Program-made: the position numbers and the translations under genes | Shown here: piece after piece, positions 1 through 64,000 of the stretch | How positions within the stretch are numbered: the stretch's first letter is position 1 | How the letters are laid out: every line of letters starts with the position of its first letter | From: Aureimonas phyllosphaerae | GTDB taxonomy: Bacteria; Pseudomonadota; Alphaproteobacteria; Rhizobiales; Rhizobiaceae | DNA length: 64,000 nt | Reading direction: 5' to 3' | Assembly: GCF_900113065.1 (NCBI RefSeq) | Contig: NZ_FOOA01000011.1 | Coordinates: 62,001 to 126,000, forward strand | The notes under the pieces: model-generated | What the model saw: the letters and a program-made list of their open reading frames with translations, nothing else | What the model was told of the DNA's origin: nothing | The model's database searches: none

Positions 1-370
1 CCTCCTGTTCTGGATGTTCCCCGAGCGCCTGATCGGCCTCTACCTCGACTTGGGCCAGCCGGACGCGGCGCGCGTGCTGACGACCGCGATCCCGCTCCTC
101 TTCGTCGCCGCCGCGTTCCAGCTCATCGACGCCATGCAGGTCACGGCAAGCGGCGTGCTGCGCGGCCTGAAGGATACGCGCACGCCGATGCTGATCGCCG
201 TCGGCAGCTACTGGGCGGTGGGCATGCCGATCGCCTACACCCTCGCCTTCCCGCTGGGATGGCAAGGGATCGGCGTCTGGTGGGGCCTCGCCGCGGGTCT
301 GGCGGTCGCTGCCTTCTCGATGACCGCCCGCTATCTCCAGCGCGAGCGGAGCGGCCAGGTCACGGCCTGA
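1..370 (+). CDS. MATE-family multidrug/toxin efflux transporter, C-terminal part
   Basis: Open at the left edge of the window; the frame starts at base 2 and about 122 residues are visible up to the TGA at 368-370. The visible part carries hydrophobic segments and a MATE-like loop reading [15 protein letters not shown], typical of the cytoplasmic loop late in the second half of NorM/DinF-type exporters, then two more membrane segments and a short basic tail. These proteins expel cationic drugs or metabolites in exchange for Na+ or H+. The last 11 bases overlap the end of the convergent fuconate dehydratase gene. The substrate cannot be told from this fragment. Confidence 0.8.
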
Positions 371-1658
371 TCGCGCTGGCCTCGCCGCGATAGATGTGAG
401 CCTCGATCGAGGCGCGCTTCATCTCGATCGAGAAGCCCGGCGCCTGCGGCGGCATGTAGCGACCGCCGCGCACGTCGCAGGGCTCGACGAAATGCTCGTG
501 GAGGTGATCGACATACTCGGCCACGCGTCCCTCCATCGTGCCGGAGACGACGAGGTAGTCGATCATCGACAGATGCTGCACATACTCGCAGAGGCCGACG
601 CCGCCGGCATGCGGACAGACGGGCTTCCCGTACTTGGCCGCCATCAGCATGATCGCGAGGTTCTCGTTCAGCCCGCCAACCCGCGCGGCATCGATCTGCA
701 CTACGTCGATCGCGTCGGCCTGCAGGAACTGCTTGAACATGATCCGGTTCTGGCACATTTCGCCGGTCGCGACCTTGATCGGCGCGACGCCGGCCCTGAT
801 CTCGCCGTGGCCGAGAACGTCGTCCGGCGACGTCGGCTCCTCGATGAACCAGGGGCGGAACTCGGCGAGATTCCTCACCCAGTCGATCGCTTCGCCGACC
901 TCCCAGACCTGATTGGCATCGATCATCAGGGTGCGGTCCGGCCCGATCTCCTCGCGCACGATCCGGCAGCGACGGATGTCGTCCTCGAGGTCGCGGCCGA
1001 CCTTCAGCTTGAAGTGCGTCCAGCCCTCCGCCATCCCCTCGCGGCAGAGCCGTCGCATCTTCTCGTCGTCATAGCCGAGCCAGCCGGCCGAGGTCGTGTA
1101 GGTCGGGTAGCCCTTCTGCGAAAGGATCGCGATCCGCTCGGCCTTGCCCTCTTCGGCGCGCTGAAGAATCGCGTGCGCTTCGTCGCGGGTCAACGCGTTC
1201 GACAGGTAGCGGAAATCGATGAGATCGAGGACCTGATCCGGCGTCATGTCGGCGATCAACCGCCAGACCGGCTTGCCTTCGCGCTTGGCCCACAGATCCC
1301 AGACGGCGTTGACCACGGCGCCGATCGCCATGTGCATCACGCCCTTGTCGGGACCGAGCCAGCGCAGCTGGCTGTCGCCCGTGATCCGGCGCCAGAAGCC
1401 GCCCATATCGGCGGCGACATCGCCGATCGACACCCCGACAACGCGCTCGGCGGCGGCGCGAATGGCGGATGTGACGAGATCGTTGCCGCGCCCGATCGTG
1501 AACGCGAGGCCATGCCCTTCGAGATCGCCGTCGGTGCGCAGGACCACGTAGGCCGCTGAGTAGTCCGGGTCCGGGTTCATGGCGTCGGACCCGTCGAGCT
1601 TCATCGACGTGGCGAAGCGAATGTCGAATGTCTCGAAGCTCGTAATTGTGGTGGACAT
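360..1658 (-). CDS. fucD: L-fuconate dehydratase (enolase superfamily)
   Basis: 432 residues. It removes water from L-fuconate to give 2-keto-3-deoxy-L-fuconate in the oxidative L-fucose pathway. The enolase-superfamily residues sit at the expected places: KLKV at 217-220 (base Lys), metal ligands Asp247 (IDAN), Glu274 (IEEP) and Glu300 (ATGE), and the catalytic His350 (CPHAGG). The N-terminal stretch [20 protein letters not shown] matches known L-fuconate dehydratases closely. I chose the ATG at 1658 because the longer reading would start inside the palindrome at 1674-1685 and adds 13 residues without family resemblance. It is divergent from the IclR regulator across only 51 bp and is probably controlled by it. 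Confidence 0.93.
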
Positions 1659-1673
1659 GCCCGATGATCCCTG

Positions 1674-1685
1674 TTCATATATGAA
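1674..1685. promoter_or_regulatory. Palindromic operator between fucD and the IclR gene
   Basis: Perfect 12-bp palindrome TTCATATATGAA in the centre of the 51-bp divergent spacer. Its position and symmetry suit a dimeric regulator that controls both fucD and its own gene; the adjacent IclR-family protein is the obvious candidate. The match of this sequence to that protein is inferred from position only. Confidence 0.55.
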
Positions 1686-1709
1686 AACTGAAATCACCAG
1701 CGGAACTGC

Positions 1710-2564
1710 ATGTCAATCGCGCGCAACGATGCCTCGGCCGAAGATGCCGCCCGCTACAGCGCCCCGGCGCTGGAGAAGGGGCTGGACATCCTCGAGCATC
1801 TATCGTCGACGCGCGCAGCCCTGAACCTCGGCGAACTTGCCGATGCCCTGGGGCGCACGCGAAGCGAGATTTTCCGGATGGTGGCGGTGCTGGAAGCACG
1901 CGGCTATCTCGACCGCGAGGGGACCGACCGGTTCGTCGTCGCGGACAAGCTGTTCCGCCTCGGACTGAATCGTCCGCTCCACAGGTCCCTTACCGAAGCC
2001 GCCCTCCCCGTCATGCGGGACTTCGCCGAGACCAGCGGCTATTCCTGCCATCTCGCCGTGCCAAGCGGTACGCAGATGGTGGTGATCGCCCGCGTGGAGA
2101 GCGTTTCGCACATCGGCTTCTCCGTGCGCATCGGCTACCGACAGCCGCTCGTGCGCACCGGCTCCGGCCACTGCCTCCTCGCGTTCATGAGCGAGCGGCG
2201 CCGCGAGCGGACGCTTCAGGCCATCGCGGCCGAGGATCCCGATTTCGACTTCGTGGCGCTCGGCGCTCGCCTCGAAGCGTTCCGCGAGGCAGGGCGCGTC
2301 GTCCGTGCCTCCGGCATCACCGAAGGCGTCACCGATGTCTCGCTGCCGATCTTCGACCCCGACGACACGGGCGCGGTTGCCGCGCTCACCTGCCCGCACC
2401 TTCGCATCCTGAGCGATCCGGTGGAGCCCGAAACCCTCGGCCACGAGGTGGCGAAGGCTGCCGATCGTATCACCGCGGCGCTCGCCGCCCCCGTAGCTGC
2501 GCCGTTCGAGGACGCGGTCGCGGTAGCAGTAGGGAGCGGGACCAACAAAGGAGACCGCATTTGA
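1710..2564 (+). CDS. IclR-family transcriptional regulator of the fucose-type locus
   Basis: 284 residues. The N-terminal winged helix-turn-helix spans about residues 18-70 ([14 protein letters not shown], then [20 protein letters not shown]), followed by the IclR effector domain (about 85-255) with the usual GYSCHLAV and [10 protein letters not shown] segments. Such proteins bind a small metabolite and repress or activate a neighbouring operon. It is divergent from fucD, and its stop overlaps the start of the next dehydrogenase by 4 bp (TTGA), so it is co-transcribed with that gene and fucU. The effector is probably a fucose-pathway intermediate; this is inferred from the neighbours only. 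Confidence 0.88.
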
Positions 2565-3304
2565 CCCAACGTCTTGCCGGACAGCGTGCAGTGGTGACGG
2601 CCGCCGCGCAGGGCATCGGCCGCGCGACGGCACTCGCCTTCGCGCGCGAAGGTGCCGAGGTCATCGCGTCCGACATCAACGAAGAGCGCTTGGCCGACCT
2701 TGCCTCCGAACCCGGCATCACGACGCGCCGCCTCGACGTGCGCGACGCGGCGGCCGTCAGCGCCTTTGCGGGAGAAGTCGGGCGTGCCGACATTCTTTTC
2801 AACTGCGCGGGCTTCGTCCACGCGGGCACCATCCTCGACTGCACCGACGAGGAGTTCGATTTTGCCTTCGATCTCAACGTACGCTCGATGTTCCGGATGG
2901 TCCGCGCCTTTCTGCCGGCGATGATCGACGGCGGCGGTGGATCGATCGTCAACATCGCGTCGGTCGCCTCGTCCGTGATCGCCGCGCCCAACCGCTTCGT
3001 CTACGGCGCGTCCAAGGCGGCGGTGATCGGCCTCACCAAGTCCGTCGCGGCCGATTTCGTGGCCAAGGGCGTGCGCGCCAACGCGATCTGCCCGGGCACG
3101 GTGGAAAGTCCGTCGCTGGAGGATCGCATGCGGGCCACCGGCGACCTCGAGGCGGCGCGCGTCGCCTTCGCGGCCCGCCAGCCGATGGGCCGTCTCGGGC
3201 GTCCCGAAGAAATCGCAGCCCTTGCCGTCTATCTCGCCTCGCACGAATCGGATTTCGTGACGGGCCAGGCGATTTCGATCGACGGCGGCTGGACCAACAT
3301 CTGA
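2561..3304 (+). CDS. SDR-family dehydrogenase, probable 2-keto-3-deoxy-L-fuconate dehydrogenase
   Basis: 247 residues, classical short-chain dehydrogenase. NAD(P) motif AAAQGIG at 14-20, NCAG at 81-84, active-site Ser near 134-138 and YGASK with Tyr148 and Lys152, and the family C-terminus SIDGGWTNI. The start is a TTG at 2561 overlapping the IclR stop; a strong AAAGGAGA (2547-2554) six bases upstream decides it. Next to fuconate dehydratase this fits the NAD-dependent step that oxidises 2-keto-3-deoxy-L-fuconate to the 2,4-diketo acid. The family assignment is firm; the substrate follows from context and general similarity. Confidence 0.82.
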   Translation: MTQRLAGQRAVVTAAAQGIGRATALAFAREGAEVIASDINEERLADLASEPGITTRRLDVRDAAAVSAFAGEVGRADILFNCAGFVHAGTILDCTDEEFDFAFDLNVRSMFRMVRAFLPAMIDGGGGSIVNIASVASSVIAAPNRFVYGASKAAVIGLTKSVAADFVAKGVRANAICPGTVESPSLEDRMRATGDLEAARVAFAARQPMGRLGRPEEIAALAVYLASHESDFVTGQAISIDGGWTNI

Positions 3305-3315
3305 GCGGGGACGTC

Positions 3316-3738
3316 ATGCTGCGCAACATCCATCCGATGCTGGGGCCCGACCTCCTGCATGCCCTGCGCTCGCTCGGACACGGCGACGAACTGGTCATCT
3401 CCGACGCGAACTTCCCCTCGCATTCGCTCGGGCCCCGCGTCGTGCGTCTCGACGGGATCGACGCCGTCGCCGCCGCGGACGCGATCCTCGCCCACCTGCC
3501 GCTCGACACGTTCGTCGAAGCCGCCGCGTTCCGCATGGAGGTCGTCGGCGATCCCGACGCTGTCACGCCGATTGCCGAAGAATTCGCCGAGGTCGTCCGC
3601 CGGCGCGCGGGCGACTTCCCGATCCGCTCGCTGGAACGCTTCGCGTTCTACGAGCGCGCCAGAACGGCATCCCTGATCGTCGCCACGGGTGAGACCCGCC
3701 ATTACGGCAACCTCATCCTGAAGACGGGGGTGCTCTGA
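3316..3738 (+). CDS. fucU: RbsD/FucU-family L-fucose mutarotase
   Basis: 140 residues, the normal length. It interconverts alpha and beta anomers of L-fucose or a similar sugar after uptake. The key family features are present: GHGDELVISDANFP with His22 and Asp30, the FAFYERA segment, and the C-terminal HYGNLILKTG with Tyr130 and Asn132. It lies 11 bp after the dehydrogenase and before the ABC transporter genes, consistent with feeding imported sugar into the oxidative pathway. Compare the FucU-like protein at 41292-41738, which lacks the YGN motif. Confidence 0.88.
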   Translation: MLRNIHPMLGPDLLHALRSLGHGDELVISDANFPSHSLGPRVVRLDGIDAVAAADAILAHLPLDTFVEAAAFRMEVVGDPDAVTPIAEEFAEVVRRRAGDFPIRSLERFAFYERARTASLIVATGETRHYGNLILKTGVL

Positions 3739-3802
3739 ACCGCCGTATTCCAGCGACTTCGAGCTGCGAGGCCCTTGCCAACCAGTTCCACCGCCGATAC
3801 GG

Positions 3803-3821
3803 TATGATTATGCCAATCATA
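3803..3821. promoter_or_regulatory. Palindromic operator candidate upstream of the fucose-type ABC transporter
   Basis: Inverted repeat TATGATT-ATGCC-AATCATA: perfect 7-bp arms around a 5-bp centre, in the 125-bp gap between fucU and the binding-protein gene, 42 bp before that gene's start codon. The symmetry fits a dimeric repressor. The sequence differs from the palindrome at 1674-1685, so either the IclR protein tolerates both or another regulator acts here. It suggests that the transporter has its own promoter. Confidence 0.5.
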
Positions 3822-3863
3822 AGAAGAACCGGAATAAACGGTCCATTTTTGGGAGGAACCCAG

Positions 3864-4844
3864 ATGTCTCTGAAGCTTACCCGCCGGCTCGCACTCGCCG
3901 GTATCGCCGCAGCCACTCTCGCCCTCGGCCTGCCGAGCGGACCGGCGCTGGCGCAGCAGCCGACCATTCCGATCATCGTCAAGGACACGACGTCCTTCTA
4001 CTGGCAGATCGTTCTAGCCGGCGCCCGCAAGGCGGGCCAGGATCTCGGCGTCAACGTGCCCGAGCTCGGCGCGCAAGCCGAGACCGACATCAACGGCCAG
4101 ATTTCGATCCTCGAGAACGCCGTCGCCGGCAACCCGGCCGCCATCGTGATCGCGCCGACCGAGCGCACTGCCCTCGGCCCCCCGATCACCGAAGCCGCCA
4201 AGTCGGTTCCGATCATCGGCATCGACTCCTCGGCCGAATCCACCGCCTTCACCTCGTTCCTCACCACCGACAACGTCCAGGGCGGCCGCATCGCTGCCGA
4301 CGGTCTGGCCGCTGCGATCAAGGCGAAGACGGGCAAGGAAGAGGGTGAAGTCGCCCTCATCACCAACGCGCCGAACGCCGGCTCGCTGGAAGAGCGCAAG
4401 AAGGGCTTCATCGAACAGCTCGCCAAGCACCCCGGCCTGAAGCTCGTGGCCGATCGCTACGCCGACGGCCAGGCCGCGACCGGCCTGAACATCACGACCG
4501 ACCTTCTGACCGCCAACCCGAACCTCGTCGGCATCTTCGCCTCCAACCTGATCATGGCGCAGGGCGCCGGTCAGGCGGTCGCCGAGAACGGCGTGAAGGA
4601 CAAGGTCGCGCTGATCGGCTTCGATAGCGACGACCGTCTCGTCGGCTTCCTGAAGGACGGCGTGATCTCCGGTCTCGTGGTCCAGGATCCGTACCGGATG
4701 GGCTACGACGGCATCAAGACGGCGCTCGCCGCCTCCAAGAAGGAGACGGTCGAGAAGAACGTTGACACCGGCGCCAACCTCGTCACCACCGAGAACATGA
4801 ACGAGCCGCGCTCGCAGGAGCTGCTCAACCCGAAGGTCAAGTAA
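3864..4844 (+). CDS. Sugar ABC transporter substrate-binding protein (RbsB/CUT2 type)
   Basis: 326 residues; periplasmic. A Sec signal peptide (MSLKLTRRLALAGIAAATL, cleavage after ALA-Q near residue 29) is followed by a type-1 periplasmic-binding fold: IPIIVKDTTSFYWQIV, then GNPAAIVIAPTE, PIIGIDS and a late LIGFDSDDRLVGFL. The start at 3864 follows GGGAGGAA (3851-3858). The gene heads a transporter operon with the ATPase and permease downstream. From its neighbours it probably binds L-fucose or a related pyranose; the sequence does not show the sugar directly. Confidence 0.9.
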   Translation: MSLKLTRRLALAGIAAATLALGLPSGPALAQQPTIPIIVKDTTSFYWQIVLAGARKAGQDLGVNVPELGAQAETDINGQISILENAVAGNPAAIVIAPTERTALGPPITEAAKSVPIIGIDSSAESTAFTSFLTTDNVQGGRIAADGLAAAIKAKTGKEEGEVALITNAPNAGSLEERKKGFIEQLAKHPGLKLVADRYADGQAATGLNITTDLLTANPNLVGIFASNLIMAQGAGQAVAENGVKDKVALIGFDSDDRLVGFLKDGVISGLVVQDPYRMGYDGIKTALAASKKETVEKNVDTGANLVTTENMNEPRSQELLNPKVK

Positions 4845-4856
4845 CGACCATCGGTC

Positions 4857-4880
4857 GGCGGGCGGCTCCGGTCGCCCGCC
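4857..4880 (+). promoter_or_regulatory. Intercistronic hairpin between the binding-protein and ATPase genes
   Basis: Ten-base-pair stem (GGCGGGCGGC with GTCGCCCGCC, one G-U pair) closed by a TCCG tetraloop, starting 12 bp after the binding-protein stop. It has no U tract, so it is more likely an mRNA 3'-end stabiliser or partial terminator than a full stop. Similar hairpins lie at 36196-36230 and 45844-45875. Confidence 0.6.
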
Positions 4881-4954
4881 TCGCCTGATGCAGGCTCGCG
4901 CCCGTCGTCTGCCCCGCGGACGGCGCGCTTCGACGCAGCGCTTCGGAGGGTGAC

Positions 4955-6502
4955 ATGTCCCCCACGCATCACGATCCCCTACCCGTCGATCTTCATCCCA
5001 CGTCGGACCCGCTTCCGGCCGCGGGCACGACGATCCTTGAACTGCGCCAGCTCGCCAAGAGCTACGGCCCGGTGCTTGCGCTGAAGCCCGCCTCGCTCGC
5101 CTTCAAGGCCGGCGAAGTGCACGCGATCGTCGGCGAGAACGGCGCAGGCAAGTCGACGCTGATCAAGCTCCTCACCGGCGTGATCCGTCGCACCAGCGGC
5201 GAGGTCCTGTGGCAGGGCAAGCCGGTCGATCTCGCGACCCCGCAGGAAGCGATCGATCACGGCATCAACGCCGTGCACCAGGAAGTGGTGCTGTGCCGGC
5301 ACCTGTCGGTCGCCGCCAACATCTTCCTCGGCGACGAGAGCGTTCGCTTCGGCCTCCTTCAGAAGCGCAAGATGAACGAGGCCGCGCAGGCGATCCTCGA
5401 CGATCTCGGCTTCCATCTGCCGGCCGAGGCCGAGCTCGGCTCGCTCACGATCGGCCAGCAGCAGCTGGTCGCCACAGCCCGCGCCTCGCTGCGCGGGACG
5501 CGCTTCCTGATCTTCGATGAGCCGACCGCCTACCTGACGCGTCAGGAGGCCGCCCAGCTCTTCACGCTGATCCGCCGCCTCAAGTCCGAAGGCGTGACGA
5601 TCGTCTACATCAGCCATCGCATGGAGGAGATCTTCGAGCTCGCCGACCGCGTGTCGGTCTTGCGCGACGGCACCCATGTCGGCACCCGGCTGATCGGCGA
5701 GACCAACGACGCCGAACTCGTCGCGATGATGATCAACCGCTCGCTGGATCAGATCTATCACAAGGACGACGTGCCGATCGGCGCCCCGCTGATCGAGGCG
5801 CGCAACCTCTCAGGCGCCGGCTTCTCCGACGTTTCGCTCACCGTTCGGGCGGGCGAGATCGTCGGGCTCTACGGCCTGATCGGCGCGGGTCGCAGCGAGT
5901 TCGCGCTCAGCCTCTTCGGGCGCAATCCGAAGACCGACGGGCAGATCCTCTGGAAGGGGCAGCCGGTCGACATTGCGACCGAGCGCAAGGCGATCGATCT
6001 CGGCATCGCGCTCGCGCCCGAAAGCCGCCGCGACCAGGGTCTCGCCCTCAATCTCCCGATCGGGCTGAACCTCAACCTTCCGATCTACGACCGGCTGACG
6101 AAGGGGATCACGATCTCCTCGCGGATGGAGGCCGAGCACGCCGACCGGCAGATCAAGAACCTGTCGATCAAGACCCCCAGCCGCCGGTCGCTGGCGTCGT
6201 CCATGTCGGGCGGCAACCAGCAGAAGATCGTCATCGGCAAGTGGCTCAACCACGGGGCCGAAGTCTTCATCTTCGACGAGCCGACGGTCGGCGTCGACGT
6301 GGGCACCAAAGCCGAGATCTACCGGCTCTTCGGCCAGCTCCTGAAGAACGGCGCCGGCATCCTCCTCATCTCGTCGTATCTGCCGGAAGTCTACGAACTG
6401 GCCGACACGCTGCACGTGTTCCGTGGCGGCCGCCTCGTCGGCTCGCACGGCTTCCACCAGTCCACGCACGAGGACATTCTCACCCAGGCGATCGGCGTCT
6501 GA
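4955..6502 (+). CDS. Sugar ABC transporter ATP-binding protein, two-domain RbsA type
   Basis: 515 residues with two fused nucleotide-binding halves, as in RbsA/MglA. The first half has Walker A GENGAGKST (60-68), a Q-rich signature LTIGQQQLV and Walker B FLIFDEPTAYL. The second half has the degenerate Walker A GLIGAGRSE typical of this family, signature MSGGNQQKI and Walker B VFIFDEPTVGVD. It powers import together with the permease at 6514. GGAGGG seven bases before the ATG supports the start. The first-half signature is atypical (IGQQQ rather than SGGQ), as in several CUT2 ATPases. Confidence 0.93.
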   Translation: MSPTHHDPLPVDLHPTSDPLPAAGTTILELRQLAKSYGPVLALKPASLAFKAGEVHAIVGENGAGKSTLIKLLTGVIRRTSGEVLWQGKPVDLATPQEAIDHGINAVHQEVVLCRHLSVAANIFLGDESVRFGLLQKRKMNEAAQAILDDLGFHLPAEAELGSLTIGQQQLVATARASLRGTRFLIFDEPTAYLTRQEAAQLFTLIRRLKSEGVTIVYISHRMEEIFELADRVSVLRDGTHVGTRLIGETNDAELVAMMINRSLDQIYHKDDVPIGAPLIEARNLSGAGFSDVSLTVRAGEIVGLYGLIGAGRSEFALSLFGRNPKTDGQILWKGQPVDIATERKAIDLGIALAPESRRDQGLALNLPIGLNLNLPIYDRLTKGITISSRMEAEHADRQIKNLSIKTPSRRSLASSMSGGNQQKIVIGKWLNHGAEVFIFDEPTVGVDVGTKAEIYRLFGQLLKNGAGILLISSYLPEVYELADTLHVFRGGRLVGSHGFHQSTHEDILTQAIGV

Positions 6503-6513
6503 ACGAGGCGAAC

Positions 6514-7497
6514 ATGACCATTCAAAGCTCCAACGCCGATGCCGTCGCCGCCCTGAAGAAGCCGCGCCGCAACTTCGGCTTCCTGTTCGCGCTGACCCTT
6601 CTCGGCCTCCTGGTCGCGCTCTGGGTCTTCCTGGCCTTCGCGACGCCGACCTTCGCCACCGCCAACAACATCTCGAACCTTCTGCGTCAGGGCTCGATGA
6701 TCGCGATCCTGGCGATCGGCCAGACCTTCGTCATCATCACCGCCGGCATCGACCTCTCGGTCGGCGCCGTTGTCGGCTTCTCGACGACCGTCATCGCCTA
6801 TCTGCTGCAGGCCGGGTTTCCGGTCTGGCTATCGGTGATCCTGACCCTCGTGATGGGTCTGGCGATCGGCCTATTCCACGGGTTCGGCATCGTGAAGATG
6901 GGCCTGCCGCCCTTCATCATCACGCTGGCGACGCTGACCGCGCTGCGCGGCATCGGCCTCGTCATCACCAACGGCTCGACGATCTCGATCACCGATCCGG
7001 CCTTCAACGAGTTCTCGCGCAACAGCTTCCTCGGCATCCCGAACCTCTTCTGGATGGTGATCGTGGTGGCGGTGCCGGCCTTCGTCTTCCTGCACCGCTC
7101 GCGGTTCGGCCGCTACCTCTTCGCGGTCGGCTCCAACCCGGAAGCCGCACGCCTGTCCGGCGTCAACGTCTCGCGCACCATCTACATGGCCTATTCGCTG
7201 TCGGCGATCTGTGCCGCCTTCGTCGGCGTGCTGCTCGCCACCCGCATCGGCGTCGGCAACGCGACGCAGGCCGAGGGCTGGGAGCTTCAGGCGATCGCGT
7301 CGTCGGTCATCGGCGGCACCAGTCTCTTCGGCGCCGTGGGCTCGATCCACGGCCCGCTGATCGGCGCCTTCATCCTCGCCACGATCAACAACGGCGCCAA
7401 TCTCCTGAACGTCAATTCGTTCTGGCAGCGGATCATCACCGGCGGCCTGATCATCGTCATCGTCTACTTCGATCAGCTTCGCCGACGCCGCAGCTGA
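6514..7497 (+). CDS. Sugar ABC transporter permease (RbsC type)
   Basis: 327 residues, inner membrane, with 8-10 hydrophobic helices. CUT2 permease hallmarks are visible: TFVIITAGIDLSVGAVVGF, the cytoplasmic loop FAVGSNPEAARLSGVN, and GGTSLFGAVGSIHGPLIGA. It starts 11 bp after the ATPase stop with the ATG at 6514. It closes the three-gene transporter operon and is followed 19 bp later by a strong terminator. The protein is a homodimer in the usual CUT2 architecture. Confidence 0.92.
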   Translation: MTIQSSNADAVAALKKPRRNFGFLFALTLLGLLVALWVFLAFATPTFATANNISNLLRQGSMIAILAIGQTFVIITAGIDLSVGAVVGFSTTVIAYLLQAGFPVWLSVILTLVMGLAIGLFHGFGIVKMGLPPFIITLATLTALRGIGLVITNGSTISITDPAFNEFSRNSFLGIPNLFWMVIVVAVPAFVFLHRSRFGRYLFAVGSNPEAARLSGVNVSRTIYMAYSLSAICAAFVGVLLATRIGVGNATQAEGWELQAIASSVIGGTSLFGAVGSIHGPLIGAFILATINNGANLLNVNSFWQRIITGGLIIVIVYFDQLRRRRS

Positions 7498-7516
7498 TGT
7501 GACACGCGGGTGACAG

Positions 7517-7548
7517 GCGGCCGGGAACCTCCGCTGGTTCCCGGCCGC
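7517..7548 (+). terminator. Intrinsic terminator after the fucose-type ABC operon
   Basis: Perfect 13-bp stem GCGGCCGGGAACC / GGTTCCCGGCCGC with a six-base TCCGCT loop, 19 bp after the permease stop and followed by a short T-rich stretch (TTATCTGTT). Confidence 0.8.
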
Positions 7549-7661
7549 TTATCTGTTCGGAAGGAACTTCCGCCCCATACTACGGCTTTGACGAAGGCGG
7601 TGCTCGAAGGCATGCCGCCGCGCCCTCTGCGGTCGCCCCCGGCGACTTCGGTTCGAGTTGA

Positions 7662-8063
7662 GTGAGGTCGGTTTTCGTGGCAGCGACAAGTTCGACACTG
7701 GCGGGCAAGCACGTGCTGGTCGTCGAAGACGAGTTCCTCGTCGCCATCGACATCGAGGCGGAACTGCAGGACAACGGAGCGCGCGTCACCTGTGCGGCGA
7801 CGCTCGCGGTCGCCGAGGCTTGCGCAAAGAACGAGCATTTCGACGCCGCGATTCTCGACGTCAACCTTCATGGCAAGGCGTCCTATCCGGTCGCCGACTA
7901 CCTCAGGCAGGTCGACGTTCCCTTCCTCTTCCATACGGGACAAGGAGAGAAGCGCGTGCTGACCGAGCGCTACCCCGGTGTGGAAGTGTGCAACAAGCCC
8001 TGCGACGGCACCGCGCTCGTCTCGATGCTCGGGCGCGTCCTGCGGACAGCGCGCCACGCCTGA
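7662..8063 (+). CDS. Single-domain response regulator (receiver domain only)
   Basis: 133 residues with one CheY-like receiver domain: acidic pair in VVEDEF, phospho-acceptor Asp in ILDVNLHG, and the switch Lys in CNKPCD. There is no output domain, so it must act by phosphotransfer or protein contact. No histidine kinase lies nearby. The start is uncertain: a GTG at 7662, or a GTG at 7677 that has GAGG at a good distance and removes five residues. It is convergent with the acyl-CoA synthetase gene, 13 bp away. Similar stand-alone receivers in rhizobia often partner with HWE/HisKA_2 kinases encoded elsewhere. Confidence 0.8.
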   Translation: MRSVFVAATSSTLAGKHVLVVEDEFLVAIDIEAELQDNGARVTCAATLAVAEACAKNEHFDAAILDVNLHGKASYPVADYLRQVDVPFLFHTGQGEKRVLTERYPGVEVCNKPCDGTALVSMLGRVLRTARHA

Positions 8064-8076
8064 CTGCGCCTCGGCC

Positions 8077-9768
8077 TCAGGCGCCGAGCTGGCGCTCCGT
8101 GAACTGGGCCAGCACCATATCATCGGTGATCTCGCCGCTCGCCTGACGACGCAGTTCCACGCGGCGGATCTTCCCCGACACCGTCTTCGGCAGGTCCGAC
8201 ACGATCACGAGTTCGCGGATGCGCTTGAACGGCGCGAGCCGTTGCACGGCGTGAGCGTGGATCGCTCGGGCGCTGTCGATATCGGCCCGTGCCCCGTCCA
8301 CCAGCACCACGAAGGCGCGTGGAACGGCAAGCCGCAAGGGATCGGCAAGGGGCACGACCGCAGCCTCACGAACGAGTTCGTGTTCGATCAGGACGCTTTC
8401 CAGCTCAAACGGGCTGATGCGGTAGTCCGACGACTTGAAGACGTCGTCCGATCGCCCGACGAAGGTGAGCCCGCCTCCATCATCGCGATACGCCACGTCT
8501 CCGGTCCGGTAGACATCACCGTCCGCCCCGAACAATGATCCGTCGGCACCGAGATAGCCGGCCATCAGGCCCGCGGGCCTCGCACCCCCGATACGAACGC
8601 AGACCTCGCCTTCTTCCGCAGGACGATCGTCGGCATCGAGAATCTCAATCTCGTAGCCCGGCAGCGGCCGACCCATGGAGCCCGGCGTGGTTCGAAGACC
8701 TGGACTGTTGGCCACCATGGCGGTGGTCTCGGTCTGGCCATAGCCGTCGCGGATCCGCAAACCCCAGGCCGCACGAACCTGCTCGATGATCTCGGGGTTC
8801 AGCGGCTCGCCGGCCGCGCAGAGTTCGCGCAGAGAGTGCCGGGTGGCGCGTAGATCTTCCTGCACGATATGCCGCCATACGGTGGGCGGTGCGCAAAGGG
8901 TGGTCGCCCCCGCGCTGGCGATCGCGGCCAGCAGGACTTTCGCATCGAAGCGCGCCTGATTGATGATGAGGACGCATGCCCCGGCATTCCAGGGCGCGAA
9001 GAACGAACTCCAGGCGTGTTTCGCCCAGCCCGGCGACGACACGTTGAGATGCACGTCCCCCGGCCGCAACCCCAGCCAGTACATCGTGGACAAGGCGCCG
9101 GTCGGATAGCTGCGATGCGTGTGCATCACGAGCTTCGGCTTGGCCGTCGTGCCCGAGGTGAAATAAAGCAGCAGCGGATCGTCGCCGCGTGTCTCCCCCT
9201 CCGGAACGAACGTCGAGGGGGCATCCGACCGCCCATCGAGCGACGTCCACCCCGCGCGGTCCGGTGCACCGGCGACGAGCCGGAGGCCCCCAAACCCGGC
9301 CTCGTCGACCTTGACGCATTGGAGAGGGTCGGTGACGACCGCCTTGACCGCGCCCCGCTCGATCCGGTCCGCGAGTTCGCTCGCGGTGAGGAGGAGCGTT
9401 GCCGGGATCACGACGACGCCGAGCTTGAACGCGGCGAGCATAACTTCCCAGAGCAGCGGCTCGTTTCCCATCAGCAGAAGCAGACGGTCGCCGCGCCCAA
9501 GGCCCTCGGCGCGAAGCATATTGGCCAAGCGGTTCGACCGCTCGGAGAGCTCCGCGAAGCTGACACTCTCCTCCGAACCCGTCGCGCAGTCCACGATCCG
9601 AAGTGCGGGACGATCCCGGACGTCGGGATCGGCAGCCAGAACACCGTCGAACCAATCCAGCGCCCAGTTGAAGGTCTCCGCTTCCGGCCACCGAAAACCG
9701 GCGCGCGCGGCATCGAGATCGTCCCGGTGAGCCAGAAGGAAGTCGCGCGCTTCCAGAAGCGACGTCAT
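8077..9768 (-). CDS. AMP-dependent acyl-CoA synthetase
   Basis: 563 residues, ANL superfamily. Core motifs in order: the P-loop FTSGTTAKPK, the adenine-binding GYGQTE, the YRTGD aspartate motif, the hinge Arg in GRSDD, and the C-terminal catalytic Lys in PKTVSGKIRR. The N-terminal FNWALDWFDGVL resembles medium-chain and benzoate-type acyl-CoA synthetases. It activates a carboxylate to its CoA thioester. It is the third gene of an operon with isobutyryl-CoA dehydrogenase and 3-hydroxyisobutyrate dehydrogenase and overlaps the latter by 4 bp, suggesting a branched-chain or short-chain acid as substrate. Confidence 0.87.
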   Translation of the reverse strand: MTSLLEARDFLLAHRDDLDAARAGFRWPEAETFNWALDWFDGVLAADPDVRDRPALRIVDCATGSEESVSFAELSERSNRLANMLRAEGLGRGDRLLLLMGNEPLLWEVMLAAFKLGVVVIPATLLLTASELADRIERGAVKAVVTDPLQCVKVDEAGFGGLRLVAGAPDRAGWTSLDGRSDAPSTFVPEGETRGDDPLLLYFTSGTTAKPKLVMHTHRSYPTGALSTMYWLGLRPGDVHLNVSSPGWAKHAWSSFFAPWNAGACVLIINQARFDAKVLLAAIASAGATTLCAPPTVWRHIVQEDLRATRHSLRELCAAGEPLNPEIIEQVRAAWGLRIRDGYGQTETTAMVANSPGLRTTPGSMGRPLPGYEIEILDADDRPAEEGEVCVRIGGARPAGLMAGYLGADGSLFGADGDVYRTGDVAYRDDGGGLTFVGRSDDVFKSSDYRISPFELESVLIEHELVREAAVVPLADPLRLAVPRAFVVLVDGARADIDSARAIHAHAVQRLAPFKRIRELVIVSDLPKTVSGKIRRVELRRQASGEITDDMVLAQFTERQLGA

Positions 9769-10676
9769 CGTGCGGTCTCCCCGCCGGTCGGCGACATGCC
9801 GCGTAGAAACTCGATCATGCCGGAGAAGTCGCGATCGCCGCCCCCCTCCTCCACCAGACGGTCGTAGAGGGCGCGAGCGAGCGCGCCCATCGGGGTCTCA
9901 ACGTCGGCATCGCCAGCCGCCGCCTGCGACAGGCCAAGGTCCTTCGCCATCAGCGCCGATGCGAAGCCCGGCCGATATCCGTTGTTGGCAGGCGAAGCGG
10001 GCACCGGACCGGGGACGGGGCAGTAGCTCGTCAGCGACCAGCACTGGCCGGAGGATTTCGAGGCCACATCGAACAGCGCCTGATGCGAGAGCCCGAGCTT
10101 CTCGGCCAGCGTGAAGGCCTCGCAGACCCCGATCATCGAAATTCCGAGGATCATGTTGTTGCAGATCTTCGCGGCCTGGCCCGTCCCCGGCTCGCCGCAA
10201 TGGACGATCCGGCCGGCCATGGGTTCGAGGATCGGCCGCGCCCGATCGACCGCTGCGTCCTCCCCGCCGAGCATGAAGGTCAGCGTCCCGGCCTCGGCGC
10301 CGCCCGTCCCACCCGACACCGGGGCGTCGACGGACTGCAACCCATGCTGGAGGGCGGACGCATGGATCGACCGCGCGCTGGCGATGTCGATCGAAGAGCA
10401 GTCGATGTGAAGGGCACCCTTCGGCAGCTGCGGATAGGCCTCCGAGCAAACCGCGACGACATGGCGACCAGCCGGCAGCATCGTGACGAGGACGTCGGCT
10501 CCGTTCAACGCTTCCGCCAGAGAGCCGGCCGTCACCACGCCGGCCGATCGAACCGCTTCCAGTGCGGCGGGTGCGGCGTCGAAAGCGCGAACGCTCGCGC
10601 CGGCAACGGAAAGCCGGGAGACCATCGGCCGCCCCATGTTGCCGAGGCCGATGAAGGCGATGGTCGGTGTCGTCAT
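9765..10676 (-). CDS. mmsB: 3-hydroxyisobutyrate dehydrogenase
   Basis: 303 residues. It oxidises 3-hydroxyisobutyrate to methylmalonate semialdehyde in valine breakdown. The N-terminal NAD site FIGLGNMGRPMV (8-19), the substrate motif DAPVSGGTGGAEAGTL, and the catalytic Lys in GQAAKICNNM are all present, and the length is normal. It lies 41 bp after the acyl-CoA dehydrogenase and overlaps the synthetase by 4 bp, so the three form one operon. Methylmalonate-semialdehyde dehydrogenase and the CoA hydrolase of the pathway are not in this window. Confidence 0.92.
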   Translation of the reverse strand: MTTPTIAFIGLGNMGRPMVSRLSVAGASVRAFDAAPAALEAVRSAGVVTAGSLAEALNGADVLVTMLPAGRHVVAVCSEAYPQLPKGALHIDCSSIDIASARSIHASALQHGLQSVDAPVSGGTGGAEAGTLTFMLGGEDAAVDRARPILEPMAGRIVHCGEPGTGQAAKICNNMILGISMIGVCEAFTLAEKLGLSHQALFDVASKSSGQCWSLTSYCPVPGPVPASPANNGYRPGFASALMAKDLGLSQAAAGDADVETPMGALARALYDRLVEEGGGDRDFSGMIEFLRGMSPTGGETAR

Positions 10677-10717
10677 GATGGTTCCCTTCCCGCGTCGTTC
10701 GGCTGGCGTTCGGGCTT

Positions 10718-11860
10718 CTAGCGGCCCATGACCTGCCGGGAGACGATCACACGCATGATCTCGTTGGTTCCCTCGAGAATCTGATGGACCCGAAGGTCGC
10801 GGACGATCTTCTCCAGCCCATAGTCGGCGAGATAGCCGTAGCCGCCGTGCATTTGCAGCGCCTCGTTGGCGATCGCGAAGCCCTTGTCGGTGCAGACCCG
10901 TTTGGCCATGGCGCAGAGCGTGGTCGCGTCCACGTCCCCCGCATCGAGCGCCGCTGCGGCACGCCAGAGGATGCTGCGGCCGACTTCCAGATCGGTCGCC
11001 GCATCCGCCATCCGGAAACGCAGGGCTTGATGTTCGGCCAGTCGTTTGCCGAAGGTCCGGCGCTCGCTCATGTAGGCGATCGCCTTGTCAAGCGCGGCCC
11101 AGGCACCGCCGAGGGAGCAGGCCGCGATGTTGAGCCGCCCGCCGTCGAGGCCGGCCATCGCGATCGCAAACCCTTGTCCCTCAACGCCGAGTCGGTAGGC
11201 CGCGGGAATCCGGCAGTTCTCGAAGATCAGCGCGCGGGTCGGCTGGGCGTTCCAACCCATCTTCTGCTCGTTGGAGCCGAAGGTCAGGCCGGGCGTATCG
11301 CCCGGAACCAGGAAGGCGGAGATGCCGGAAGGCCCCTCGCCGCCTGTCCGCGCCATGACGACATAGACATCAGCCAGTCCGCCACCCGAGATGAACTGCT
11401 TGGTACCGTCGAGGCGGTAGTGATCGCCGTCCGGCAGCGCTCGGGTGCGCAGCGATCCGGCGTCGGACCCCGCATCCGGTTCGGTAAGCGCGTAGGCCGC
11501 GATCGCATCCATGGACGCGAGGCGCGGTAGCCAGACGTCGCGCAGGGCGGGCGGGCCATGCCGGGAGATCATCCAGGTCGCCATGTTGTGGATCGACAGG
11601 AAGGCCGCGACACTCGGGCATCCCGTCGCCAGCGCCTCGAAGATCACCGCGGCGTCAAGCCGGCCCAAGCCGGAACCGCCGAGCGCTTCCTCGACATAGA
11701 TGGCACCCATTCCGAGCGCGGCGGCTTCGCGCAGCGTCCCGATCGGCAATTCCCGATAGCGGTCCCAGGCGCCCGCAAACGGCGCGATCTTTTCCGCCGC
11801 GAACTCCAGCGCCACCGCGCGGATGGCCTCCCGGTCCGCACCGAGTGCGAAAGCATTCAT
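10718..11860 (-). CDS. Acyl-CoA dehydrogenase, probable isobutyryl-CoA dehydrogenase
   Basis: 380 residues, FAD flavoprotein. Family motifs: AYALTEPDAGSD (FAD/substrate loop), FISGGG, the FGKRLAEHQA region, QMHGGYGYL, and the catalytic Glu in ILEGTNEIMR at the position used by short/branched-chain members. The ATG at 11860, preceded by GGAGGAT, is preferred; upstream in-frame codons give an unrelated extension. It heads the valine-type operon with mmsB. Isobutyryl-CoA is the likely substrate from context; 2-methylbutyryl-CoA is possible. Electrons pass to electron-transfer flavoprotein, not encoded here. Confidence 0.88.
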   Translation of the reverse strand: MNAFALGADREAIRAVALEFAAEKIAPFAGAWDRYRELPIGTLREAAALGMGAIYVEEALGGSGLGRLDAAVIFEALATGCPSVAAFLSIHNMATWMISRHGPPALRDVWLPRLASMDAIAAYALTEPDAGSDAGSLRTRALPDGDHYRLDGTKQFISGGGLADVYVVMARTGGEGPSGISAFLVPGDTPGLTFGSNEQKMGWNAQPTRALIFENCRIPAAYRLGVEGQGFAIAMAGLDGGRLNIAACSLGGAWAALDKAIAYMSERRTFGKRLAEHQALRFRMADAATDLEVGRSILWRAAAALDAGDVDATTLCAMAKRVCTDKGFAIANEALQMHGGYGYLADYGLEKIVRDLRVHQILEGTNEIMRVIVSRQVMGR

Positions 11861-11997
11861 GGCATCCTCCCGCCTGGCCGCATCTGCGTCGGCCTTTGGC
11901 GATTCCCCGGCAACGATAGCCTCGACACGTCCGTCGACCAAGCGCGTTCGACGGGCCGGTGGCAGGATATCGCCGCCGATCGCGGTTTCGCGCAAGA

Positions 11998-12022
11998 GGA
12001 ACTAAACTTGAACGTCGGAGTT
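11998..12022 (+). promoter_or_regulatory. EcfG-type (general stress response) promoter candidate
   Basis: GGAAC at 11998-12002 and AGTT at 12019-12022, 16 bp apart, 75 bp before the start of the small secreted protein. The alphaproteobacterial EcfG consensus is GGAAC, 16-17 bp, CGTT, so one -10 base differs. The gene on the far side of the shared terminator has a similar element at 12870-12895. Confidence 0.45.
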
Positions 12023-12096
12023 CTGATGATGTGCCGAAGCGTGCAGCGTCTGGAGCGTTGCAACCGGCGTGTTCGGTAGTTTCTGGGGAGTATGCA

Positions 12097-12450
12097 ATGA
12101 ACCGCCTGATTCTCGCCCTCGCCACCACGGCTGCCCTTTCCACCGCCGCATTCGCCCAGTCGTCCGAGACGACCAATCCGGTTCCTGGCACCAGCGCCGG
12201 CGAAGAGTCCGCGATGCCGGCGGGCGCCGCCAGCACCGTGACGACGCCGACGGATGCGCCTCCCGCCTCGACCGATGCCAACACCAGCAAGGTGCCGGTT
12301 CCGGGCAACGGCACGGGTGTCGCCTCGACGATGCCGGCCGACGCCGCGAGCACCGTCGTCGTCCCGACGGACGCGACGCCGGTCCCCGCGGATACCAGCG
12401 TCCCCGTCCCCGGTACGAGCGCCGGCGACGACAGCGTCAAGACGAACTGA
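12097..12450 (+). CDS. Small secreted Pro/Thr/Ala-rich repeat protein, unknown function
   Basis: 117 residues. A clear signal peptide (MNRLILALATTAALSTAAFA-Q) is followed by a low-complexity mature part built of two and a half tandem copies of a unit of about 36-38 residues: PVPGTSAGEESAMPAGAAST, then PVPGNGTGVASTMPADAAST, then a partial PVPGTSAGDDS. There are no Cys, Trp or aromatic residues in the mature part, so it is probably disordered and periplasmic or extracellular. The start follows GGGGAG (12085-12090). I do not recognise a family. The EcfG-like promoter upstream suggests stress expression. Confidence 0.72.
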   Translation: MNRLILALATTAALSTAAFAQSSETTNPVPGTSAGEESAMPAGAASTVTTPTDAPPASTDANTSKVPVPGNGTGVASTMPADAASTVVVPTDATPVPADTSVPVPGTSAGDDSVKTN

Positions 12451-12468
12451 ACGAAAGCTTGGTGAAGA

Positions 12469-12501
12469 AAAGGACGCCGGACCCATCCTCCGGCGTCCTT
12501 T
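12469..12501. terminator. Bidirectional terminator between two convergent small genes
   Basis: Perfect 13-bp stem AAAGGACGCCGGA / TCCGGCGTCCTTT with a seven-base loop. It lies 18 bp after the + strand stop and 15 bp after the - strand stop. A-rich on one side and T-rich on the other, it can end transcription both ways. Confidence 0.8.
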
Positions 12502-12516
12502 CGTATGGTTCGACGT

Positions 12517-12837
12517 TCAGGCGTGGGATGCGTGCGCTTCGGCGTTCCGCTTGCGCGTCGCGGCCGCTTTCTTGGCCGACTCGGACCGCTGTGCAGCGGT
12601 GCGGGATGCGGACGCCTTTCCACCCTTCTCGCCGCCCTTTCGAGCGGAGGCGTGCGACTCGGCGTGTCCACGACCGGAGCCGCTCTTGTTGCCGCCGCCG
12701 CTGTCCTTGTTGACGGTCGCCCAAGCCCGCGCCTCGGCTTCCTTTTCGGGAACGCCGCGCTCCTCGTAGCCCTCGGCGATATGCTCCGCCTTGCGCTTCT
12801 GCTTGTCGGTGTATTTCGACTTGTCGCCCTGCGGCAT
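12517..12837 (-). CDS. Small basic Lys/Ala-rich protein (so-called plasmid stabilization protein family)
   Basis: 106 residues. The N-terminal half (MPQGDKSKYTDKQKRKAEHI, then YEERGVPEKEAEARAWATVN) is a conserved motif in alphaproteobacterial proteins often annotated as plasmid stabilization proteins, although no role in plasmid maintenance is shown. The C-terminal half is a Gly/Ser/Lys/Ala tail resembling histone-H1-like DNA-binding proteins (KGGEKGGKASASRTAAQRS). The start has a good GGAGG. It probably binds nucleic acid and is stress-induced, judging by the EcfG-like element upstream; both are inferences. Confidence 0.75.
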   Translation of the reverse strand: MPQGDKSKYTDKQKRKAEHIAEGYEERGVPEKEAEARAWATVNKDSGGGNKSGSGRGHAESHASARKGGEKGGKASASRTAAQRSESAKKAAATRKRNAEAHASHA

Positions 12838-12869
12838 CGAAACCTCCTGTCGATCGCTTGCGTCAGGAG

Positions 12870-12895
12870 AACCGATCGCCGCGCGCGGCGGTTCC
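12870..12895 (-). promoter_or_regulatory. EcfG-type promoter candidate for the small basic protein
   Basis: Read on the - strand: GGAAC (12895-12891), 16 bp, then CGGTT (12874-12870), 32 bp before the start codon. The GGAAC matches the consensus -35; the -10 CGGT(T) is close to CGTT. It is the second such element within 900 bp. Confidence 0.45.
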
Positions 12896-12901
12896 GCCTG
12901 G

Positions 12902-13456
12902 CTATTCCATGTTTGTGTGGTTGGCGCGCATGGCCTCGGGGGTGACGCCGAGGCGGGTCTTCAGCTTCAGGACCATGACCTCGAACAGCACGAACAACGC
13001 GCCTTCGAACAGCGATCCCATCGGCAGGACGGAGGTGGCGGCAGCGCCCTGATCGTCGGCCATCGTCTGCGCCGGAACGGTGAGCACGTAGTCGGCCATG
13101 CCCGGCACCCGTCCCAGCGGCTGCGCGGTCACGACGACCACCTCGGCCCCTGCTGCCTTCGCGACCCCGACCAGCGCGACCGCCGTCGAAATCTCACCCG
13201 GACCGCAAACGACGAAGAACACGTCGCCCGGCCCGAGCGCCGGGGTCGTCATGTCGCCGACCACCGAGACCGATCGGCCGAGATGAAAGAGCCGCATTGC
13301 GAAGCCCTTCACCTGCAGACCTTCGCGTCCTCCCGCATAGACGCTGACATGCCGTGCCTCGGCGATGCGCCGGCAGGCTTCGTCCACGGCACGATCGTCG
13401 ATATTGTCCGCGACGCGCGCCAGTTCCTCGATGGCGGTGCGGTAGAGATTGGTCAT
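12902..13456 (-). CDS. SIS-domain sugar-phosphate isomerase, HxlB-like
   Basis: 184 residues, one SIS domain, normal length for 6-phospho-3-hexuloisomerase. Characteristic segments: YAGGREGLQVKGFAMRLFHLG, VVGDMTTPALGPGD, and PMGSLFEGALFVLFE, whose Glu is part of the active site in HxlB. HxlB normally works with hexulose-6-phosphate synthase in formaldehyde fixation, but no such synthase is in the window. Instead the gene lies 11 bp after rhaI and is the third gene of a rhaD-rhaI operon. The reaction here is unknown; isomerisation of a ketose phosphate from rhamnose or a side sugar is a guess. Confidence 0.8.
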   Translation of the reverse strand: MTNLYRTAIEELARVADNIDDRAVDEACRRIAEARHVSVYAGGREGLQVKGFAMRLFHLGRSVSVVGDMTTPALGPGDVFFVVCGPGEISTAVALVGVAKAAGAEVVVVTAQPLGRVPGMADYVLTVPAQTMADDQGAAATSVLPMGSLFEGALFVLFEVMVLKLKTRLGVTPEAMRANHTNME

Positions 13457-13467
13457 GCTCGGCTCCT

Positions 13468-14757
13468 TCAGACGATGCCGCCGCCAGACGCCCGCGCAGC
13501 CGGGCGCTCGCTGGCGACGCGGGCACGATAGCCGCTCGTCCGGTAGGCCGCGACGGGATCGATAGCCCCGCCCGCATCAAGCCGGGCCTGTGCCAGGATC
13601 GGCTCGACGTCCAGGCGGAAGCCAGCCTTCAGCGTTTCGGAGGCCATCATGACGTCGTTCTCGTCCTGGTGTCCGCGCAGCGCCTGCCGGTCGACAAGCA
13701 GCGCTTGCACGTAAGCGCGTCGGATCTCGTTCGCCGAGCGGATCAGGCTCTCGATCGGGTCGGTGACGTTGTGCGACTGGTCGATCATGTAGGACGGATG
13801 AAGCGCATCGAGCCGCCCCCCGGCCTCGACCAGTTCGTTGAAGACGAGGAACAGGCGGAAGGGATCGATCGAGCCGGCGTCGAGGTCGTCGTCGCCGTAT
13901 TTGGAGTCGTTGAAATGGAAGCCGCCGAGCTTCCCGGCATGGATCAGCCGCGAGACGATCTGCTCGATGTTCACGTTCGGCGCGTGGTGTCCGAGATCGA
14001 CGAGGCAGAACGCCTTCGGCCCGAGTTCCATGGCGGTCATCAGGCTCGTGCCCCAGTCCGCCATCACGGTCGAGTAGAAGGCCGGCTCGTACATCTTGTG
14101 CTCGGAGAAGATGCGCCAGTCGTCTGGCAGCCGCCCGGTGATGCCTTTCATGGCGTCGAGGTACCGCTCGAACGAGCGCCCGAGATCGCTCTGGCCGGGG
14201 AAGTTGGAGCCGTCGCCGACCCAGACCGTCAGCGCCTTGGAGCCGATGGCGGCACCGAGATCGACCGTCTCGAGGTTGTGTTCGACGGCCTGCGCGCGAA
14301 CGGCGGCATCGGCGTGAGAGAGTGAGCCGAACTTGTAGGAGAGCGGCTGGCGCGGGTCGTCCGGATGATCCTGGAACGTGTTGGAATTCATCGCGTCGAA
14401 GGCGAGGCCAAGCTCCTCGCCCTTGGCGCGCAGTTCGGTCGGGTCCGCCTTATCCCAAGGGTAGTGCAGTGAAACGGCCGGGGTCGCCCGACCGAGATCG
14501 TTGATGACCGCGCAATCGTCGAGTTTTTCGAAGATGCCGCGCGGCTCGCCAGCGCCCGGAAAGCGTGCGAAGCGCGTGCCGCCCGTGCCGACGCCCCAGG
14601 ACGGAACGGCGACCGAGAAGGCCGAAACCTTGCGCGTCACCTCGTCGATCGAGACGCCGCGGCGCTCCAGCTTCTGCCCCAGCGCGGCGTAGTCCGCCTC
14701 ATGGTCGGCGCGCAGCCGCTCGTTGGCCGCCTCGATGACGTCCTTATGGATTCTCAT
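13468..14757 (-). CDS. rhaI: L-rhamnose isomerase (Pseudomonas stutzeri type)
   Basis: 429 residues, TIM-barrel metalloenzyme converting L-rhamnose to L-rhamnulose. Visible landmarks: VPSWGVGTGGTRFARFPG near 55-75, HYPWDK, MNSNTFQDHP, the metal-binding region around KALTVWVGDGSNFPGQ, EHKMYEPAFYST, and LVDLGHHAPN followed by HFNDSKYGDDDLDAGS. The start at 14757 (MRIHKDVIEA) is chosen; the longer open frame overlaps rhaD and is not protein-like. It is downstream of rhaD with a 35-bp gap and upstream of the SIS gene, forming one operon reading away from rhaR. Confidence 0.92.
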   Translation of the reverse strand: MRIHKDVIEAANERLRADHEADYAALGQKLERRGVSIDEVTRKVSAFSVAVPSWGVGTGGTRFARFPGAGEPRGIFEKLDDCAVINDLGRATPAVSLHYPWDKADPTELRAKGEELGLAFDAMNSNTFQDHPDDPRQPLSYKFGSLSHADAAVRAQAVEHNLETVDLGAAIGSKALTVWVGDGSNFPGQSDLGRSFERYLDAMKGITGRLPDDWRIFSEHKMYEPAFYSTVMADWGTSLMTAMELGPKAFCLVDLGHHAPNVNIEQIVSRLIHAGKLGGFHFNDSKYGDDDLDAGSIDPFRLFLVFNELVEAGGRLDALHPSYMIDQSHNVTDPIESLIRSANEIRRAYVQALLVDRQALRGHQDENDVMMASETLKAGFRLDVEPILAQARLDAGGAIDPVAAYRTSGYRARVASERPAARASGGGIV

Positions 14758-14792
14758 GGCTTGCCCTCCCGGCGGCCGGATGGATGAATGCG

Positions 14793-16880
14793 TCAGCGCG
14801 TGAACGATATCTGATTGCCGGCGTCGACGTTGACGATGTTGCCGGTCGACTTGGCGGACAGGTCGCTGGCCAGGAAGTAGACGGCTTCCGCGATGTCCTC
14901 GGGAAAGACGGAGCGCTTCAGCAGCGAACGCGCGCGGTAGTGCTCCTCCAGCTGGTCCTCGCCGATCTTCGAGGAAGCGGCTCGCTGCTCGCGCCACTCG
15001 CCGTTCCAGATCTTCGACCCGCGCAGCACCGCGTCGGGGTTGACCGTGTTGACGCGGATGCCGGCCTCCGCCCCCTCCAGCGCCAGGCAGCGCGCGAGAT
15101 GGATCTCGGCGGCCTTTGCCGCGCAATAGGCTGAAGCGCCGGCGGAGGCCGCCAGACCGTTCTTCGACGCGATGAAGACGACGGCGCCGCCGAGCTTTTG
15201 ACGGCGGAAGAGCCGGAAGGCCTCGCGGGAGACCAGGAAGTAGCCAGTCGCGAGAATGTCGATGTTGCGGTTCCAGACTTCCAGCGTCGTATCCTCGATC
15301 GGCGAGGCAGACGCGATGCCGGCGTTGGAGACGAGGATGTCCAGCCCGCCGAACTCGGCGACGGCATCGACGAAGCCTTTGGCCACCGCCGCCTCGTCCG
15401 TCACGTTGACGAGAACGCCGCGAACCTGATCGGCCCCGAAGCTCTTCGACAGGTCGGCCTTCGCACCGTCGAGGGCGGCTGCGTCGATGTCGGCTAGCAC
15501 GACGCAGGCTCCCTCCCGAAGAAGCCGCTCGGCGGTCGCGCGGCCGATGCCACCCGCCCCGCCGGTCACGAAGGCGACGCGCCCGGCGAGCGACTTCGGC
15601 TTCGGCATCCGTTGGAGCTTCGCTTCTTCAAGCAGCCAATACTCGATGTCGAAGGCTTCCTGCTCGTCCAGCCCCTGATAGACGTCGACGCCGGAAGCGC
15701 CGCGCATCACGTTGATCGCGTTGACGTAGAACTCGGCGGCGATGCGAGCCGTCGCCTTGTCCTTGGCGAACGACATCATGCCGACGCTGGGCACGAGGTA
15801 GATCACAGCGTTCGGGTCTCGGATCGCCGGGCTGTCGTCGTGACGGCATCGCTCGTAATAGGCGCGATAGCCGTCGCGGTAGGCCTCGATCGAGGCGTCG
15901 AGCCCGGCGACAACGGCGTCGACATCGCCGTCGAAGGGCAGGACCAGCGGCCGTATCTTTGTGCGCAGGAAGTGGTCGGGGCACGAGGTGCCGAGCGCGG
16001 CCAAGGCGTCGAGATCATGAGATCCGACGAACTGCAGCACCGCATCGGAATCGTCGAAATGGCCGATCTTGCGCTCGTCCTGGCCGATGCGCGCCCGAAT
16101 TTCCGGCATCAGTTGGGCCGCGATGCGGCGGCGCTCGTCCGGTGCAAGCGGCGCCATGGCCTCGCCACCGAAGGCGGTCTTGCCCGCGAGCTGGCCGTCG
16201 AACCATTCGATAGCCCGATTGATGATGCGCAGCGTCGTCTCATAGCAGTCCTTGGCTGTGTCGCCCCAGGTGAATAGACCATGGCTCTCGAGGACGACGC
16301 CCGTGGCGTTCGGATTGGCGGCTGCGAAACGCGAGAGTTCCAGCCCCAGCTCGAAGCCCGGGCGGCGCCAGCCGAGCCAGCCAATCTCGTCGCCGTAGAT
16401 TTCCTGCGTCAGCTCGCGGGACCGTTTGGTCGCGGCGATCGCGATGACCGCATCAGGGTGCATGTGATCGACGTGGCGGTAGGGCAGATAGGCATGGAGT
16501 GAGGTATCGATCGAGGCCGCGCGCGGGTTGAGATCGAAGGTGCAATGGTTGAGGAGGCCGACCATCGCGTCCTCCTGCTCGACGCCGCGGTAGATTGATC
16601 GCAGCTGCTCCAGCTTGTCCATGTAGAGCGTGGCGAAGCCGTCGAGCTTCATGGTGCCGACGTCGCCGCCCGAGCCCTTTACCCAGAGGACGGTGACGTC
16701 CTCGCCGGTCAGCGGGTCCTTTTGCTGGACCTTGGCAGACGTGTTGCCACCGCCGTAGTTGGTGATGCGCTTGTCGGAACCCAGAAGGTTGGAGCGATAG
16801 AGCAGACGCTCGGGCTCGCTCATCGCTGCCGCGCGCGCATCGTCCCAGCGGTTTTCCAGCAGTTTCGTCGCCGCGCTCAT
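14793..16880 (-). CDS. rhaD: Bifunctional rhamnulose-1-phosphate aldolase / short-chain dehydrogenase
   Basis: 695 residues, two domains. The N-terminal part (about 1-390) is a class II aldolase of the RhaD/fuculose-aldolase family: NYGGGNTSAK, WVKGSGGDVG, and the zinc histidines in HMHPDAV and LESHGLFTWG. The C-terminal part (about 430-690) is a short-chain dehydrogenase with VTGGAGGIGRATA, VSNAGIA and YCAAK. It splits rhamnulose-1-phosphate into dihydroxyacetone phosphate and L-lactaldehyde; the dehydrogenase domain probably handles the lactaldehyde. The fusion is characteristic of rhizobia and some Bacilli. The start at 16880 follows AGAGG. It is divergent from rhaR across the operator array. 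Confidence 0.93.
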   Translation of the reverse strand: MSAATKLLENRWDDARAAAMSEPERLLYRSNLLGSDKRITNYGGGNTSAKVQQKDPLTGEDVTVLWVKGSGGDVGTMKLDGFATLYMDKLEQLRSIYRGVEQEDAMVGLLNHCTFDLNPRAASIDTSLHAYLPYRHVDHMHPDAVIAIAATKRSRELTQEIYGDEIGWLGWRRPGFELGLELSRFAAANPNATGVVLESHGLFTWGDTAKDCYETTLRIINRAIEWFDGQLAGKTAFGGEAMAPLAPDERRRIAAQLMPEIRARIGQDERKIGHFDDSDAVLQFVGSHDLDALAALGTSCPDHFLRTKIRPLVLPFDGDVDAVVAGLDASIEAYRDGYRAYYERCRHDDSPAIRDPNAVIYLVPSVGMMSFAKDKATARIAAEFYVNAINVMRGASGVDVYQGLDEQEAFDIEYWLLEEAKLQRMPKPKSLAGRVAFVTGGAGGIGRATAERLLREGACVVLADIDAAALDGAKADLSKSFGADQVRGVLVNVTDEAAVAKGFVDAVAEFGGLDILVSNAGIASASPIEDTTLEVWNRNIDILATGYFLVSREAFRLFRRQKLGGAVVFIASKNGLAASAGASAYCAAKAAEIHLARCLALEGAEAGIRVNTVNPDAVLRGSKIWNGEWREQRAASSKIGEDQLEEHYRARSLLKRSVFPEDIAEAVYFLASDLSAKSTGNIVNVDAGNQISFTR

Positions 16881-16978
16881 CGCCAACCTCTTTTCGGAAT
16901 CGCCGCCCGCCCCTTGCGTCCTGCGCACCGGATCGGCGCGCGGACCATCCTCCCCATGCGGTGCGATGTCAACAGAAA

Positions 16979-17035
16979 CGATCACAACCGATCATGATGC
17001 AACGCACAATGATCGAATATGATCGAGCATGATTG
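16979..17035. promoter_or_regulatory. RhaR (DeoR-family) operator array between rhaD and rhaR
   Basis: Five hexamers lie in exact helical phase: CGATCA at 16979 and 16989, then its reverse complement TGATCG at 17010 and 17020 and the variant TGATTG at 17030. Repeats within each group are 10 bp apart; the two groups are 21 bp apart, about two helical turns, so all sites face the same side of the DNA. Multiple phased repeats of this kind are usual for DeoR-family repressors, which bind as tetramers or higher. The array sits in the 200-bp divergent rhaD/rhaR spacer. Confidence 0.7.
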
Positions 17036-17080
17036 ACAACGGGGTGGCGTCGTTCGATGGTCTGCGTCGGGAGGACGAGC

Positions 17081-17881
17081 ATGCACGAACGCGAACGCCA
17101 GCGGATGATTCTGAGTGCCCTCAAGGGGCGCTCGGTCGGTACCGTGCAGGAGTTCGCGGCCTTGACGGGCGCCTCCGAGGCCACGATCCGTCGTGACATT
17201 CAGGCGCTCTCGGCAGCCCGTCGGCTTCGCAAGGTGCGCGGCGGCGCGGAGGCAATGTCATCGTCCGTGCCGGGACTGCCGGGCGGATCCGATCTGGCGC
17301 TTGCGCGGACCGTCAACGTGGCGGAGAAGCGGGCGATCGCTCGCGAAGCCGCCCGCCTCTGCGAGGATGACGACGCCGCGATCATCAACGGCGGCTCGAC
17401 TACGTTCCAGATGGTCCATTTCCTGACGGACGCGAGCCTGCAGGTGATGACCAACTCGTTTCCGATCGCAGAGCACCTGATGCAGCATTCGCGCTGTACG
17501 GTTCTCCTGCCGGCGGGTGCCGTCTACCGCGCGCAGGGGCTGATCCTGTCGCCGTTCGAGGCCGACGGTACCGCGCATTTTCGTGCACGGCGCATGTTCA
17601 TGGGCGTCCAGAGCGTTTCGGCGCTGGGTCTGGCCGAGACGGATCCCCTGATCATCCAGTCGGAGCAGCGTCTGATGCGACAGGCGGACGAACTCGTGAT
17701 CCTCGCCGACCATTCGAAGTTCGGCAATCGCTCGAGCCTGCTTCTGGCGCCGCTGGAGCGCGCGCAGATCCTCGTCACGGACGAAGCCGTCTCCGACAAG
17801 GATGCGGCGATGGTCGAGGCAGCGGGTGTCCAACTTGTCGTCGCCAGGGTCGAGGGAGGCATGAATGGCCAACGCGCCTGA
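17081..17881 (+). CDS. rhaR: DeoR-family regulator of rhamnose catabolism
   Basis: 266 residues. The N-terminal DeoR helix-turn-helix is at about 5-58 (RMILSALKG, then [22 protein letters not shown]), followed by the DeoR sensor domain with the sugar-phosphate-binding pattern [11 protein letters not shown] and the late [10 protein letters not shown]. It starts at 17081 after GGGAGGA; longer in-frame starts would overlap the operator array. It is divergent from rhaD and followed by rhaU with a 17-bp overlap. In Rhizobium leguminosarum the equivalent DeoR protein represses the rha operons; that role is assumed here from gene order. Confidence 0.88.
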
Positions 17882-18194
17882 CGAAACGCTCGCCTTCCGC
17901 ATGGTCCTGAAGCCGGGGCAGGCGGAAGCCTATCGCCGCCGGCACGACGCAATCCCATCCGATCTGGTGGCGCTCCTGCGCGAGGCCGGCATTCGCGACT
18001 ATTCGATCCATCTCGACCCCGAGACGAACCACCTCTTCGCCATCCTGAAGCGACCGGCCGACCACGGCATGGATGCCTTGCCGCAGCAGGAGGTGATGAA
18101 GCGCTGGTGGGCGATGATGGCCGACATCATGGACACCAACCCGGACGCTTCGCCCGTGGTCACGCCCCTCGAACCGATGTTCCGGATGGATTGA
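17865..18194 (+). CDS. rhaU: L-rhamnose mutarotase
   Basis: 109 residues, the normal length for RhaU/RhaM. It interconverts rhamnose anomers. Typical family features are [21 protein letters not shown] with the catalytic His near residue 27, the [20 protein letters not shown] core and the conserved [17 protein letters not shown]. The ATG at 17865 overlaps the rhaR 3' end and has GGGAGG upstream. rhaK follows after 4 bp. Confidence 0.92.
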
Positions 18195-18198
18195 GCGC

Positions 18199-19605
18199 AT
18201 GGATCGCCCTGCCCGTCATGTCGCCGTGATCGATATCGGCAAGACCAACGCCAAGGTGGTGATGCACGATCTCGCCGAGCGGCGCGATCTGGCATTTCGA
18301 TCGACGACCAACGCGGTGCGGCGCGACGGACCCTTTCCACATTACGATCTCGACCGCCTCTTCGCCTTCGTCGTCGCGTCGCTCGGCGAGGTGGCGGAAG
18401 GACACGAGCTGGACGCCATCGCGATCACGACGCACGGCGCCTCGATCGTGCTTGTGGACGACGACGGCCTCGCCCTACCGATGATCGACTACGAGTTCGA
18501 CATCGCCGGTCCGGAAAGCGACGCCTACGACACCGTGCGTCCGCCGTTTTCCGAAACCCTGTCGCCGCCGATGAAGCAAGGCCTCAATGTCGGGCGGCAG
18601 CTCTTCTGGCTGCAGAAGCGCTTTCCCGACGCTTTTGCGAGGACGCGCTGGATCCTCACCTACCCGCAATATTGGGCATGGCGACTGACCGGCATTGCCG
18701 CCGTCGAAACCACATCGCTGGCATGCCACTCCGATCTCTGGTCGCCGCAGCGCGGTGACTACTCCTCGCTTGTCGACGAGATGGGCTGGCGCGACCTTTT
18801 TCCGAAGCGGCGGTCGGCCTTCGAGACGCTCGGGCCCCTCCTGCCGGACATCGCCGACCGCGCGGGCCTTGGAGACAGGGGGCGTATCCCCGTGGCGTGC
18901 GGCATCCATGATTCCAACGCCTCGCTCCTTCCGCATCTCCTGTCGCGATCGACACCGTTCTCGGTCGTCTCCACCGGAACCTGGATCGTGAGCTTCGCGA
19001 TCGGGGGCCGCGACGTGCGGCTCGATCCCGCGTTTAGCACGCTCGGCAATGCCGACGCCTTCGGGCGCACCGTGCCGTCGGGCATATTCATGGGCGGACG
19101 TGACTTCGACCTGCTGACCGAAAGCCGGCCGGAGGCGCCCGACGAAGCGACCATCGCCTCCGTGGTCGAGCGCGGCATCATGGCCCTGCCGGGCCAGACG
19201 CGCGGCAGCGGCCCCTTCCCCGATGGTCCGGGCGGCTGGTCGGTCGACCCCTGCTCGCTGACCGACGCCGAGCGCACGGCGGTTGCGAGCCTCTACGCAG
19301 CGCTCTCGACCGAGGCGGTCCTGCGCAACATCGGCGCGGACGGTCCGACCATCGTCGAGGGACCGTTCTCGCGGAACGACCTCTATCTCGCGGCACTGCG
19401 CGAGCTGACCGGCCGGCCGGTCGCAGCGCCCGCTGAGGGAACCGGCACGAGCGCCGGGGCGGCGCTTCTGGCGCTCGGCCCCGATGCCGCGATACAACCG
19501 TCTGCCGAGCGCGCCCTTCCCGATCGGCCCCTGCCGAACCTCGAGCGGTATCGTGCGGCGTGGAGCGCGACGGCCGAAGCATCTCGTCTGGAGGAGACGG
19601 CATGA
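18199..19605 (+). CDS. rhaK: Rhamnulokinase-type FGGY-family carbohydrate kinase
   Basis: 468 residues, two actin-like domains. The N-terminal VIDIGKTNAKVV phosphate loop (9-20), ITTHGAS, the substrate segment GIHDSNASLLPHL with the catalytic-base Asp, the VVSTGTWI motif and a C-terminal GTSAGAALLAL match the RhaK class, which is shorter than and distinct from E. coli RhaB. It phosphorylates L-rhamnulose at C1. In R. leguminosarum the homologous kinase is also needed for transport. It overlaps the downstream AraC gene by 4 bp (ATGA). Confidence 0.88.
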   Translation: MDRPARHVAVIDIGKTNAKVVMHDLAERRDLAFRSTTNAVRRDGPFPHYDLDRLFAFVVASLGEVAEGHELDAIAITTHGASIVLVDDDGLALPMIDYEFDIAGPESDAYDTVRPPFSETLSPPMKQGLNVGRQLFWLQKRFPDAFARTRWILTYPQYWAWRLTGIAAVETTSLACHSDLWSPQRGDYSSLVDEMGWRDLFPKRRSAFETLGPLLPDIADRAGLGDRGRIPVACGIHDSNASLLPHLLSRSTPFSVVSTGTWIVSFAIGGRDVRLDPAFSTLGNADAFGRTVPSGIFMGGRDFDLLTESRPEAPDEATIASVVERGIMALPGQTRGSGPFPDGPGGWSVDPCSLTDAERTAVASLYAALSTEAVLRNIGADGPTIVEGPFSRNDLYLAALRELTGRPVAAPAEGTGTSAGAALLALGPDAAIQPSAERALPDRPLPNLERYRAAWSATAEASRLEETA

Positions 19606-20537
19606 CCTGCGACCGCCCGGACGCCGCGCCCGCCACCGGCAACGACCCTGCGCTCGAGATCATCCTGCGCGGGCCCGGCGAGAGCATCCGCTGGGCCAAG
19701 CACGACTACCCGCATCATCTCGCCAAATGGCACCGCCACCCCGAGTACGAGCTGCATCTCGTCACGGCCGGGCGCGGGCGGATGATGGTCGGCGACTATG
19801 TCGGCCCGTTCCAGGAAGGCTGTCTGGTGCTGGCCGGACCCAACCTGCCGCACAACTGGATCAGCGATCTCGACCCCGGAGGACGGCTGCCCAACCGCGA
19901 TGTGCTGGTCCAGTTCGACGCGGCGGTCTGCGAGACGCTGGTGAACGGCTTCAGCGAGTTCGCCGATCTTCGTGCCCTGCTCCGGGACGCGGCGTTCGGC
20001 GTCGAGTTCCACGGCGAGACGGCCGAGCAGGGACGCAGAAAACTTTGCGCCATGGAACATCAGCGGGGTGCCGGACGACTGGTCGCCTTCCTCTCGCTTC
20101 TGGCAGGTCTGGCCGCCCGGCCGGACGAGCGGCGGGTCCTCGCACGCTACGCCCCGTCGCTCGGGCTGCACACCTCGGCCTCGCGGCGCCTCGACCGCGT
20201 CATCGCCTTCATCAGCGAGCGCTTCGCCACCGACATCTCGCTCGGCGAGGCCGCGGCGGTCTGCAACATGGAAGTGACGGCATTTTCCCGTTTCTTCAAG
20301 CACCAGACGGGCCATAACTTCACGTCTTACGTGAACCGGATGCGGGTCCAGCAGGCCTGCGCGCTTCTGACCGGGACCGACCTCCCCGTCACGCGCATCT
20401 GTTACGACGTCGGCTACAACAACACCGCCAACTTCAACCGGCAGTTCTACGCCGTATGCCAGCAGACGCCATCAGCCTACCGGGACGAGTCTCGCCGCAT
20501 CCGGACCCACCGCACCGGCGAGACGCGGGCTGCCTAA
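19602..20537 (+). CDS. AraC-family transcriptional regulator with cupin sensor domain
   Basis: 311 residues. N-terminal cupin (about 30-110) with [17 protein letters not shown] as the metal or ligand-binding strand pair and [12 protein letters not shown]. The C-terminal AraC DNA-binding domain (about 200-300) has two helix-turn-helix units, [20 protein letters not shown] and [20 protein letters not shown]. It is translationally coupled to rhaK, so its level should follow rhamnose induction. Its target is probably the dehydrogenase-transporter genes that follow. AraC genes are not part of the canonical rhizobial rha operon, so this is a second regulatory layer. Confidence 0.88.
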
Positions 20538-20558
20538 TATATCGGCCAAAAAAGTTTG

Positions 20559-20573
20559 CAATGTCGTGCATTG
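20559..20573. promoter_or_regulatory. Short inverted repeat before the zinc dehydrogenase gene
   Basis: CAATG-TCGTG-CATTG in the 110-bp gap after the AraC gene, about 75 bp before the next start codon. It could be a regulator site or part of a promoter for the dehydrogenase-rhaT genes. The short arms make it weak evidence. Confidence 0.25.
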
Positions 20574-20647
20574 AGGCGTCGCGGGCTGATCGGAAGCCAC
20601 CTAGCGTCTCGGCAGCACGGACGAGGATCAAGGGGGGAGAGTCGGTC

Positions 20648-21733
20648 ATGCGGAACATCGACGCGTTGAAGGCGAGCAGGGCGGGCGACCAGCGGGCACT
20701 GGTCCTCGAAGCCAAGGACAAGCTCGCTCTGCGCGATTGCCCCGTGCAGGAGACGCTCGGCGCCCACGACGTGCGCATCGCGATTCACACGGTCGGAATC
20801 TGCGGCTCCGACGTTCACTACTACACGCACGGCGCCATCGGCCCCTTCGTGGTGCGCGAGCCCATGATCCTCGGCCACGAGGCGTCCGGCATCGTCACCG
20901 AGATCGGCTCGGCCGTGACGACCCTGAAGCCCGGCGACCGCGTCTGCATGGAGCCGGGCATCCCCGACCCCAACAGCCGCGCGACGCGCCTCGGGCTCTA
21001 CAATCTCGACCCCGCCGTCCAGTTCTGGGCGACCCCGCCGGTGCACGGCGTATTGCGCCCGAGCGTCGTCCACCCCGAAGCCTTCACCTTCAAGCTGCCG
21101 GACAACGTGTCCTTCGCGGCCGCAGCAATGGTCGAGCCGCTGGCCGTCGGCGTCCACGCCGTCACGAAGGCCAAGGCGGCACCCGGCAACGTCGCGGTGG
21201 TCATCGGTGCCGGGCCGATCGGTCTCGTCACGGTGCTGGCGGCGCTCGCCGGCGGCTGCGCGCATGTCATCGTGTCCGACATCGACGATACGAAGCTCGA
21301 GATCGCCCGCAAGCTCGGCTCGGTCTCGACGGTCAACGTATCGCGCGAGAGCCTCGTCGACGCCGTCAAGGCGCGCACGGAAGGCTGGGGCGCCGACGTG
21401 ATCTACGAATGCGCAGGCTCGGAAAAGGCGATCGCGACGATCTTCGAGCCGCTCTGCCCCGGCGGCGTCGTGGTGTTCGTCGGCATCCCGCTGTCGAACC
21501 CATCCTACGACGTCTCGCAGGCGATGCTGAAGGAAGCGCGCGTCGAGCACGTGTTCCGCTACGCGCACGTGTTCCCGCGCTGCGTCGCGATGCTGGCGTC
21601 CGGCGCCGTCGACGTGTCGCCGCTCATCACCCGCACCTTCACGTTCGACCAGAGCGTCGAGGCGTTCGAGCTCGCGGCGAAGGCGCCCAAGGGCGAGGTC
21701 AAGATGCAGATCGAGATGGGCATCGGGGACTGA
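20648..21733 (+). CDS. Sorbitol/xylitol-type zinc-dependent alcohol dehydrogenase (MDR)
   Basis: 361 residues. Catalytic-zinc residues are seen in [14 protein letters not shown] and ILGHEASG, and the NAD fold in [13 protein letters not shown]. The loop that usually holds four structural-zinc cysteines reads [18 protein letters not shown] with no Cys, as in sorbitol dehydrogenases that lack the structural zinc. The likely reaction is NAD-dependent oxidation of a polyol or sugar at C2. The start at 20648 is preceded by a GGGGGAGAG stretch. It pairs with the short-chain dehydrogenase that follows; the role in rhamnose metabolism is unclear. Confidence 0.83.
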
Positions 21734-21772
21734 ACCACCCCGCACCATCCACCGCGTTCGGGAGGAACGAGG

Positions 21773-22498
21773 ATGAACTTCAAGGGTAGGACCGCCATCG
21801 TCACCGGTGCCGGAAAAGGCATCGGCCGGCACGTCGCGACGCTCCTGCGGGAGCGCGGCGCCGAGGTGGTGGCGCTTGGTCGCACGGCCGCGGACCTCGA
21901 GACGCTGGCGGCGGAGATCGGCTGCCGCACGATCACAGTCGATCTCGGCGATGCCGTGGCGGCACGCCGGGCAGCGGAGGAGACCCTGCCGGCCGATCTT
22001 TTGGTCAACTGCGCGGGGATCAACATCCTCGAGCCGTTCCTCGAGATGAAGGACGAGTCCTTCGACGAGGTTCAGGCGATCAACGTGCGCGCAGCCGCCA
22101 TCGTCGCTCAGGTCTTCGCGCGCGACGTCATCCGGCGCTCGGTGCCGGCCGCGATCGTCAACGTGTCCTCGATCTCGTCCTTCCTCGGTTTCCGCGACCA
22201 TGCCGCCTACTGCGCCTCGAAAGGGGCGCTGGACGGGCTGACGCGCGTGATGGCCAACGAACTCGGTCCGCATCGCATCCGCGTCAACGCCGTGAACCCG
22301 GGCATCACGCTGACGGAACTTGCGCGCGTCGCCTGGAGCGCGCCGGAAAAGGGCGGTCCGATGCTGGCCCGCACCCCGGTCGGCCGCTTTGCCGAGACCG
22401 GCGATGTCGCCGAGACCATCCTGTTCCTGCTCTCGGACGCCGCCGCCATGATTCACGGCCACGCCATGCCCATCGAGGGGGGCTTCCTTGTCAACTGA
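21773..22498 (+). CDS. Short-chain dehydrogenase, L-xylulose reductase/carbonyl reductase-like
   Basis: 241 residues. NAD(P) motif VTGAGKGIGRHVA (10-22), NCAG near 80, VSSISS with the catalytic Ser, YCASK with Tyr and Lys, and the C-terminal IEGGFLVN. The compact size and the GRHVATLL...VVALGRT start resemble the tetrameric L-xylulose reductase (DCXR) group, which reduces ketoses. It lies 39 bp after the polyol dehydrogenase and overlaps rhaT by 11 bp, so all are in one operon. A polyol dehydrogenase beside a ketose reductase suggests interconversion of a rare sugar and its alditol. Confidence 0.82.
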   Translation: MNFKGRTAIVTGAGKGIGRHVATLLRERGAEVVALGRTAADLETLAAEIGCRTITVDLGDAVAARRAAEETLPADLLVNCAGINILEPFLEMKDESFDEVQAINVRAAAIVAQVFARDVIRRSVPAAIVNVSSISSFLGFRDHAAYCASKGALDGLTRVMANELGPHRIRVNAVNPGITLTELARVAWSAPEKGGPMLARTPVGRFAETGDVAETILFLLSDAAAMIHGHAMPIEGGFLVN

Positions 22499-23996
22499 GG
22501 CCCCGCCCATCATCGCGCTGCGCGGGATCGAGAAGGCTTTCGGGCCGGTCTCGGTGCTGAAGGGAGTCGATTTCGACCTTCGTCCCGGCGAAGTCCACGC
22601 CCTCATGGGCGAGAACGGCGCCGGCAAATCGACCATGATCCGCATCATGTCGGGTGCGCACCAGCCGAACGCCGGCGCAGTCGAGATCGACGGGCAGGCG
22701 CGCAAGCTGGACGGCCCGCGGGACGCGCAGGACCAGGGCATCGCCGTCGTCCATCAGGAACTGCTTCTGTTTCCTGCGCTGACGGTTGCCGAAAACATCT
22801 TCGTCGGCCATGCGCCCCGCACCGGCCGTGGGACCCTCGACTGGGCGACCATGCGGCGCCGGGCGCGGGAGATCCTCGACCGCCTCGACTGTCCCGACCT
22901 CGACGTCGACGAGACCGTCTCCAGGCTGTCCGTCGCCAACCGCCAGCGCGTCGAGATCGCGCGCGCCCTGTCGAAGAACGCGCGCGCGCTGATCATGGAC
23001 GAGCCGACCGCGGCGCTCGCCGAGGCCGACGTCCGGCGCCTCCTCGACGTCGTGCGCTCGCTTCGCGCGCAAGGGGTAGGCATCATCTACGTCAGCCATC
23101 GCATGAACGAGATCTTCGAGATCTCCGACCGCGTCACCGTGCTGCGCGACGGCAAGACGATCGCCACCAAGCCCGTTGGCGAGGTGACGGAAGCCAGCCT
23201 CGTTTCGATGATGGTCGGTCGCGACATCGACGAACTGTTTCCGAAGGAAGACATCCCGATCGGCGAGACGGTGCTCGAAGTGCGCGATCTCGCCTACGCC
23301 GGGAAGGTGCGCGACGTGACCTTCTCCGTGCGCGCTGGCGAGATCCTCGGGATTGCCGGCCTCGTCGGCTCCGGTCGCACGGAACTGGCGCAGACGATCT
23401 TCGGGGTGACCCCCGCGACGTCGGGCGAAATCCTGATAGACGGCAAGCCGGTGAAGGTCGGCAGCGTGCGGGAGGCGATCGACAAGCGCATCGCCTACGT
23501 GCCCGAGGACCGGGCGCAGCACGGCCTCGTCCGACCCCAGACCATCCGTGAGAACGTCTCGATGGCGATCCTGGATCGCCTCACGCGCCGCTCGGTGGTC
23601 GATACGGCGCGCGAGAAGGCGCTGGCCGAAGACGCCATCAAGCGCTTCTCCATCCGTGCCCGCGGTCCCGGCCAGGTCGTCGCCCAGCTCTCGGGTGGCA
23701 ACCAGCAGAAGGTCGTCATCGCCAAGTGGCTGGCCACCGACCCGCGCATCCTCATCCTCGACGAGCCGACGCGCGGCGTCGACGTCGGCGCCAAGACCGA
23801 GATCCACAAGCTCATGAACCAGCTCGCGCGCCAGGGGCTCGCCATCATCATGATCTCGAGCGAACTGCCCGAGGTGCTCGGCATGAGCGACCGCGTGCTC
23901 GTGATGAACGGCGGGCGCATGACAGCGATCCTCGATCGCGCCGACGCCACGCCCGATGCCGTCGGCACCGCCATGATGACGGGACACGCGGCATGA
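22488..23996 (+). CDS. rhaT: Rhamnose-type ABC transporter ATP-binding protein
   Basis: 502 residues, two fused ATPase halves. First half: Walker A GENGAGKST (about 38-46), signature LSVANRQRV, Walker B LIMDEPTAAL. Second half: degenerate Walker A GLVGSGRTE, signature LSGGNQQKV, Walker B LILDEPTRGVD. It begins with TTG at 22488, inside the end of the preceding gene. It forms an importer with rhaP, rhaQ and rhaS. The name follows the Rhizobium rhaSTPQ nomenclature; the order here (T, P, Q, S, with the binding protein last) differs from the rhizobial one. Confidence 0.87.
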   Translation: MSTEAPPIIALRGIEKAFGPVSVLKGVDFDLRPGEVHALMGENGAGKSTMIRIMSGAHQPNAGAVEIDGQARKLDGPRDAQDQGIAVVHQELLLFPALTVAENIFVGHAPRTGRGTLDWATMRRRAREILDRLDCPDLDVDETVSRLSVANRQRVEIARALSKNARALIMDEPTAALAEADVRRLLDVVRSLRAQGVGIIYVSHRMNEIFEISDRVTVLRDGKTIATKPVGEVTEASLVSMMVGRDIDELFPKEDIPIGETVLEVRDLAYAGKVRDVTFSVRAGEILGIAGLVGSGRTELAQTIFGVTPATSGEILIDGKPVKVGSVREAIDKRIAYVPEDRAQHGLVRPQTIRENVSMAILDRLTRRSVVDTAREKALAEDAIKRFSIRARGPGQVVAQLSGGNQQKVVIAKWLATDPRILILDEPTRGVDVGAKTEIHKLMNQLARQGLAIIMISSELPEVLGMSDRVLVMNGGRMTAILDRADATPDAVGTAMMTGHAA

Positions 23997-24946
23997 AGGG
24001 TCCGACGCTCTCGCGCCGCCTGTCGTCGTCCGGCCAGGAACTGCTGCTGGTCGTCGCGATCGCGGCGCTCTTTCTCGTGGTCGGCTGGATCAATCCGCGC
24101 TTCGTCTCGCAGAACAACCTCACCTCGATCTTCGTCGGCAACGCCTACATCGCGGTCGCCGCGATCGGCATGTCGATGGTCATCATCTCGGGCCATATCG
24201 ACGTCTCGGTGGGCGCGCTGATCGGCGTCCTGGCGACGGTCTCCGGCATCCTCGTGACCAGTGGCTATCCCGTCTGGCTTTCCTGGCTTCTGCCGATCCT
24301 GATCGGCGGCGTCGTGAACGCGGGGCTCGGCGCCCTGATCGCCTACCTCAAGGTGCCGTCGATCATCGCGACACTCGCGATGCTCTCGATCCTGCGAGGC
24401 GGCCTGATCACAGTGACGGGCGGTGCCTGGATCTCCGGCCTGCCGCCGGAGTTCCAGCTCGCCCAGTTCCGCCTGTTCGATGTGCCCTCCCCGGTCTGGT
24501 TCATGATCGTCATGACCATCGGTTTCGCCTTCATGCTGCGCTCCACCGCGTTCGGTCGGGCCATCTACGCCGTCGGCGGCAACCCGGAAGCGGCCGAGGC
24601 GTCCGGCATTCCCTACAAGGCGACGATCGTGAAGGTCTTCGCGCTGCACGGGCTCATCGCCGGCGTCGCCGCGATCCTCTTTGCGACGCAGCTTCAGGTG
24701 ATCCAGTCCACCGTACCGAACGGCCTCGAACTCATCGTCATCACCGCGTCGGTCGTCGGCGGCGTGTCGATCCTCGGAGGCATAGGCACCGTCGTAGGCT
24801 CGACGCTCGCCGCGATCCTCTTCGCCGCCATCGGCTCGTCGCTGATCTTCCTCAACGTGTCGGCCTACTGGCTTCGCGCGGTGCAGGGCATCCTCATCCT
24901 CGCAACGGTGCTCGCCGACATGGCGCGCCGTGGGCGAGCGAGCTGA
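23993..24946 (+). CDS. rhaP: Rhamnose-type ABC transporter permease 1
   Basis: 317 residues, inner-membrane CUT2 permease. Hydrophobic helices plus family loops IISGHIDVSVGALIG, YAVGGNPEAAEASGIPYKA, and VGGVSILGGIGTVVGSTLA. The start overlaps the rhaT stop by 4 bp (ATGA), so translation is coupled. It pairs with the next permease as a heterodimer, unlike the single-permease transporters elsewhere in this window. Assignment as P rather than Q is by order only. Confidence 0.85.
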   Translation: MKGPTLSRRLSSSGQELLLVVAIAALFLVVGWINPRFVSQNNLTSIFVGNAYIAVAAIGMSMVIISGHIDVSVGALIGVLATVSGILVTSGYPVWLSWLLPILIGGVVNAGLGALIAYLKVPSIIATLAMLSILRGGLITVTGGAWISGLPPEFQLAQFRLFDVPSPVWFMIVMTIGFAFMLRSTAFGRAIYAVGGNPEAAEASGIPYKATIVKVFALHGLIAGVAAILFATQLQVIQSTVPNGLELIVITASVVGGVSILGGIGTVVGSTLAAILFAAIGSSLIFLNVSAYWLRAVQGILILATVLADMARRGRAS

Positions 24947-24960
24947 GGGAGGAGAGAACC

Positions 24961-25905
24961 ATGACCTTTCGCTCCCTCCTCCGCCACGAGGCAATCCTCG
25001 CGCTGATCCTCGCGCTCGCGCTGGCGGTCCTCGCCGTCGACAACGAGCGCTTCTTCACCGCGGCCAACCTCCTCAACCAGGGGCGGCTGCTCACCGAGGT
25101 CGGCCTGATCGCGGTGGTGATGACGTTCGTGATCGTCACCGGCGGCATCGACCTGTCGGTCGGATCCATCCTCGGCCTCTGCGCCATCCTGATCGGCGTC
25201 TTCTGGAAGACGCTCGGCCTGCCACTGCCCGTCGCCATCGGCCTGTCCATGGTGGTCGGAACCGCCGCGGGCTTCGTCAACGGGCTCATCATCACCCGCT
25301 TCCGCGTGCCGCCGCTGATAGCGACACTAGCGACGCTCGCGCTCTATCGCGGCCTCGCCGAAGGCATCAGCCAGGCGCAGTCGATCCGCGGCTATCCGAA
25401 GTGGTTCTTCGAACTCGGACAGGGCGACGTCTTCGGAATCCCGACGCAGCTCTGGCTGCTCGCCATCGTCGCCTTCGCCGGCTTCTTCATCCTGCGCTAC
25501 ACGGCCTTCGGCCGCGCGACCTACGCCATCGGCAACAACGAGGCGGGCGCAGCCTTTTCCGGCATCGACGTCGCCAAGACTAAGCTCTGGATCTACTCGG
25601 CCTCCGGTTTCGTATCGGCGCTCGCGGCCGTCGTCTTCGTCAGCCGCGTCTCGACCACGCGTTCGGACATGGGGTCGGGCATCGAGCTCGATGTCATCAC
25701 GGCCGTGGTGCTCGGCGGCACATCGATCTTCGGCGGACGCGGCCTCGTCGTCGGCACGCTGCTCGGCCTCTGCCTCGTTCAGGTCCTGAAGAACGGCCTC
25801 GCCCTGTCGGGCGTGCGCGGCGACGGCACCATCGTCATCATCGGAGCCGTGCTGATCGCGGCCGTGCTCATCTCGAACTTCCTCAGCCGCTATTCCGGCG
25901 ACTGA
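24961..25905 (+). CDS. rhaQ: Rhamnose-type ABC transporter permease 2
   Basis: 314 residues, with the CUT2 permease loops FVIVTGGIDLSVGSILGL, YAIGNNEAGAAFSGIDVAKT and LGGTSIFGGRGLVVGTLLG. The start at 24961 follows GGGAGGAGAG. It is the partner of the preceding permease in one heterodimeric channel. A short hairpin separates it from the binding-protein gene. Confidence 0.85.
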   Translation: MTFRSLLRHEAILALILALALAVLAVDNERFFTAANLLNQGRLLTEVGLIAVVMTFVIVTGGIDLSVGSILGLCAILIGVFWKTLGLPLPVAIGLSMVVGTAAGFVNGLIITRFRVPPLIATLATLALYRGLAEGISQAQSIRGYPKWFFELGQGDVFGIPTQLWLLAIVAFAGFFILRYTAFGRATYAIGNNEAGAAFSGIDVAKTKLWIYSASGFVSALAAVVFVSRVSTTRSDMGSGIELDVITAVVLGGTSIFGGRGLVVGTLLGLCLVQVLKNGLALSGVRGDGTIVIIGAVLIAAVLISNFLSRYSGD

Positions 25906-25914
25906 GGCACTGCT

Positions 25915-25932
25915 CCGGCCGGCAGCGGCCGG
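25915..25932 (+). promoter_or_regulatory. Short hairpin between rhaQ and rhaS
   Basis: CCGGCC and GGCCGG around a six-base loop, 10 bp after the rhaQ stop and before the binding-protein gene. Possibly an mRNA processing or stabilising element that allows higher rhaS expression; the short stem makes this tentative. Confidence 0.35.
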
Positions 25933-25974
25933 GACTGAAGACCAGCCCAACGTCATCGTGGAGGAGACAACGGC

Positions 25975-27078
25975 ATGCGCACCCTTCTGGCATTTCTCGT
26001 CGGCACCAGCCTTCTGACCGCACCGGCTATGGCGCAGAGCGCCTGGACGGGCGGCGACGACCAGCCGGCCAACCCCCTCGCCTGCGACGCCAGCGTCACG
26101 GCCGTGCCGCCGGGCGACTACAACGGCGGCGAGCCGACCGGCGCGCCCGACCGCAAGGGCAAGCCGCTGAAGGTCGTCGATATTCCGAAGCTCGTCGGCG
26201 TCGGCTACTTCAACTCGACCGCTGCGGGCATCCAGGAAGCGGCCAAGGAGCTCGGCTCGATGACCGTCACAACCGACGGTCCGACCAAGGCGAACATCGA
26301 CGAGCAGATCACCTTCATCGACAACTACATCACGTCGGGCGTCGACGGCATCCTGTTCGCCGCGAACGACCCGGTCGCGATCGCGCCGGTGCTGAAGCGC
26401 GCTCTGGAAGCCGGCATCAACGTCGTCGGCTACGACGCCGACGCCGAGGCCGACGCTCGCCAGTGGTTCGTGAACCAGGCCGAGCCGAACGGCGTCGCCA
26501 AGTCGATGATCGACCAGCTCGCCTCCGAGATCGGCGAGGAAGGCTCGTTCGCGATCGTCACCTCGACCTTCACGACGCCCAACCAGGCGCGCTGGATCAC
26601 CGAGATGGCCGCCTATGCCGAGAAGTGCCACCCGAAGATCAAGTTCCTCGAGACGGTTGAGGCGCAGGAGGACAACATCCTGTCCTTCAACCAGGCGCAG
26701 ACGCTGATCAACAAGTACGGCGACGAGCTGAAGGGCATCCTCGGCATGACGTCGGTCGCGACGCCGGCCGCTTCGGAAGCGGTGCAGCAGCAGAACCTGT
26801 GTGGCAAGGTCTCGGTGGTCGGCCTCGCGCTGCCCAACGCGATGAAGCCCTACATCAACAACGACTGCATCAAGTCGACCATCCTCTGGTCGACGGTCGA
26901 CCTCGGCTATGCCGCCGGCATGGCGATGCGGGCGGTCGCCGACGGCACGCTGAAGCCGGGTGACACGACGTTCAAGGCCGGCCGCCTCGGCGACCTGCAG
27001 GTCGTCAACCAGAGCCAGATCCTGCTCGGCGCACCGAAGGTCTTCACCAAGGCCGACATCAACAACTTTGACTTCTGA
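25975..27078 (+). CDS. rhaS: Rhamnose-type ABC transporter substrate-binding protein
   Basis: 367 residues, periplasmic. Signal peptide MRTLLAFLVGTSLLTAPAMA-Q, a linker of about 45 residues with a Cys (PLACDAS), then the type-1 binding fold: VGVGYFNSTAAGIQEAA, the TTDGPTKANIDEQ segment, VDGILFAANDP, TSTFTTPNQARWI and the late ILWSTVDLGYAAGM. The TPN and GPT signatures place it in the RhaS/LsrB group, which binds rhamnose or AI-2-like ligands. Having the binding protein as the last gene is unusual. The locus argues for rhamnose. Confidence 0.85.
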   Translation: MRTLLAFLVGTSLLTAPAMAQSAWTGGDDQPANPLACDASVTAVPPGDYNGGEPTGAPDRKGKPLKVVDIPKLVGVGYFNSTAAGIQEAAKELGSMTVTTDGPTKANIDEQITFIDNYITSGVDGILFAANDPVAIAPVLKRALEAGINVVGYDADAEADARQWFVNQAEPNGVAKSMIDQLASEIGEEGSFAIVTSTFTTPNQARWITEMAAYAEKCHPKIKFLETVEAQEDNILSFNQAQTLINKYGDELKGILGMTSVATPAASEAVQQQNLCGKVSVVGLALPNAMKPYINNDCIKSTILWSTVDLGYAAGMAMRAVADGTLKPGDTTFKAGRLGDLQVVNQSQILLGAPKVFTKADINNFDF

Positions 27079-27096
27079 GCCGAAGTGAAATGACCA

Positions 27097-27132
27097 AGGC
27101 GGCGTCGGTTCCCCCGGGAGCAGGCGCCGTTT
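27097..27132 (+). terminator. Possible terminator after rhaS
   Basis: An 8-bp stem with two G-U pairs (AGGCGGCG with CGCCGTTT) and a 20-base loop that can fold further, in the 85-bp gap between rhaS and the convergent PAP2 gene. Moderate to weak. Confidence 0.35.
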
Positions 27133-27163
27133 CCCGTTCGGAGAACGCTGCGACGACTACGCG

Positions 27164-27919
27164 TCAGGAGCTCGGCTCGACGCTGCCGCGATGCTGCAGC
27201 CATCGCGCCACCCACCAGCAGATGAAGGCCCAGGCGGACCCGGCACACCATCCCGCCAGAACGTCGGTCGGGTAATGCACACCGAGATACACGCGGCTCG
27301 ATCCGATCAGGAGCGTCAGCACGATCGCGACACCCATGAAATAGGCGCGCATCACGATCCCGCGCTCTGACCGGGCAAGCAGCGCACCGAGCGTCAGATA
27401 GGTGACGGCCGAAAGCATCGCATGACCGCTGGGGAAGCTGAGGCTGTGGACATCGACGAGGTGGGCCACGACGTCCGGCCGCTGCCGGTCGAATCCGATC
27501 TTCAGAAGGTTGGACAGGATCACGCCTCCCACGACGGCGACGGCCATCATCAGGGCCGACGCCCGTTTGCCCTTCATCAGGAGGTAGGTGACCGCCAGAA
27601 CGAGAATAAGCGAGAGGACCGTGTAGCCGCCGAGCGCCGTGAGGTCCCGCATGATGGCCTCGATCCAGAACGGGCCAATCGGGTCCGCCGGATCGGTGGG
27701 GCTGCGGAGCGCCCGCAGGATCGCATCGTCGAACGCGTGGGTTTCCCCCTCCCGCATCTCGCTGGCGATAGTGAGGAACCCGAAGAGCGATGCAGAGATG
27801 ATGCCGAAGAACGCGAGGCCCCGCACCTCCACCTTCCGGAGGATCGGGATGCGCCCTAAGTCGGGACGCCGAGACGACAGGCGGGAGGCGGGCGGGGTCG
27901 GTTCCATACCCGGCAACAT
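27164..27919 (-). CDS. PAP2-family membrane phosphatase
   Basis: 251 residues with six predicted membrane segments and the three acid-phosphatase motifs in order: KIGFDRQRP, SLSFPSGHAM, and SSRVYLGVHYPTDVLAG. Such proteins remove phosphate from lipid phosphates (phosphatidic acid, undecaprenyl pyrophosphate or lipid A) on the outer face of the inner membrane. The start could be 27919 or the second ATG at 27907; neither has a good ribosome site. It is convergent with rhaS and separated by a terminator from the upstream copper-type genes. The substrate cannot be predicted. Confidence 0.85.
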   Translation of the reverse strand: MLPGMEPTPPASRLSSRRPDLGRIPILRKVEVRGLAFFGIISASLFGFLTIASEMREGETHAFDDAILRALRSPTDPADPIGPFWIEAIMRDLTALGGYTVLSLILVLAVTYLLMKGKRASALMMAVAVVGGVILSNLLKIGFDRQRPDVVAHLVDVHSLSFPSGHAMLSAVTYLTLGALLARSERGIVMRAYFMGVAIVLTLLIGSSRVYLGVHYPTDVLAGWCAGSAWAFICWWVARWLQHRGSVEPSS

Positions 27920-27939
27920 ATGTCGCTCGCTGGGTCGGG

Positions 27940-27975
27940 CGAGTGGGCGGACGGACCCATCGATCCGCCCACTCG
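27940..27975 (-). terminator. Terminator hairpin after the DUF305/Cys-rich operon
   Basis: Perfect 12-bp stem CGAGTGGGCGGA / TCCGCCCACTCG with a 12-base loop, 9 bp after the DUF305 stop on the - strand and before the PAP2 start. There is no clear U run, so termination may be partial or Rho-assisted. Confidence 0.6.
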
Positions 27976-27984
27976 GTCGGGACC

Positions 27985-28401
27985 CTATCGTCCCTTGTTG
28001 GCGTCGATCCAGGCCTGCAGTTCGGCGATCTCCTTCTCCTGCGAGGAGATGACGTCACGCGAAATCCGGGTCAGCGTCGGATCGTTCTCGCCGCTGTCGA
28101 GATAGGCGCGCGCCATGTCGATCGCGCTCTGGTGATGGGGGACCATCATGCGGGCGAAATCGAGCCCCGGACGTCCCGTCATCGGCTCCGTTGCCATCGC
28201 CTGATGCATCGTGTCCATCGCCTGCATCATCCGCTGGCTCGCCGTCGGGCTGCCGGGTTGCGCCGCCGCGCCATGGCCCATCGCATCATGGTCCGCGGCA
28301 CCATGACCCGTACCGGGTTGGGGCGTATCCTGGGCCTGCGCGGTGTCGAGCGGAATCGCCGCGGCAAGGGCAAGAGCGAGAAGCAGAGGTGCGCGGCTCA
28401 T
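27985..28401 (-). CDS. DUF305/CopM-like periplasmic protein
   Basis: 138 residues. Signal peptide (MSRAPLLLALALAAAIPLDTAQA-Q), a His/Met-rich linker (TGHGAADHDAMGHGAA), then a DUF305 four-helix domain with FARMMVPHHQSAIDMARAYL, the family's paired His and Met residues. CopM-type members bind copper or silver in the periplasm. The start at 28401 overlaps the end of the Cys-rich gene by 4 bp, so the two are co-translated. Together they point to copper handling. Confidence 0.85.
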   Translation of the reverse strand: MSRAPLLLALALAAAIPLDTAQAQDTPQPGTGHGAADHDAMGHGAAAQPGSPTASQRMMQAMDTMHQAMATEPMTGRPGLDFARMMVPHHQSAIDMARAYLDSGENDPTLTRISRDVISSQEKEIAELQAWIDANKGR

Positions 28402-28736
28402 TGCATCGCTCCCATCCGGCGGCAGTGCTCCGCACACTCCCGGCATGCGCGGACGCATTCGGCCATGCCGCCCACCCGTTCGCAGTCGTCTGCGCAGGCC
28501 GAGCAGATGGCGGCGCAGGCCGTGCAGGAATGGCGGTGGGCATCCGATCCCGTCAGCATGATATGGGCCGACGCCCGGCACATCTCGGCGCAGGCCGCCA
28601 TCAGGCGGAAGTGCGCGGGTTCCGTATGGTCGCCGCCCGCTTCGAGGCAGTGATGCATGGCGGTCGACAGGCACGTTCGATAGCAGGCGAGGCAGGCGTC
28701 GATACAGGCCTGCATGTCTTGCGAATGATGGGTCAT
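28398..28736 (-). CDS. Four-helix-bundle Cys-rich copper storage protein (Csp3-like, DUF326)
   Basis: 112 residues with 16 cysteines arranged in CxxxC-type patterns along helices (ACIDACLACYRTC, CTACAAICSACADDC, CVRACRECAEHC), the hallmark of Csp proteins that fill a helical bundle with Cu(I). It has no signal peptide, so it is cytosolic (Csp3-like rather than Tat-exported Csp1). The start at 28736 (MTHHSQDMQ) is preferred to a longer Arg/Ala-rich reading. It is coupled to the DUF305 gene and downstream of a small His/Cys protein. Confidence 0.88.
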   Translation of the reverse strand: MTHHSQDMQACIDACLACYRTCLSTAMHHCLEAGGDHTEPAHFRLMAACAEMCRASAHIMLTGSDAHRHSCTACAAICSACADDCERVGGMAECVRACRECAEHCRRMGAMQ

Positions 28737-28807
28737 GGTTTCGCTTTCCAATCGAAAATTCGGGACGCCGGTTGTCGGACGCGTTTCGCGCCCACCGGCA
28801 GCGGTCG

Positions 28808-29182
28808 TCAGGTGCGCCCGTGCCCTCGCGGCGGCCGCAGCGGCACCGCGACGACGCGCCCCTCTCCGGCCTCGTTCGGCACCGACATTCTGACCGTCAT
28901 CGGCCAACGGTCGACCGTCTCGTCCATCGGCAGCAGGGGAAGTGCCGGGAGGCAGTGCGCGACGCAGCAGCTGGCGGTGGCATCCCCTCGGTCAGGCGGC
29001 GAACTCCACTCGTGGATGCCCGTCGCGTCCAGCCACCGGTCGTGCGACGCGGCCTCGACGGCGTGGGCGTGTGCGACCTGAACCGTCGGCATACCGTAGG
29101 TGAATGCGAACACGAGCAGCACCAGCGACGACAGCACGTGCCGCCACCAACCGGAAATCCTCGTCGCATCGTCACCGCTCAT
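28808..29182 (-). CDS. Small secreted or membrane-anchored protein with Cys/His, unknown
   Basis: About 124 residues if it starts at 29182; ATGs at 29212 and 29227 are also possible, and none has a clear ribosome site. A hydrophobic segment (HVLSSLVLLVFAFTYGM) is followed by HAHAVEAASHDRW and a Cys-rich CCVAHCLPALP, then a Pro/Arg tail. I do not recognise the family. It resembles small exported proteins often found beside copper genes. It is 71 bp upstream of the Cys-rich Csp gene on the same strand, supporting a metal-related role. Confidence 0.55.
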   Translation of the reverse strand: MSGDDATRISGWWRHVLSSLVLLVFAFTYGMPTVQVAHAHAVEAASHDRWLDATGIHEWSSPPDRGDATASCCVAHCLPALPLLPMDETVDRWPMTVRMSVPNEAGEGRVVAVPLRPPRGHGRT

Positions 29183-29224
29183 GTCCGAGAAGGTGCCAAG
29201 GGCGCGAGCCATTTCAAGGGACGT

Positions 29225-29250
29225 CATGTCGGCGAGAAGTTCGCCGCATG
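29225..29250. promoter_or_regulatory. Near-perfect inverted repeat in the copper-operon/oxidoreductase spacer
   Basis: CATGTCGGCGA and TCGCCGCATG around a five-base centre, one base bulged. It lies at the head of the - strand metal-type operon and 60 bp before the + strand oxidoreductase. It may be an operator or a hairpin in the leader of either gene. If the - strand gene starts at 29227, it overlaps that start. Confidence 0.4.
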
Positions 29251-29310
29251 AGGCTGAACTTGCGACGCGTGCACTCCATCTTCCCGCCAACCTTATCAAC
29301 GGAGGCCGCG

Positions 29311-29976
29311 ATGGCCGATACGCCGGACGATACCCCGCCTGAATCGAAACTGACCCGCACCAAGCAGGAGTGGGCGCGCCTCGGGCGCTTTCTGACGGGG
29401 CGGCAGGAGCGCCCCGAGAGCGACCGCCTCCCGCCGGGCCAACATCTCGTCAAGAACTGGCCGGTCCTCGACCTCGGCCTTCAGCCGGACGTCTCGGCCG
29501 AGCGTTGGAGGCTGCAGATCAACGGCGCGGTCGAAGAGCCGCAGATCTGGGACTGGGCGCGTTTCCAAAGCCAACCGCAGACCGAAGAGACGACCGACAT
29601 GCACTGCGTGACCACCTGGTCGCGCTACGACAACCGTTGGGCGGGCGTGTCGACACGCGACCTGATGGCGGCCGTCCGCCCCCGCGAGGACGCGGCCTTC
29701 GTGGTGCTCGGCTCCTACGACGGTTACACCACCAACCTGCCGCTGTCGGACTTCGCCGCCCCGGATGCGATGCTCGTCCATTCGTGGGAGGGGCGTCCAA
29801 TCACGAAGGAGCACGGCGGCCCGGTGCGCCTTCTGGTGCCGCATCTCTACCTCTGGAAGAGCGCCAAGTGGCTGCGGTCGATCGAGTTCCGCACGGCCGA
29901 CCAGCCCGGCTACTGGGAGGTGCGGGGCTATCACAACCGCGGCGATCCGTGGACGGAAGAGCGATACTCCGACTAA
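29311..29976 (+). CDS. Sulfite-oxidase-like molybdopterin oxidoreductase
   Basis: 221 residues, cytoplasmic (no signal peptide or Tat motif). Oxidoreductase molybdopterin-binding domain from about 50 to 200 with the molybdenum-ligand Cys in TDMHCVTTWSRYDN, then GSYDGYTTNLPL, GGPVRLLVPHLYLWKSAKW and the C-terminal GYWEVRGYHNRGDPW. It belongs to the short sulfite-oxidase-like group related to MsrP/YedY but without the signal or heme partner. The start follows ACGGAGG. Substrate unknown. Confidence 0.85.
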   Translation: MADTPDDTPPESKLTRTKQEWARLGRFLTGRQERPESDRLPPGQHLVKNWPVLDLGLQPDVSAERWRLQINGAVEEPQIWDWARFQSQPQTEETTDMHCVTTWSRYDNRWAGVSTRDLMAAVRPREDAAFVVLGSYDGYTTNLPLSDFAAPDAMLVHSWEGRPITKEHGGPVRLLVPHLYLWKSAKWLRSIEFRTADQPGYWEVRGYHNRGDPWTEERYSD

Positions 29977-30070
29977 GGAAGTCCGCGGCTTCGCGCTGGC
30001 CTTCCGGCCCCTCCCCGGCCCACAATCGCCCGACGATTCGGCCGGGAGGGCCGCACGGGAGGGCAGACGA

Positions 30071-30862
30071 ATGGACATGGGTCTGAAGGGCAAGGTCGCG
30101 GTCATCACCGGCGGCTCGGTCGGCATCGGGCTGGCGGTGGCGGATGGGTTGGCGGCGGAAGGCGCCAACGTCATCCTGGCCGCGCGTGGGCGCGAACGGG
30201 CCGAGGCGGAAGCGGAACGCATCGCCGGTGCGCACGGCGTGAAGGCCATCGGCGTCGAAGCCGACGTGTCGACCACCGATGGGGTCGATGCCGTCATCCG
30301 GGCCGCCGAGGAGCGCTTCGGCGGGACCGACATCCTGATCAACAACGCCGGCACCGGCTCCAACGAGACGGTGATGGACGCGCCCGACGACAAGTGGCAG
30401 GCCTACTGGGACCTCCACGTCATGGCCGCGGTGCGCCTCGCGCGCGGCGTCATCCCGCAGATGCGCCGGCGCGGCGGCGGGGTGATCCTGCACAACGCCT
30501 CGATCTGCGCGGTGCAGCCGCTCTGGTACGAGCCGATCTACAACGTCACGAAGTCGGCGCTGATGATGTTCTCGAAATGCCTGGCGACGGAAGTCGTCGG
30601 CGACAACATCCGCGTCAACTGCATCAACCCCGGCCTGATCCTGACGCCCGACTGGAAGAAGACGGCGCGCCAGCTGACCGAGAATTCCGGGGGCGACTGG
30701 GAGGGATACCTTCAGGGCGTCGCCGACGAGCACGCGCCGATCAAGCGCTTCGGCACGCCGGAGGAGCTCGCCAACTTCTTCGTCTTCCTGTGCTCCGACA
30801 AGGCGACCTATTCGATCGGATCGACCTACTTCGTCGACGGCGGCATGCAGAAGGGTCTCTGA
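30071..30862 (+). CDS. Short-chain dehydrogenase, substrate unknown
   Basis: 263 residues. TGGSVGIG nucleotide motif (14-21), NNAGT near 92-96, HNASICAV with the catalytic Ser, and YNVTK with Tyr and Lys. The C-terminus YFVDGGMQKGL is typical. The segment PDWKKTARQL after the NPG motif is a substrate loop. It stands alone between the molybdoenzyme and a convergent carboxypeptidase 5 bp away. GGGAGGG upstream supports the start. Confidence 0.85.
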   Translation: MDMGLKGKVAVITGGSVGIGLAVADGLAAEGANVILAARGRERAEAEAERIAGAHGVKAIGVEADVSTTDGVDAVIRAAEERFGGTDILINNAGTGSNETVMDAPDDKWQAYWDLHVMAAVRLARGVIPQMRRRGGGVILHNASICAVQPLWYEPIYNVTKSALMMFSKCLATEVVGDNIRVNCINPGLILTPDWKKTARQLTENSGGDWEGYLQGVADEHAPIKRFGTPEELANFFVFLCSDKATYSIGSTYFVDGGMQKGL

Positions 30863-30866
30863 GCCG

Positions 30867-31826
30867 TCAGCTCGCGGGGCCGAGATAGGTGTCGATCAGC
30901 GCCTCGACGCTGGCATCCCGCTCGCGCCCCGTCCGTCCGCCGAGGACCACGACGATGACGCCGCGCCCGTTGCGCCGGGCGCTGGCGACTAGGTTGAAAC
31001 CGGACGCGTTGACGAAGCCGGTCTTCATTCCGTCGACGCCGGCCACCCGGCCGAGCAGCTTGTTGGTCGCCGTGTAGTGGCGCCCGCCATAGTCGAAGCC
31101 TTCGGTCTTGTAGAGCGAGGCATATTGCGGAAAACGCTTGCGGATCTCGTATCCGAGGCGGGCCATGTCGCGGGCGGTCGAGATCTGCGCCTCGTCCGGC
31201 AGGCCGCTCGGATTGGCGAAGTTGGTGCGCGTCATCCCGAGCGAACGCGCCTTGCGGGTCATGGCAAGGGCGAAGGCGTCGTCGGTGCCGCCGAGGGCTT
31301 CGGCGACGACCGATGCCACGTCGTTGGCGGACTTCACAGCCAACCCGAACATCGCGTCGCGCACCCGGATCGTGTCGCCCGGCCGCAGCCCAAGCTTCGA
31401 GGGCGCGCGAGCCGCCGCATAGGCGGTGACCGGCATGGCGTCGTCGAGCCCGATGCGCTTGGCCTCGATCGCCTCGAACAGCATGTAGAGGGTCATCAGC
31501 TTGGTCAGCGACGCGGGATGGCGGAGGCCATCCGGGTCGTCGGCCTGAAGGACCCGTCCCGTATCCATGTCGACCACGATCGAGGCCGGCGTCCGCTCGG
31601 CGACGGCCTCCGCGCCGACCATGAGGGTTGGAGCCTTGGTGGGCGGAATGAGACCGGCGCGCACGTCGCTGCGCGACAGGTCCATCGACTGGCACGACGC
31701 CAGCGCGACGGACAGGACGAGGGCGGATGCGATGCGCAGGCGGCGGACGAAGGCCGGGCGGCCGGAACGGTTCGACGACAAGGGCGGAAATCCGGCTGAA
31801 TCCAATCTTTCGATATCGAGTAGCAC
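30867..31826 (-). CDS. D-alanyl-D-alanine carboxypeptidase (serine peptidase S11), probable lipoprotein
   Basis: 319 residues from this start. The penicillin-binding triad is complete: SLTK (S-x-x-K), SAN, and MKTGF (KTG). It trims the terminal D-Ala from peptidoglycan stem peptides. The N-terminus has a basic region, a hydrophobic stretch and a lipobox-like LALASC, so the mature protein is probably a lipoprotein, an alternative to the usual C-terminal amphipathic anchor. Several in-frame starts lie between 31826 and about 31750; the exact one is uncertain. It is divergent from the next dehydrogenase. Confidence 0.88.
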   Translation of the reverse strand: MLLDIERLDSAGFPPLSSNRSGRPAFVRRLRIASALVLSVALASCQSMDLSRSDVRAGLIPPTKAPTLMVGAEAVAERTPASIVVDMDTGRVLQADDPDGLRHPASLTKLMTLYMLFEAIEAKRIGLDDAMPVTAYAAARAPSKLGLRPGDTIRVRDAMFGLAVKSANDVASVVAEALGGTDDAFALAMTRKARSLGMTRTNFANPSGLPDEAQISTARDMARLGYEIRKRFPQYASLYKTEGFDYGGRHYTATNKLLGRVAGVDGMKTGFVNASGFNLVASARRNGRGVIVVVLGGRTGRERDASVEALIDTYLGPAS

Positions 31827-31953
31827 GGCAAACGTTTCAGTAAGCTTGCCGTAGCAGCCGGATGACCCGATGCCGCTGGCCGTCGCGCACGGTGGTCCCA
31901 GATACCGGCATCGAACGAACGGTTTTCATTTTTCGCGATCGAAAGACCCGCCC

Positions 31954-32802
31954 ATGTCCTCCATCGAGTCCCCCGTGTGGTTCATCACCGGCTGCTCCAC
32001 CGGCTTCGGCCATGAACTCGCCAAGCTGGTGATCGCGCGCGGCTGGCGCCTCGTCGCCACCGCGCGCGACAAGGCGCGCCTCCAAAGCCTGACCGATCTC
32101 GCCGAGGACCGTGTCCTGGCCCTGTCGCTCGACGTGACCGATCGCGTGGCGATCGATGCCGCCGTGAAAGCGACGGAAGAGCGGTTCGGGCGGATCGACG
32201 TCCTCGTCAACAATGCGGGCTACGGCTACCAGGCCTCGATCGAGGAAGGCGACGACGCCGAGATCCGCGAGCAGTTCGACGCCAACGTGTTCGGCCTCTT
32301 CGCGATGACGCGCGCGGTCCTCCCGATCATGCGCCGTCAGCGGTCCGGCCGGATCCTCAACCTCACCTCGCAGGCCGGGTTCATCGGTTTCCCCGGTTCG
32401 GGCTACTATGCCGCGACGAAGCACGCGGTCGAGGGCTTCTCCGATGCGCTGGCGGCCGAAGGTGCGCCGATCGGCATTCAGGTGACGTGCGTCGCACCCG
32501 GTCCGTTCCGCACCGACTGGGCCGGTCGCTCGCTGCGCCAGACCCCGAACGAGATCGCCGAATATGCCGACACGGCCGGCGCCCGCCTGAAGTCCACCTC
32601 CGAGATCAGCGGCAAGCAGGCCGGCGATCCCGTGCGCGCGGGCGAAGCCATGATCCGCATCACGGAGATGGACAAGGCGCCGCGGCACCTCGTTCTCGGC
32701 AAGATCGCCTATGACGGCGTGACGGCGAAGCTGAAGCAGCGGCTTGCCGAAATCGAAGGGCTAAAGGACCTCAGCCTGTCCGCCGACTTTCCGGACGCCT
32801 GA
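31954..32802 (+). CDS. SDR-family oxidoreductase (oxidoreductase/carbonyl reductase group)
   Basis: 282 residues. ITGCSTGFGHELAKL (11-25) is the variant nucleotide motif of the 17-beta-HSD-like SDR group that uses NADP(H); NNAGYGYQ, LTSQAG with the catalytic Ser, and YYAATKHA follow. The C-terminal 80 residues form the longer tail of this subgroup. The substrate cannot be assigned. It is convergent with the cell-wall hydrolase gene 8 bp away. Confidence 0.86.
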   Translation: MSSIESPVWFITGCSTGFGHELAKLVIARGWRLVATARDKARLQSLTDLAEDRVLALSLDVTDRVAIDAAVKATEERFGRIDVLVNNAGYGYQASIEEGDDAEIREQFDANVFGLFAMTRAVLPIMRRQRSGRILNLTSQAGFIGFPGSGYYAATKHAVEGFSDALAAEGAPIGIQVTCVAPGPFRTDWAGRSLRQTPNEIAEYADTAGARLKSTSEISGKQAGDPVRAGEAMIRITEMDKAPRHLVLGKIAYDGVTAKLKQRLAEIEGLKDLSLSADFPDA

Positions 32803-32809
32803 GGGCGGC

Positions 32810-33490
32810 TCACCCGCCGTTCTGGCGGATCAGATCCTCGATGCTCATCGTGTCGAGAGCAGGCGGCGACGCCGGGGCCGGCTGCGCCATCTGCCGCGCG
32901 ATGCGGCTTTCGCGAACCGGCGCGCGCATCACGGCGGGCGCCGGTGCCTGCGCCGCGGCGAGGGTCCGCTCGGGCGGCGTGAACGGCAGACGGCCTTCCT
33001 TCTCGGCCGCGATCCGCTCGGCCACCATCGACTGCGTCGACGTCGCGTTCTTGCGCTTCTCGTAGAAGGAGTTGCCGCCCTGGATCGTGACGTAGTGCAT
33101 GTTCGAGTAGGGGTAGGAGTAACCGGCCGTGTGGAAAAACATCGCCTTCTGCACCTCGGCATGCCGAGCCCCGCGCAGGACCTGACGCGCGGTCCTCGTC
33201 GCAAGGTCCCGGCCCTTGCCCATCGGCTTCGACAGGACACCGGGCGCGAACTGGTTCTTCTGCCCGACGACGCCGCAGACCGACTTCGGGTACTTGCCGG
33301 ACTCGAGCCGGTTCATCACCACCGTTCCGACCGCCAGCATCCCGGCTTCGGACGAGCGATTGGATTCGAAGTACATGGCGCGCGCGAGGCACTCTTCGGC
33401 GCTCATCCGCGGCTCCATCCGCGCGCAGCCGCCGGCCACGCCGAGCGCGCCAAGGGCGAGGATGAGGGAAAGGCTTCGGCTCCGAGACAT
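32810..33490 (-). CDS. Cell-wall hydrolase of the SleB family, probable lipoprotein
   Basis: 226 residues from the ATG at 33490; a TTG at 33508 is an alternative. A lipoprotein signal (LILALGALGVAGGC) is followed by the Hydrolase_2/SleB domain: ECLARAMYFESN with the catalytic Glu, GTVVMNRLESGKYPKSVCGVV, and the aromatic YSYPYSNMHYV. The C-terminal 80 residues are Ala/Pro/Arg-rich and probably unstructured. It cuts peptidoglycan glycan strands. In Hyphomicrobiales such proteins remodel vegetative cell wall rather than spores. Confidence 0.86.
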   Translation of the reverse strand: MSRSRSLSLILALGALGVAGGCARMEPRMSAEECLARAMYFESNRSSEAGMLAVGTVVMNRLESGKYPKSVCGVVGQKNQFAPGVLSKPMGKGRDLATRTARQVLRGARHAEVQKAMFFHTAGYSYPYSNMHYVTIQGGNSFYEKRKNATSTQSMVAERIAAEKEGRLPFTPPERTLAAAQAPAPAVMRAPVRESRIARQMAQPAPASPPALDTMSIEDLIRQNGG

Positions 33491-33564
33491 CCTGCGGCCC
33501 GCTTGCAACGTCGGTCGAATTTCGCGCGGGAAGCTTAAGAAGGCGTTAGACCTTTCGGATGCGA

Positions 33565-33598
33565 AAGGGCCGCCCGGCCGGGTGGCGGGGCGGCCCTT
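33565..33598 (-). terminator. Terminator after malate dehydrogenase
   Basis: An 11-bp GC-rich stem (AAGGGCCGCCC with GGGCGGCCCTT) and a 12-base loop, 25 bp after the mdh stop, followed on the - strand by TTTCGC. Confidence 0.7.
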
Positions 33599-33622
33599 CG
33601 AGACCCTGAACGAGGCGAGAGA

Positions 33623-34600
<978 letters not shown>

Positions 34601-34772
34601 GGAATAACCTTTCCTACCTTGCGGTCGAGGCGAGCATGCGGCCCTGCCCTAGCGCGATCCGGTCCGGCAATCCACGGCGAAATTGCGCGCGACGATCCGA
34701 ACTTCGGCTTCGGCCGGTCTGTGGAGGGGCTCGATCATCGGGCTTCTGGGAATGCTGACGCCGGTCGGAAGA

Positions 34773-34868
34773 TTTTGCGCAGTTCGATAACGGACCAACC
34801 CCGGATTGGATCGGTTCGTATGACTGCCATATCGATTTAGGTCCATCATCTTCCAATTCTGCGCAAAA
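34773..34868. promoter_or_regulatory. Spaced inverted repeat TTTTGCGCAG ... CTGCGCAAAA
   Basis: TTTTGCGCAG at 34773-34782 and its exact reverse complement at 34859-34868; centres are 86 bp apart, about eight helical turns. Each copy has the palindromic core TGCGCA. Two such sites could be bound by one repressor dimer-pair with DNA looping, as in LacI-type sugar operons. No regulator gene lies beside it. Confidence 0.45.
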
Positions 34869-34934
34869 AGTTCTGACGACGCGCATCGGACGATTGTGTT
34901 TTCGATCGATCGCGCTTTTACTCCGTTCGAACGC

Positions 34935-35053
34935 GGCGCCTCTGGGGAGAGAGACGCCGAAACCGTCCGGTGCGAACCGGCGGGGAAGAGAAACGAGGCA
35001 TCGATCGGCCCGATCGCCGCCTCGAGGGATCGCCGGGGGCGAATCGCCCGGCC
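34935..35053 (+). promoter_or_regulatory. Structured RNA leader of the FrcB-like sugar operon
   Basis: Four hairpins in about 120 bases. (1) 34935-34958: GGCG/CGCC outer and CTCT/AGAG inner stems, GGGG loop. (2) 34967-34980: CCGGT-GCGA-ACCGG with a GNRA tetraloop. (3) 34994-35024: CGAGGC/GCCTCG outer and CGATCG/CGATCG inner stems, two-base internal loop, GCC loop. (4) 35032-35052: GCCGG-GGGCG-AAT-CGCC-CGGC. The ribosome site (GGGAGGA, 35094-35100) is 40 bases further. It matches no riboswitch class I can name; a cis-acting control RNA is possible, but GC-rich DNA yields chance hairpins. Confidence 0.45.
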
Positions 35054-35103
35054 AGCGAAACGGCGTCGGCCAGGAGGGCCCGCCGAACATCAACGGGAGG
35101 AAC

Positions 35104-36147
35104 ATGATGTCGCGCAGCACCGTCCACCGCATCGCCGGCCTCGTCGCCAGCACCGCCATCGCAGCCTGCCTCATGGCGTCCGCGCCCGCCCGCGCCCAGG
35201 ACGACATCCTGATCGGCCTCGTCACCAAGACCGAAGCCAACCCCTTCTTCGCCAAGATGCGCCAGGGCGCCAGCGAGAAGGCCGCCGAGCTCGGCGTCAA
35301 GTTCCAGAGCTTCGCGGGCAAGTTCGACGGTGATCACGACAGCCAGGTCACGGCCGTCGAGAACCTCATCTCGGCCGGTGCCAGCGGCATCCTCATCGTC
35401 GCCAGCGACTCTAAGGCCATCGTACCGGTCCTCGAGCAGGCCCGTCAGGCCGGCATCCTCGTGATCGCCCTCGACACGCCGCTCGACCCCGCCAACTCGG
35501 CGGACCAGACCTTCGCCACCGACAACGTGAAGGCCGGCGAGCTGATCGGCCAGTGGGCCGCCAAGACGGTGTCCGATCCGAAGACCGCGAAGGTCGGCTT
35601 CCTCGACGCCATCGAGACGCAGCCGACCGTCGACGTCGCGCGCGACCAGGGCTTCATGAAGGGCTTCGGCATCGATCCGAAGGACATGAGCCGCTACCTC
35701 GACGAGGACGACGCGCGCATCGTCGGCCACCAGTGGGGCGCGGGTTCCGAGGAAGGCGGGCGCACGGGCGCCGAACTCCTCCTCCAGAAGGACCCCGACC
35801 TCAACGTCTTCTACACGATCAACGAGCCGACGGCGGCCGGTGCCTACGAGGCGATCAAGGCGGCCGGCAAGGAAGGTTCCGTCGTCGTGACGTCGGTCGA
35901 CGGCGGCTGCCCGGGCGTCCAGAACGTCAAGGCGGGCGTCATCGGCGCGACCTCGATGCAGTATCCGCTGCTGATGGCCTCCAAGGGCGTCGAGGCCATC
36001 GTCAACTTCAAGAAGACGGGCGAGAAGCCGGCGGTGACGCCGGGCCTCGACTTCTTCAACACCGGCGTCGATCTCGTCACCGACAAGCCGGTGGACGGCG
36101 TCCCGTCGATCACCTCCGAGGAAGCCCTCAAGAAGTGCTGGGGCTGA
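35104..36147 (+). CDS. FrcB-like sugar ABC transporter substrate-binding protein
   Basis: 347 residues, periplasmic. Signal peptide [20 protein letters not shown]... cleaved near ARA-Q, then the type-1 fold: [87 protein letters not shown] and [14 protein letters not shown]. The pattern strongly resembles FrcB, the fructose-binding protein of rhizobia. GGGAGGA precedes the ATG at 35104; a second ATG follows directly. It heads an operon of permease, aldolase-like protein and PfkB kinase. The substrate is probably a ketose; the exact sugar is inferred. Confidence 0.88.
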
Positions 36148-36195
36148 TCGCCGCCCGCTGAGACCAAGCGCGCGCCGCTCGCGGCGCCGCCATCC

Positions 36196-36230
36196 GCGGT
36201 CGGTGCGAAAACCCCTTTCGCACCGACCGC
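36196..36230 (+). promoter_or_regulatory. Perfect intercistronic hairpin between binding-protein and permease genes
   Basis: Fifteen-base-pair perfect stem GCGGTCGGTGCGAAA / TTTCGCACCGACCGC with an ACCCC loop, 48 bp after the binding-protein stop and 31 bp before the permease start. The stem ends in A/T pairs and has no U run. It would block 3' exonucleases and keep the binding-protein mRNA, giving more binding protein than permease. Confidence 0.75.
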
Positions 36231-36261
36231 ATCGACAGGCGCACAGAGAGGGTCGGAAATC

Positions 36262-37311
36262 ATGTCCAGCGTCGAACCGACCGCGAACAACGCGGACGCC
36301 GTGGCCCATTTCGCCGAGGGTCGGCGCTCGCCGCTGCGGCGGCTGCAGCACCTCCTCCACCAGTATCCGACTATCGTGCCCTTCGTGGTGCTGGTGGTCG
36401 GTCTCCTGATCTTCAGCGCGATCGTCGGCCCGCGCTTCTTCCAGCCGTTCAACCTGTCGCTGATCATGCAGCAGGTCACGATCATCGCCGTGATCGGCAT
36501 CGCGCAGACGCTGGTGATCCTCACCGCAGGCATCGACCTGTCGGTCGGCGCGATCATGATCCTTGCGACCGTCGTCATGGGCCGGCTGGCGGTGATGATG
36601 GGCGTGCCGGCGGAACTCGCGTTCTGCATCGGCCTCGGCGTCGGGTTCGCCTGCGGCTTCCTGAACGGCCTCCTGATCACCTACGTCAAGCTGCCGCCTT
36701 TCATCGTCACGCTCGGCACCTGGAGCATCTTCGGCGCCGTCTTCCTCTGGTACAGCGGCTCGCAGACGATCCGCGCGCAGGAGGTGGCCGCCGAAGCGCC
36801 GTTCCTTCAGCTCACCGCGACCGCCATCCAGGGCGGCGGGGCCCGGCTGACATTCGGCACGGTGTTCACGCTCTTCGTCGCCGCGGTGGCCTGGTACATT
36901 CTCAACCGCACCGCCTTCGGCCGCCACGTCTACGCGACCGGCGACGACCCGGAAGCCGCGCGTCTCTCGGGCATCGACACGCGCCGCGTTCTCCTCGCCG
37001 TCTACTCGCTGTCCGGCGTCATCTGCGCCCTCGGGGCCTGGGTGCTCATCGGGCGCGTCGGCGCCATCAGCCCGACCTCGGGCGGACAGGCGAACCTCGA
37101 TTCCATCACCGCCGTGGTGATCGGCGGCACCTCGCTCTTCGGCGGGCGCGGCTCGATCGTCGGCACGCTCATCGGCGCGCTGATCGTCGGCGTCTTCCGC
37201 AACGGCCTCGCCCTCTCCGGTCTCGACGCCCTCTGGCAGGAGTTCGCGGTCGGCATCCTCATCATCGTCGCCGTCGGCCTGGATCAGTGGATCCGCAAGG
37301 TCTCGGCCTGA
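36262..37311 (+). CDS. FrcC-like sugar ABC transporter permease
   Basis: 349 residues, inner membrane. An N-terminal cytoplasmic tail of about 40 residues precedes the CUT2 permease core: LVILTAGIDLSVGAIMIL, VKLPPFIVTLGT, YATGDDPEAARLSGIDTRR and GGTSLFGGRGSIVGTLIGAL. It resembles FrcC of rhizobia. No ATP-binding gene follows: the next genes are the aldolase-like protein and the kinase, so the transporter must borrow an ATPase encoded elsewhere. Confidence 0.88.
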   Translation: MSSVEPTANNADAVAHFAEGRRSPLRRLQHLLHQYPTIVPFVVLVVGLLIFSAIVGPRFFQPFNLSLIMQQVTIIAVIGIAQTLVILTAGIDLSVGAIMILATVVMGRLAVMMGVPAELAFCIGLGVGFACGFLNGLLITYVKLPPFIVTLGTWSIFGAVFLWYSGSQTIRAQEVAAEAPFLQLTATAIQGGGARLTFGTVFTLFVAAVAWYILNRTAFGRHVYATGDDPEAARLSGIDTRRVLLAVYSLSGVICALGAWVLIGRVGAISPTSGGQANLDSITAVVIGGTSLFGGRGSIVGTLIGALIVGVFRNGLALSGLDALWQEFAVGILIIVAVGLDQWIRKVSA

Positions 37312-37354
37312 CCGCCCCTCGCCCGCTCATTTGCATTCCTCGGAGCCCATCCCC

Positions 37355-38359
37355 ATGACCACCGCCAAGACCATGGACCTCAAGCTCGCCCGCATCCGGC
37401 GCGGCGAATACACGCCGAAGGACTTCATCATCGCCGACGCCAAGGACGGCGACATGGCGCTCGGCGTCGGCGTCTCCGGCCCGGAGCACGATGCCGACGG
37501 CAAGCCGACGGGCAAGATGCGCCCGCTCAAGGTCTATCGCGACGCGATGGAAGAGATGGTGAAGTCGGGCCTCGTCGACATCATGCTGACCTCGCTCTCC
37601 TCGGCCGAGCATCTGGCATCCCGCGGGGTCTATGCCGATACGGACGTCACGTCCGCCGTACGCCTCAACGACGGCAGCGACATCTGGCATTGGCGCGGCG
37701 CCAACTACAAGCATCTTCCGACCGTGCCCTTCCGCACGGCGCGCCTCGACCGCGTGAAGCCGGTCTCCGACCTCGGCCTCTATGCCGTGACCTTCTTCAA
37801 CGACCTCGATCAGGACCTGCGCACGATCGAAGCCTATTCGAAGTTCCGCGACGAGGCGTCGGCGGCCGGTGTGCGGCACTTCCTCGAAGTGTTCAACCCA
37901 CAGTTCGAGGTGAAGGCGCCGGGCTCGGATTTCTACACCTACAACAACGACTTCATCGCCAAGATCCTCGCCGGCGTCTCGAAGCACGACCGGCCGGAGT
38001 TCCTCAAGGTCGTCTACAACGGCCCGAAGGCGACGGAGGAGCTCGCTTCGTTCGATCCCGGCAACCTCATCGTCGGCATTCTCGGCGGCGCCTCGTCCAC
38101 CAACCGCGATACGCTGGAGATGGTGAAGCAGGCCGAGAAGTACGGCGCGCGGGTCGCCCTGTTCGGCCGCAAGATCTTCTTCGCCGAGGACTCCAAGGCC
38201 ATCGTGCGCGCCATGCGCTCGGTGATCGAGGACGACGTCTCGTCGGAAGAGGCGACGAAGGCCTACCACGACCACTTGCAGAAGAACGGCATCCGGCCGA
38301 AGAAGTCGCTCGAAGAGGATCTCGAGATCACCGATCCGTCGCTGAAGATGGGAGCCTGA
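37355..38359 (+). CDS. Class-I-aldolase-like TIM-barrel protein (DhnA/LacD/DeoC-related), substrate unknown
   Basis: 334 residues. I do not know a characterised close relative. Visible features fit a Schiff-base aldolase barrel: an early strand DFIIADAKDG, FLKVVYNG with candidate Schiff-base Lys218, the glycine-rich phosphate loop VGILGGASS (240-248) and FGRKIFFAEDS (270-280), the GR-x-IF pattern of DhnA-type aldolases. The 50-residue C-terminal tail is highly charged. The ATG at 37355 has CGGAG upstream; ATG 37373 is possible. Placed between a sugar permease and a PfkB kinase 4 bp downstream, it probably cleaves the phosphorylated imported sugar. Family inference is moderate. Confidence 0.7.
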   Translation: MTTAKTMDLKLARIRRGEYTPKDFIIADAKDGDMALGVGVSGPEHDADGKPTGKMRPLKVYRDAMEEMVKSGLVDIMLTSLSSAEHLASRGVYADTDVTSAVRLNDGSDIWHWRGANYKHLPTVPFRTARLDRVKPVSDLGLYAVTFFNDLDQDLRTIEAYSKFRDEASAAGVRHFLEVFNPQFEVKAPGSDFYTYNNDFIAKILAGVSKHDRPEFLKVVYNGPKATEELASFDPGNLIVGILGGASSTNRDTLEMVKQAEKYGARVALFGRKIFFAEDSKAIVRAMRSVIEDDVSSEEATKAYHDHLQKNGIRPKKSLEEDLEITDPSLKMGA

Positions 38360-38363
38360 CCCC

Positions 38364-39395
38364 ATGTCCGCAGGGCAGCGGCGCGGCTTCCTGACCGGGG
38401 GAACCTGGTGCGCCGACCACAACAAGCTTCTCGACCGCTGGCCGGTCGAGGAAACCGTGACGCGCATCCTCGAGGAGAGCGTCGAGGGCGGCGGCTCGGC
38501 CTGCAACTTCGGCATCGACATCCGCCGGCTCGACCCGTCGATGCCGGTGGCGACCATCGGCTGCGTCGGCGACGACGAGGACGGCCGCATCCTCCTGCGC
38601 TACGCCGACGACAACGGCATCGATCGCCAAGGCATGCGGGTGATCGCGGGCGGGCGCACCAACTACACCGACGCCTACAGCGCGCGCGACACCGGCAAGC
38701 GCACGCATATCTTTCACCAGGGCACGAGCGCCCTCCTCTCGCCCGACCACTTCGACTTCGCAGGTACGACGGCGCGGATCTTCCATCTCGGGCTGCCGGG
38801 CATCCACGACGTGATGGACAATGCCTGGAAGGGCGAGGTGAACGGCTGGGTGGCGACGCTGAAGGCGGCGCGCGCGGCGGGTCTCGAGACCAACTTCGAA
38901 CTCCTGCAGATCGCGCCGGAGCGCCTGCGCGAACTCGCCGAGCCGTGCCTGCCCCATCTCGATACGCTCGTCATCAACGACTACGAGATCGGCGCGATCA
39001 CCGGCACGCAGACGACGCGCGACGGCGAGACCGACATTGCGGCCTGCGAGGCGGCGGGGCGCCAGATCATGGAGCGCAGCGCGGTCAAGGTGCTGGCCAT
39101 CCACTTCCCGCGGGCGGCCATCGCCTTCACGCGGGACGGAGCGGTCTACCGCCACCCGTCCGTCAACGTGCCGCAATCGGAGGTGCGCGGTGCCAACGGC
39201 GCGGGCGACGCGTTCGCCGCAGGCTTCATGTACGGCTACCACGAGGCCCGACCGGTGCCGGACTGCCTCAAGCTGGCCCATGCCAGCGCCGCCGCCTCGC
39301 TCCGCAGCGTTGGAACGACGGGCAGCGTCGAGACGGCCGAGCGGTGTCTCGCTCTCGCTGAAGGCTGGGGCTGGCGCGCGATGCCGAACACCTGA
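38364..39395 (+). CDS. PfkB-family carbohydrate kinase
   Basis: 343 residues. The ribokinase-fold signature RGANGAGDAFAAGF (275-288) holds the anion hole and catalytic Asp282; the N-terminal VEGGGSACNFGIDIRRL (40-56) is the sugar-binding GG motif, and TIGCVGDDEDG follows. Length is slightly above the family mean. It phosphorylates a sugar, probably the one taken up by the FrcB/FrcC-like proteins. It starts 4 bp after the aldolase-like gene and ends the operon, convergent with the exporter gene 17 bp away. In the fructose system the corresponding kinase is FrcK, a different family, so this module is not simply frcBCAK. Confidence 0.88.
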   Translation: MSAGQRRGFLTGGTWCADHNKLLDRWPVEETVTRILEESVEGGGSACNFGIDIRRLDPSMPVATIGCVGDDEDGRILLRYADDNGIDRQGMRVIAGGRTNYTDAYSARDTGKRTHIFHQGTSALLSPDHFDFAGTTARIFHLGLPGIHDVMDNAWKGEVNGWVATLKAARAAGLETNFELLQIAPERLRELAEPCLPHLDTLVINDYEIGAITGTQTTRDGETDIAACEAAGRQIMERSAVKVLAIHFPRAAIAFTRDGAVYRHPSVNVPQSEVRGANGAGDAFAAGFMYGYHEARPVPDCLKLAHASAAASLRSVGTTGSVETAERCLALAEGWGWRAMPNT

Positions 39396-39412
39396 GAGCC
39401 ATGCCCCGGCGG

Positions 39413-41167
39413 CTACTCGGCCGCCGGGCGCTCTCCAAGTCCTACGCCGCCGTGCAGTCGCTCCTGCGCATCGTTCAGGCGGCGATAGGCACCGCCAAGG
39501 GCCATGAGTTCGGCGTGGCTGCCGAGTTCCGCGATCCGTCCGTCGATGACCACGGCGATGCGGTCGGCATGGCGGATGGTCGACAGGCGATGGGCGATGA
39601 CGAGCGTCGTCCGCCCTTCGGCGAGTTCGGCGAGCGAGGCCTGGATCGCCCGCTCGGTTTCCGTGTCGAGCGCCGAGGTCGCCTCGTCGAGGATGAGGAT
39701 TTCCGGGTTCTTCAGGAACATGCGCGCGATCGACAGGCGCTGCTTCTGTCCGCCCGACAACTTGACGCCGCGCTCGCCGACGACCGTGTCCAGCCCGTCC
39801 GGCAGAGCCGCGATGGTCTCGGTGAGGTGCGCGCGCTCGACGGCGTCGGCGATCTCCGCCTCGCCGGCGTCGAGACGCCCATAGGCGACGTTCTCGCGCA
39901 CCGTCCCGCCGAACAGGAAGACATCCTGCTGCACGATGCCGATATGACGGCGCAGCGAGGCGAGCGTCAGGGAGCGAATGTCCTGACCGTCGACGAGGAT
40001 CGCGCCGGCGCTGACGTCGTAAAAGCGCGGGACCAGCGAGCAGATCGTGGTCTTGCCGGCGCCGGACGGACCGACGAAGGCGACCGTCTCGCCGGCTCGG
40101 ATTTCGAGGTCGATTCCCTTCAGGACAGGACGGGAGTCCTTGTACGCGAAACGGACGTCCCGAAATGCGATCGCTCCAGTGACACCCGTCAGCGTGCGCG
40201 CACCCGGCGCATCGGCGATCTCGGGCTTTGTGTCGAGGAAGTCGGTATAGCGGCGGAAGCCCGCGATGCCCTTCGGATAGGTCTCCAGAACGGCCGCGAT
40301 CTTCTCGACCGGGCGGAAGAAGACGCCGACGAGGAGCAGGAAGCCGACGAAGCCGCCGTAGCTCAGCTCGCCCTTCATGACGTACCAGGTACCGGCCAGC
40401 ATCACGATGACCTGCGTCAGGCGCATGGTCAGGTAGTTCAGCGACTGGCTGATCGCCATGATCCGGTAGGCGTCGAGCTTTCGGGCGCGATAGCCCACGT
40501 TGTTGCGGGCAAAGAGCGCGCGCTCGTGCTCCTCGTTGGCGAAGCTCTTCACGACGCGGATGCCGCCGACATTCTCTTCGATACGTGCGTTGAAGTCGCC
40601 GATCGAGCCGTAGATCGCCTGCCAGGTCGCCGTCATGCGGCTGCCGTAGCGCGTCGTGAGCCAGGAGCCGACCGGCACCACGACGGCCGTAATCAACGCC
40701 AGTTCGACATGCACGGCGAGCATCAGGAAGAAGGCGCCGATGAAGGTCATCACGGCGATGAAAAGGTCTTCCGGCCCATGATGGGCCACCTCGCCGATCT
40801 CTTCGAGATCCTTGGTCAGGCGGGCCACGAGATGGCCGGTCTTCTGGTTGTCGAAAAAGCCGAACGACAGCGTCTGAAGATGCTCGAACGCTTTGCGCCG
40901 CATCTCGGTCTCGATGTTGATGCCGAGCATGTGGCCCCAGTAGGTGACCACCGCCATCAGACCGGTGTTGAGGACGTAGATCGCCAGCAGTCCAGCCGAG
41001 GCGAGGACGATCAGCCCCCAGTTGCCGCTGGGGAGAAGGTCGTCGACGAAAACTTTCACCGCGATGGGAAAGCCGAGTTCGAGAAGACCGGCCAGCACGG
41101 CGCAGGAGAAGTCGAGCAGGAAAAGCCCGCGCCAGGGGGCGTAGTAGGAAAAGAAACGCGCGAGCAT
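39413..41167 (-). CDS. ABC exporter, fused membrane and ATP-binding domains
   Basis: 584 residues, half-transporter. Six membrane helices (about 15-310) are followed by a nucleotide-binding domain: Walker A FVGPSGAGKTT, Q-loop IVQQDVFLF, signature KLSGGQKQRL, Walker B ILILDEATSALD and switch VIAHRLSTI. It works as a homodimer expelling lipids, drugs or other hydrophobic compounds. The ATG at 41167 with AGGATG upstream (MLARFFSYYAPW) is chosen over a longer reading. It lies downstream of the second FucU-like gene but with a 124-bp gap, so it may have its own promoter. Confidence 0.9.
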   Translation of the reverse strand: MLARFFSYYAPWRGLFLLDFSCAVLAGLLELGFPIAVKVFVDDLLPSGNWGLIVLASAGLLAIYVLNTGLMAVVTYWGHMLGINIETEMRRKAFEHLQTLSFGFFDNQKTGHLVARLTKDLEEIGEVAHHGPEDLFIAVMTFIGAFFLMLAVHVELALITAVVVPVGSWLTTRYGSRMTATWQAIYGSIGDFNARIEENVGGIRVVKSFANEEHERALFARNNVGYRARKLDAYRIMAISQSLNYLTMRLTQVIVMLAGTWYVMKGELSYGGFVGFLLLVGVFFRPVEKIAAVLETYPKGIAGFRRYTDFLDTKPEIADAPGARTLTGVTGAIAFRDVRFAYKDSRPVLKGIDLEIRAGETVAFVGPSGAGKTTICSLVPRFYDVSAGAILVDGQDIRSLTLASLRRHIGIVQQDVFLFGGTVRENVAYGRLDAGEAEIADAVERAHLTETIAALPDGLDTVVGERGVKLSGGQKQRLSIARMFLKNPEILILDEATSALDTETERAIQASLAELAEGRTTLVIAHRLSTIRHADRIAVVIDGRIAELGSHAELMALGGAYRRLNDAQERLHGGVGLGERPAAE

Positions 41168-41291
41168 GGCATCCTCATGAGCCGGGCGCACCATGGTTGG
41201 CCGACGCCCGGTCTCCTTATTGCGGACCCGAAGGCCCCTCGCGCTTGCTGTAGGAAACCTGACTCTCGGCGTCAAATTTCCGCGGATGGCA

Positions 41292-41738
41292 TCAGTCGAA
41301 GATGACGCCCTTCTTGAAGATGAAGCAGCCGTGCGGCCTCGCCTCGCTGGTCCGCACCACGGCGTAGGCGCTCTTGGCCGCTTCGTAAAAGGCGAAGCGC
41401 TCGACGCGCTCGATGGTGATCGCCTTCCCCTCGGCCGCGTTGACGACCTTTTGCATCTCGCTGTGCACCTCAGGCACGGCGTCGGGATCGCCGACCACCG
41501 CCATCAGGCGCACCGGCGCGTCGACATAGGAGTCGAGCGGGAGCAGCGACAGGATCGCGCGTGCAGCTTCCGTCGTGCCGATGCCGGACAGCTGGACGCA
41601 TGTGCCTGTCACCGTCTCGGCAGCGGTCGATTCGGCCGGATAGTTACGATCGACCAGGACGAGATCGTCGCCGTGTCCCATCTCGGCAAGGATGGTGAGG
41701 AGTTCGGCCGTGATGATGGACGGAATGTTCTTCAGCAT
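41292..41738 (-). CDS. RbsD/FucU-family mutarotase-like protein with altered C-terminal motif
   Basis: 148 residues, a paralogue of the fucU product at 3316-3738: same fold, with GHGDDLVLVDRNYP (His22) and VERFAFYEAAKSAYAVV. The C-terminal motif reads RPHGCFIFKKG where FucU proteins have a YGN sequence, so the usual Tyr is replaced by His and Asn by Cys. The sugar or sugar acid it acts on is probably different from fucose. It is 9 bp after the 2-hydroxyacid dehydrogenase on the same strand. Substrate unknown. Confidence 0.82.
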   Translation of the reverse strand: MLKNIPSIITAELLTILAEMGHGDDLVLVDRNYPAESTAAETVTGTCVQLSGIGTTEAARAILSLLPLDSYVDAPVRLMAVVGDPDAVPEVHSEMQKVVNAAEGKAITIERVERFAFYEAAKSAYAVVRTSEARPHGCFIFKKGVIFD

Positions 41739-41747
41739 GGAAGCACC

Positions 41748-42773
41748 TCAACTTTTCGATACGGGTTTGGAGCGCATGCGGCGGACGGTTTCGCGCTCGG
41801 CGCGGCGGGCGCGCACCGGGGGCAGGCCTGCGTCCATCAATTCGAGATCATCGAGAAGGATATCGCCCATCCGCTTGAAGACCCGATCGAGCGCGCCGGC
41901 GCGATGGGCGGACAGGATCATGTTCGGCGTACTCCGGACCGGATCGTCCGCCGCCGGCGGCTCCTCGGGGAACACGTCGGTCGCGACCTTAATATGTCCG
42001 CTCGCGGCCGCCTCGCGCATCGCGTCGAAATCGACGATCCCGGCGCGGCTGAGGAGGACGAACGCTGCACCCGGCTTCATCGAGGCGAAGGCCCTGGCGT
42101 CGAAGAGGTGCTGGTTGTCGGCGGTGACCGAAGCCGTCACGAACACCGTGTCGGACTTGGCGAGAATATCATCGAGCGCGGTCGCCTTGGCGCCGTGATC
42201 GGTAATCGTGGAAGCGGGCAGCCAGGGATCATAGACGCGCACCTTCGCCCGGAAGCCGGCGAGCAGCCGGTTGAGGCAGCGGCCGAGATCGCCGAAACCG
42301 ACGATGCCGATGCGCGAGCCGGTCAGGAGCTGGGCCGAACCGTTGCCGTCGAGGCCCCACACCTCCTCGCCGCGACGGAAATCCGCGTCGGCTTTTGCGA
42401 TCTGCCGGTGCAGCGAGAGCGCCATGCCGAGGCCCATCTCGGCCACCGGCTCGGCGAACACCGAGCTGGTGATCAGGACGTGGATGCCACGCTCGAAGCA
42501 GGTGGCATAAGGCATGTTGTCGGTGAAGTTGCCCTCGACGTTGACGATGGCCCGAAGGTTCGTCATCGCCGCCAGCAAAGCATCCGAAATGTCGGGCTGA
42601 CCGACGAGGTATCGCGCGCGTGCCAGAACGTCGGTGGGCAACGCGTCGATCTCCCCGCTTGTCGTCTCGACGAGTTCGTAGCGCTCGCGGAACTCCGACA
42701 GCGCGTCCAGCGTGAAGATCATGTCGAGATCGCGCGGATGCGGCGCGACGATCACCAGGGGCCGTTCGCTCAT
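41748..42773 (-). CDS. D-isomer-specific 2-hydroxyacid dehydrogenase
   Basis: 341 residues, formate/glycerate-dehydrogenase family. NAD motif GIVGFGDLGRCLNRL, then the catalytic triad: Arg in LLSRAGIVD, Glu in DVFPEEPP and His in ILSAHRAGA. GGGAGGACGA supports the start at 42773. It reduces a 2-keto acid to a D-2-hydroxyacid or the reverse. With the FucU-like protein after it and the divergent Ldh-family, TRAP and idonate-type genes, it probably belongs to a sugar-acid pathway. Confidence 0.87.
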   Translation of the reverse strand: MSERPLVIVAPHPRDLDMIFTLDALSEFRERYELVETTSGEIDALPTDVLARARYLVGQPDISDALLAAMTNLRAIVNVEGNFTDNMPYATCFERGIHVLITSSVFAEPVAEMGLGMALSLHRQIAKADADFRRGEEVWGLDGNGSAQLLTGSRIGIVGFGDLGRCLNRLLAGFRAKVRVYDPWLPASTITDHGAKATALDDILAKSDTVFVTASVTADNQHLFDARAFASMKPGAAFVLLSRAGIVDFDAMREAAASGHIKVATDVFPEEPPAADDPVRSTPNMILSAHRAGALDRVFKRMGDILLDDLELMDAGLPPVRARRAERETVRRMRSKPVSKS

Positions 42774-42872
42774 TCGTCCTCCCGGAGGCCCGGCAACGGC
42801 GCGGCCTCTTCGTGCTTCCGATAGCGGCGAACGCACATGATCTCAAACGTCTTCTCCGCTCGTCCCCATGAT

Positions 42873-42890
42873 CGCAGCGTTTGCGCTGCG
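42873..42890. promoter_or_regulatory. Palindrome in the divergent 2-hydroxyacid dehydrogenase / Ldh spacer
   Basis: CGCAGCG-TTTG-CGCTGCG: perfect 7-bp arms in the 169-bp divergent gap. Position suits a shared operator; the protein is unknown. Its sequence differs from the GntR-type site at 44026-44040. Confidence 0.45.
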
Positions 42891-42942
42891 CCGGGCGATC
42901 GCGCTACGCGGGAATCTTCGGCACCATCGGGAGGATACGGAC

Positions 42943-43983
42943 ATGACGAGCGCCATTCTGGTCGACGCAACCCAACTCGAGGCCAGCGTGAGGGCGGCAC
43001 TCCGAAACGCCGGCGCATCGGACGAATCAGTCGACGCCACGACCCGCGCGCTGATGCACGCCTCGCGCGTCGGTGTGGACAGCCACGGCGTCCGCCTGGT
43101 CCCGCATTACTGCAAGGTGATGGCGGGCGGCCGGGTCAACCCGCGCCCCAACGTGACGGTCAAGCGCACGGCGGCGGCAACCGGAACGGTGGACGGCGAC
43201 AACGGACCCGGACATCTCACCAGCTACCGCGCCGCCGCCTTCGCGGTCGAACTCGCGCGTGAAGGCGGGATCGGCGCCGTGGGGGCGGTCCGTTCCTCAC
43301 ATCTCGGCGCTGCGGGTGCCTATGCAGTGGCGATCGCGGACGCCGGGATGATCGGATTCGCGACCACCAACACGGACTCGGTGGTCGGTCTGTTCGACGG
43401 AACGAAGGCCTTCCACGGCACGAACCCCCTCGCCTTCGCAGCGCCCGTCGCCGGCGAGAAGCCGTGGCTCCTCGACATGGCGACCTCGTCGATCCCCATG
43501 AACCGAGTGCTCCTCTATCGGTCGCTGGCGCAGACCCTGCCCGAGGGCGTCGCGGCCGACACATCCGGACACGCGACGCGCGATCCGCACGCGGCCGAGA
43601 TGCTCCTGCCCCTCGGTGGAGAGGGATATGGCTTCAAGGGCGCCGCGCTGGCAGGAGTCGCAACGCTCTTCACCGGCATTCTCAACGGCACGACGCTGGA
43701 CCACGAGTTCATTCCGATGGTCGGCGACGTCGATGTCTCGACGCCGCGCAACATGGGCCATTTCTTCCTCGCGATCGACCCGGAGCGCTTTGCCGGCGCC
43801 GCGCTCTTCGCCGACGGAATGCGCCGCTATCTCGATGCCCTGCGGTCCGTCCCGCCGGTCGAAGGCGGCAGAGTCATGGCGCCGGGCGATCGCGAATGGG
43901 ACGTCGAGACACGTCGCGCGGCGGAAGGCATTCCGGTCGATCCAGATACGGCGCGTTTCCTCGGCTTGAGCGATCCGGCCTAA
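42943..43983 (+). CDS. Ldh/malate-L-lactate dehydrogenase-family oxidoreductase (Ldh_2)
   Basis: 346 residues. Family features: the N-terminal helical region with DSHGVRLVPHYCKVM, SSHLGAAGAYA with the catalytic His, TNTDSVV, GTNPLAFAAP, GEGYGFKGAALAG, and RNMGHFFLAIDP. Members reduce 2-keto acids such as 2,3-diketo-L-gulonate, ureidoglycolate products or sulfolactate, using an NAD fold unlike Rossmann enzymes. GGGAGGA precedes the ATG. It sits just upstream of the GntR/TRAP/idonate-type genes, so a sugar-acid 2-keto substrate is likely. Confidence 0.87.
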   Translation: MTSAILVDATQLEASVRAALRNAGASDESVDATTRALMHASRVGVDSHGVRLVPHYCKVMAGGRVNPRPNVTVKRTAAATGTVDGDNGPGHLTSYRAAAFAVELAREGGIGAVGAVRSSHLGAAGAYAVAIADAGMIGFATTNTDSVVGLFDGTKAFHGTNPLAFAAPVAGEKPWLLDMATSSIPMNRVLLYRSLAQTLPEGVAADTSGHATRDPHAAEMLLPLGGEGYGFKGAALAGVATLFTGILNGTTLDHEFIPMVGDVDVSTPRNMGHFFLAIDPERFAGAALFADGMRRYLDALRSVPPVEGGRVMAPGDREWDVETRRAAEGIPVDPDTARFLGLSDPA

Positions 43984-44025
43984 CGCGACTTGACGCGACA
44001 AGCGCTCACGGCCACACTCTGGCAA

Positions 44026-44040
44026 ATTGGTCAGATCAAT
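44026..44040. promoter_or_regulatory. FadR/FCD-type GntR operator upstream of the GntR gene
   Basis: ATTGGTC-A-GATCAAT: 15-bp palindrome with one mismatch, of the NTGGTC-A-GACCAN style used by FCD-type GntR proteins. The half AATTGGtCAG (44025) is repeated as AATTGGcCAG at 44038, 13 bp on. It lies 33 bp before the gntR start, so autoregulation of the gntR-TRAP-dehydrogenase operon is likely. Confidence 0.6.
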
Positions 44041-44073
44041 TGGCCAGCGCGAGGCTTGGGAGGGCATCGCATC

Positions 44074-44862
44074 ATGCCCCTCGAGACCATCGAACCGCGC
44101 CGGCTCTACCGTCAGGTCGCGGATCAATTGCGAAACCTGATCGAGTCCGGCGAGTACCGGGTCGGCGATCGCCTTCCGACCGAGCGCGAGTTGGCCGAAC
44201 GTCTCGGCATCTCGCGCCCGACGGTGCGCGAGGCACTGATCGCGCTCGAGGTCGAAGGGCGCATCCGGATCCGTGTCGGCTCGGGTATCTACGTCACGGC
44301 GCCGCCAGTGACCGAGCCGGTTGCGGCCGAGATCGAGGGGCCGTTCGAGCTCCTGCGAGCGCGCGAACTGATCGAGAGCGCGCTGATTCGCGAGGCCGCA
44401 GCCAAGGCGACGGCCGCGGATGTCGACGCCCTCGACGCGATCCTCGGCCGCATGGAGAACGGCAACCACCCGTCGCCCGAGACGATCGCCGTGGACCGCG
44501 AATTTCACGTAGCCGTTGCCGGTATCCTGGGCAACGCGGTCATCACGCGCTTCATCGGTGAACTCTTCGACCAGCGGATGACGCCGTACTTCGCCCGGCT
44601 GTCAGAGTATTTCGAGACCGGACAGACGTGGCGGGTCGCCTATGCCGAGCATCGCACCGTTCGCGATGCGATCGCAGGCGGCGATCCTGCGGCGGCCGAG
44701 GCCGCGATGCGACAGCACCTTCGCCAGTCGCAGATCCGTTTCCAGCACAGTTTCGGCGAGGACGCCGGTATCGGGAAGGCCGGCGGGAGGACGCCGGCCA
44801 CGCCTGCAACGCGGCGCGCGACGAAAGCCGGCGCCGGGTCCAACGGGAGGAACGACGCATGA
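44074..44862 (+). CDS. GntR-family regulator, FadR/FCD subfamily
   Basis: 262 residues. Winged helix at about 5-75 (LYRQVADQLRNLI, LPTERELAERLGISRPTVREAL), then an FCD ligand domain (about 90-235) with the metal-binding residues of this class around DREFHVAVAGILGN and YAEHRTVRDAI. A 25-residue Ala/Thr-rich tail follows. GGGAGGG upstream fixes the start at 44074. It overlaps the TRAP binding-protein gene by 4 bp. The effector is probably the acid transported by the TRAP system. Confidence 0.9.
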   Translation: MPLETIEPRRLYRQVADQLRNLIESGEYRVGDRLPTERELAERLGISRPTVREALIALEVEGRIRIRVGSGIYVTAPPVTEPVAAEIEGPFELLRARELIESALIREAAAKATAADVDALDAILGRMENGNHPSPETIAVDREFHVAVAGILGNAVITRFIGELFDQRMTPYFARLSEYFETGQTWRVAYAEHRTVRDAIAGGDPAAAEAAMRQHLRQSQIRFQHSFGEDAGIGKAGGRTPATPATRRATKAGAGSNGRNDA

Positions 44863-45833
44863 AGACGAAGACACCCTGGGCGCTCGCCGCCCTCGCCGTG
44901 GCTACGCTGATGTCGGGCACGGCGCTCGCGCAGACCAAGCTGACATGGGGGCACGTCTATGAGGTGACCGAGCCCTTCCACACCGAGTCCGTCTGGGCGG
45001 CCGAGGAGATCAAGAAGCGGACCGACGGTCGCTACGAGATCAATGTCTTCCCCGCCTCGCAGCTCGGCAAGGAGGCCGATCTCAACCAGGGCCTGACGCT
45101 CGGCACGGTCGATATCATCATCTCGGGGTCGAGCTTCGCCTCGCGCGAGTTCACGCCGATCGGGGTGACCTACTACCCCTACATCTTCCGCAATCCCGAG
45201 CATCTTCTCGCCTACACGAAGAGCGACATCTTCCGCGAACTGGCCAAGGGCTACGAGGAAGAGTCCGGCCACCACATCACCGCCGTGACCTACTACGGCA
45301 CGCGCCACACCACGGCGAACAAGGACATCAAGTCCTGCGCCGATCTTGCGGGCCTCAAGATGCGCGTGCCGGACGTGCCGGCCTATCTCGCGATGCCGCG
45401 CGCCTGCGGCGCCAACACCGCGCCGATCGCCTTCGCCGAAGTCTATCTCGCGCTCCAGAACGGCACGGTCGAGGCGCAGGAGAACCCGCTGACCGCCATT
45501 GAGGCGAAGAAGTTCTACGAGGTTCAGAAGACGATCGCGCTGACCGGCCACATCGTCGACCATCTCAATACGGTCGTCTCGCAGAGCCGCTGGGCTTCGC
45601 TGTCCGACGAGGACAAGAAGATCTTCACCGACGTGATGCTCGAGGCCGCCGAGCGCGCCACCAAGATCGTTCAGCAGCGCGAGGCGAACCTCGTTCAGAC
45701 CTTCAAGGACAAGGGGCTGAACGTGGTGGAGGTCGACAAGGCCGACTTCGAGAAGAACGTGAAGGAGAAGTCGCCGCTGGAAAGCTACGGCTACCGGCAG
45801 GCCGACTACGACGCGATCCGCGCCGTTCAATAA
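44859..45833 (+). CDS. TRAP transporter substrate-binding protein (DctP family)
   Basis: 324 residues, periplasmic. Signal peptide ending at TALA-Q, then the DctP fold: LTWGHVYEVTEPFHTESV, FPASQLGKEADL, GLKMRVPDVPAYLAM with the conserved carboxylate-binding Arg, and EVYLALQNGTVEAQENP. It captures an organic or sugar acid for Na+-driven uptake. Ribosome site GGGAGG; the start overlaps the gntR stop. A hairpin follows before the small permease gene. Confidence 0.92.
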   Translation: MKTKTPWALAALAVATLMSGTALAQTKLTWGHVYEVTEPFHTESVWAAEEIKKRTDGRYEINVFPASQLGKEADLNQGLTLGTVDIIISGSSFASREFTPIGVTYYPYIFRNPEHLLAYTKSDIFRELAKGYEEESGHHITAVTYYGTRHTTANKDIKSCADLAGLKMRVPDVPAYLAMPRACGANTAPIAFAEVYLALQNGTVEAQENPLTAIEAKKFYEVQKTIALTGHIVDHLNTVVSQSRWASLSDEDKKIFTDVMLEAAERATKIVQQREANLVQTFKDKGLNVVEVDKADFEKNVKEKSPLESYGYRQADYDAIRAVQ

Positions 45834-45843
45834 ACCGCATCGA

Positions 45844-45875
45844 TCCGCCGCGCCACCCGACCGGAGCGCGGCGGA
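45844..45875 (+). promoter_or_regulatory. Intercistronic hairpin after the TRAP binding-protein gene
   Basis: Perfect 10-bp stem TCCGCCGCGC / GCGCGGCGGA with a 12-base loop, 10 bp after the binding-protein stop and before the small permease gene. No U run. Same placement as the hairpins at 4857 and 36196. Confidence 0.65.
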
Positions 45876-45937
45876 CCATCTCCTTTCCCGAAGAGCCGAA
45901 CGTCAGGCCGGGCCCGAGCGCTCGCCGAGGAACCGTC

Positions 45938-46510
45938 ATGGCCACCGAGCATCATACCCAGACCACCCCCGAAGAGATCGCGCACGCCTTTGAGGATGAA
46001 GGCCCGAGCGCCGATCTCAGCCCCTATGCCTTCGAAGACTGGGTGACGCTGCTGGTCTTCTGGGGCATGGCGGTCTGCGTCTTCCTGCAGTTCTTCACGC
46101 GCTACGTCCTGAACAACTCTCTCGCCTGGACCGAGGAGATCGCGATCAATTGCCTGATCGTGGTGGTGTTCCTGGGTGCCGTCGCCTGCGTGCGCATGTC
46201 GCGCCACATCCAGGTGGACGTCCTCTACCACTACATTCCCGCGGCGCTGGCGCGCGGGCTGTCGACCTTCGTTGACGTCCTGCGCATCGCGTTCTTCGCC
46301 TACGCGTCTTACCTCTTGTGGCGCTACGTCAACATCGTCTCGCGGGAGCGGATGGTCACGATCGACCTGCCGCGCTCCATCATCTTCTGGACCGTGTTCG
46401 CCGCCTTCGTGCTCATGCTCCTGAGGGCAATCCAGGTCGCCTGGGGCAACTGGCGGCGGGGCTATTCCGTGCTTGAGCGCCCCGGCGCATTCGACGGCTT
46501 GGGGGAGTAG
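45938..46510 (+). CDS. TRAP transporter small permease (DctQ family)
   Basis: 190 residues with four membrane helices: the N-terminal tail is long and acidic (about 30 residues), then FFTRYVLNNSLAWTEEIAINCLIVVVFLGA, the conserved DctQ motif around WTEE. It forms the integral membrane complex with DctM. The gap to the large-subunit gene is 3 bp. Confidence 0.9.
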   Translation: MATEHHTQTTPEEIAHAFEDEGPSADLSPYAFEDWVTLLVFWGMAVCVFLQFFTRYVLNNSLAWTEEIAINCLIVVVFLGAVACVRMSRHIQVDVLYHYIPAALARGLSTFVDVLRIAFFAYASYLLWRYVNIVSRERMVTIDLPRSIIFWTVFAAFVLMLLRAIQVAWGNWRRGYSVLERPGAFDGLGE

Positions 46511-46513
46511 GCC

Positions 46514-47920
46514 ATGCTGGTCCTGATCGGTGCCTTTCTCATCCTTATGGTCGTCGGCGTGCCAGTGGCCGTATCCATGTTCGTCGCCTCGGGCCTCTAT
46601 CTGGCGATCTACGGCGTCGCGCCTGACATCATCATCGCCCAACGCATGATGGCGGGCGTCGAGAGCTTTCCGCTGCTGGCGGTCCCCTTCTTCATCCTCG
46701 CCGGCAACCTGATGAACATCGCCGGGGTCACCGGCCGCATCTATGCCTTCGCTGTGGCTCTCGTCGGCTGGATGAAAGGCGGCCTCGCGCAGGTCAACAT
46801 CATCGGCTCGGTGATCTTCTCGGGCATGTCGGGCACCGCACTCGCGGACGCGGCCGGCATCGGCACGATCGAGATCAAGGCGATGAAGGACCACGGCTAT
46901 CCCGTTGAGGCCGCCGTCGGCGTCACTGCGGCCTCGGCGACCCTGGGGCCCATCTTCCCGCCGTCCCTGCCCTTCGTGATCTACGGCATGATGGCGAATG
47001 TCTCGATCGGCGCGCTGTTCATGGCCGGCATCATCCCGGGCGTCGTGATGACCGTCCTGATGATGATCACGGTCGCGATCTTCGCCTATCGCAAGGGCTG
47101 GGGGTCGGACACGCCGTTCGAGATGCGACGGCTGCTGTCCGCTTCGTTCGAAATCCTGGTCGTCGCGAGCTTCCCGATCTCCGTCTACGTCCTCGTGCAT
47201 CTCGGCCTGTCACTGAACCTTTCGGTTCTCATCGCGCTCGCCGCCCTGGTGGCGCTCGACTGGTACTACGACTTCTCCGCCGTCATGGCGCTGATGACCC
47301 CGGTCATCCTGATCGGCGGCATGACGATGGGCTGGTTCACGCCGACGGAGGCGGCCGTTGCGGCCGTGATCTGGTCGCTGTTCCTCGGCCTCGTGCGCTA
47401 CCGCACGATGACCTTCCGAACATTGGCCAAGGCAAGCTTCGACACGATCGAGACGACGGCCTCGGTGCTCTTCATCGTGACGGCGGCGTCCGTCTTCGCG
47501 TGGCTTCTGACGGTCAGCCAGGCGGCGCAGTTGATGTCGGACGCGATCCTCGCCATCACCGACAATCCGCTCGTCTTTCTGATCCTGGTCAACATCCTGC
47601 TTCTGGTGATCGGCTGCTTCCTCGACACGATCGCGGCCATCACCATCGTCGTGCCGATCCTCCTGCCGATCGCGCTCCGCCTTGGGATCGACCCTGTGCA
47701 TTTCGGGCTGATCCTGACGCTGAACCTGATGATCGGGCTGCTTCACCCGCCGCTTGGGATGGTGCTCTTCGTCCTGTCGCGGGTGGCGAAGCTCTCGGTC
47801 GAGCGGACGACGATGGCGATCCTGCCCTGGCTCGTGCCATTGTTCCTTGCCCTGCTGGTCATCACCTTCTTCCCCATAGTAACGCTCTGGCTTCCGACTC
47901 AGATGGGACTGATCCAATGA
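46514..47920 (+). CDS. TRAP transporter large permease (DctM family)
   Basis: 468 residues with about 12 membrane helices. Family landmarks: VPFFILAGNLMNIAGVTGRIY, NIIGSVIFSGMSGTALADAAGIGTIEI, TAASATLGPIFPPSLPFVIYG, and GLLHPPLGMVLFVLSRVAKLS. It is the Na+/substrate channel of the TRAP system. It overlaps the idonate-type dehydrogenase start by 4 bp (ATGA). Confidence 0.93.
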   Translation: MLVLIGAFLILMVVGVPVAVSMFVASGLYLAIYGVAPDIIIAQRMMAGVESFPLLAVPFFILAGNLMNIAGVTGRIYAFAVALVGWMKGGLAQVNIIGSVIFSGMSGTALADAAGIGTIEIKAMKDHGYPVEAAVGVTAASATLGPIFPPSLPFVIYGMMANVSIGALFMAGIIPGVVMTVLMMITVAIFAYRKGWGSDTPFEMRRLLSASFEILVVASFPISVYVLVHLGLSLNLSVLIALAALVALDWYYDFSAVMALMTPVILIGGMTMGWFTPTEAAVAAVIWSLFLGLVRYRTMTFRTLAKASFDTIETTASVLFIVTAASVFAWLLTVSQAAQLMSDAILAITDNPLVFLILVNILLLVIGCFLDTIAAITIVVPILLPIALRLGIDPVHFGLILTLNLMIGLLHPPLGMVLFVLSRVAKLSVERTTMAILPWLVPLFLALLVITFFPIVTLWLPTQMGLIQ

Positions 47921-48951
47921 CGACCGCGCGCGCAGCGACCATCTTCAGCGCAGAGGACCTTCGGGTCGTGGACCGCGACCTCGGAGACCTCGCCTCCGGC
48001 CTCGTGCGCATCCGTTTCGGTGCCGGCGGCATCTGCGGCTCGGACATGCACTACTTCCGCCACGGCAAGACGGGCGACTACGTCGTGCGCGAGCCGCTGG
48101 TGCTCGGCCACGAGATTTCCGGAATCGTCGAGGCCGTTGGCTCCGAGGTGACCGGTCTCCAGCCGGGCACGCGCGTCGCGGTGAACCCGTTCCGCCCCTG
48201 CGGCCATTGCCCGCGCTGTCGCGAGGGACGGGCGAACCTGTGCGAAAACGTCTTCTTCATGGGCTCCGCCTCGAAGAACCCGCACATGCAGGGCGGCTTC
48301 TCCAGCTATTTCGACACGACGCCCGGCCAGTGCGTGCCGGTGCCCGACCACGTCGCGATCGAGGCCGCCGCGTTGGCCGAACCGCTTGCGGTCTGTCTCC
48401 ATGCGGTAAAGCGTGCGGGTGATTTGACGGGTAAGTCGGTCGCGATCGTCGGCGCGGGACCCATCGGCCTCTTCACGCTCCTGTCGGCACGCCTGAAGGG
48501 CGCGGGCCGGCTCACCGTCGTCGACATGGCGGCCGCCCCCCTCGCCTTCGCGACCAAGCTCGGCGCCGACGAGGTGATTGATCTGTCGAAGGATGCCGAG
48601 GGCTTCTCGAAGATCACGCCGCCCGACGTTGTGTTCGAGGTGTCCGGCACGCCGGCGGGCCTGTCTTCGGCGATCCAGAACGTGCGGCGCGGCGGAACGG
48701 TGGTCCAGGTCGGCAATCTCGCCGCCGGACCGCTGCCGATCCCGGCGAACTCGGTCATGTCGAAGGAACTCGACCTTCTCGGCTCGTTCCGTTTCGACGT
48801 GGAGTTTGCCGAAGCGGTCGGCTTGATCTCAGAGGGCAAGGTCGACGTCCTGTCGATCGTCACCGCGCGGCGGCCGCTGACCGATGCGCCGGATGCCTTC
48901 CGACTGGCGCTCGATCGAAGCCAGAGCGTCAAGGTCGTCCTGACGGCCTGA
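47917..48951 (+). CDS. idnD: L-idonate 5-dehydrogenase-type zinc alcohol dehydrogenase
   Basis: 344 residues. Catalytic zinc motif GGICGSDMHYFRHGKTGDYVV and GHEISG; a structural-zinc loop with four cysteines, FRPCGHCPRCREGRANLC; NAD fold IVGAGPIGLFTLL. The HYFRHGKTGDYVVREP segment is typical of L-idonate 5-dehydrogenases, which make 5-keto-D-gluconate. It is the last gene of the gntR-TRAP operon, so L-idonate or a similar aldonate is the probable imported acid. The 5-ketogluconate reductase (idnO) is not in the window. Convergent with the siderophore-interacting gene. Confidence 0.83.
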   Translation: MTTARAATIFSAEDLRVVDRDLGDLASGLVRIRFGAGGICGSDMHYFRHGKTGDYVVREPLVLGHEISGIVEAVGSEVTGLQPGTRVAVNPFRPCGHCPRCREGRANLCENVFFMGSASKNPHMQGGFSSYFDTTPGQCVPVPDHVAIEAAALAEPLAVCLHAVKRAGDLTGKSVAIVGAGPIGLFTLLSARLKGAGRLTVVDMAAAPLAFATKLGADEVIDLSKDAEGFSKITPPDVVFEVSGTPAGLSSAIQNVRRGGTVVQVGNLAAGPLPIPANSVMSKELDLLGSFRFDVEFAEAVGLISEGKVDVLSIVTARRPLTDAPDAFRLALDRSQSVKVVLTA

Positions 48952-48954
48952 GCC

Positions 48955-50091
48955 TCAACCCTCTTCGTCGCCGGCCGGCTCGTCGTCCTGCCGGCGACCC
49001 CGTCGCCAATAGGCCACCACGAGGTGCTGGTTCTTCTTCAGGCCAAGATCCTTGCGGCAGAACCGGCGGATCGCCTTGAAGGCCTCGAACTCGCATCCCG
49101 CCCAAACGAACGGTGCGGAAGCGACAGTATCGGCTGCGGCGCGCGCCGCATCCTGCAGAAGCGTCGTCGTCCCCGCCGGGGCGCCATTCCGGTGCAGCCA
49201 GCGCAGCTGCACGCCGGGAGGATGAAGGAGCGGCTGCTCTTCCGCAGGTCCATCAACCTCGATGATGGCATGGCCAATCGCGGTTCGGGGGAGTTCCTCG
49301 AGCGTGCGGGCGATGGCGGGCAGCGCCGTCTCGTCGCCCAGGAGGAGCAGCCGCTCCAGCGACCGGACCTCCCCGCCGCCCGGACCGAGCATCCCGACGG
49401 GATCGCCGGGCTGCGCTTCGCGGGCCCATCGGCAGCCGACACCCGGCGGATCATGCAGGACGACATCGACATCGAGATGCCCCGCCGCCGGATCGATGCT
49501 GCGGATCGTGTAGACGCGGGTGACGAGTTCATCCTCGCCCTGCGGCCAAACCGGCAGCGCTGCGGGACCCGCATGGGGCCAAACCGGCACACGACCCTTG
49601 GGCGGAAAGAGCAGACGGATGTGGAGGCCCCCGGTCGCAAAGCGCGAGAGGTCCTGCCCGGACAGTCGGACGCGGCGCATGTGGGGTGTGATCTGCCGGG
49701 CAGAGACCACACGGAGGGCTCGGAAGTGGGCGAGTTCGCGTGTATCCGCTCCATCGCCGGACCAAACCAGCGGCGGACAAGCGTCGCCGAGGATATGCTG
49801 GATGTAATAGGCGACGACGCCCTTGGCGACGCCGTGCTGCCCAGCCTCGCGCCCCTCGACGGTCACCGACAGGGTTTCACCGGTGAACCGCAGCCGCGTG
49901 TCGCAGTCGTAGATCGTGAGCGTCGTTTCACCCTCGGGATCGACCGAGCCCGCCATGTCCTCGTCGAGATGCTCGAGTAGGTGGCGCAGGAAGCCTTCGC
50001 GATCCGCAACCGGGGCCGACAGGCGCGAAACCAGCGGACGCACGTGTCCCCGTGACGTGTCCGACGAAGCGCTCGTCTCGATATGGTCCAT
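48955..50091 (-). CDS. DUF2218 / siderophore-interacting protein fusion
   Basis: 378 residues. The N-terminal 110 or so residues resemble DUF2218 (LEHLDEDMAGSVDPEGETTLTIYDCDTRLRF, GVAKGVVAYYIQHIL); the remainder is the FAD-binding siderophore-interacting domain, with RRVRLSGQDLSRF, RVYTIRSIDPAAGHLDVDVVLH, a GPGGGE flavin loop and WAGCEFEAFKAIRRFCRKDLG near the end. Such proteins reduce ferric siderophores in the cytoplasm to release iron. DUF2218-SIP fusions occur in rhizobia. It is divergent from the family-5 ABC operon, which may bring in the metal complex. Confidence 0.88.
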   Translation of the reverse strand: MDHIETSASSDTSRGHVRPLVSRLSAPVADREGFLRHLLEHLDEDMAGSVDPEGETTLTIYDCDTRLRFTGETLSVTVEGREAGQHGVAKGVVAYYIQHILGDACPPLVWSGDGADTRELAHFRALRVVSARQITPHMRRVRLSGQDLSRFATGGLHIRLLFPPKGRVPVWPHAGPAALPVWPQGEDELVTRVYTIRSIDPAAGHLDVDVVLHDPPGVGCRWAREAQPGDPVGMLGPGGGEVRSLERLLLLGDETALPAIARTLEELPRTAIGHAIIEVDGPAEEQPLLHPPGVQLRWLHRNGAPAGTTTLLQDAARAAADTVASAPFVWAGCEFEAFKAIRRFCRKDLGLKKNQHLVVAYWRRGRRQDDEPAGDEEG

Positions 50092-50278
50092 GCCGGCTCC
50101 TCTACTATGCCCCGGCCTACGATTTGTGGATGATCGCAGTCAAGTTTATTCCCTTCCGGACCAAGGGATGTTTCTTCGCGTCGCACACTCGACTTTCGCG
50201 AGGGGTTGTGGTGCCTAAAGCCGCCCCGAAGAGTGGGCGAACCGCGCCGTTTGCGTTGCAAAAGGGAGATCCACCGTC

Positions 50279-51784
50279 ATGCCGATGCTCTCGTCCCGTC
50301 TCCTGAGACTGGCTGCCGGCGCGATCGTCTTCTTGGGCGTCGGATCGCAGGCCATGGCGGAGCCGCGGGATACGATCCGCCTCGGCATGAGCATCGAGCC
50401 CGCCGGCCTCGATCCGACGATCGCCGCCCCCGCCGCGATCGGCCAGGTCGTTTGGCAGAACGTCTTCGAGGGACTGACCCGCATCGACGCCGACGGCAAG
50501 GTGCTACCCCAGTTGGCGAAGGACTGGACGATCTCGGACGACAGCCGCACGATCACCTTTCGCCTTCAACCGGATGTGACCTTTCACAACGGTGCGTCCT
50601 TCGACTCGGGCACCGCGAAGTTCACGCTCGACCGGGCGCGCGGCGACACCTCAACGAACCCCCAAAAGCAGTTCTTCCAGGTCATCGAGAGCATCGAGAC
50701 GCCCGATCCCGGCACGCTGGTGCTGCACCTCAAGGAGCCGTCCGCCAACCTTCTATACTGGCTGGCATGGCCGGCTTCGGTGATGGTAGAACCGGGCTCG
50801 GCCGAGACGAACCGGTCGCAGCCGGTCGGAACCGGGCCCTTCCGCTTCGCCGAATGGCGACCGGGTGACCGGGTACGGCTGGAGCGCGCGGACCGGTACT
50901 GGGACGAGGCGAACCGACCCGCGCTCGCGAGCGCCGAATTCCGCTTCATCGCCGATCCGCAGGCACAGGCGACCGCGATCCGCTCGGGCGACGTGGACGC
51001 CATCCCCGAGTTCGTCGCCACGGAACTTTACAAGAGCTTCGAGGGCGACGAGCGCCTTGCCAGCGTCGTCGGCAACACCGAACTCAAAGTCGTCGCCGGC
51101 ATGAACGCGCGGCGAAAGCCGTTCGATGATCCGCGGGTGCGCCGTGCGCTGATGATGGCGGTCGATCGCGCCGGACTGGTCGAGGCGGCGATGAACGGAT
51201 TCGGCCAGCCGATCGGCAGCCATTACACCCCAAACGATCCGGGATACCGCGACCTGACCGGCGTCGCTCCCTATGATCCGGAAGCCGCCAAGGCGCTTCT
51301 GGCGGAGGCCGGCTACCCCGATGGTTTCAAGACCTCGATCCGCGTGCCGCAGATGTCCTACGCGACGCGTTCGTCCGAGGTCCTGCAGGCCCTTCTGGCC
51401 GAGATCGGCGTGACGATGGAGATCGTCCCGACCGAGTTTCCCGCCGTCTGGGTCGATCAGGTGCTGAAGGGCCATGACTTCGACATGACGATCGTCGCCC
51501 ATGCCGAGCCACTGGACATCGGCATCTACGCCCGCCCGAACTATTATTTCGGCTACGCGAACGAGGCGTTCACCCGTGAGAACCACGAAGCCGAGCGGGC
51601 GACGGACGAGACCGCGCGCCTCGAACACTACGGCCGCGCGCAGGAGATCCTGGCGCAGGATCTGCCGGCTCTCTACCTCTTCGTGATGCCCAAGCTCGGG
51701 CTTTGGGACAAGCGGTTGACCGGCCTGTGGGTCAACGAGCCGATCCCCTCGAACGATCTGACCGACGTCCGCTGGACGCAATGA
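50279..51784 (+). CDS. Family-5 (peptide/nickel-type) ABC transporter substrate-binding protein
   Basis: 501 residues, periplasmic. Signal peptide ending at AMA-E (about residue 25), then the family-5 pattern: IRLGMSIEPAGLDPTIAAPAAIGQVVWQNVFEGL, LAKDWTISDDSRTITFRLQPDVTFHNG, PVGTGPFRFAEWRPGDRVRL, NARRKPFDDPRVRRALMMAVDR and YDPEAAKALLAEAGYP. Ligands range from peptides to nickel and metallophores. The ribosome site is AAAGGGAGA. It is divergent from the siderophore-interacting gene, so a metal chelate is a possible ligand. Genes for two permeases follow, but none for ATPases. Confidence 0.88.
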   Translation: MPMLSSRLLRLAAGAIVFLGVGSQAMAEPRDTIRLGMSIEPAGLDPTIAAPAAIGQVVWQNVFEGLTRIDADGKVLPQLAKDWTISDDSRTITFRLQPDVTFHNGASFDSGTAKFTLDRARGDTSTNPQKQFFQVIESIETPDPGTLVLHLKEPSANLLYWLAWPASVMVEPGSAETNRSQPVGTGPFRFAEWRPGDRVRLERADRYWDEANRPALASAEFRFIADPQAQATAIRSGDVDAIPEFVATELYKSFEGDERLASVVGNTELKVVAGMNARRKPFDDPRVRRALMMAVDRAGLVEAAMNGFGQPIGSHYTPNDPGYRDLTGVAPYDPEAAKALLAEAGYPDGFKTSIRVPQMSYATRSSEVLQALLAEIGVTMEIVPTEFPAVWVDQVLKGHDFDMTIVAHAEPLDIGIYARPNYYFGYANEAFTRENHEAERATDETARLEHYGRAQEILAQDLPALYLFVMPKLGLWDKRLTGLWVNEPIPSNDLTDVRWTQ

Positions 51785-51798
51785 GCTGAACCAGCGCG

Positions 51799-52746
51799 TT
51801 GGCGGGCTTCCTCCTCCGGCAATTAGCGGGTTTTCTCGTCCTCCTCATTGCCGTTTCGCTTCTCGTCTTCGTCGTGTTCGATCTCCTGCCGGGCGATCCG
51901 GCGGCCGTCATGCTGGGCACCTCGGCGCGGCCCGACACGTTGGCGGCCTTGCGCGTCGAACTCGGGCTTGACCAGCCGGTGTTCCTGCGCTGGCTGGCTT
52001 GGCTCGGGGCAGCGACCATGGGTGATTTCGGGCGCTCCATCACCTACGGCATGCCGGTGTCCGGCCTGATCGCACAGCGGATGGCGGTCACCCTGCCGTT
52101 GGCGCTGATGGCACTTGCACTCGCTTTGGCGCTCGGCCTCGCCAGCGGCTTTCTCGCCGCTCGCCGACCGGGCGCTTGGGCGGACCGCGTCGCCGTCGTC
52201 TTCGCCCAAGGCGGCATGGCGGTCCCGAACTTCTGGATCGGTCTTCTTCTGATCCTCGTCTTCGCCAACACGCTGGGCTGGATGCCCGGCGGCGGCTTTC
52301 CGGGCTGGGATGCGGGGATAGCGAGCGCCCTGACCTCTCTGACGATGCCCGCCGTCGCGCTCGCCCTGCCGCAGGCCGCCGTTCTCTGCCGCGTCACGCG
52401 GGGCGCTCTTCTCGAGACGGCAAGCGAGGATTTCCTGCGCACGGCCCGCGCGAAGGGGCTTTCCGAGACCTCCGCCCTCCTGCGTCATGGCGCGCCCAAC
52501 GCGCTGCCGCCGATCCTTACCGTCGTCGGGTTCCAGTTCGCCTTTCTTGTCGCCGGCGCGGTGCTGGTCGAAAACGTTTTCGCCCTGCCCGGCCTCGGCC
52601 AACTCGCCTATCAGGCACTGGCCCAACGCGACCTCGTCACCATGCAGGCCGTGGCGCTTCTCCTGGCTGCGAGCGTCGTCTTGGTGAACGCACTCGTGGA
52701 TGCCCTTCAGGTCTGGGTCGACCCGCGAAGGCGAGCGCCGACCTGA
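51799..52746 (+). CDS. Peptide/nickel-type ABC permease, DppB/OppB-like
   Basis: 315 residues with six membrane helices. N-terminal LLVFVVFDLLPGDPAAVMLG and LGLDQPVFLRWLAWL are typical of DppB; the EAA loop is ETASEDFLRTARAKGLSET. It starts with TTG at 51799, as the only upstream in-frame ATG (51781) is followed by a stop. Its last base overlaps the next permease start (TGATG). Confidence 0.88.
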   Translation: MAGFLLRQLAGFLVLLIAVSLLVFVVFDLLPGDPAAVMLGTSARPDTLAALRVELGLDQPVFLRWLAWLGAATMGDFGRSITYGMPVSGLIAQRMAVTLPLALMALALALALGLASGFLAARRPGAWADRVAVVFAQGGMAVPNFWIGLLLILVFANTLGWMPGGGFPGWDAGIASALTSLTMPAVALALPQAAVLCRVTRGALLETASEDFLRTARAKGLSETSALLRHGAPNALPPILTVVGFQFAFLVAGAVLVENVFALPGLGQLAYQALAQRDLVTMQAVALLLAASVVLVNALVDALQVWVDPRRRAPT

Positions 52747-53564
52747 TGACGAGGCGTTGGAACCTCCGGCTCGCGATCGGCGGCTCGATCGTGGCCCTTC
52801 TGTCGATCGCAGCGGTTCTCGCGCCGTTCTGGACGCCTGTCGCGGCCCCGCTCCGGCTCCGGATCGGTGCGCGGCTCGATGCGCCGTTGACGGGCGGGCT
52901 TTTCGGTACCGACCAGCTTGGGCGGGACGTTCTGTCGCTTCTGATGCTCGGCGCCGGAAACAGCCTCGCCACCGCCGCGACCGCGATCCTGATCGCCGCC
53001 TGTCTTGGGGGTGTGCTGGGTCTGCTGGCAGCCGAGATCGGCGATCGCAGCGGCGGCGTTCTGATGCGGGCGACCGACGTTCTCTTCGCGTTCCCGCCTC
53101 TGCTCTCGGCCATGATGCTTGCCGCGGCGCTCGGCACCGGGTTCTGGAGTGCGACGGTGGCGATCGCGCTCTTCACACTGCCGGTCTTCGCGCGGGTCAC
53201 GAGCGCGACGACCGCCTCGGTCCTCGCCCGAGACTTCGTGACGGCCGCCCGCGCGCTGGGGCGAAGCGGCCCGGCGATCGCTCGGCGTCACGTCCTGCCC
53301 AACATCGCCGGGACATTGGCGATCCAGGTCTCGCTGCAGATGGGTCTGGCCATCCTGACGGAGGCCGGCCTCGGCTATCTCGGTCTTGGCCGACCGCCTC
53401 CGACGCCGTCCTGGGGCCGCATGCTGGCGGACGCGCAGACCTACATGGGATCGGCGCCGTGGTTGGCGCTGGCGCCCGGCTGCACGATCGCGCTCGCCGT
53501 GCTCGGGTTCAACCTGCTCGGCGACGGCCTGCGCGACTGGCTGGACCCGCGGACCCGACGCTAG
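52746..53564 (+). CDS. Peptide/nickel-type ABC permease, DppC/OppC-like
   Basis: 272 residues. The DppC landmark GTDQLGRDVLSLLMLGAGNSL is near residues 54-74, the EAA loop is RDFVTAARALGRSGPAI and the C-terminus reads LGFNLLGDGLRDWLDPRTR. It pairs with the preceding permease. The operon ends here, overlapping a convergent gene by 4 bp, without ATP-binding genes. Confidence 0.88.
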   Translation: MTRRWNLRLAIGGSIVALLSIAAVLAPFWTPVAAPLRLRIGARLDAPLTGGLFGTDQLGRDVLSLLMLGAGNSLATAATAILIAACLGGVLGLLAAEIGDRSGGVLMRATDVLFAFPPLLSAMMLAAALGTGFWSATVAIALFTLPVFARVTSATTASVLARDFVTAARALGRSGPAIARRHVLPNIAGTLAIQVSLQMGLAILTEAGLGYLGLGRPPPTPSWGRMLADAQTYMGSAPWLALAPGCTIALAVLGFNLLGDGLRDWLDPRTRR

Positions 53565-54262
53565 AAGCCGATGCGAGCGACAAGCGGCAGATGATCGGAC
53601 GCCGGCGCCGCAGCCGGCACGGCCTCGAGCGAATGCAGGGTAATGCCTTCGGATGCGTAGATGCGATCAAGGCATGCGAAGGGACGCCGGACCGGCCAAG
53701 TCGGCACCGGTCGATGCACCGGGAGCGCCGCCACGAGCGCATGATGAACCGGCCCCCTCCGGCGCCATTCGTTGAAGTCGCCAAGGGCGATGGTCGCGAT
53801 TCCGGGTTTCGCGAGCGAGGCGAGGAACGCGGCCTGCCGGGGCCGGGCGCGCGGGTCGAGCCCGAAATGGGCGGACAGAACCCCCAAGGCGCCGAGCGGT
53901 GTCTCGATCACCGCTTCGATCACGCCTCTCGGCTCGAAGCCGGGCCCCGGCAAAGCATGGGTCGTCACGCTCGCAGGAGGATAGCGCGACCACAACGCAT
54001 GGCCGTATTCGCGACCCGGCCGCCCGAAGAGGCGCGTTTCCGCCAGGTGCCCGCCGAGCGCTTCACGAACCCGCTCGAACGCATGGGGCAGGCGGCGAAG
54101 ATGCTCGCGGCCGTCGACTTCCTGCAGCGCCACGATGTCGGCGGCAAAGCTCCCGATGACGCGAAACGATCGATCGGGATCGGGACGTCGACCTTCCCCT
54201 ACGAAGCCGTGGAGGTTCCAGGTCGCGATGGTGAGGCTGTCAGTGCTGTCCGGTGCCGACAC
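53561..54262 (-). CDS. Endonuclease/exonuclease/phosphatase-family protein
   Basis: 233 residues. The DNase-I-like fold is recognised by IATWNLHGF (12-20), ALQEVDG, the ALWSRYPP strand, LSAHFGLD, ALGDFNEW and the C-terminal SDHLPLVARI, which carry the metal-binding and catalytic Asn, Glu, Asp and His. The substrate may be a nucleic acid or a phosphodiester lipid. Its start overlaps the sugar-transferase stop by 23 bp, so the two genes are in one - strand unit. Confidence 0.87.
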   Translation of the reverse strand: MSAPDSTDSLTIATWNLHGFVGEGRRPDPDRSFRVIGSFAADIVALQEVDGREHLRRLPHAFERVREALGGHLAETRLFGRPGREYGHALWSRYPPASVTTHALPGPGFEPRGVIEAVIETPLGALGVLSAHFGLDPRARPRQAAFLASLAKPGIATIALGDFNEWRRRGPVHHALVAALPVHRPVPTWPVRRPFACLDRIYASEGITLHSLEAVPAAAPASDHLPLVARIGF

Positions 54263-54803
54263 GATCCCCCCGTCCCTTGCCTGTGACCGTCTGGAGAATC
54301 AGGAGAATGTCGCCGAGGAAGCTGCGGGTCGCCAGATATCGCGCATCCGCCTCCGCCAGCCGCTCGGGTTGCGACATGTCGATCTCATGCACCTGCGCCA
54401 GACCGGTGATTCCCGGACGCAACGCATAGACGCCGCGGGCGCGCCGTGCCGCGATGACATCCGCCTGCACCGGCAGCGACGGCCGCGGACCGACGAAACT
54501 CATCTCTCCTTTCAGGACGTTCCAGAGCTGGGGCAGTTCGTCGAGCTTCCACTTGCGCAGAGTGGCGCCGAGATCCGTCACCGCTGAGACCGGCGTGTCG
54601 TGCGAAGCCGCGGAAATCGTGCCCTGGCGCATGGTGCGCAGCTTGTAGCAGGTGAAGACGCGCCCATTCCTTCCCACCCTCTCCTGCGCGAAGATTCCCG
54701 GACCGGGACTGTCGCGCCGGACGAGCGCGGCGAGGATCAGGATGACCGGACCGAACACGATCAAGCCCACGGCGCTTGCCAGAATGTCGAACACACGCTT
54801 CAT
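54240..54803 (-). CDS. Bacterial sugar transferase (polyisoprenyl-phosphate phosphoglycosyl transferase)
   Basis: 187 residues, the minimal catalytic module (PglC-like), with only one N-terminal hydrophobic segment ([21 protein letters not shown]) and none of the extra helices of WcaJ-type enzymes. Motifs: [45 protein letters not shown] and GPRPSLP. It adds the first sugar phosphate to undecaprenyl phosphate for exopolysaccharide or O-antigen synthesis. Divergent from the epimerase gene with a 51-bp gap. No other polysaccharide genes are here apart from that epimerase. Confidence 0.88.
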
Positions 54804-54854
54804 GGGTGGCGAGTGCCGCGAAAACGCGGCCAGGGCAAGTGGGGACGATCCGAC

Positions 54855-55787
54855 GTGCGCATTCTCGTGACAGGGGCCTCGGGCTTCATCGGCCGGCACC
54901 TCGTCACCCACCTGATCGAGCACGGCGACGACGCGATCGCAGTATCGCGCGGCCACGATGGCGTGCCGGGCGATCTGCGCAACATTGAGCAGTGGGACGG
55001 ATGGCCCGCGCGTCTCGATGCCGTAGTGCATCTGGCCGCGCTCAACCCCGCTCGCGGCGAGGCGGCGGCCAGCGACGACGCGGCGCTAATGGCGGCCAAC
55101 GTCTCGGCGACGAAGGCGTTGGCGGAGGCCGCGGCGCGGCGCGGCGTCCGACGCTTCGTCTACGCTTCGACAAATCTCGTTCATCCCCTGACGACTGAGC
55201 CGTTCGACGAGAGCGCACCGGAAAAGCCGCAGAACGCCTATGCAGCCTCGAAGCTGGCGGGTGAAACGGCGATGTGGCAGGGGCTGGAGGGCTCGAGCAC
55301 GGAAGGCGTCGTGCTTCGCCTTCCGCCCGTCTACGGGCCGGGCGGTCGTGGCGGCGTTGCGGCCCTGCTGCGCGTCTCCAGCCTTCCGATCCCCTTGCCA
55401 CTTGCTGCACCAAGCGCCAGCCGCAGCCTTCTCTCGATCGCCAACGCGGTCGAGGCGCTGACGTTGGCCGTGACCGCGCCCGGCGCGGCCGGCGGCACGT
55501 TTCTCGTCTGCGATGGCGAGCCCTGGAGCCTTGGAGAAATGGTCGCCTTCGCTCGTCAGGAGATGGGTCGCTCACCGCGCCTCTTCTCGCTGCCGACGCA
55601 CACGCTGGCACGCCTCGCGAGCCTTGCCGGACGGCGCAAGCAGTACGAACACGTGTTCGGATCGCTCGTCGTGGACGACGCCGCCTTTCGCGGCGCCGCA
55701 GGTTGGCATCCGCCGGAGACGACGGAGGACGGGCTTCGCCGAATGCTACGAGACCTCCACCTGAAACGACGCGGAAAGCGCCGGTAG
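54855..55787 (+). CDS. NAD-dependent epimerase/dehydratase (extended SDR)
   Basis: 310 residues with a GTG start. Nucleotide motif VTGASGFIGRHL (5-16), then HLAALNP, ASTNLVHP, YAASKLAGE (Tyr and Lys) and LRLPPVYGPGGRGG. It probably acts on a nucleotide sugar; position next to the sugar transferase supports a role in surface polysaccharide. Ribosome site weak (GGGGACG). The C-terminal third is variable, so the sugar cannot be named. Confidence 0.82.
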   Translation: MRILVTGASGFIGRHLVTHLIEHGDDAIAVSRGHDGVPGDLRNIEQWDGWPARLDAVVHLAALNPARGEAAASDDAALMAANVSATKALAEAAARRGVRRFVYASTNLVHPLTTEPFDESAPEKPQNAYAASKLAGETAMWQGLEGSSTEGVVLRLPPVYGPGGRGGVAALLRVSSLPIPLPLAAPSASRSLLSIANAVEALTLAVTAPGAAGGTFLVCDGEPWSLGEMVAFARQEMGRSPRLFSLPTHTLARLASLAGRRKQYEHVFGSLVVDDAAFRGAAGWHPPETTEDGLRRMLRDLHLKRRGKRR

Positions 55788-55795
55788 CGATCGTC

Positions 55796-55966
55796 ATGAC
55801 ACATGCTCCCATCGACCCCGCCAAGCTGAAGCGGCAGAAGCGGCTGGAAGAGACGCTGCGAGAGAACCTGCGCCGCCGGAAGGAACAGGCGCGGGGGCGC
55901 GCCGGGACGCCGGTCGGCGATCCCCTAGCCGAGGACGAGGTGCAGGCCGAAGGCGAGAGCGATTGA
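55796..55966 (+). CDS. Short basic coiled-coil protein, conserved hypothetical
   Basis: 56 residues: a strongly helical Lys/Arg/Glu core (KLKRQKRLEETLRENLRRRK) and a Pro/Gly/Glu tail. It resembles tiny conserved proteins in Hyphomicrobiales, but no function is known to me. It begins 8 bp after the epimerase stop and ends 78 bp before hemA, so it may be translated with the epimerase. No clear ribosome site; call of moderate strength. Confidence 0.6.
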   Translation: MTHAPIDPAKLKRQKRLEETLRENLRRRKEQARGRAGTPVGDPLAEDEVQAEGESD

Positions 55967-56014
55967 GCCACCGGCTTGGACATTCTGTCCGGGTGGACTT
56001 CGCGGAATGCGGAA

Positions 56015-56031
56015 TTTAGAACCCTTCTCAC
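56015..56031 (+). promoter_or_regulatory. Iron-control element (Irr/ICE box) upstream of hemA
   Basis: TTTAGAA-CCC-TTCTCAC at 56015-56031 resembles the rhizobial ICE consensus TTTAGAA-NNN-TTCTAAA; the left half is perfect and the right half differs by two bases. It ends 13 bp before the hemA start, within the ribosome-site region. Irr represses haem synthesis under iron limitation in rhizobia, so control of hemA by Irr is expected. Confidence 0.6.
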
Positions 56032-56044
56032 GAAGGAGTTCCGG

Positions 56045-57325
56045 ATGATCGACTACCAGTCCCACTTCGCATCCGCGATCGAGGCTCTCCACGCAGAACG
56101 CCGTTATCGTGTCTTCGCAGACCTCGAGCGCATTGCCGGCCGCTTCCCCGCGGCGATCTGGCGACACGAGGGCAAGGCACGCGAGATCACCGTATGGTGC
56201 TCGAACGACTATCTCGGCATGGGCCAGCATCCGGCCGTGGTGGATGCGATGCGTGGCGCCGTCGCCTGCATGGGATCGGGCGCGGGCGGCACGCGCAACA
56301 TCTCCGGTACGAGCCATCCGCTTGTCGAACTCGAAGCCGAGCTCGCCGACCTGCACGGCAAGGAAGCCGCGCTCGTCTTCACCTCCGGCTTCGTGTCGAA
56401 TGACGCGTCGATCTCGACCATCGCCAAGCTCCTGCCGGACTGCCTGATCCTATCGGACGAATTGAACCACGCCTCGATGATCGAGGGCGTGCGGCGTTCG
56501 GGCTGCCGCAAGCAGGTGTTCCGCCACAACGATCTTGCCCATCTGGAAGAACTCCTGAAGGCTGCCGATCCCGAGCGGGCGAAGCTCATCGTCTTCGAGA
56601 GCGTCTATTCGATGGACGGCGACGTGGCGCCGATCGCCGCGATCTGCGACCTCGCCGAGCGCTACAACGCGATGACCTACATCGACGAGGTGCACGCGGT
56701 CGGCATGTACGGCCCGCGTGGTGGCGGCATCACGGACCGCGAGGGCGTGGCCGGTCGCCTCGACGTGATTGAAGGCACGCTCGCCAAGGCGTTCGGCGTT
56801 CTCGGTGGCTACATTGCGGGCTCGCGCGCGCTGGTCGATGCCGTTCGCTCCTATGCGCCGGGCTTCATCTTCACCACCGCCCTGCCCCCGGCGCTGGCGG
56901 CTGCAGCCGCGGCCTCGATCCGTCATCTCAAGCAATCGGGCGCCGAGCGGGCCGGACAGCAGCGTCAGGTGGCGGAAGTGAAGCGCGAGCTGACCGGCGC
57001 AGATCTCCCGGTCATGCCGTCGGACACGCATATCGTGCCTCTCCTCGTCGGCGATCCCGAACTGTGTAAACAGGCCAGCGATCGGCTGCTCGACCGCCAC
57101 GGCATCTACATCCAGCCGATCAATTACCCGACGGTACCGCGTGGCACGGAGCGGCTGCGCATCACCCCGACGCCGTTGCACGACGACGCGCTGGTCGCCT
57201 CGCTGCGCGATGCACTGGTCGAGACGTGGAGCGCGCTCGGCATCCCATTCGCCTCCGAGCGCCCGGTGGAGGTGACGGTTGAGGATTCCGCCCCGGCCCT
57301 GGTTCTGGCGAAGGCTGGCGGCTGA
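56045..57325 (+). CDS. hemA: 5-aminolevulinate synthase (C4 pathway)
   Basis: 426 residues. PLP-dependent condensation of glycine and succinyl-CoA to 5-aminolevulinate, the first step of haem synthesis in alphaproteobacteria. [10 protein letters not shown] (51-60), the [15 protein letters not shown] loop, [12 protein letters not shown] and the PLP Lys248 in [13 protein letters not shown] all match. The start at 56045 follows GAAGGAG. Putative Irr box just upstream. The downstream convergent terminator ends it. Confidence 0.96.
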
Positions 57326-57334
57326 CGACACGCG

Positions 57335-57356
57335 GGCGCCCGTTTCGGCGGGCGTC
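57335..57356. terminator. Terminator between hemA and the convergent AbrB-type gene
   Basis: GGCGCCCG / CGGGCGTC with one G-U pair and a TTTCGG loop in the 37-bp gap, positioned to end both convergent transcripts. Confidence 0.55.
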
Positions 57357-57362
57357 AGCCGA

Positions 57363-58481
57363 TCAGCGGTCGTTTTCGCTGTCATGGGCGGCCAAGTCCG
57401 GCGCGCCCTCCTTCCGCACGACGCTTTCCTCCGTCCGCGAGCGCGGCAGGCGACGGGCCAGGACGGGCACGATCAGCGCCAGTCCGACAAAGCGCACCAC
57501 GTGATGAGCCGCGACATAGGCCGGGTCGAGGTTGAACTGGAAGGCGAGGACCGTCAGCGCTTCAAGAGCGCCCGGCGCATAGGCCAGCGCGATCTTCCCG
57601 AAGGCGATCCCGAGAAGGACGAAGGCGACGAGCCCCGCCAGCCCCGACAGGCCGAGACCGATCGCAAAAGCGCCGAGCGAGGCTGTGAGCAACTCGCGCA
57701 TGGCGCTGCGATATTCCGGCTTCAGGCGCGCGCCGATCGAGCAGCCAAGGACGACAAGCGCTGGGATCGCGATCCAGTTCGGGATGGCGACCGGCGCGAT
57801 CTCCGTCCCATGCAGGAACGCGCTCGCAAACAGCGCGCCGAGGATCAGCCCGCCGGGCACGCGGCTGCGCATGCCGAGCCAGGCGCAAAGAGCGCACAGG
57901 CCGCCGAGGACGAGATATTGCAGCGGCGTTCCGATCCCGCCCCCCCGCAGCTGCCCCTCGACGGCCTGCGCCCCCTCGAGCCAAGCGAGAAGCGGTGTCA
58001 GCGCACCGATCAGAAGCAGGAGCCGCGTCGATTGCACGACGACGATCCGCGTCATGTCGGCACGCGTCTCCGAAGCGGCAGCCAGGACGAACGACATCGC
58101 GCCCGGTAGCGAGGCGAAGAGCGCGGTCTCCCGATCCCAGCCGAATACCCGCTGCAGGAACACCTTGGTCGCCACGACGATCAGGGCGACACCGACCATC
58201 TGGATGGCGAAGGACAGCGGCCAGAGGGCGAGTTGGTTGACGACGTCGGGCGTCACGCCAGAGCCTGCCTGAATGCCGAGCACGAAGAAGGTCAGGTCGC
58301 GCAGGCGGTCGGGCACACGAAGCCGCAGGCCCGAAAGTGTTGCGATGACGACGGCCAAGGTCGCCCCGAGGAGCCATGCGACAGGCAGGTTTGCAAAGGC
58401 CGCCAGCGCGCCGCCGACGGCGCCTATGGCGATCGTCAGCGCCGCCTGCGACAGGCCGGTCAAGGCTGTCGTCCGATCCAC
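57363..58481 (-). CDS. AbrB-family (PF05145-type) membrane protein
   Basis: 372 residues, about ten membrane helices in two internal repeats, each with a P-x-GG or P-G-A pattern (SLPGAMSFVLAAASE, RVPGGLILGALFAS, YAPGALEALTVLAF). Often labelled ammonia monooxygenase or regulator by mistake; it is a polytopic membrane protein, function unknown, possibly a transporter. The start is taken as a GTG at 58481, overlapping the aminotransferase end by 22 bp; the next good Met is further in. Operon with the aminotransferase and mscL on the same strand. Confidence 0.8.
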   Translation of the reverse strand: MDRTTALTGLSQAALTIAIGAVGGALAAFANLPVAWLLGATLAVVIATLSGLRLRVPDRLRDLTFFVLGIQAGSGVTPDVVNQLALWPLSFAIQMVGVALIVVATKVFLQRVFGWDRETALFASLPGAMSFVLAAASETRADMTRIVVVQSTRLLLLIGALTPLLAWLEGAQAVEGQLRGGGIGTPLQYLVLGGLCALCAWLGMRSRVPGGLILGALFASAFLHGTEIAPVAIPNWIAIPALVVLGCSIGARLKPEYRSAMRELLTASLGAFAIGLGLSGLAGLVAFVLLGIAFGKIALAYAPGALEALTVLAFQFNLDPAYVAAHHVVRFVGLALIVPVLARRLPRSRTEESVVRKEGAPDLAAHDSENDR

Positions 58482-59629
58482 TCTGCAAGCCTTTCGGCCG
58501 ATTCCTGGACCTGATCGAGGCGCCGATGGAAGCAGGCCCTGAGATGTCCCGGCGTTGTCGGGGCGAAGGCGGCGCCGGGCGCGAGCCCGACGAGAGCCTC
58601 GTCGGCAATGCGAAGGGCCGCCTGCATCCCGTCGGAAACGCCGTCGATCGCAAAGAACGCGTAGAACGCGCCGTTGGGCGGCGCGATCGACACGCGGTTG
58701 GTGGCCGCAAGCGTCGTCGTGAAGATGTGCCGCGCCTCGGCCGCTCGCGCGACCTGAGACTCGATGAAGGACTCGCCGTGTTCGATGGCCGCCACCGCTC
58801 CGCGCTGCATGAAGGCGGCGACGCCGGAATTTGAGTATTGAACGAGGTTCTCGATCAGCTGACCGAACTCGACGGGCGCCTCGATCCATCCGACGCGCCA
58901 GCCGGTCATCGCCCAGTTCTTCGAGAACGAATTTACGAAGATCAGGGCGTCCTCGTCGGTCATCGCGTCGTGGAACGAGGGCGCACGCAAACCGGCGTAG
59001 AAGAAGCGGCTGTAGATTTCGTCCGCCACCACGAAGATTCCGGCGTCGCGCGCGATGGCGAGGATGGCTCGGATCGTCTCCGCGTCGGCGGTCCAGCCGG
59101 TGGGGTTGTTCGGCGTGTTGACGAAGATCGCGCGGGTTCGAGGCGTGATCGCCTCACGCAGACGATCGAGATCGAGCGACCATTGCGTTCCCGTCCACTC
59201 CAGCGCAACCTCGACCGGCCGTGCCCCGGTGACGCCGGCCGCTGCTGCGAAGTTCGGCCAGAGCGGGGAGACGAAGACGACCTCGTCGCCCTCACCCGCC
59301 AGCGCCGTGAGAACGAGCTGAATCGCGTGCATGCCAGAGCCGGTGACGAAGATACGCTCGGGCGAAGTCGGGCGGGTATAGAGGCGCTCGGTATAGCCCG
59401 CGATGGCTTGCCTGAGTTCCGGGATGCCGCGCTGCCAGGTGTAGAAGGTCTCGCCGCCGCGCAAGGCTTCCGCGGCCGCCTCGGCAATGAATGCCGGCGT
59501 CGACAGGTCGCCCTCGCCGGCCCAGAGTGGAATCAGGCCCTCGCGCCCCCGGGCATGGTTGATGACGGCGACGATGCCGCTTTCAGGCGCGGCGAGCGCG
59601 GCCGGACGCAGACGCTGGAGAAGGCTCAT
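58460..59629 (-). CDS. PLP-dependent aminotransferase (fold type I, class I)
   Basis: 389 residues. PLP Lys in SFSKNWAMTGWRVGW, NTPNNPTGW for the cofactor carboxylate contact, VADEIYSRFFYAG and the phosphate site at GSGMHAIQLVL. It is in the aspartate/aromatic aminotransferase group; the amino donor is unknown. It follows mscL by 110 bp and precedes the AbrB-type gene with a 22-bp overlap. A long hairpin sits immediately before its start codon. Confidence 0.88.
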   Translation of the reverse strand: MSLLQRLRPAALAAPESGIVAVINHARGREGLIPLWAGEGDLSTPAFIAEAAAEALRGGETFYTWQRGIPELRQAIAGYTERLYTRPTSPERIFVTGSGMHAIQLVLTALAGEGDEVVFVSPLWPNFAAAAGVTGARPVEVALEWTGTQWSLDLDRLREAITPRTRAIFVNTPNNPTGWTADAETIRAILAIARDAGIFVVADEIYSRFFYAGLRAPSFHDAMTDEDALIFVNSFSKNWAMTGWRVGWIEAPVEFGQLIENLVQYSNSGVAAFMQRGAVAAIEHGESFIESQVARAAEARHIFTTTLAATNRVSIAPPNGAFYAFFAIDGVSDGMQAALRIADEALVGLAPGAAFAPTTPGHLRACFHRRLDQVQESAERLAEWIGRQP

Positions 59630-59635
59630 GTGGGC

Positions 59636-59700
59636 AGTCCCGGATGGCGGTTCGGCCCATCGACGATGGATGGCCCGTCCCGCCGGGACTCGGTCTTTCC
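59636..59700 (-). promoter_or_regulatory. Long stem-loop just before the aminotransferase start
   Basis: AGTCCCGG (59636-59643) pairs perfectly with CCGGGACT (59693-59700), and the enclosed sequence can form a second hairpin (GGCC-CATC with GATG...GGCC). It ends 6 bp before the start codon, so it could cover the ribosome site or serve as the mscL terminator. Confidence 0.4.
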
Positions 59701-59739
59701 ACGCCGTTCGTCAAGCCCGGAGGCGCGCGGAGCATGTGT

Positions 59740-60198
59740 CTAGAAGTCGCCGCCCGGCACCTGACCGGGACGAACCGTCGAGCGACCGGTGGCGAGAAGA
59801 TCACGGATCTCCTCGAGGAGCTTCTCCTCGCGCGGCACGTCCTTGGCTTCGGGCGGCTTGGCCTCTTCCTTGCGCTTCAGCCGGTTCATGCCCTTGACGA
59901 CCATGAAGAGCACGAAGGCGACGATCACGAAGTTGATCGCGAGCGTCAGGAAGTTGCCGTAGGCGATGACCGCGCCCTGCTCGCGCGCCTGGGCGAGACT
60001 GGTGGCGGTGACGCTGGAGCTCAGCGCGATGAACTGGTTCGAGAAGTCGACGCCTCCTGTCACGAGGCCGACGATCGGCATGATGATGTCTGCGACGATC
60101 GAATTGACGAGGCCGGAGAACGCCGCCCCGATGATGATGCCGATCGCCAGATCGACCATGTTGCCCTTGAGGGCGAACTCGCGAAACTCCTTGAGCAT
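59740..60198 (-). CDS. mscL: Large-conductance mechanosensitive channel
   Basis: 152 residues, near usual length. [35 protein letters not shown] is the conserved amphipathic helix and first membrane segment; a second segment ([24 protein letters not shown]) and the charged C-terminal helix ([12 protein letters not shown]) follow. The pore opens under membrane tension to release solutes after osmotic downshock. Genes on both sides have hairpins. Confidence 0.95.
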
Positions 60199-60219
60199 GG
60201 CAGAACTCCCTCCGGCCGA

Positions 60220-60270
60220 CTCACGACCTCGTGAGAGAAACGTATCGCAAGGTTTTGCGATGGCAACCTT
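60220..60270. terminator. Cluster of overlapping inverted repeats between yjbQ and mscL
   Basis: CTCACG-ACCT-CGTGAG (60220-60235) and TCGCAA-GGTT-TTGCGA (60245-60260), with AAGGTT/AACCTT (60249-60270) overlapping the second. On the - strand the second hairpin can end the yjbQ transcript; alternative pairings exist. Confidence 0.45.
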
Positions 60271-60279
60271 TGCGCGAAC

Positions 60280-60720
60280 TCAAGGCTCTTTCGAGCCGCC
60301 GATGAAGTGAAGGACGATCTCTCGTCGATGTGGACGGGCCCGGTGTTCGAACAGGTAGACTCCCTGCCACGTCCCCAGAACCATCCGTCCACGTTCGACG
60401 GGGATCGCGATGCTCGTGTCGGTCAGCGCCGTCTTGATGTGCGCCGGCATGTCGTCCGGGCCCTCGAGGGTGTGAACGTACGGCGCGTCCTCGGGTGCCA
60501 TGCGATCGAAGGCCGACAGGAGATCGGTCCGCACGTCGGGATCGGCATTCTCCTGGATCGTCAGCGAGGCGGAGGTGTGCCGGATGAACACGGTGACGAG
60601 TCCGTCGCCGGCCCCATGGGTGGAAAGCGCCGCCGTGATCTCGCGCGAAATATCGGTGAGAGACTGCCCTCGCGTCTGCACGCTCAGTCGATGAAGAAAT
60701 TGCTGCGTGACCGGCTGCAT
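60280..60720 (-). CDS. yjbQ: YjbQ-family protein (secondary thiamine-phosphate synthase enzyme)
   Basis: 146 residues. IRHTSASLTIQENADPDVRTDL is the family signature, with GTWQGVYLFEHR near the end. The family name comes from weak thiamine-phosphate synthase activity of E. coli YjbQ; the physiological role is uncertain. The start at 60720 is an ATG; an alternative upstream start at 60750 would shorten the spacer to the divergent esterase gene. Confidence 0.9.
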   Translation of the reverse strand: MQPVTQQFLHRLSVQTRGQSLTDISREITAALSTHGAGDGLVTVFIRHTSASLTIQENADPDVRTDLLSAFDRMAPEDAPYVHTLEGPDDMPAHIKTALTDTSIAIPVERGRMVLGTWQGVYLFEHRARPHRREIVLHFIGGSKEP

Positions 60721-60787
60721 GATCGTTCCGTCCTCGGCGTCCCGTGCCATATGGTCCGCGAAGCTGGAGTGGCGAGAGGACGAGCAA

Positions 60788-61798
60788 ATGGTCAGCAGCG
60801 ACGTTCAGGAGCAGTTCGCAACCAATGGCGACGAAGAGCTCCGTCGGCTGAACGCGGAGATCGCGGCGTTCCAGGCGAGTCGCCCCAGCTCATGGTCCTT
60901 CCCCATCGAGGTGGTGCGCGAAGCGCGGCGAAAGGGCCTCGGGGTCTTTCCGGGTCTGTCGCCGGATCCCGATGCGCGTGCCGTCGACCTTCCGGGCGAG
61001 GCCGGCCGCATGATTCCCGTCCGCATCCTCCACCCCGCTGACGGCAACGCCCGTGGCACGTACCTGCATTTCCACGGTGGGGGATGGGTCTTCGGCGAAG
61101 CGGTTGAGAACGATCCGCGACTTCGCCGTCTGGCCGACGCAACCGGGCTTTGCGTCGCCTCGGTGGACTATCGACTGGCGCCCGAGAACCCGTTCCCGGC
61201 CGGGCCGGACGACTGCGAGGCGGCGGCCCTCGCCCTGGTCGAGGGCCGGCTGGCCGACCTGCCGACGCAGTTCCTGGCGATCGGAGGCGAATCGGCCGGT
61301 GCGCATCTTTCGGCCCTCACTCTTCTCCGGTTGAGGGACCGGCACCAAATGGCGCCATTCCATGCGGCCAACCTCGTGGCGGGCTGCTTCGATCTGTCGA
61401 TGACGCCAAGCGTGCGAAACTTCGGCCCCGAGCGCCTGATCCTGAACACGGACGATATCGGTGAATTCGTGCGCCGGTTCGTGCCGAGCGAGGTCGATCC
61501 GCGCGGGGCCGACATCTCGCCGCTCTATGCCCGCCTCGAAGGCATGCCGCCGGCCTTGTTCAGCGTCGGCACCCGCGACCTTCTTCTCGACGATACGCTT
61601 TTCATGCATGCACGCTGGCTTGCAGCCGGCAATCGTGCGGACCTTCGGGTGCAGCCGGACGGATGCCACGTCTTCGAGACGTTCGCGAGCGAGGCCGGCA
61701 CGCGCTCCGTACAGGCGATGGCCAGCTTCCTAAACCGCCAGATCGCGGAGGTTGCGGCATCGTGTCCGCGGGTTTTAGCTAGGGTTGCGCCCGATTGA
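60788..61798 (+). CDS. Alpha/beta hydrolase (hormone-sensitive-lipase-type esterase)
   Basis: 336 residues. Oxyanion motif HFHGGGWVFG (near 95-104), nucleophile elbow GGESAGAHL, DYRLAPENPFP and a C-terminal Asp/His pair in VGTRDLLLDD and GCHVFETF. HSL-type enzymes hydrolyse short acyl esters. The HGGGW and DYRLAPE patterns are both typical. Divergent from yjbQ with a 67-bp gap; substrate unknown. Confidence 0.87.
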   Translation: MVSSDVQEQFATNGDEELRRLNAEIAAFQASRPSSWSFPIEVVREARRKGLGVFPGLSPDPDARAVDLPGEAGRMIPVRILHPADGNARGTYLHFHGGGWVFGEAVENDPRLRRLADATGLCVASVDYRLAPENPFPAGPDDCEAAALALVEGRLADLPTQFLAIGGESAGAHLSALTLLRLRDRHQMAPFHAANLVAGCFDLSMTPSVRNFGPERLILNTDDIGEFVRRFVPSEVDPRGADISPLYARLEGMPPALFSVGTRDLLLDDTLFMHARWLAAGNRADLRVQPDGCHVFETFASEAGTRSVQAMASFLNRQIAEVAASCPRVLARVAPD

Positions 61799-61829
61799 CG
61801 GCGGGTCGAGCGTCTGGCAGGCGGAAGGG

Positions 61830-62183
61830 ATGGAACAGCGCGCCCTCATCTTCAAACTGTCGCCCCGCTCGGAATGGCTCGAAGCCGAGGCCGCCGGCCG
61901 ATTTGTGGGGGCTCCCGTCGACGTCGAGGACGGATACATTCACTTCTCGACCGCCGAACAGGTGCGTGAAACGGCTGCAAAACACTTCGCCGGAGAGACC
62001 TCGCTGATCGTCGCGGCCGTCGACCCCGCCCGGCTTGGTGGGGACTTGAAGTGGGAGCCCTCGCGCGGCGGCGACCTGTTCCCTCACCTCTATGGCGAAC
62101 TGCTGATGGATGCGGTCGTCTATGTCGCGGATCTGCCACTCGGGGCGGACGGCCGCCACGTGTTTCCGGGCAGCATGCGATGA
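61830..62183 (+). CDS. DUF952-family protein
   Basis: 117 residues. DGYIHFSTAEQVRETAAKHF, LIVAAVDPARLGGDLKWEPSRGGDLFPHLYGEL and the conserved His and Trp are characteristic of DUF952. Function unknown. Its stop overlaps the pyrD start by 4 bp (ATGA), a gene pair seen in many Hyphomicrobiales. Confidence 0.87.
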   Translation: MEQRALIFKLSPRSEWLEAEAAGRFVGAPVDVEDGYIHFSTAEQVRETAAKHFAGETSLIVAAVDPARLGGDLKWEPSRGGDLFPHLYGELLMDAVVYVADLPLGADGRHVFPGSMR

Positions 62184-63298
62184 GCGGGCTCTACGGGCTC
62201 GCCCGTCCCCTTCTCTTCAAACTTGATGCCGAGCGCGCCCATACGCTCTCCATCGAGGCGCTGAAGCGTGGACTCGTACCCCGTCGGAACCGGCCGATCG
62301 ACCCGAGGCTTCGCACCGAGATGGCCGGTCTGTCGTTCCCCAATCCACTCGGACTTGCGGCAGGATACGACAAGAACGCGGAGGTCGCCGATGCTGCGCT
62401 GCGGCTCGGCTTCGGCTTCGTCGAGGTTGGCACGGTGACGCCGCTCCCGCAGGAGGGCAATCCCAAACCCCGCGTGTTCCGCCTGCCTGAAGCCGGCGCC
62501 GTGATCAATCGGCTCGGCTTCAACAACCATGGTCATGCCGACGTGGCCGAGCGCCTCGAAGCCCGGTCCCGCAAGCCCGGCATCGTCGGCGTGAACATCG
62601 GCGCCAACAAGGACGCCGAGGATCGCATTGCCGACTATGTCGCGGGAATTCATCGCTTCGAAGCGCTGTCGAGCTACCTGACGGTCAATATCTCCTCACC
62701 CAACACGCCCGGCCTTCGCAAGCTCCAGCAGGGATCGGACCTCGACCGGCTTCTGGAATACGTGATGGCGGCGCGCGATGGGGCGGCGGCGCTGGCGGCC
62801 ACGAAGCGACGTCCGGTTTTCCTGAAGGTCGCGCCCGACCTCAGCGAGGACGAGATCTGGGCGATCGCCGATACGGCGAAGCATCGCAAGGTCGAGGGCC
62901 TGATCGTTTCCAACACGACGCTTTCGCGGCACGGCGTCGAGGGTCGCGCGAACGCAGGAGAAGCGGGGGGACTGTCCGGCCGCCCGGTCTTCAGTCGATC
63001 GACCTATGTGCTGGCGCTGTTTCGCCGGGCGATGGGCCCGGATGTGCCGATCATCGGCGTCGGCGGCGTGGAGAACGCTTCGACCTTTCTGCGCAAGATG
63101 GAGGCGGGCGCCGATCTCGTCCAGCTCTACACGGCTTTGGTCTATGGCGGCCCGGACCTCCCGATCCGCATCCTGAACGACGTGTCCCGTCACCTCGACC
63201 GTACCGGCATCGACACGATCGCAAGCGTGCGCGACACACGCGTCGACGAAATCCTGTCGGGCGGCCCACCGGCTGGCTGGGAGACCGACCGGCCGTGA
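62180..63298 (+). CDS. pyrD: Dihydroorotate dehydrogenase, class 2 (quinone-linked)
   Basis: 372 residues. The N-terminal 45 residues form the quinone-tunnel helices of class 2 enzymes (LYGLARPLLFKLDAERAHTLSIEAL). FMN and substrate sites: LGLAAGYDKNAEV, VGTVTPLPQEGNPKPR, RLGFNNHG, VNISSPNTPGLR with the catalytic Ser, and IVSNTTL and GGVENA near the end. It oxidises dihydroorotate to orotate at the inner membrane in pyrimidine synthesis. Confidence 0.95.
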   Translation: MSGLYGLARPLLFKLDAERAHTLSIEALKRGLVPRRNRPIDPRLRTEMAGLSFPNPLGLAAGYDKNAEVADAALRLGFGFVEVGTVTPLPQEGNPKPRVFRLPEAGAVINRLGFNNHGHADVAERLEARSRKPGIVGVNIGANKDAEDRIADYVAGIHRFEALSSYLTVNISSPNTPGLRKLQQGSDLDRLLEYVMAARDGAAALAATKRRPVFLKVAPDLSEDEIWAIADTAKHRKVEGLIVSNTTLSRHGVEGRANAGEAGGLSGRPVFSRSTYVLALFRRAMGPDVPIIGVGGVENASTFLRKMEAGADLVQLYTALVYGGPDLPIRILNDVSRHLDRTGIDTIASVRDTRVDEILSGGPPAGWETDRP

Positions 63299-63311
63299 TC
63301 GGCTGATCCCG

Positions 63312-64000
63312 GTGTCGCTGGCGATCGTCCATCATCCCGCCTTCGATGCGCAGTTCGATGCCGCGCATCGCTTCCCGATGTCGAAGTTCACCCGCCTCGC
63401 CCAGATCCTCGTGGAGGACGGCCTCGCGGATGGGGGGTTCTTTCAGCCCATCCCCGCTCCCGAACATTGGCTCGAGCTCGCACACGCTCCAGCCTATGTG
63501 GAGGCTGTCCTCACCCAGCGCGTCGACAGGGCGACGGAGAAGGCGATCGGCTTTGCGGTGGATGATCGTGTGGCAATGCGCTCCCGCTGTGCAACCGGCG
63601 GCACAGTCCTGGCCGCGCGCCTCGCCTTGGAGCGTGGGATCGCCTGCAACACGGCAGGGGGAAGCCATCATGCCGCGCGCGAGGGCGGCGCAGGTTTCTC
63701 GGTGTTCAACGACGTCGCAGTCGCGGCTTCGGTCATGCTCGCCGACGGCGAAGTGGGCCGTGTCCTCGTGTTCGACTGCGACGTGCACCAGGGAGATGGG
63801 ACGGCACGGATCTTCGCCGACGATCGGAGGGTCTTCACCCTGTCGATCCACGGCGAGCGCAACTACCCGCATCCGAAAGCCGTGTCGGACCTCGATCTCG
63901 GCCTGCCGGACAAAACGGGCGACGAGGACTATCTGGCCGTCTTGCCTGAACTCCTTGCCACCGCCTTCGACAGGGCGCACCCGGACATCGTCTTCTACAA
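63312..64000 (+). CDS. Histone-deacetylase-family protein, N-terminal part (runs off the window)
   Basis: About 229 residues visible; starts at GTG 63312, 13 bp after pyrD, and continues past the edge. AGGSHHAAREGGAGFSVFNDV and VFDCDVHQGDGTA (with Asp155, Asp157 and His159) are the zinc and active-site motifs of class II HDAC-like enzymes such as acetoin utilisation or acetylpolyamine amidohydrolase relatives. Bacterial members remove acetyl from polyamines or small molecules; substrate unknown. Confidence 0.87.
   Translation, partial: MSLAIVHHPAFDAQFDAAHRFPMSKFTRLAQILVEDGLADGGFFQPIPAPEHWLELAHAPAYVEAVLTQRVDRATEKAIGFAVDDRVAMRSRCATGGTVLAARLALERGIACNTAGGSHHAAREGGAGFSVFNDVAVAASVMLADGEVGRVLVFDCDVHQGDGTARIFADDRRVFTLSIHGERNYPHPKAVSDLDLGLPDKTGDEDYLAVLPELLATAFDRAHPDIVFY

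Follow-up and report, generated by a model that had tools for sequence, protein, structure and literature searches.

In Sinorhizobium meliloti, the frcBCAK locus (L226, and the available part of PMC10433430) has an FrcB-like sugar-binding protein and an FrcC-like permease, as does the operon studied here. A preliminary description of this DNA held that frcBCAK combines these proteins with the ATPase FrcA and a kinase of another type, which is broadly right, the pSymB gene that follows the FrcA-type ATPase being a 'nucleoside triphosphate hydrolase' and not PfkB. In a comparison without the G297 FrcC reading, Aureimonas FrcA and the S. meliloti ATPase fall into one group (98/99) and share 79% identity. 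Unlike frcBCAK, the present operon has neither an ATPase gene nor FrcK, and has a PfkB kinase and an aldolase-like protein instead. The same gene order, with the aldolase-like and kinase genes adjacent, is found in five-gene operons of Shinella, Pararhizobium, Sinorhizobium, and Aureimonas sp. AU20; however, these operons keep the ATPase and, where annotated, adjoin a ROK regulator, and the operon studied here has neither.

An ABC importer that has no ATPase is dead unless it is helped. The CUT1 systems served by the multitask ATPases MsmX and MsmK likewise have importer operons without an ATPase gene, energised from elsewhere, but the importer described here is of the CUT2 type. As of 2020, ATPase sharing was reported exclusively for CUT1, according to the available part of PMC7658222. 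A literature search, largely without full texts, found no published description of this gene set or of ATPase sharing in CUT2. In pathways of the sulfo-EMP type, a PfkB-type kinase (PF00294) acts before a class I ketose-1-phosphate aldolase (PF01791), as given in the available part of PMC12421959. The present operon would follow the same chemical logic of kinase and aldolase; however, its aldolase-like protein has no PF01791 match, and a sulfosugar substrate, suggested by a fold match to 8tnf, lacks further support.

Gene content of the operon

The window, i.e. the whole stretch of 64,000 nucleotides that was analysed, is G000:C20:62001-126000 of an Aureimonas draft genome (4.7 Mb, 60 contigs). 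Four consecutive genes on the + strand, here named SBP, PERM, ALD, and KIN, are separated by 114, 43, and 4 bp, and the open reading frame coordinates agree in this with the preliminary description. SBP (35104-36147) encodes an FrcB-like periplasmic sugar-binding protein (Peripla_BP_4, 154.5 bits; 60% identity to FrcB of the same genome), whose pocket presumably resembles that of FrcB at positions that we take from RbsB. PERM (36262-37311) encodes an FrcC-like CUT2 permease (BPD_transp_2, 135.9 bits; 58% identity to FrcC of the same genome) with the coupling segment GDDPEAARLSGI. Only a spacer of 43 bp (37312-37354, + strand) lies between PERM and ALD, and the operon indeed has no ATP-binding gene, as had been noticed earlier. 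ALD (37355-38359) encodes an aldolase-like protein of 334 amino acids and KIN (38364-39395) a PfkB-family sugar kinase (PF00294, 109.3 bits; cut-off 25.8). Downstream, an exporter-type protein (ABC_membrane and ABC_tran) is encoded on the - strand (39413-41194). The upstream neighbour, on the opposite strand, reads as a malate-dehydrogenase-like gene (mdh; named from the sequence).

Loss of the ATPase gene

The missing ATPase is a real loss in one Aureimonas clade. No ATPase gene is present at the PERM-ALD junction in the window and in loci L009-L014, which together represent seven Aureimonas species; the spacer measures 38-49 bp in L009-L014. An assembly artefact at this junction was rejected, as the junction recurs in seven genomes. 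PERM and ALD are separated by a single-domain FrcA-like ATPase gene, whose start overlaps the PERM stop, in L015 (AU12), L016 (A. pseudogalii), L017 (A. ureilytica), L018 (Lichenifustis), and L117 (G305, a plasmid of Aureimonas sp. AU20); genes in the loci were called by a codon-usage script. The ATPase kept in the operons of sister species is referred to as FrcA', and FrcA denotes the ATPase of the separate frcBCA operon. Since the five-gene form occurs in four other Aureimonas and in Lichenifustis, Shinella, Sinorhizobium, and Pararhizobium, it was within Aureimonas that the ATPase was lost. In G115 the order differs, SBP, PERM, and the ATPase being followed by KIN and then ALD.

Twenty-two plasmid loci were picked among the ALD/KIN matches to plasmid records. 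An Frc-like CUT2 transporter is directly associated with ALD and KIN in 10 of the 22, and all 10 keep the ATPase. In another six, the sole ATPase match near ALD-KIN is a distant one located 2 kb upstream; one locus has a split KIN, and five have ALD without KIN. Within the genus, ALD was found in 11 of 21 genomes and canonical FrcA in 18 of 21, including all 11 with ALD; a second FrcA of 68-71% identity adjoining ALD was seen only in G303, G305, G306, and G312. The permeases of the ATPase-less species cluster together (82/94; recovered in 78% of bootstrap trees) in a tree that has several open inner branches and took in the FrcC of G297, whose reading stops at 260 codons.

In the four Aureimonas that keep the ATPase, a ROK regulator adjoins the operon. 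Its orthologues (58-70%) were found only in G303, G305, G306, and G312, and the seven ATPase-less genomes have matches of at most 35% or none. The ATPase and the ROK regulator were therefore lost together.

Selection on the importer and the candidate ATPase

The importer without its own ATPase is maintained in seven species by purifying selection. In the ATPase-less clade, the median pairwise dN/dS (Nei-Gojobori) is 0.108 for SBP, 0.075 for PERM, 0.111 for ALD, and 0.105 for KIN (21 pairs each), and in the four ATPase-keeping Aureimonas it is 0.233, 0.323, 0.242, and 0.295, respectively (6 pairs each; one FrcA' pair was unusable). Because the canonical frcBCA genes differ likewise (0.069, 0.065, and 0.040 in the ATPase-less against 0.143, 0.141, and 0.163 in the ATPase-keeping species), the contrast between the clades is disregarded and only the low absolute values count. 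Moreover, since all genes of the ATPase-less clade, including frcBCA, have low values, these values speak for function and not for partnership. We infer that the importer is still functional, and that its ATPase is probably supplied in trans since the importer is under purifying selection. The earlier proposal of a module of transporter, kinase, and aldolase-like protein that depends on an outside ATPase is supported. It might be argued that the transporter is a relic that ceased to import once the ATPase was lost, so that only KIN and ALD matter. Such a reading would agree with the dependence of ABC importers on an ATPase and with the lack of a neighbouring ROK regulator in the ATPase-less clade; however, SBP and PERM are intact in 7/7 species, their dN/dS values are not above those of ALD and KIN, and all seven have the operon at one location, flanked by mdh and the exporter gene. 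A relic is disfavoured by dN/dS and seems rather improbable.

The best ATPase candidate for the orphan importer is FrcA, as judged by sequence comparison. FrcA is encoded on another contig (G000:C19) in a complete frcBCA operon, in the order ROK regulator, FrcB, FrcC, and FrcA, and it is the best match to FrcA' in its own genome (69-70% identity; the next reaches 47%). In the Q-loop segment, FrcA shares 22 of 30 residues with FrcA', against 11-17 of 30 for the other 19 ATPases compared. On the permease side, FrcC is closest to PERM (58%), the other 28 being at or below 42% (30 of the 51 permease places in the genome, those with loci, were compared). The motif GDDxxAARLSGI is common to FrcC and PERM; in one other permease (L195), GDD occurs with different residues around it. 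In a search of the genome with FrcA', 150 of 198 candidates were scored and 22 places reached E<=1e-30; a PF02653 permease lies within 1.1 kb of each of the 22, and no orphan ATPase was therefore seen among them. The RbsA-type ATPases at 4955 and 22488, which the preliminary description had pointed out in the window and proposed as the shared ATPase, are present, with two ABC_tran stretches each, and they are intact and physically near. Compared with the 70% and 22/30 of FrcA, however, their identity to FrcA' is 38-39% and their Q-loop segments match at 12 and 13 of 30 residues; each also has its own permease within about 1 kb. They were rejected as best candidates, and an importer driven by a two-domain RbsA-type ATPase, be it one of these or another, is highly improbable. 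Little more probable is a diverged or unassembled dedicated ATPase elsewhere in the genome. One could be missed, since the genome is a draft of 60 contigs and the scans scored only part of the candidates (150 of 250 in the ABC scan, in addition to the FrcA' search); yet a second FrcA of about 70% occurs in none of the seven ATPase-less species, and the second FrcA of G309 has 52% identity and adjoins its own permease.

Regulatory elements

Upstream of SBP, an inverted pair of TTTTGCGCAG (34773-34868; 34773-34782 on the + strand and 34859-34868 on the - strand) is a possible operator. The window holds two matches to TTTTGCGCAG against 0.09 expected, and none of 100 shuffles had two. Among the upstream regions of the ATPase-less species, TTTTGCGCA is found in 6/7 and GCGCAAAA in 7/7; both are absent from the five ATPase-keeping ones (0/5). 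Between SBP and PERM, an RNA stem-loop with a perfect stem of 15 bp (36196-36230, + strand) is predicted from the fold of 36148-36261 (-58.3 kcal/mol, z -4.17; 0/200 shuffles equally stable), and it probably acts as a hairpin for differential expression.

The palindrome in the frcB promoter is conserved in 13/13 Aureimonas frcB upstream regions and has one copy in the whole genome. When this FrcR-type operator was sought in the SBP upstream regions, it was found in 0/12, and control of the window operon by FrcR was rejected. Since the frcB palindrome is missing upstream of SBP, FrcA and the orphan importer seem to be separately controlled.

The aldolase-like protein

ALD belongs to a family of its own without a Pfam model. 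No Pfam family matched at E<=0.001, and PF01791 was found in none of 22 members at E<=0.1, in line with the earlier remark that the family could not be named precisely. Against the NCBIfam aldolases, scores are far below every curated cut-off (the best is 40 bits, with a cut-off of 241), and ALD differs from the class I aldolases LsrF, MJ0400, YihT, and archaeal FBA, with 5-17% identity. Profile-profile comparison with LsrF alone, class I FBA alone, and DeoC gave no match; pooled LsrF and FBA gave a weak match (probability 26%, E 1.4e-4) in which Lys218 stands opposite a gap. The structural model, of low confidence (mean pLDDT 57.9), is barrel-like, and its top Foldseek and VIA matches are class I aldolases.

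All 17 tested positions, including K218, G244, G245, G271, and R272, are invariant in 22/22 homologues. K218, on the predicted strand 216-220, is the candidate Schiff-base lysine, and GG244-245 and GR271-272 may be phosphate motifs as in known aldolase families. These residues, together with the weak profile matches and the low-confidence fold matches, suggest that ALD may act on a sugar phosphate as a class I aldolase.

Members of the ALD family occur across Rhizobiaceae and in other Alphaproteobacteria. The closest named relatives are from Aureimonas (99-82%), Lichenifustis (79%), and Ruegeria (73%), and a scan of viral contigs gave one partial relative (L227). A second ALD of 51% identity is encoded in the same genome (C22:149150-150175). 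Reading of the sequence around it places a PfkB-type kinase gene and sugar genes nearby. Among 72,556 plasmid records, ALD is found in 46 and KIN in 25, with ALD adjoining KIN in 25/25; in every annotated record among 40 of the 46 matches, ALD is called 'hypothetical protein'. The kinases beside or near ALD homologues belong to several unrelated families: PfkB in several loci, FGGY in some, along with a CUT1 transporter and a dehydrogenase of the GlpD type, ADP_PFK_GK with an SDR in others, and DhaK/DhaL in another; in L019 and L082, for example, no kinase directly adjoins. Of the ATPase-keeping Aureimonas, L015 has genes for an aldose epimerase and an aldehyde dehydrogenase just beyond the ROK regulator, and L016 has a ROK-family kinase-like protein there. 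Such neighbours (kinases, epimerase, aldehyde dehydrogenase) fit the cleavage of a sugar phosphate to an aldehyde. ALD could instead be a Schiff-base barrel enzyme of other chemistry, with a thiolase or transaldolase-type carbon transfer as in LsrF in place of aldol cleavage, since LsrF (a thiolase in NCBIfam) and ADH synthase are among its closest relatives by fold and profile. However, the genes next to its relatives (for kinases, dehydrogenases, aldehyde dehydrogenase, and aldose epimerase) look like those of sugar and polyol catabolism, no LsrG-type gene was noticed in passing, and this alternative is considered unlikely.

Proposed evolution and function

A possible scheme for the module can be described as follows. 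It would be an otherwise ordinary Frc-like operon of five genes for uptake and catabolism (SBP, permease, ATPase, ALD, and KIN), from which one Aureimonas clade lost the ATPase. SBP would bind a fructose-like monosaccharide and PERM would import it with energy from the FrcA that the intact frcBCA operon encodes, so that FrcA would drive two permeases. The imported sugar, probably a ketose, would then be phosphorylated by KIN, probably at C1, and ALD would cleave the sugar phosphate via a Schiff base on Lys218 into DHAP and an aldehyde. We hold this explanation as a whole with modest confidence; the sharing of FrcA finds good support in the comparisons, and the pathway is plausible.

A broader proposal is that FrcA is a multitask CUT2 ATPase, the first outside CUT1, and that ALD is the founder of a family of class I ketose-phosphate aldolases, as yet undescribed, which pairs with at least three unrelated kinase families; it is put forward tentatively, and may somewhat more easily fail than hold. 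The seven species without and the four with a dedicated ATPase make up a natural experiment within one genus, with a named donor. Because the ALD family is widespread and yet called 'hypothetical protein', the assignment of ALD would improve the annotation of many loci for sugars and polyols.

Irregular and homologous genes

The match to the ROK regulator, encoded beside the operon in Aureimonas species that keep the ATPase gene, contains one in-frame TGA in Aureimonas sp. AU20 (locus L143, G305:C4:115178-116377), where RefSeq annotates a ROK protein slightly shorter than the match. In two other Aureimonas genomes, covered by loci L131 and L132, the match to FrcB falls into two pieces in different frames (G298) and FrcC has a reading of only 260 codons (G297); these may be broken genes or sequencing errors. 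The PfkB kinase gene is annotated as two separate pieces in Rhizobium sp. RCAM05350 (L203 9002-10047), and that of the window carries two copies of a 21-bp unit (39095-39135).

The source genome encodes a second aldolase-like protein, 51% identical to that of the window (L077 9127-10176, on G000:C22), on the strand opposite to the sugar genes close by. In Lichenicola, the homologous gene is directly followed by dhaK and dhaL (L209 8004-10712).

Intergenic and upstream elements

A perfect 15-bp stem-loop lies between the binding-protein and permease genes of the window (36196-36230), and a hairpin-like stretch was noted, by sight of the sequence alone, between frcB and frcC of the separate frcBCA operon (L091). 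Upstream of the window's binding-protein gene is the inverted pair TTTTGCGCAG (34773-34868), which, among the upstream regions compared, is confined to the clade of seven Aureimonas species without an ATPase gene between the permease and aldolase-like genes. Upstream of frcB is the palindrome TGTCAAT..ATTGACA (L091 6868-7128; G000:C19:218931-218967), which is present in all 13 of the 13 Aureimonas frcB upstream regions, occurs only once across the source genome, and is a candidate operator for FrcR.
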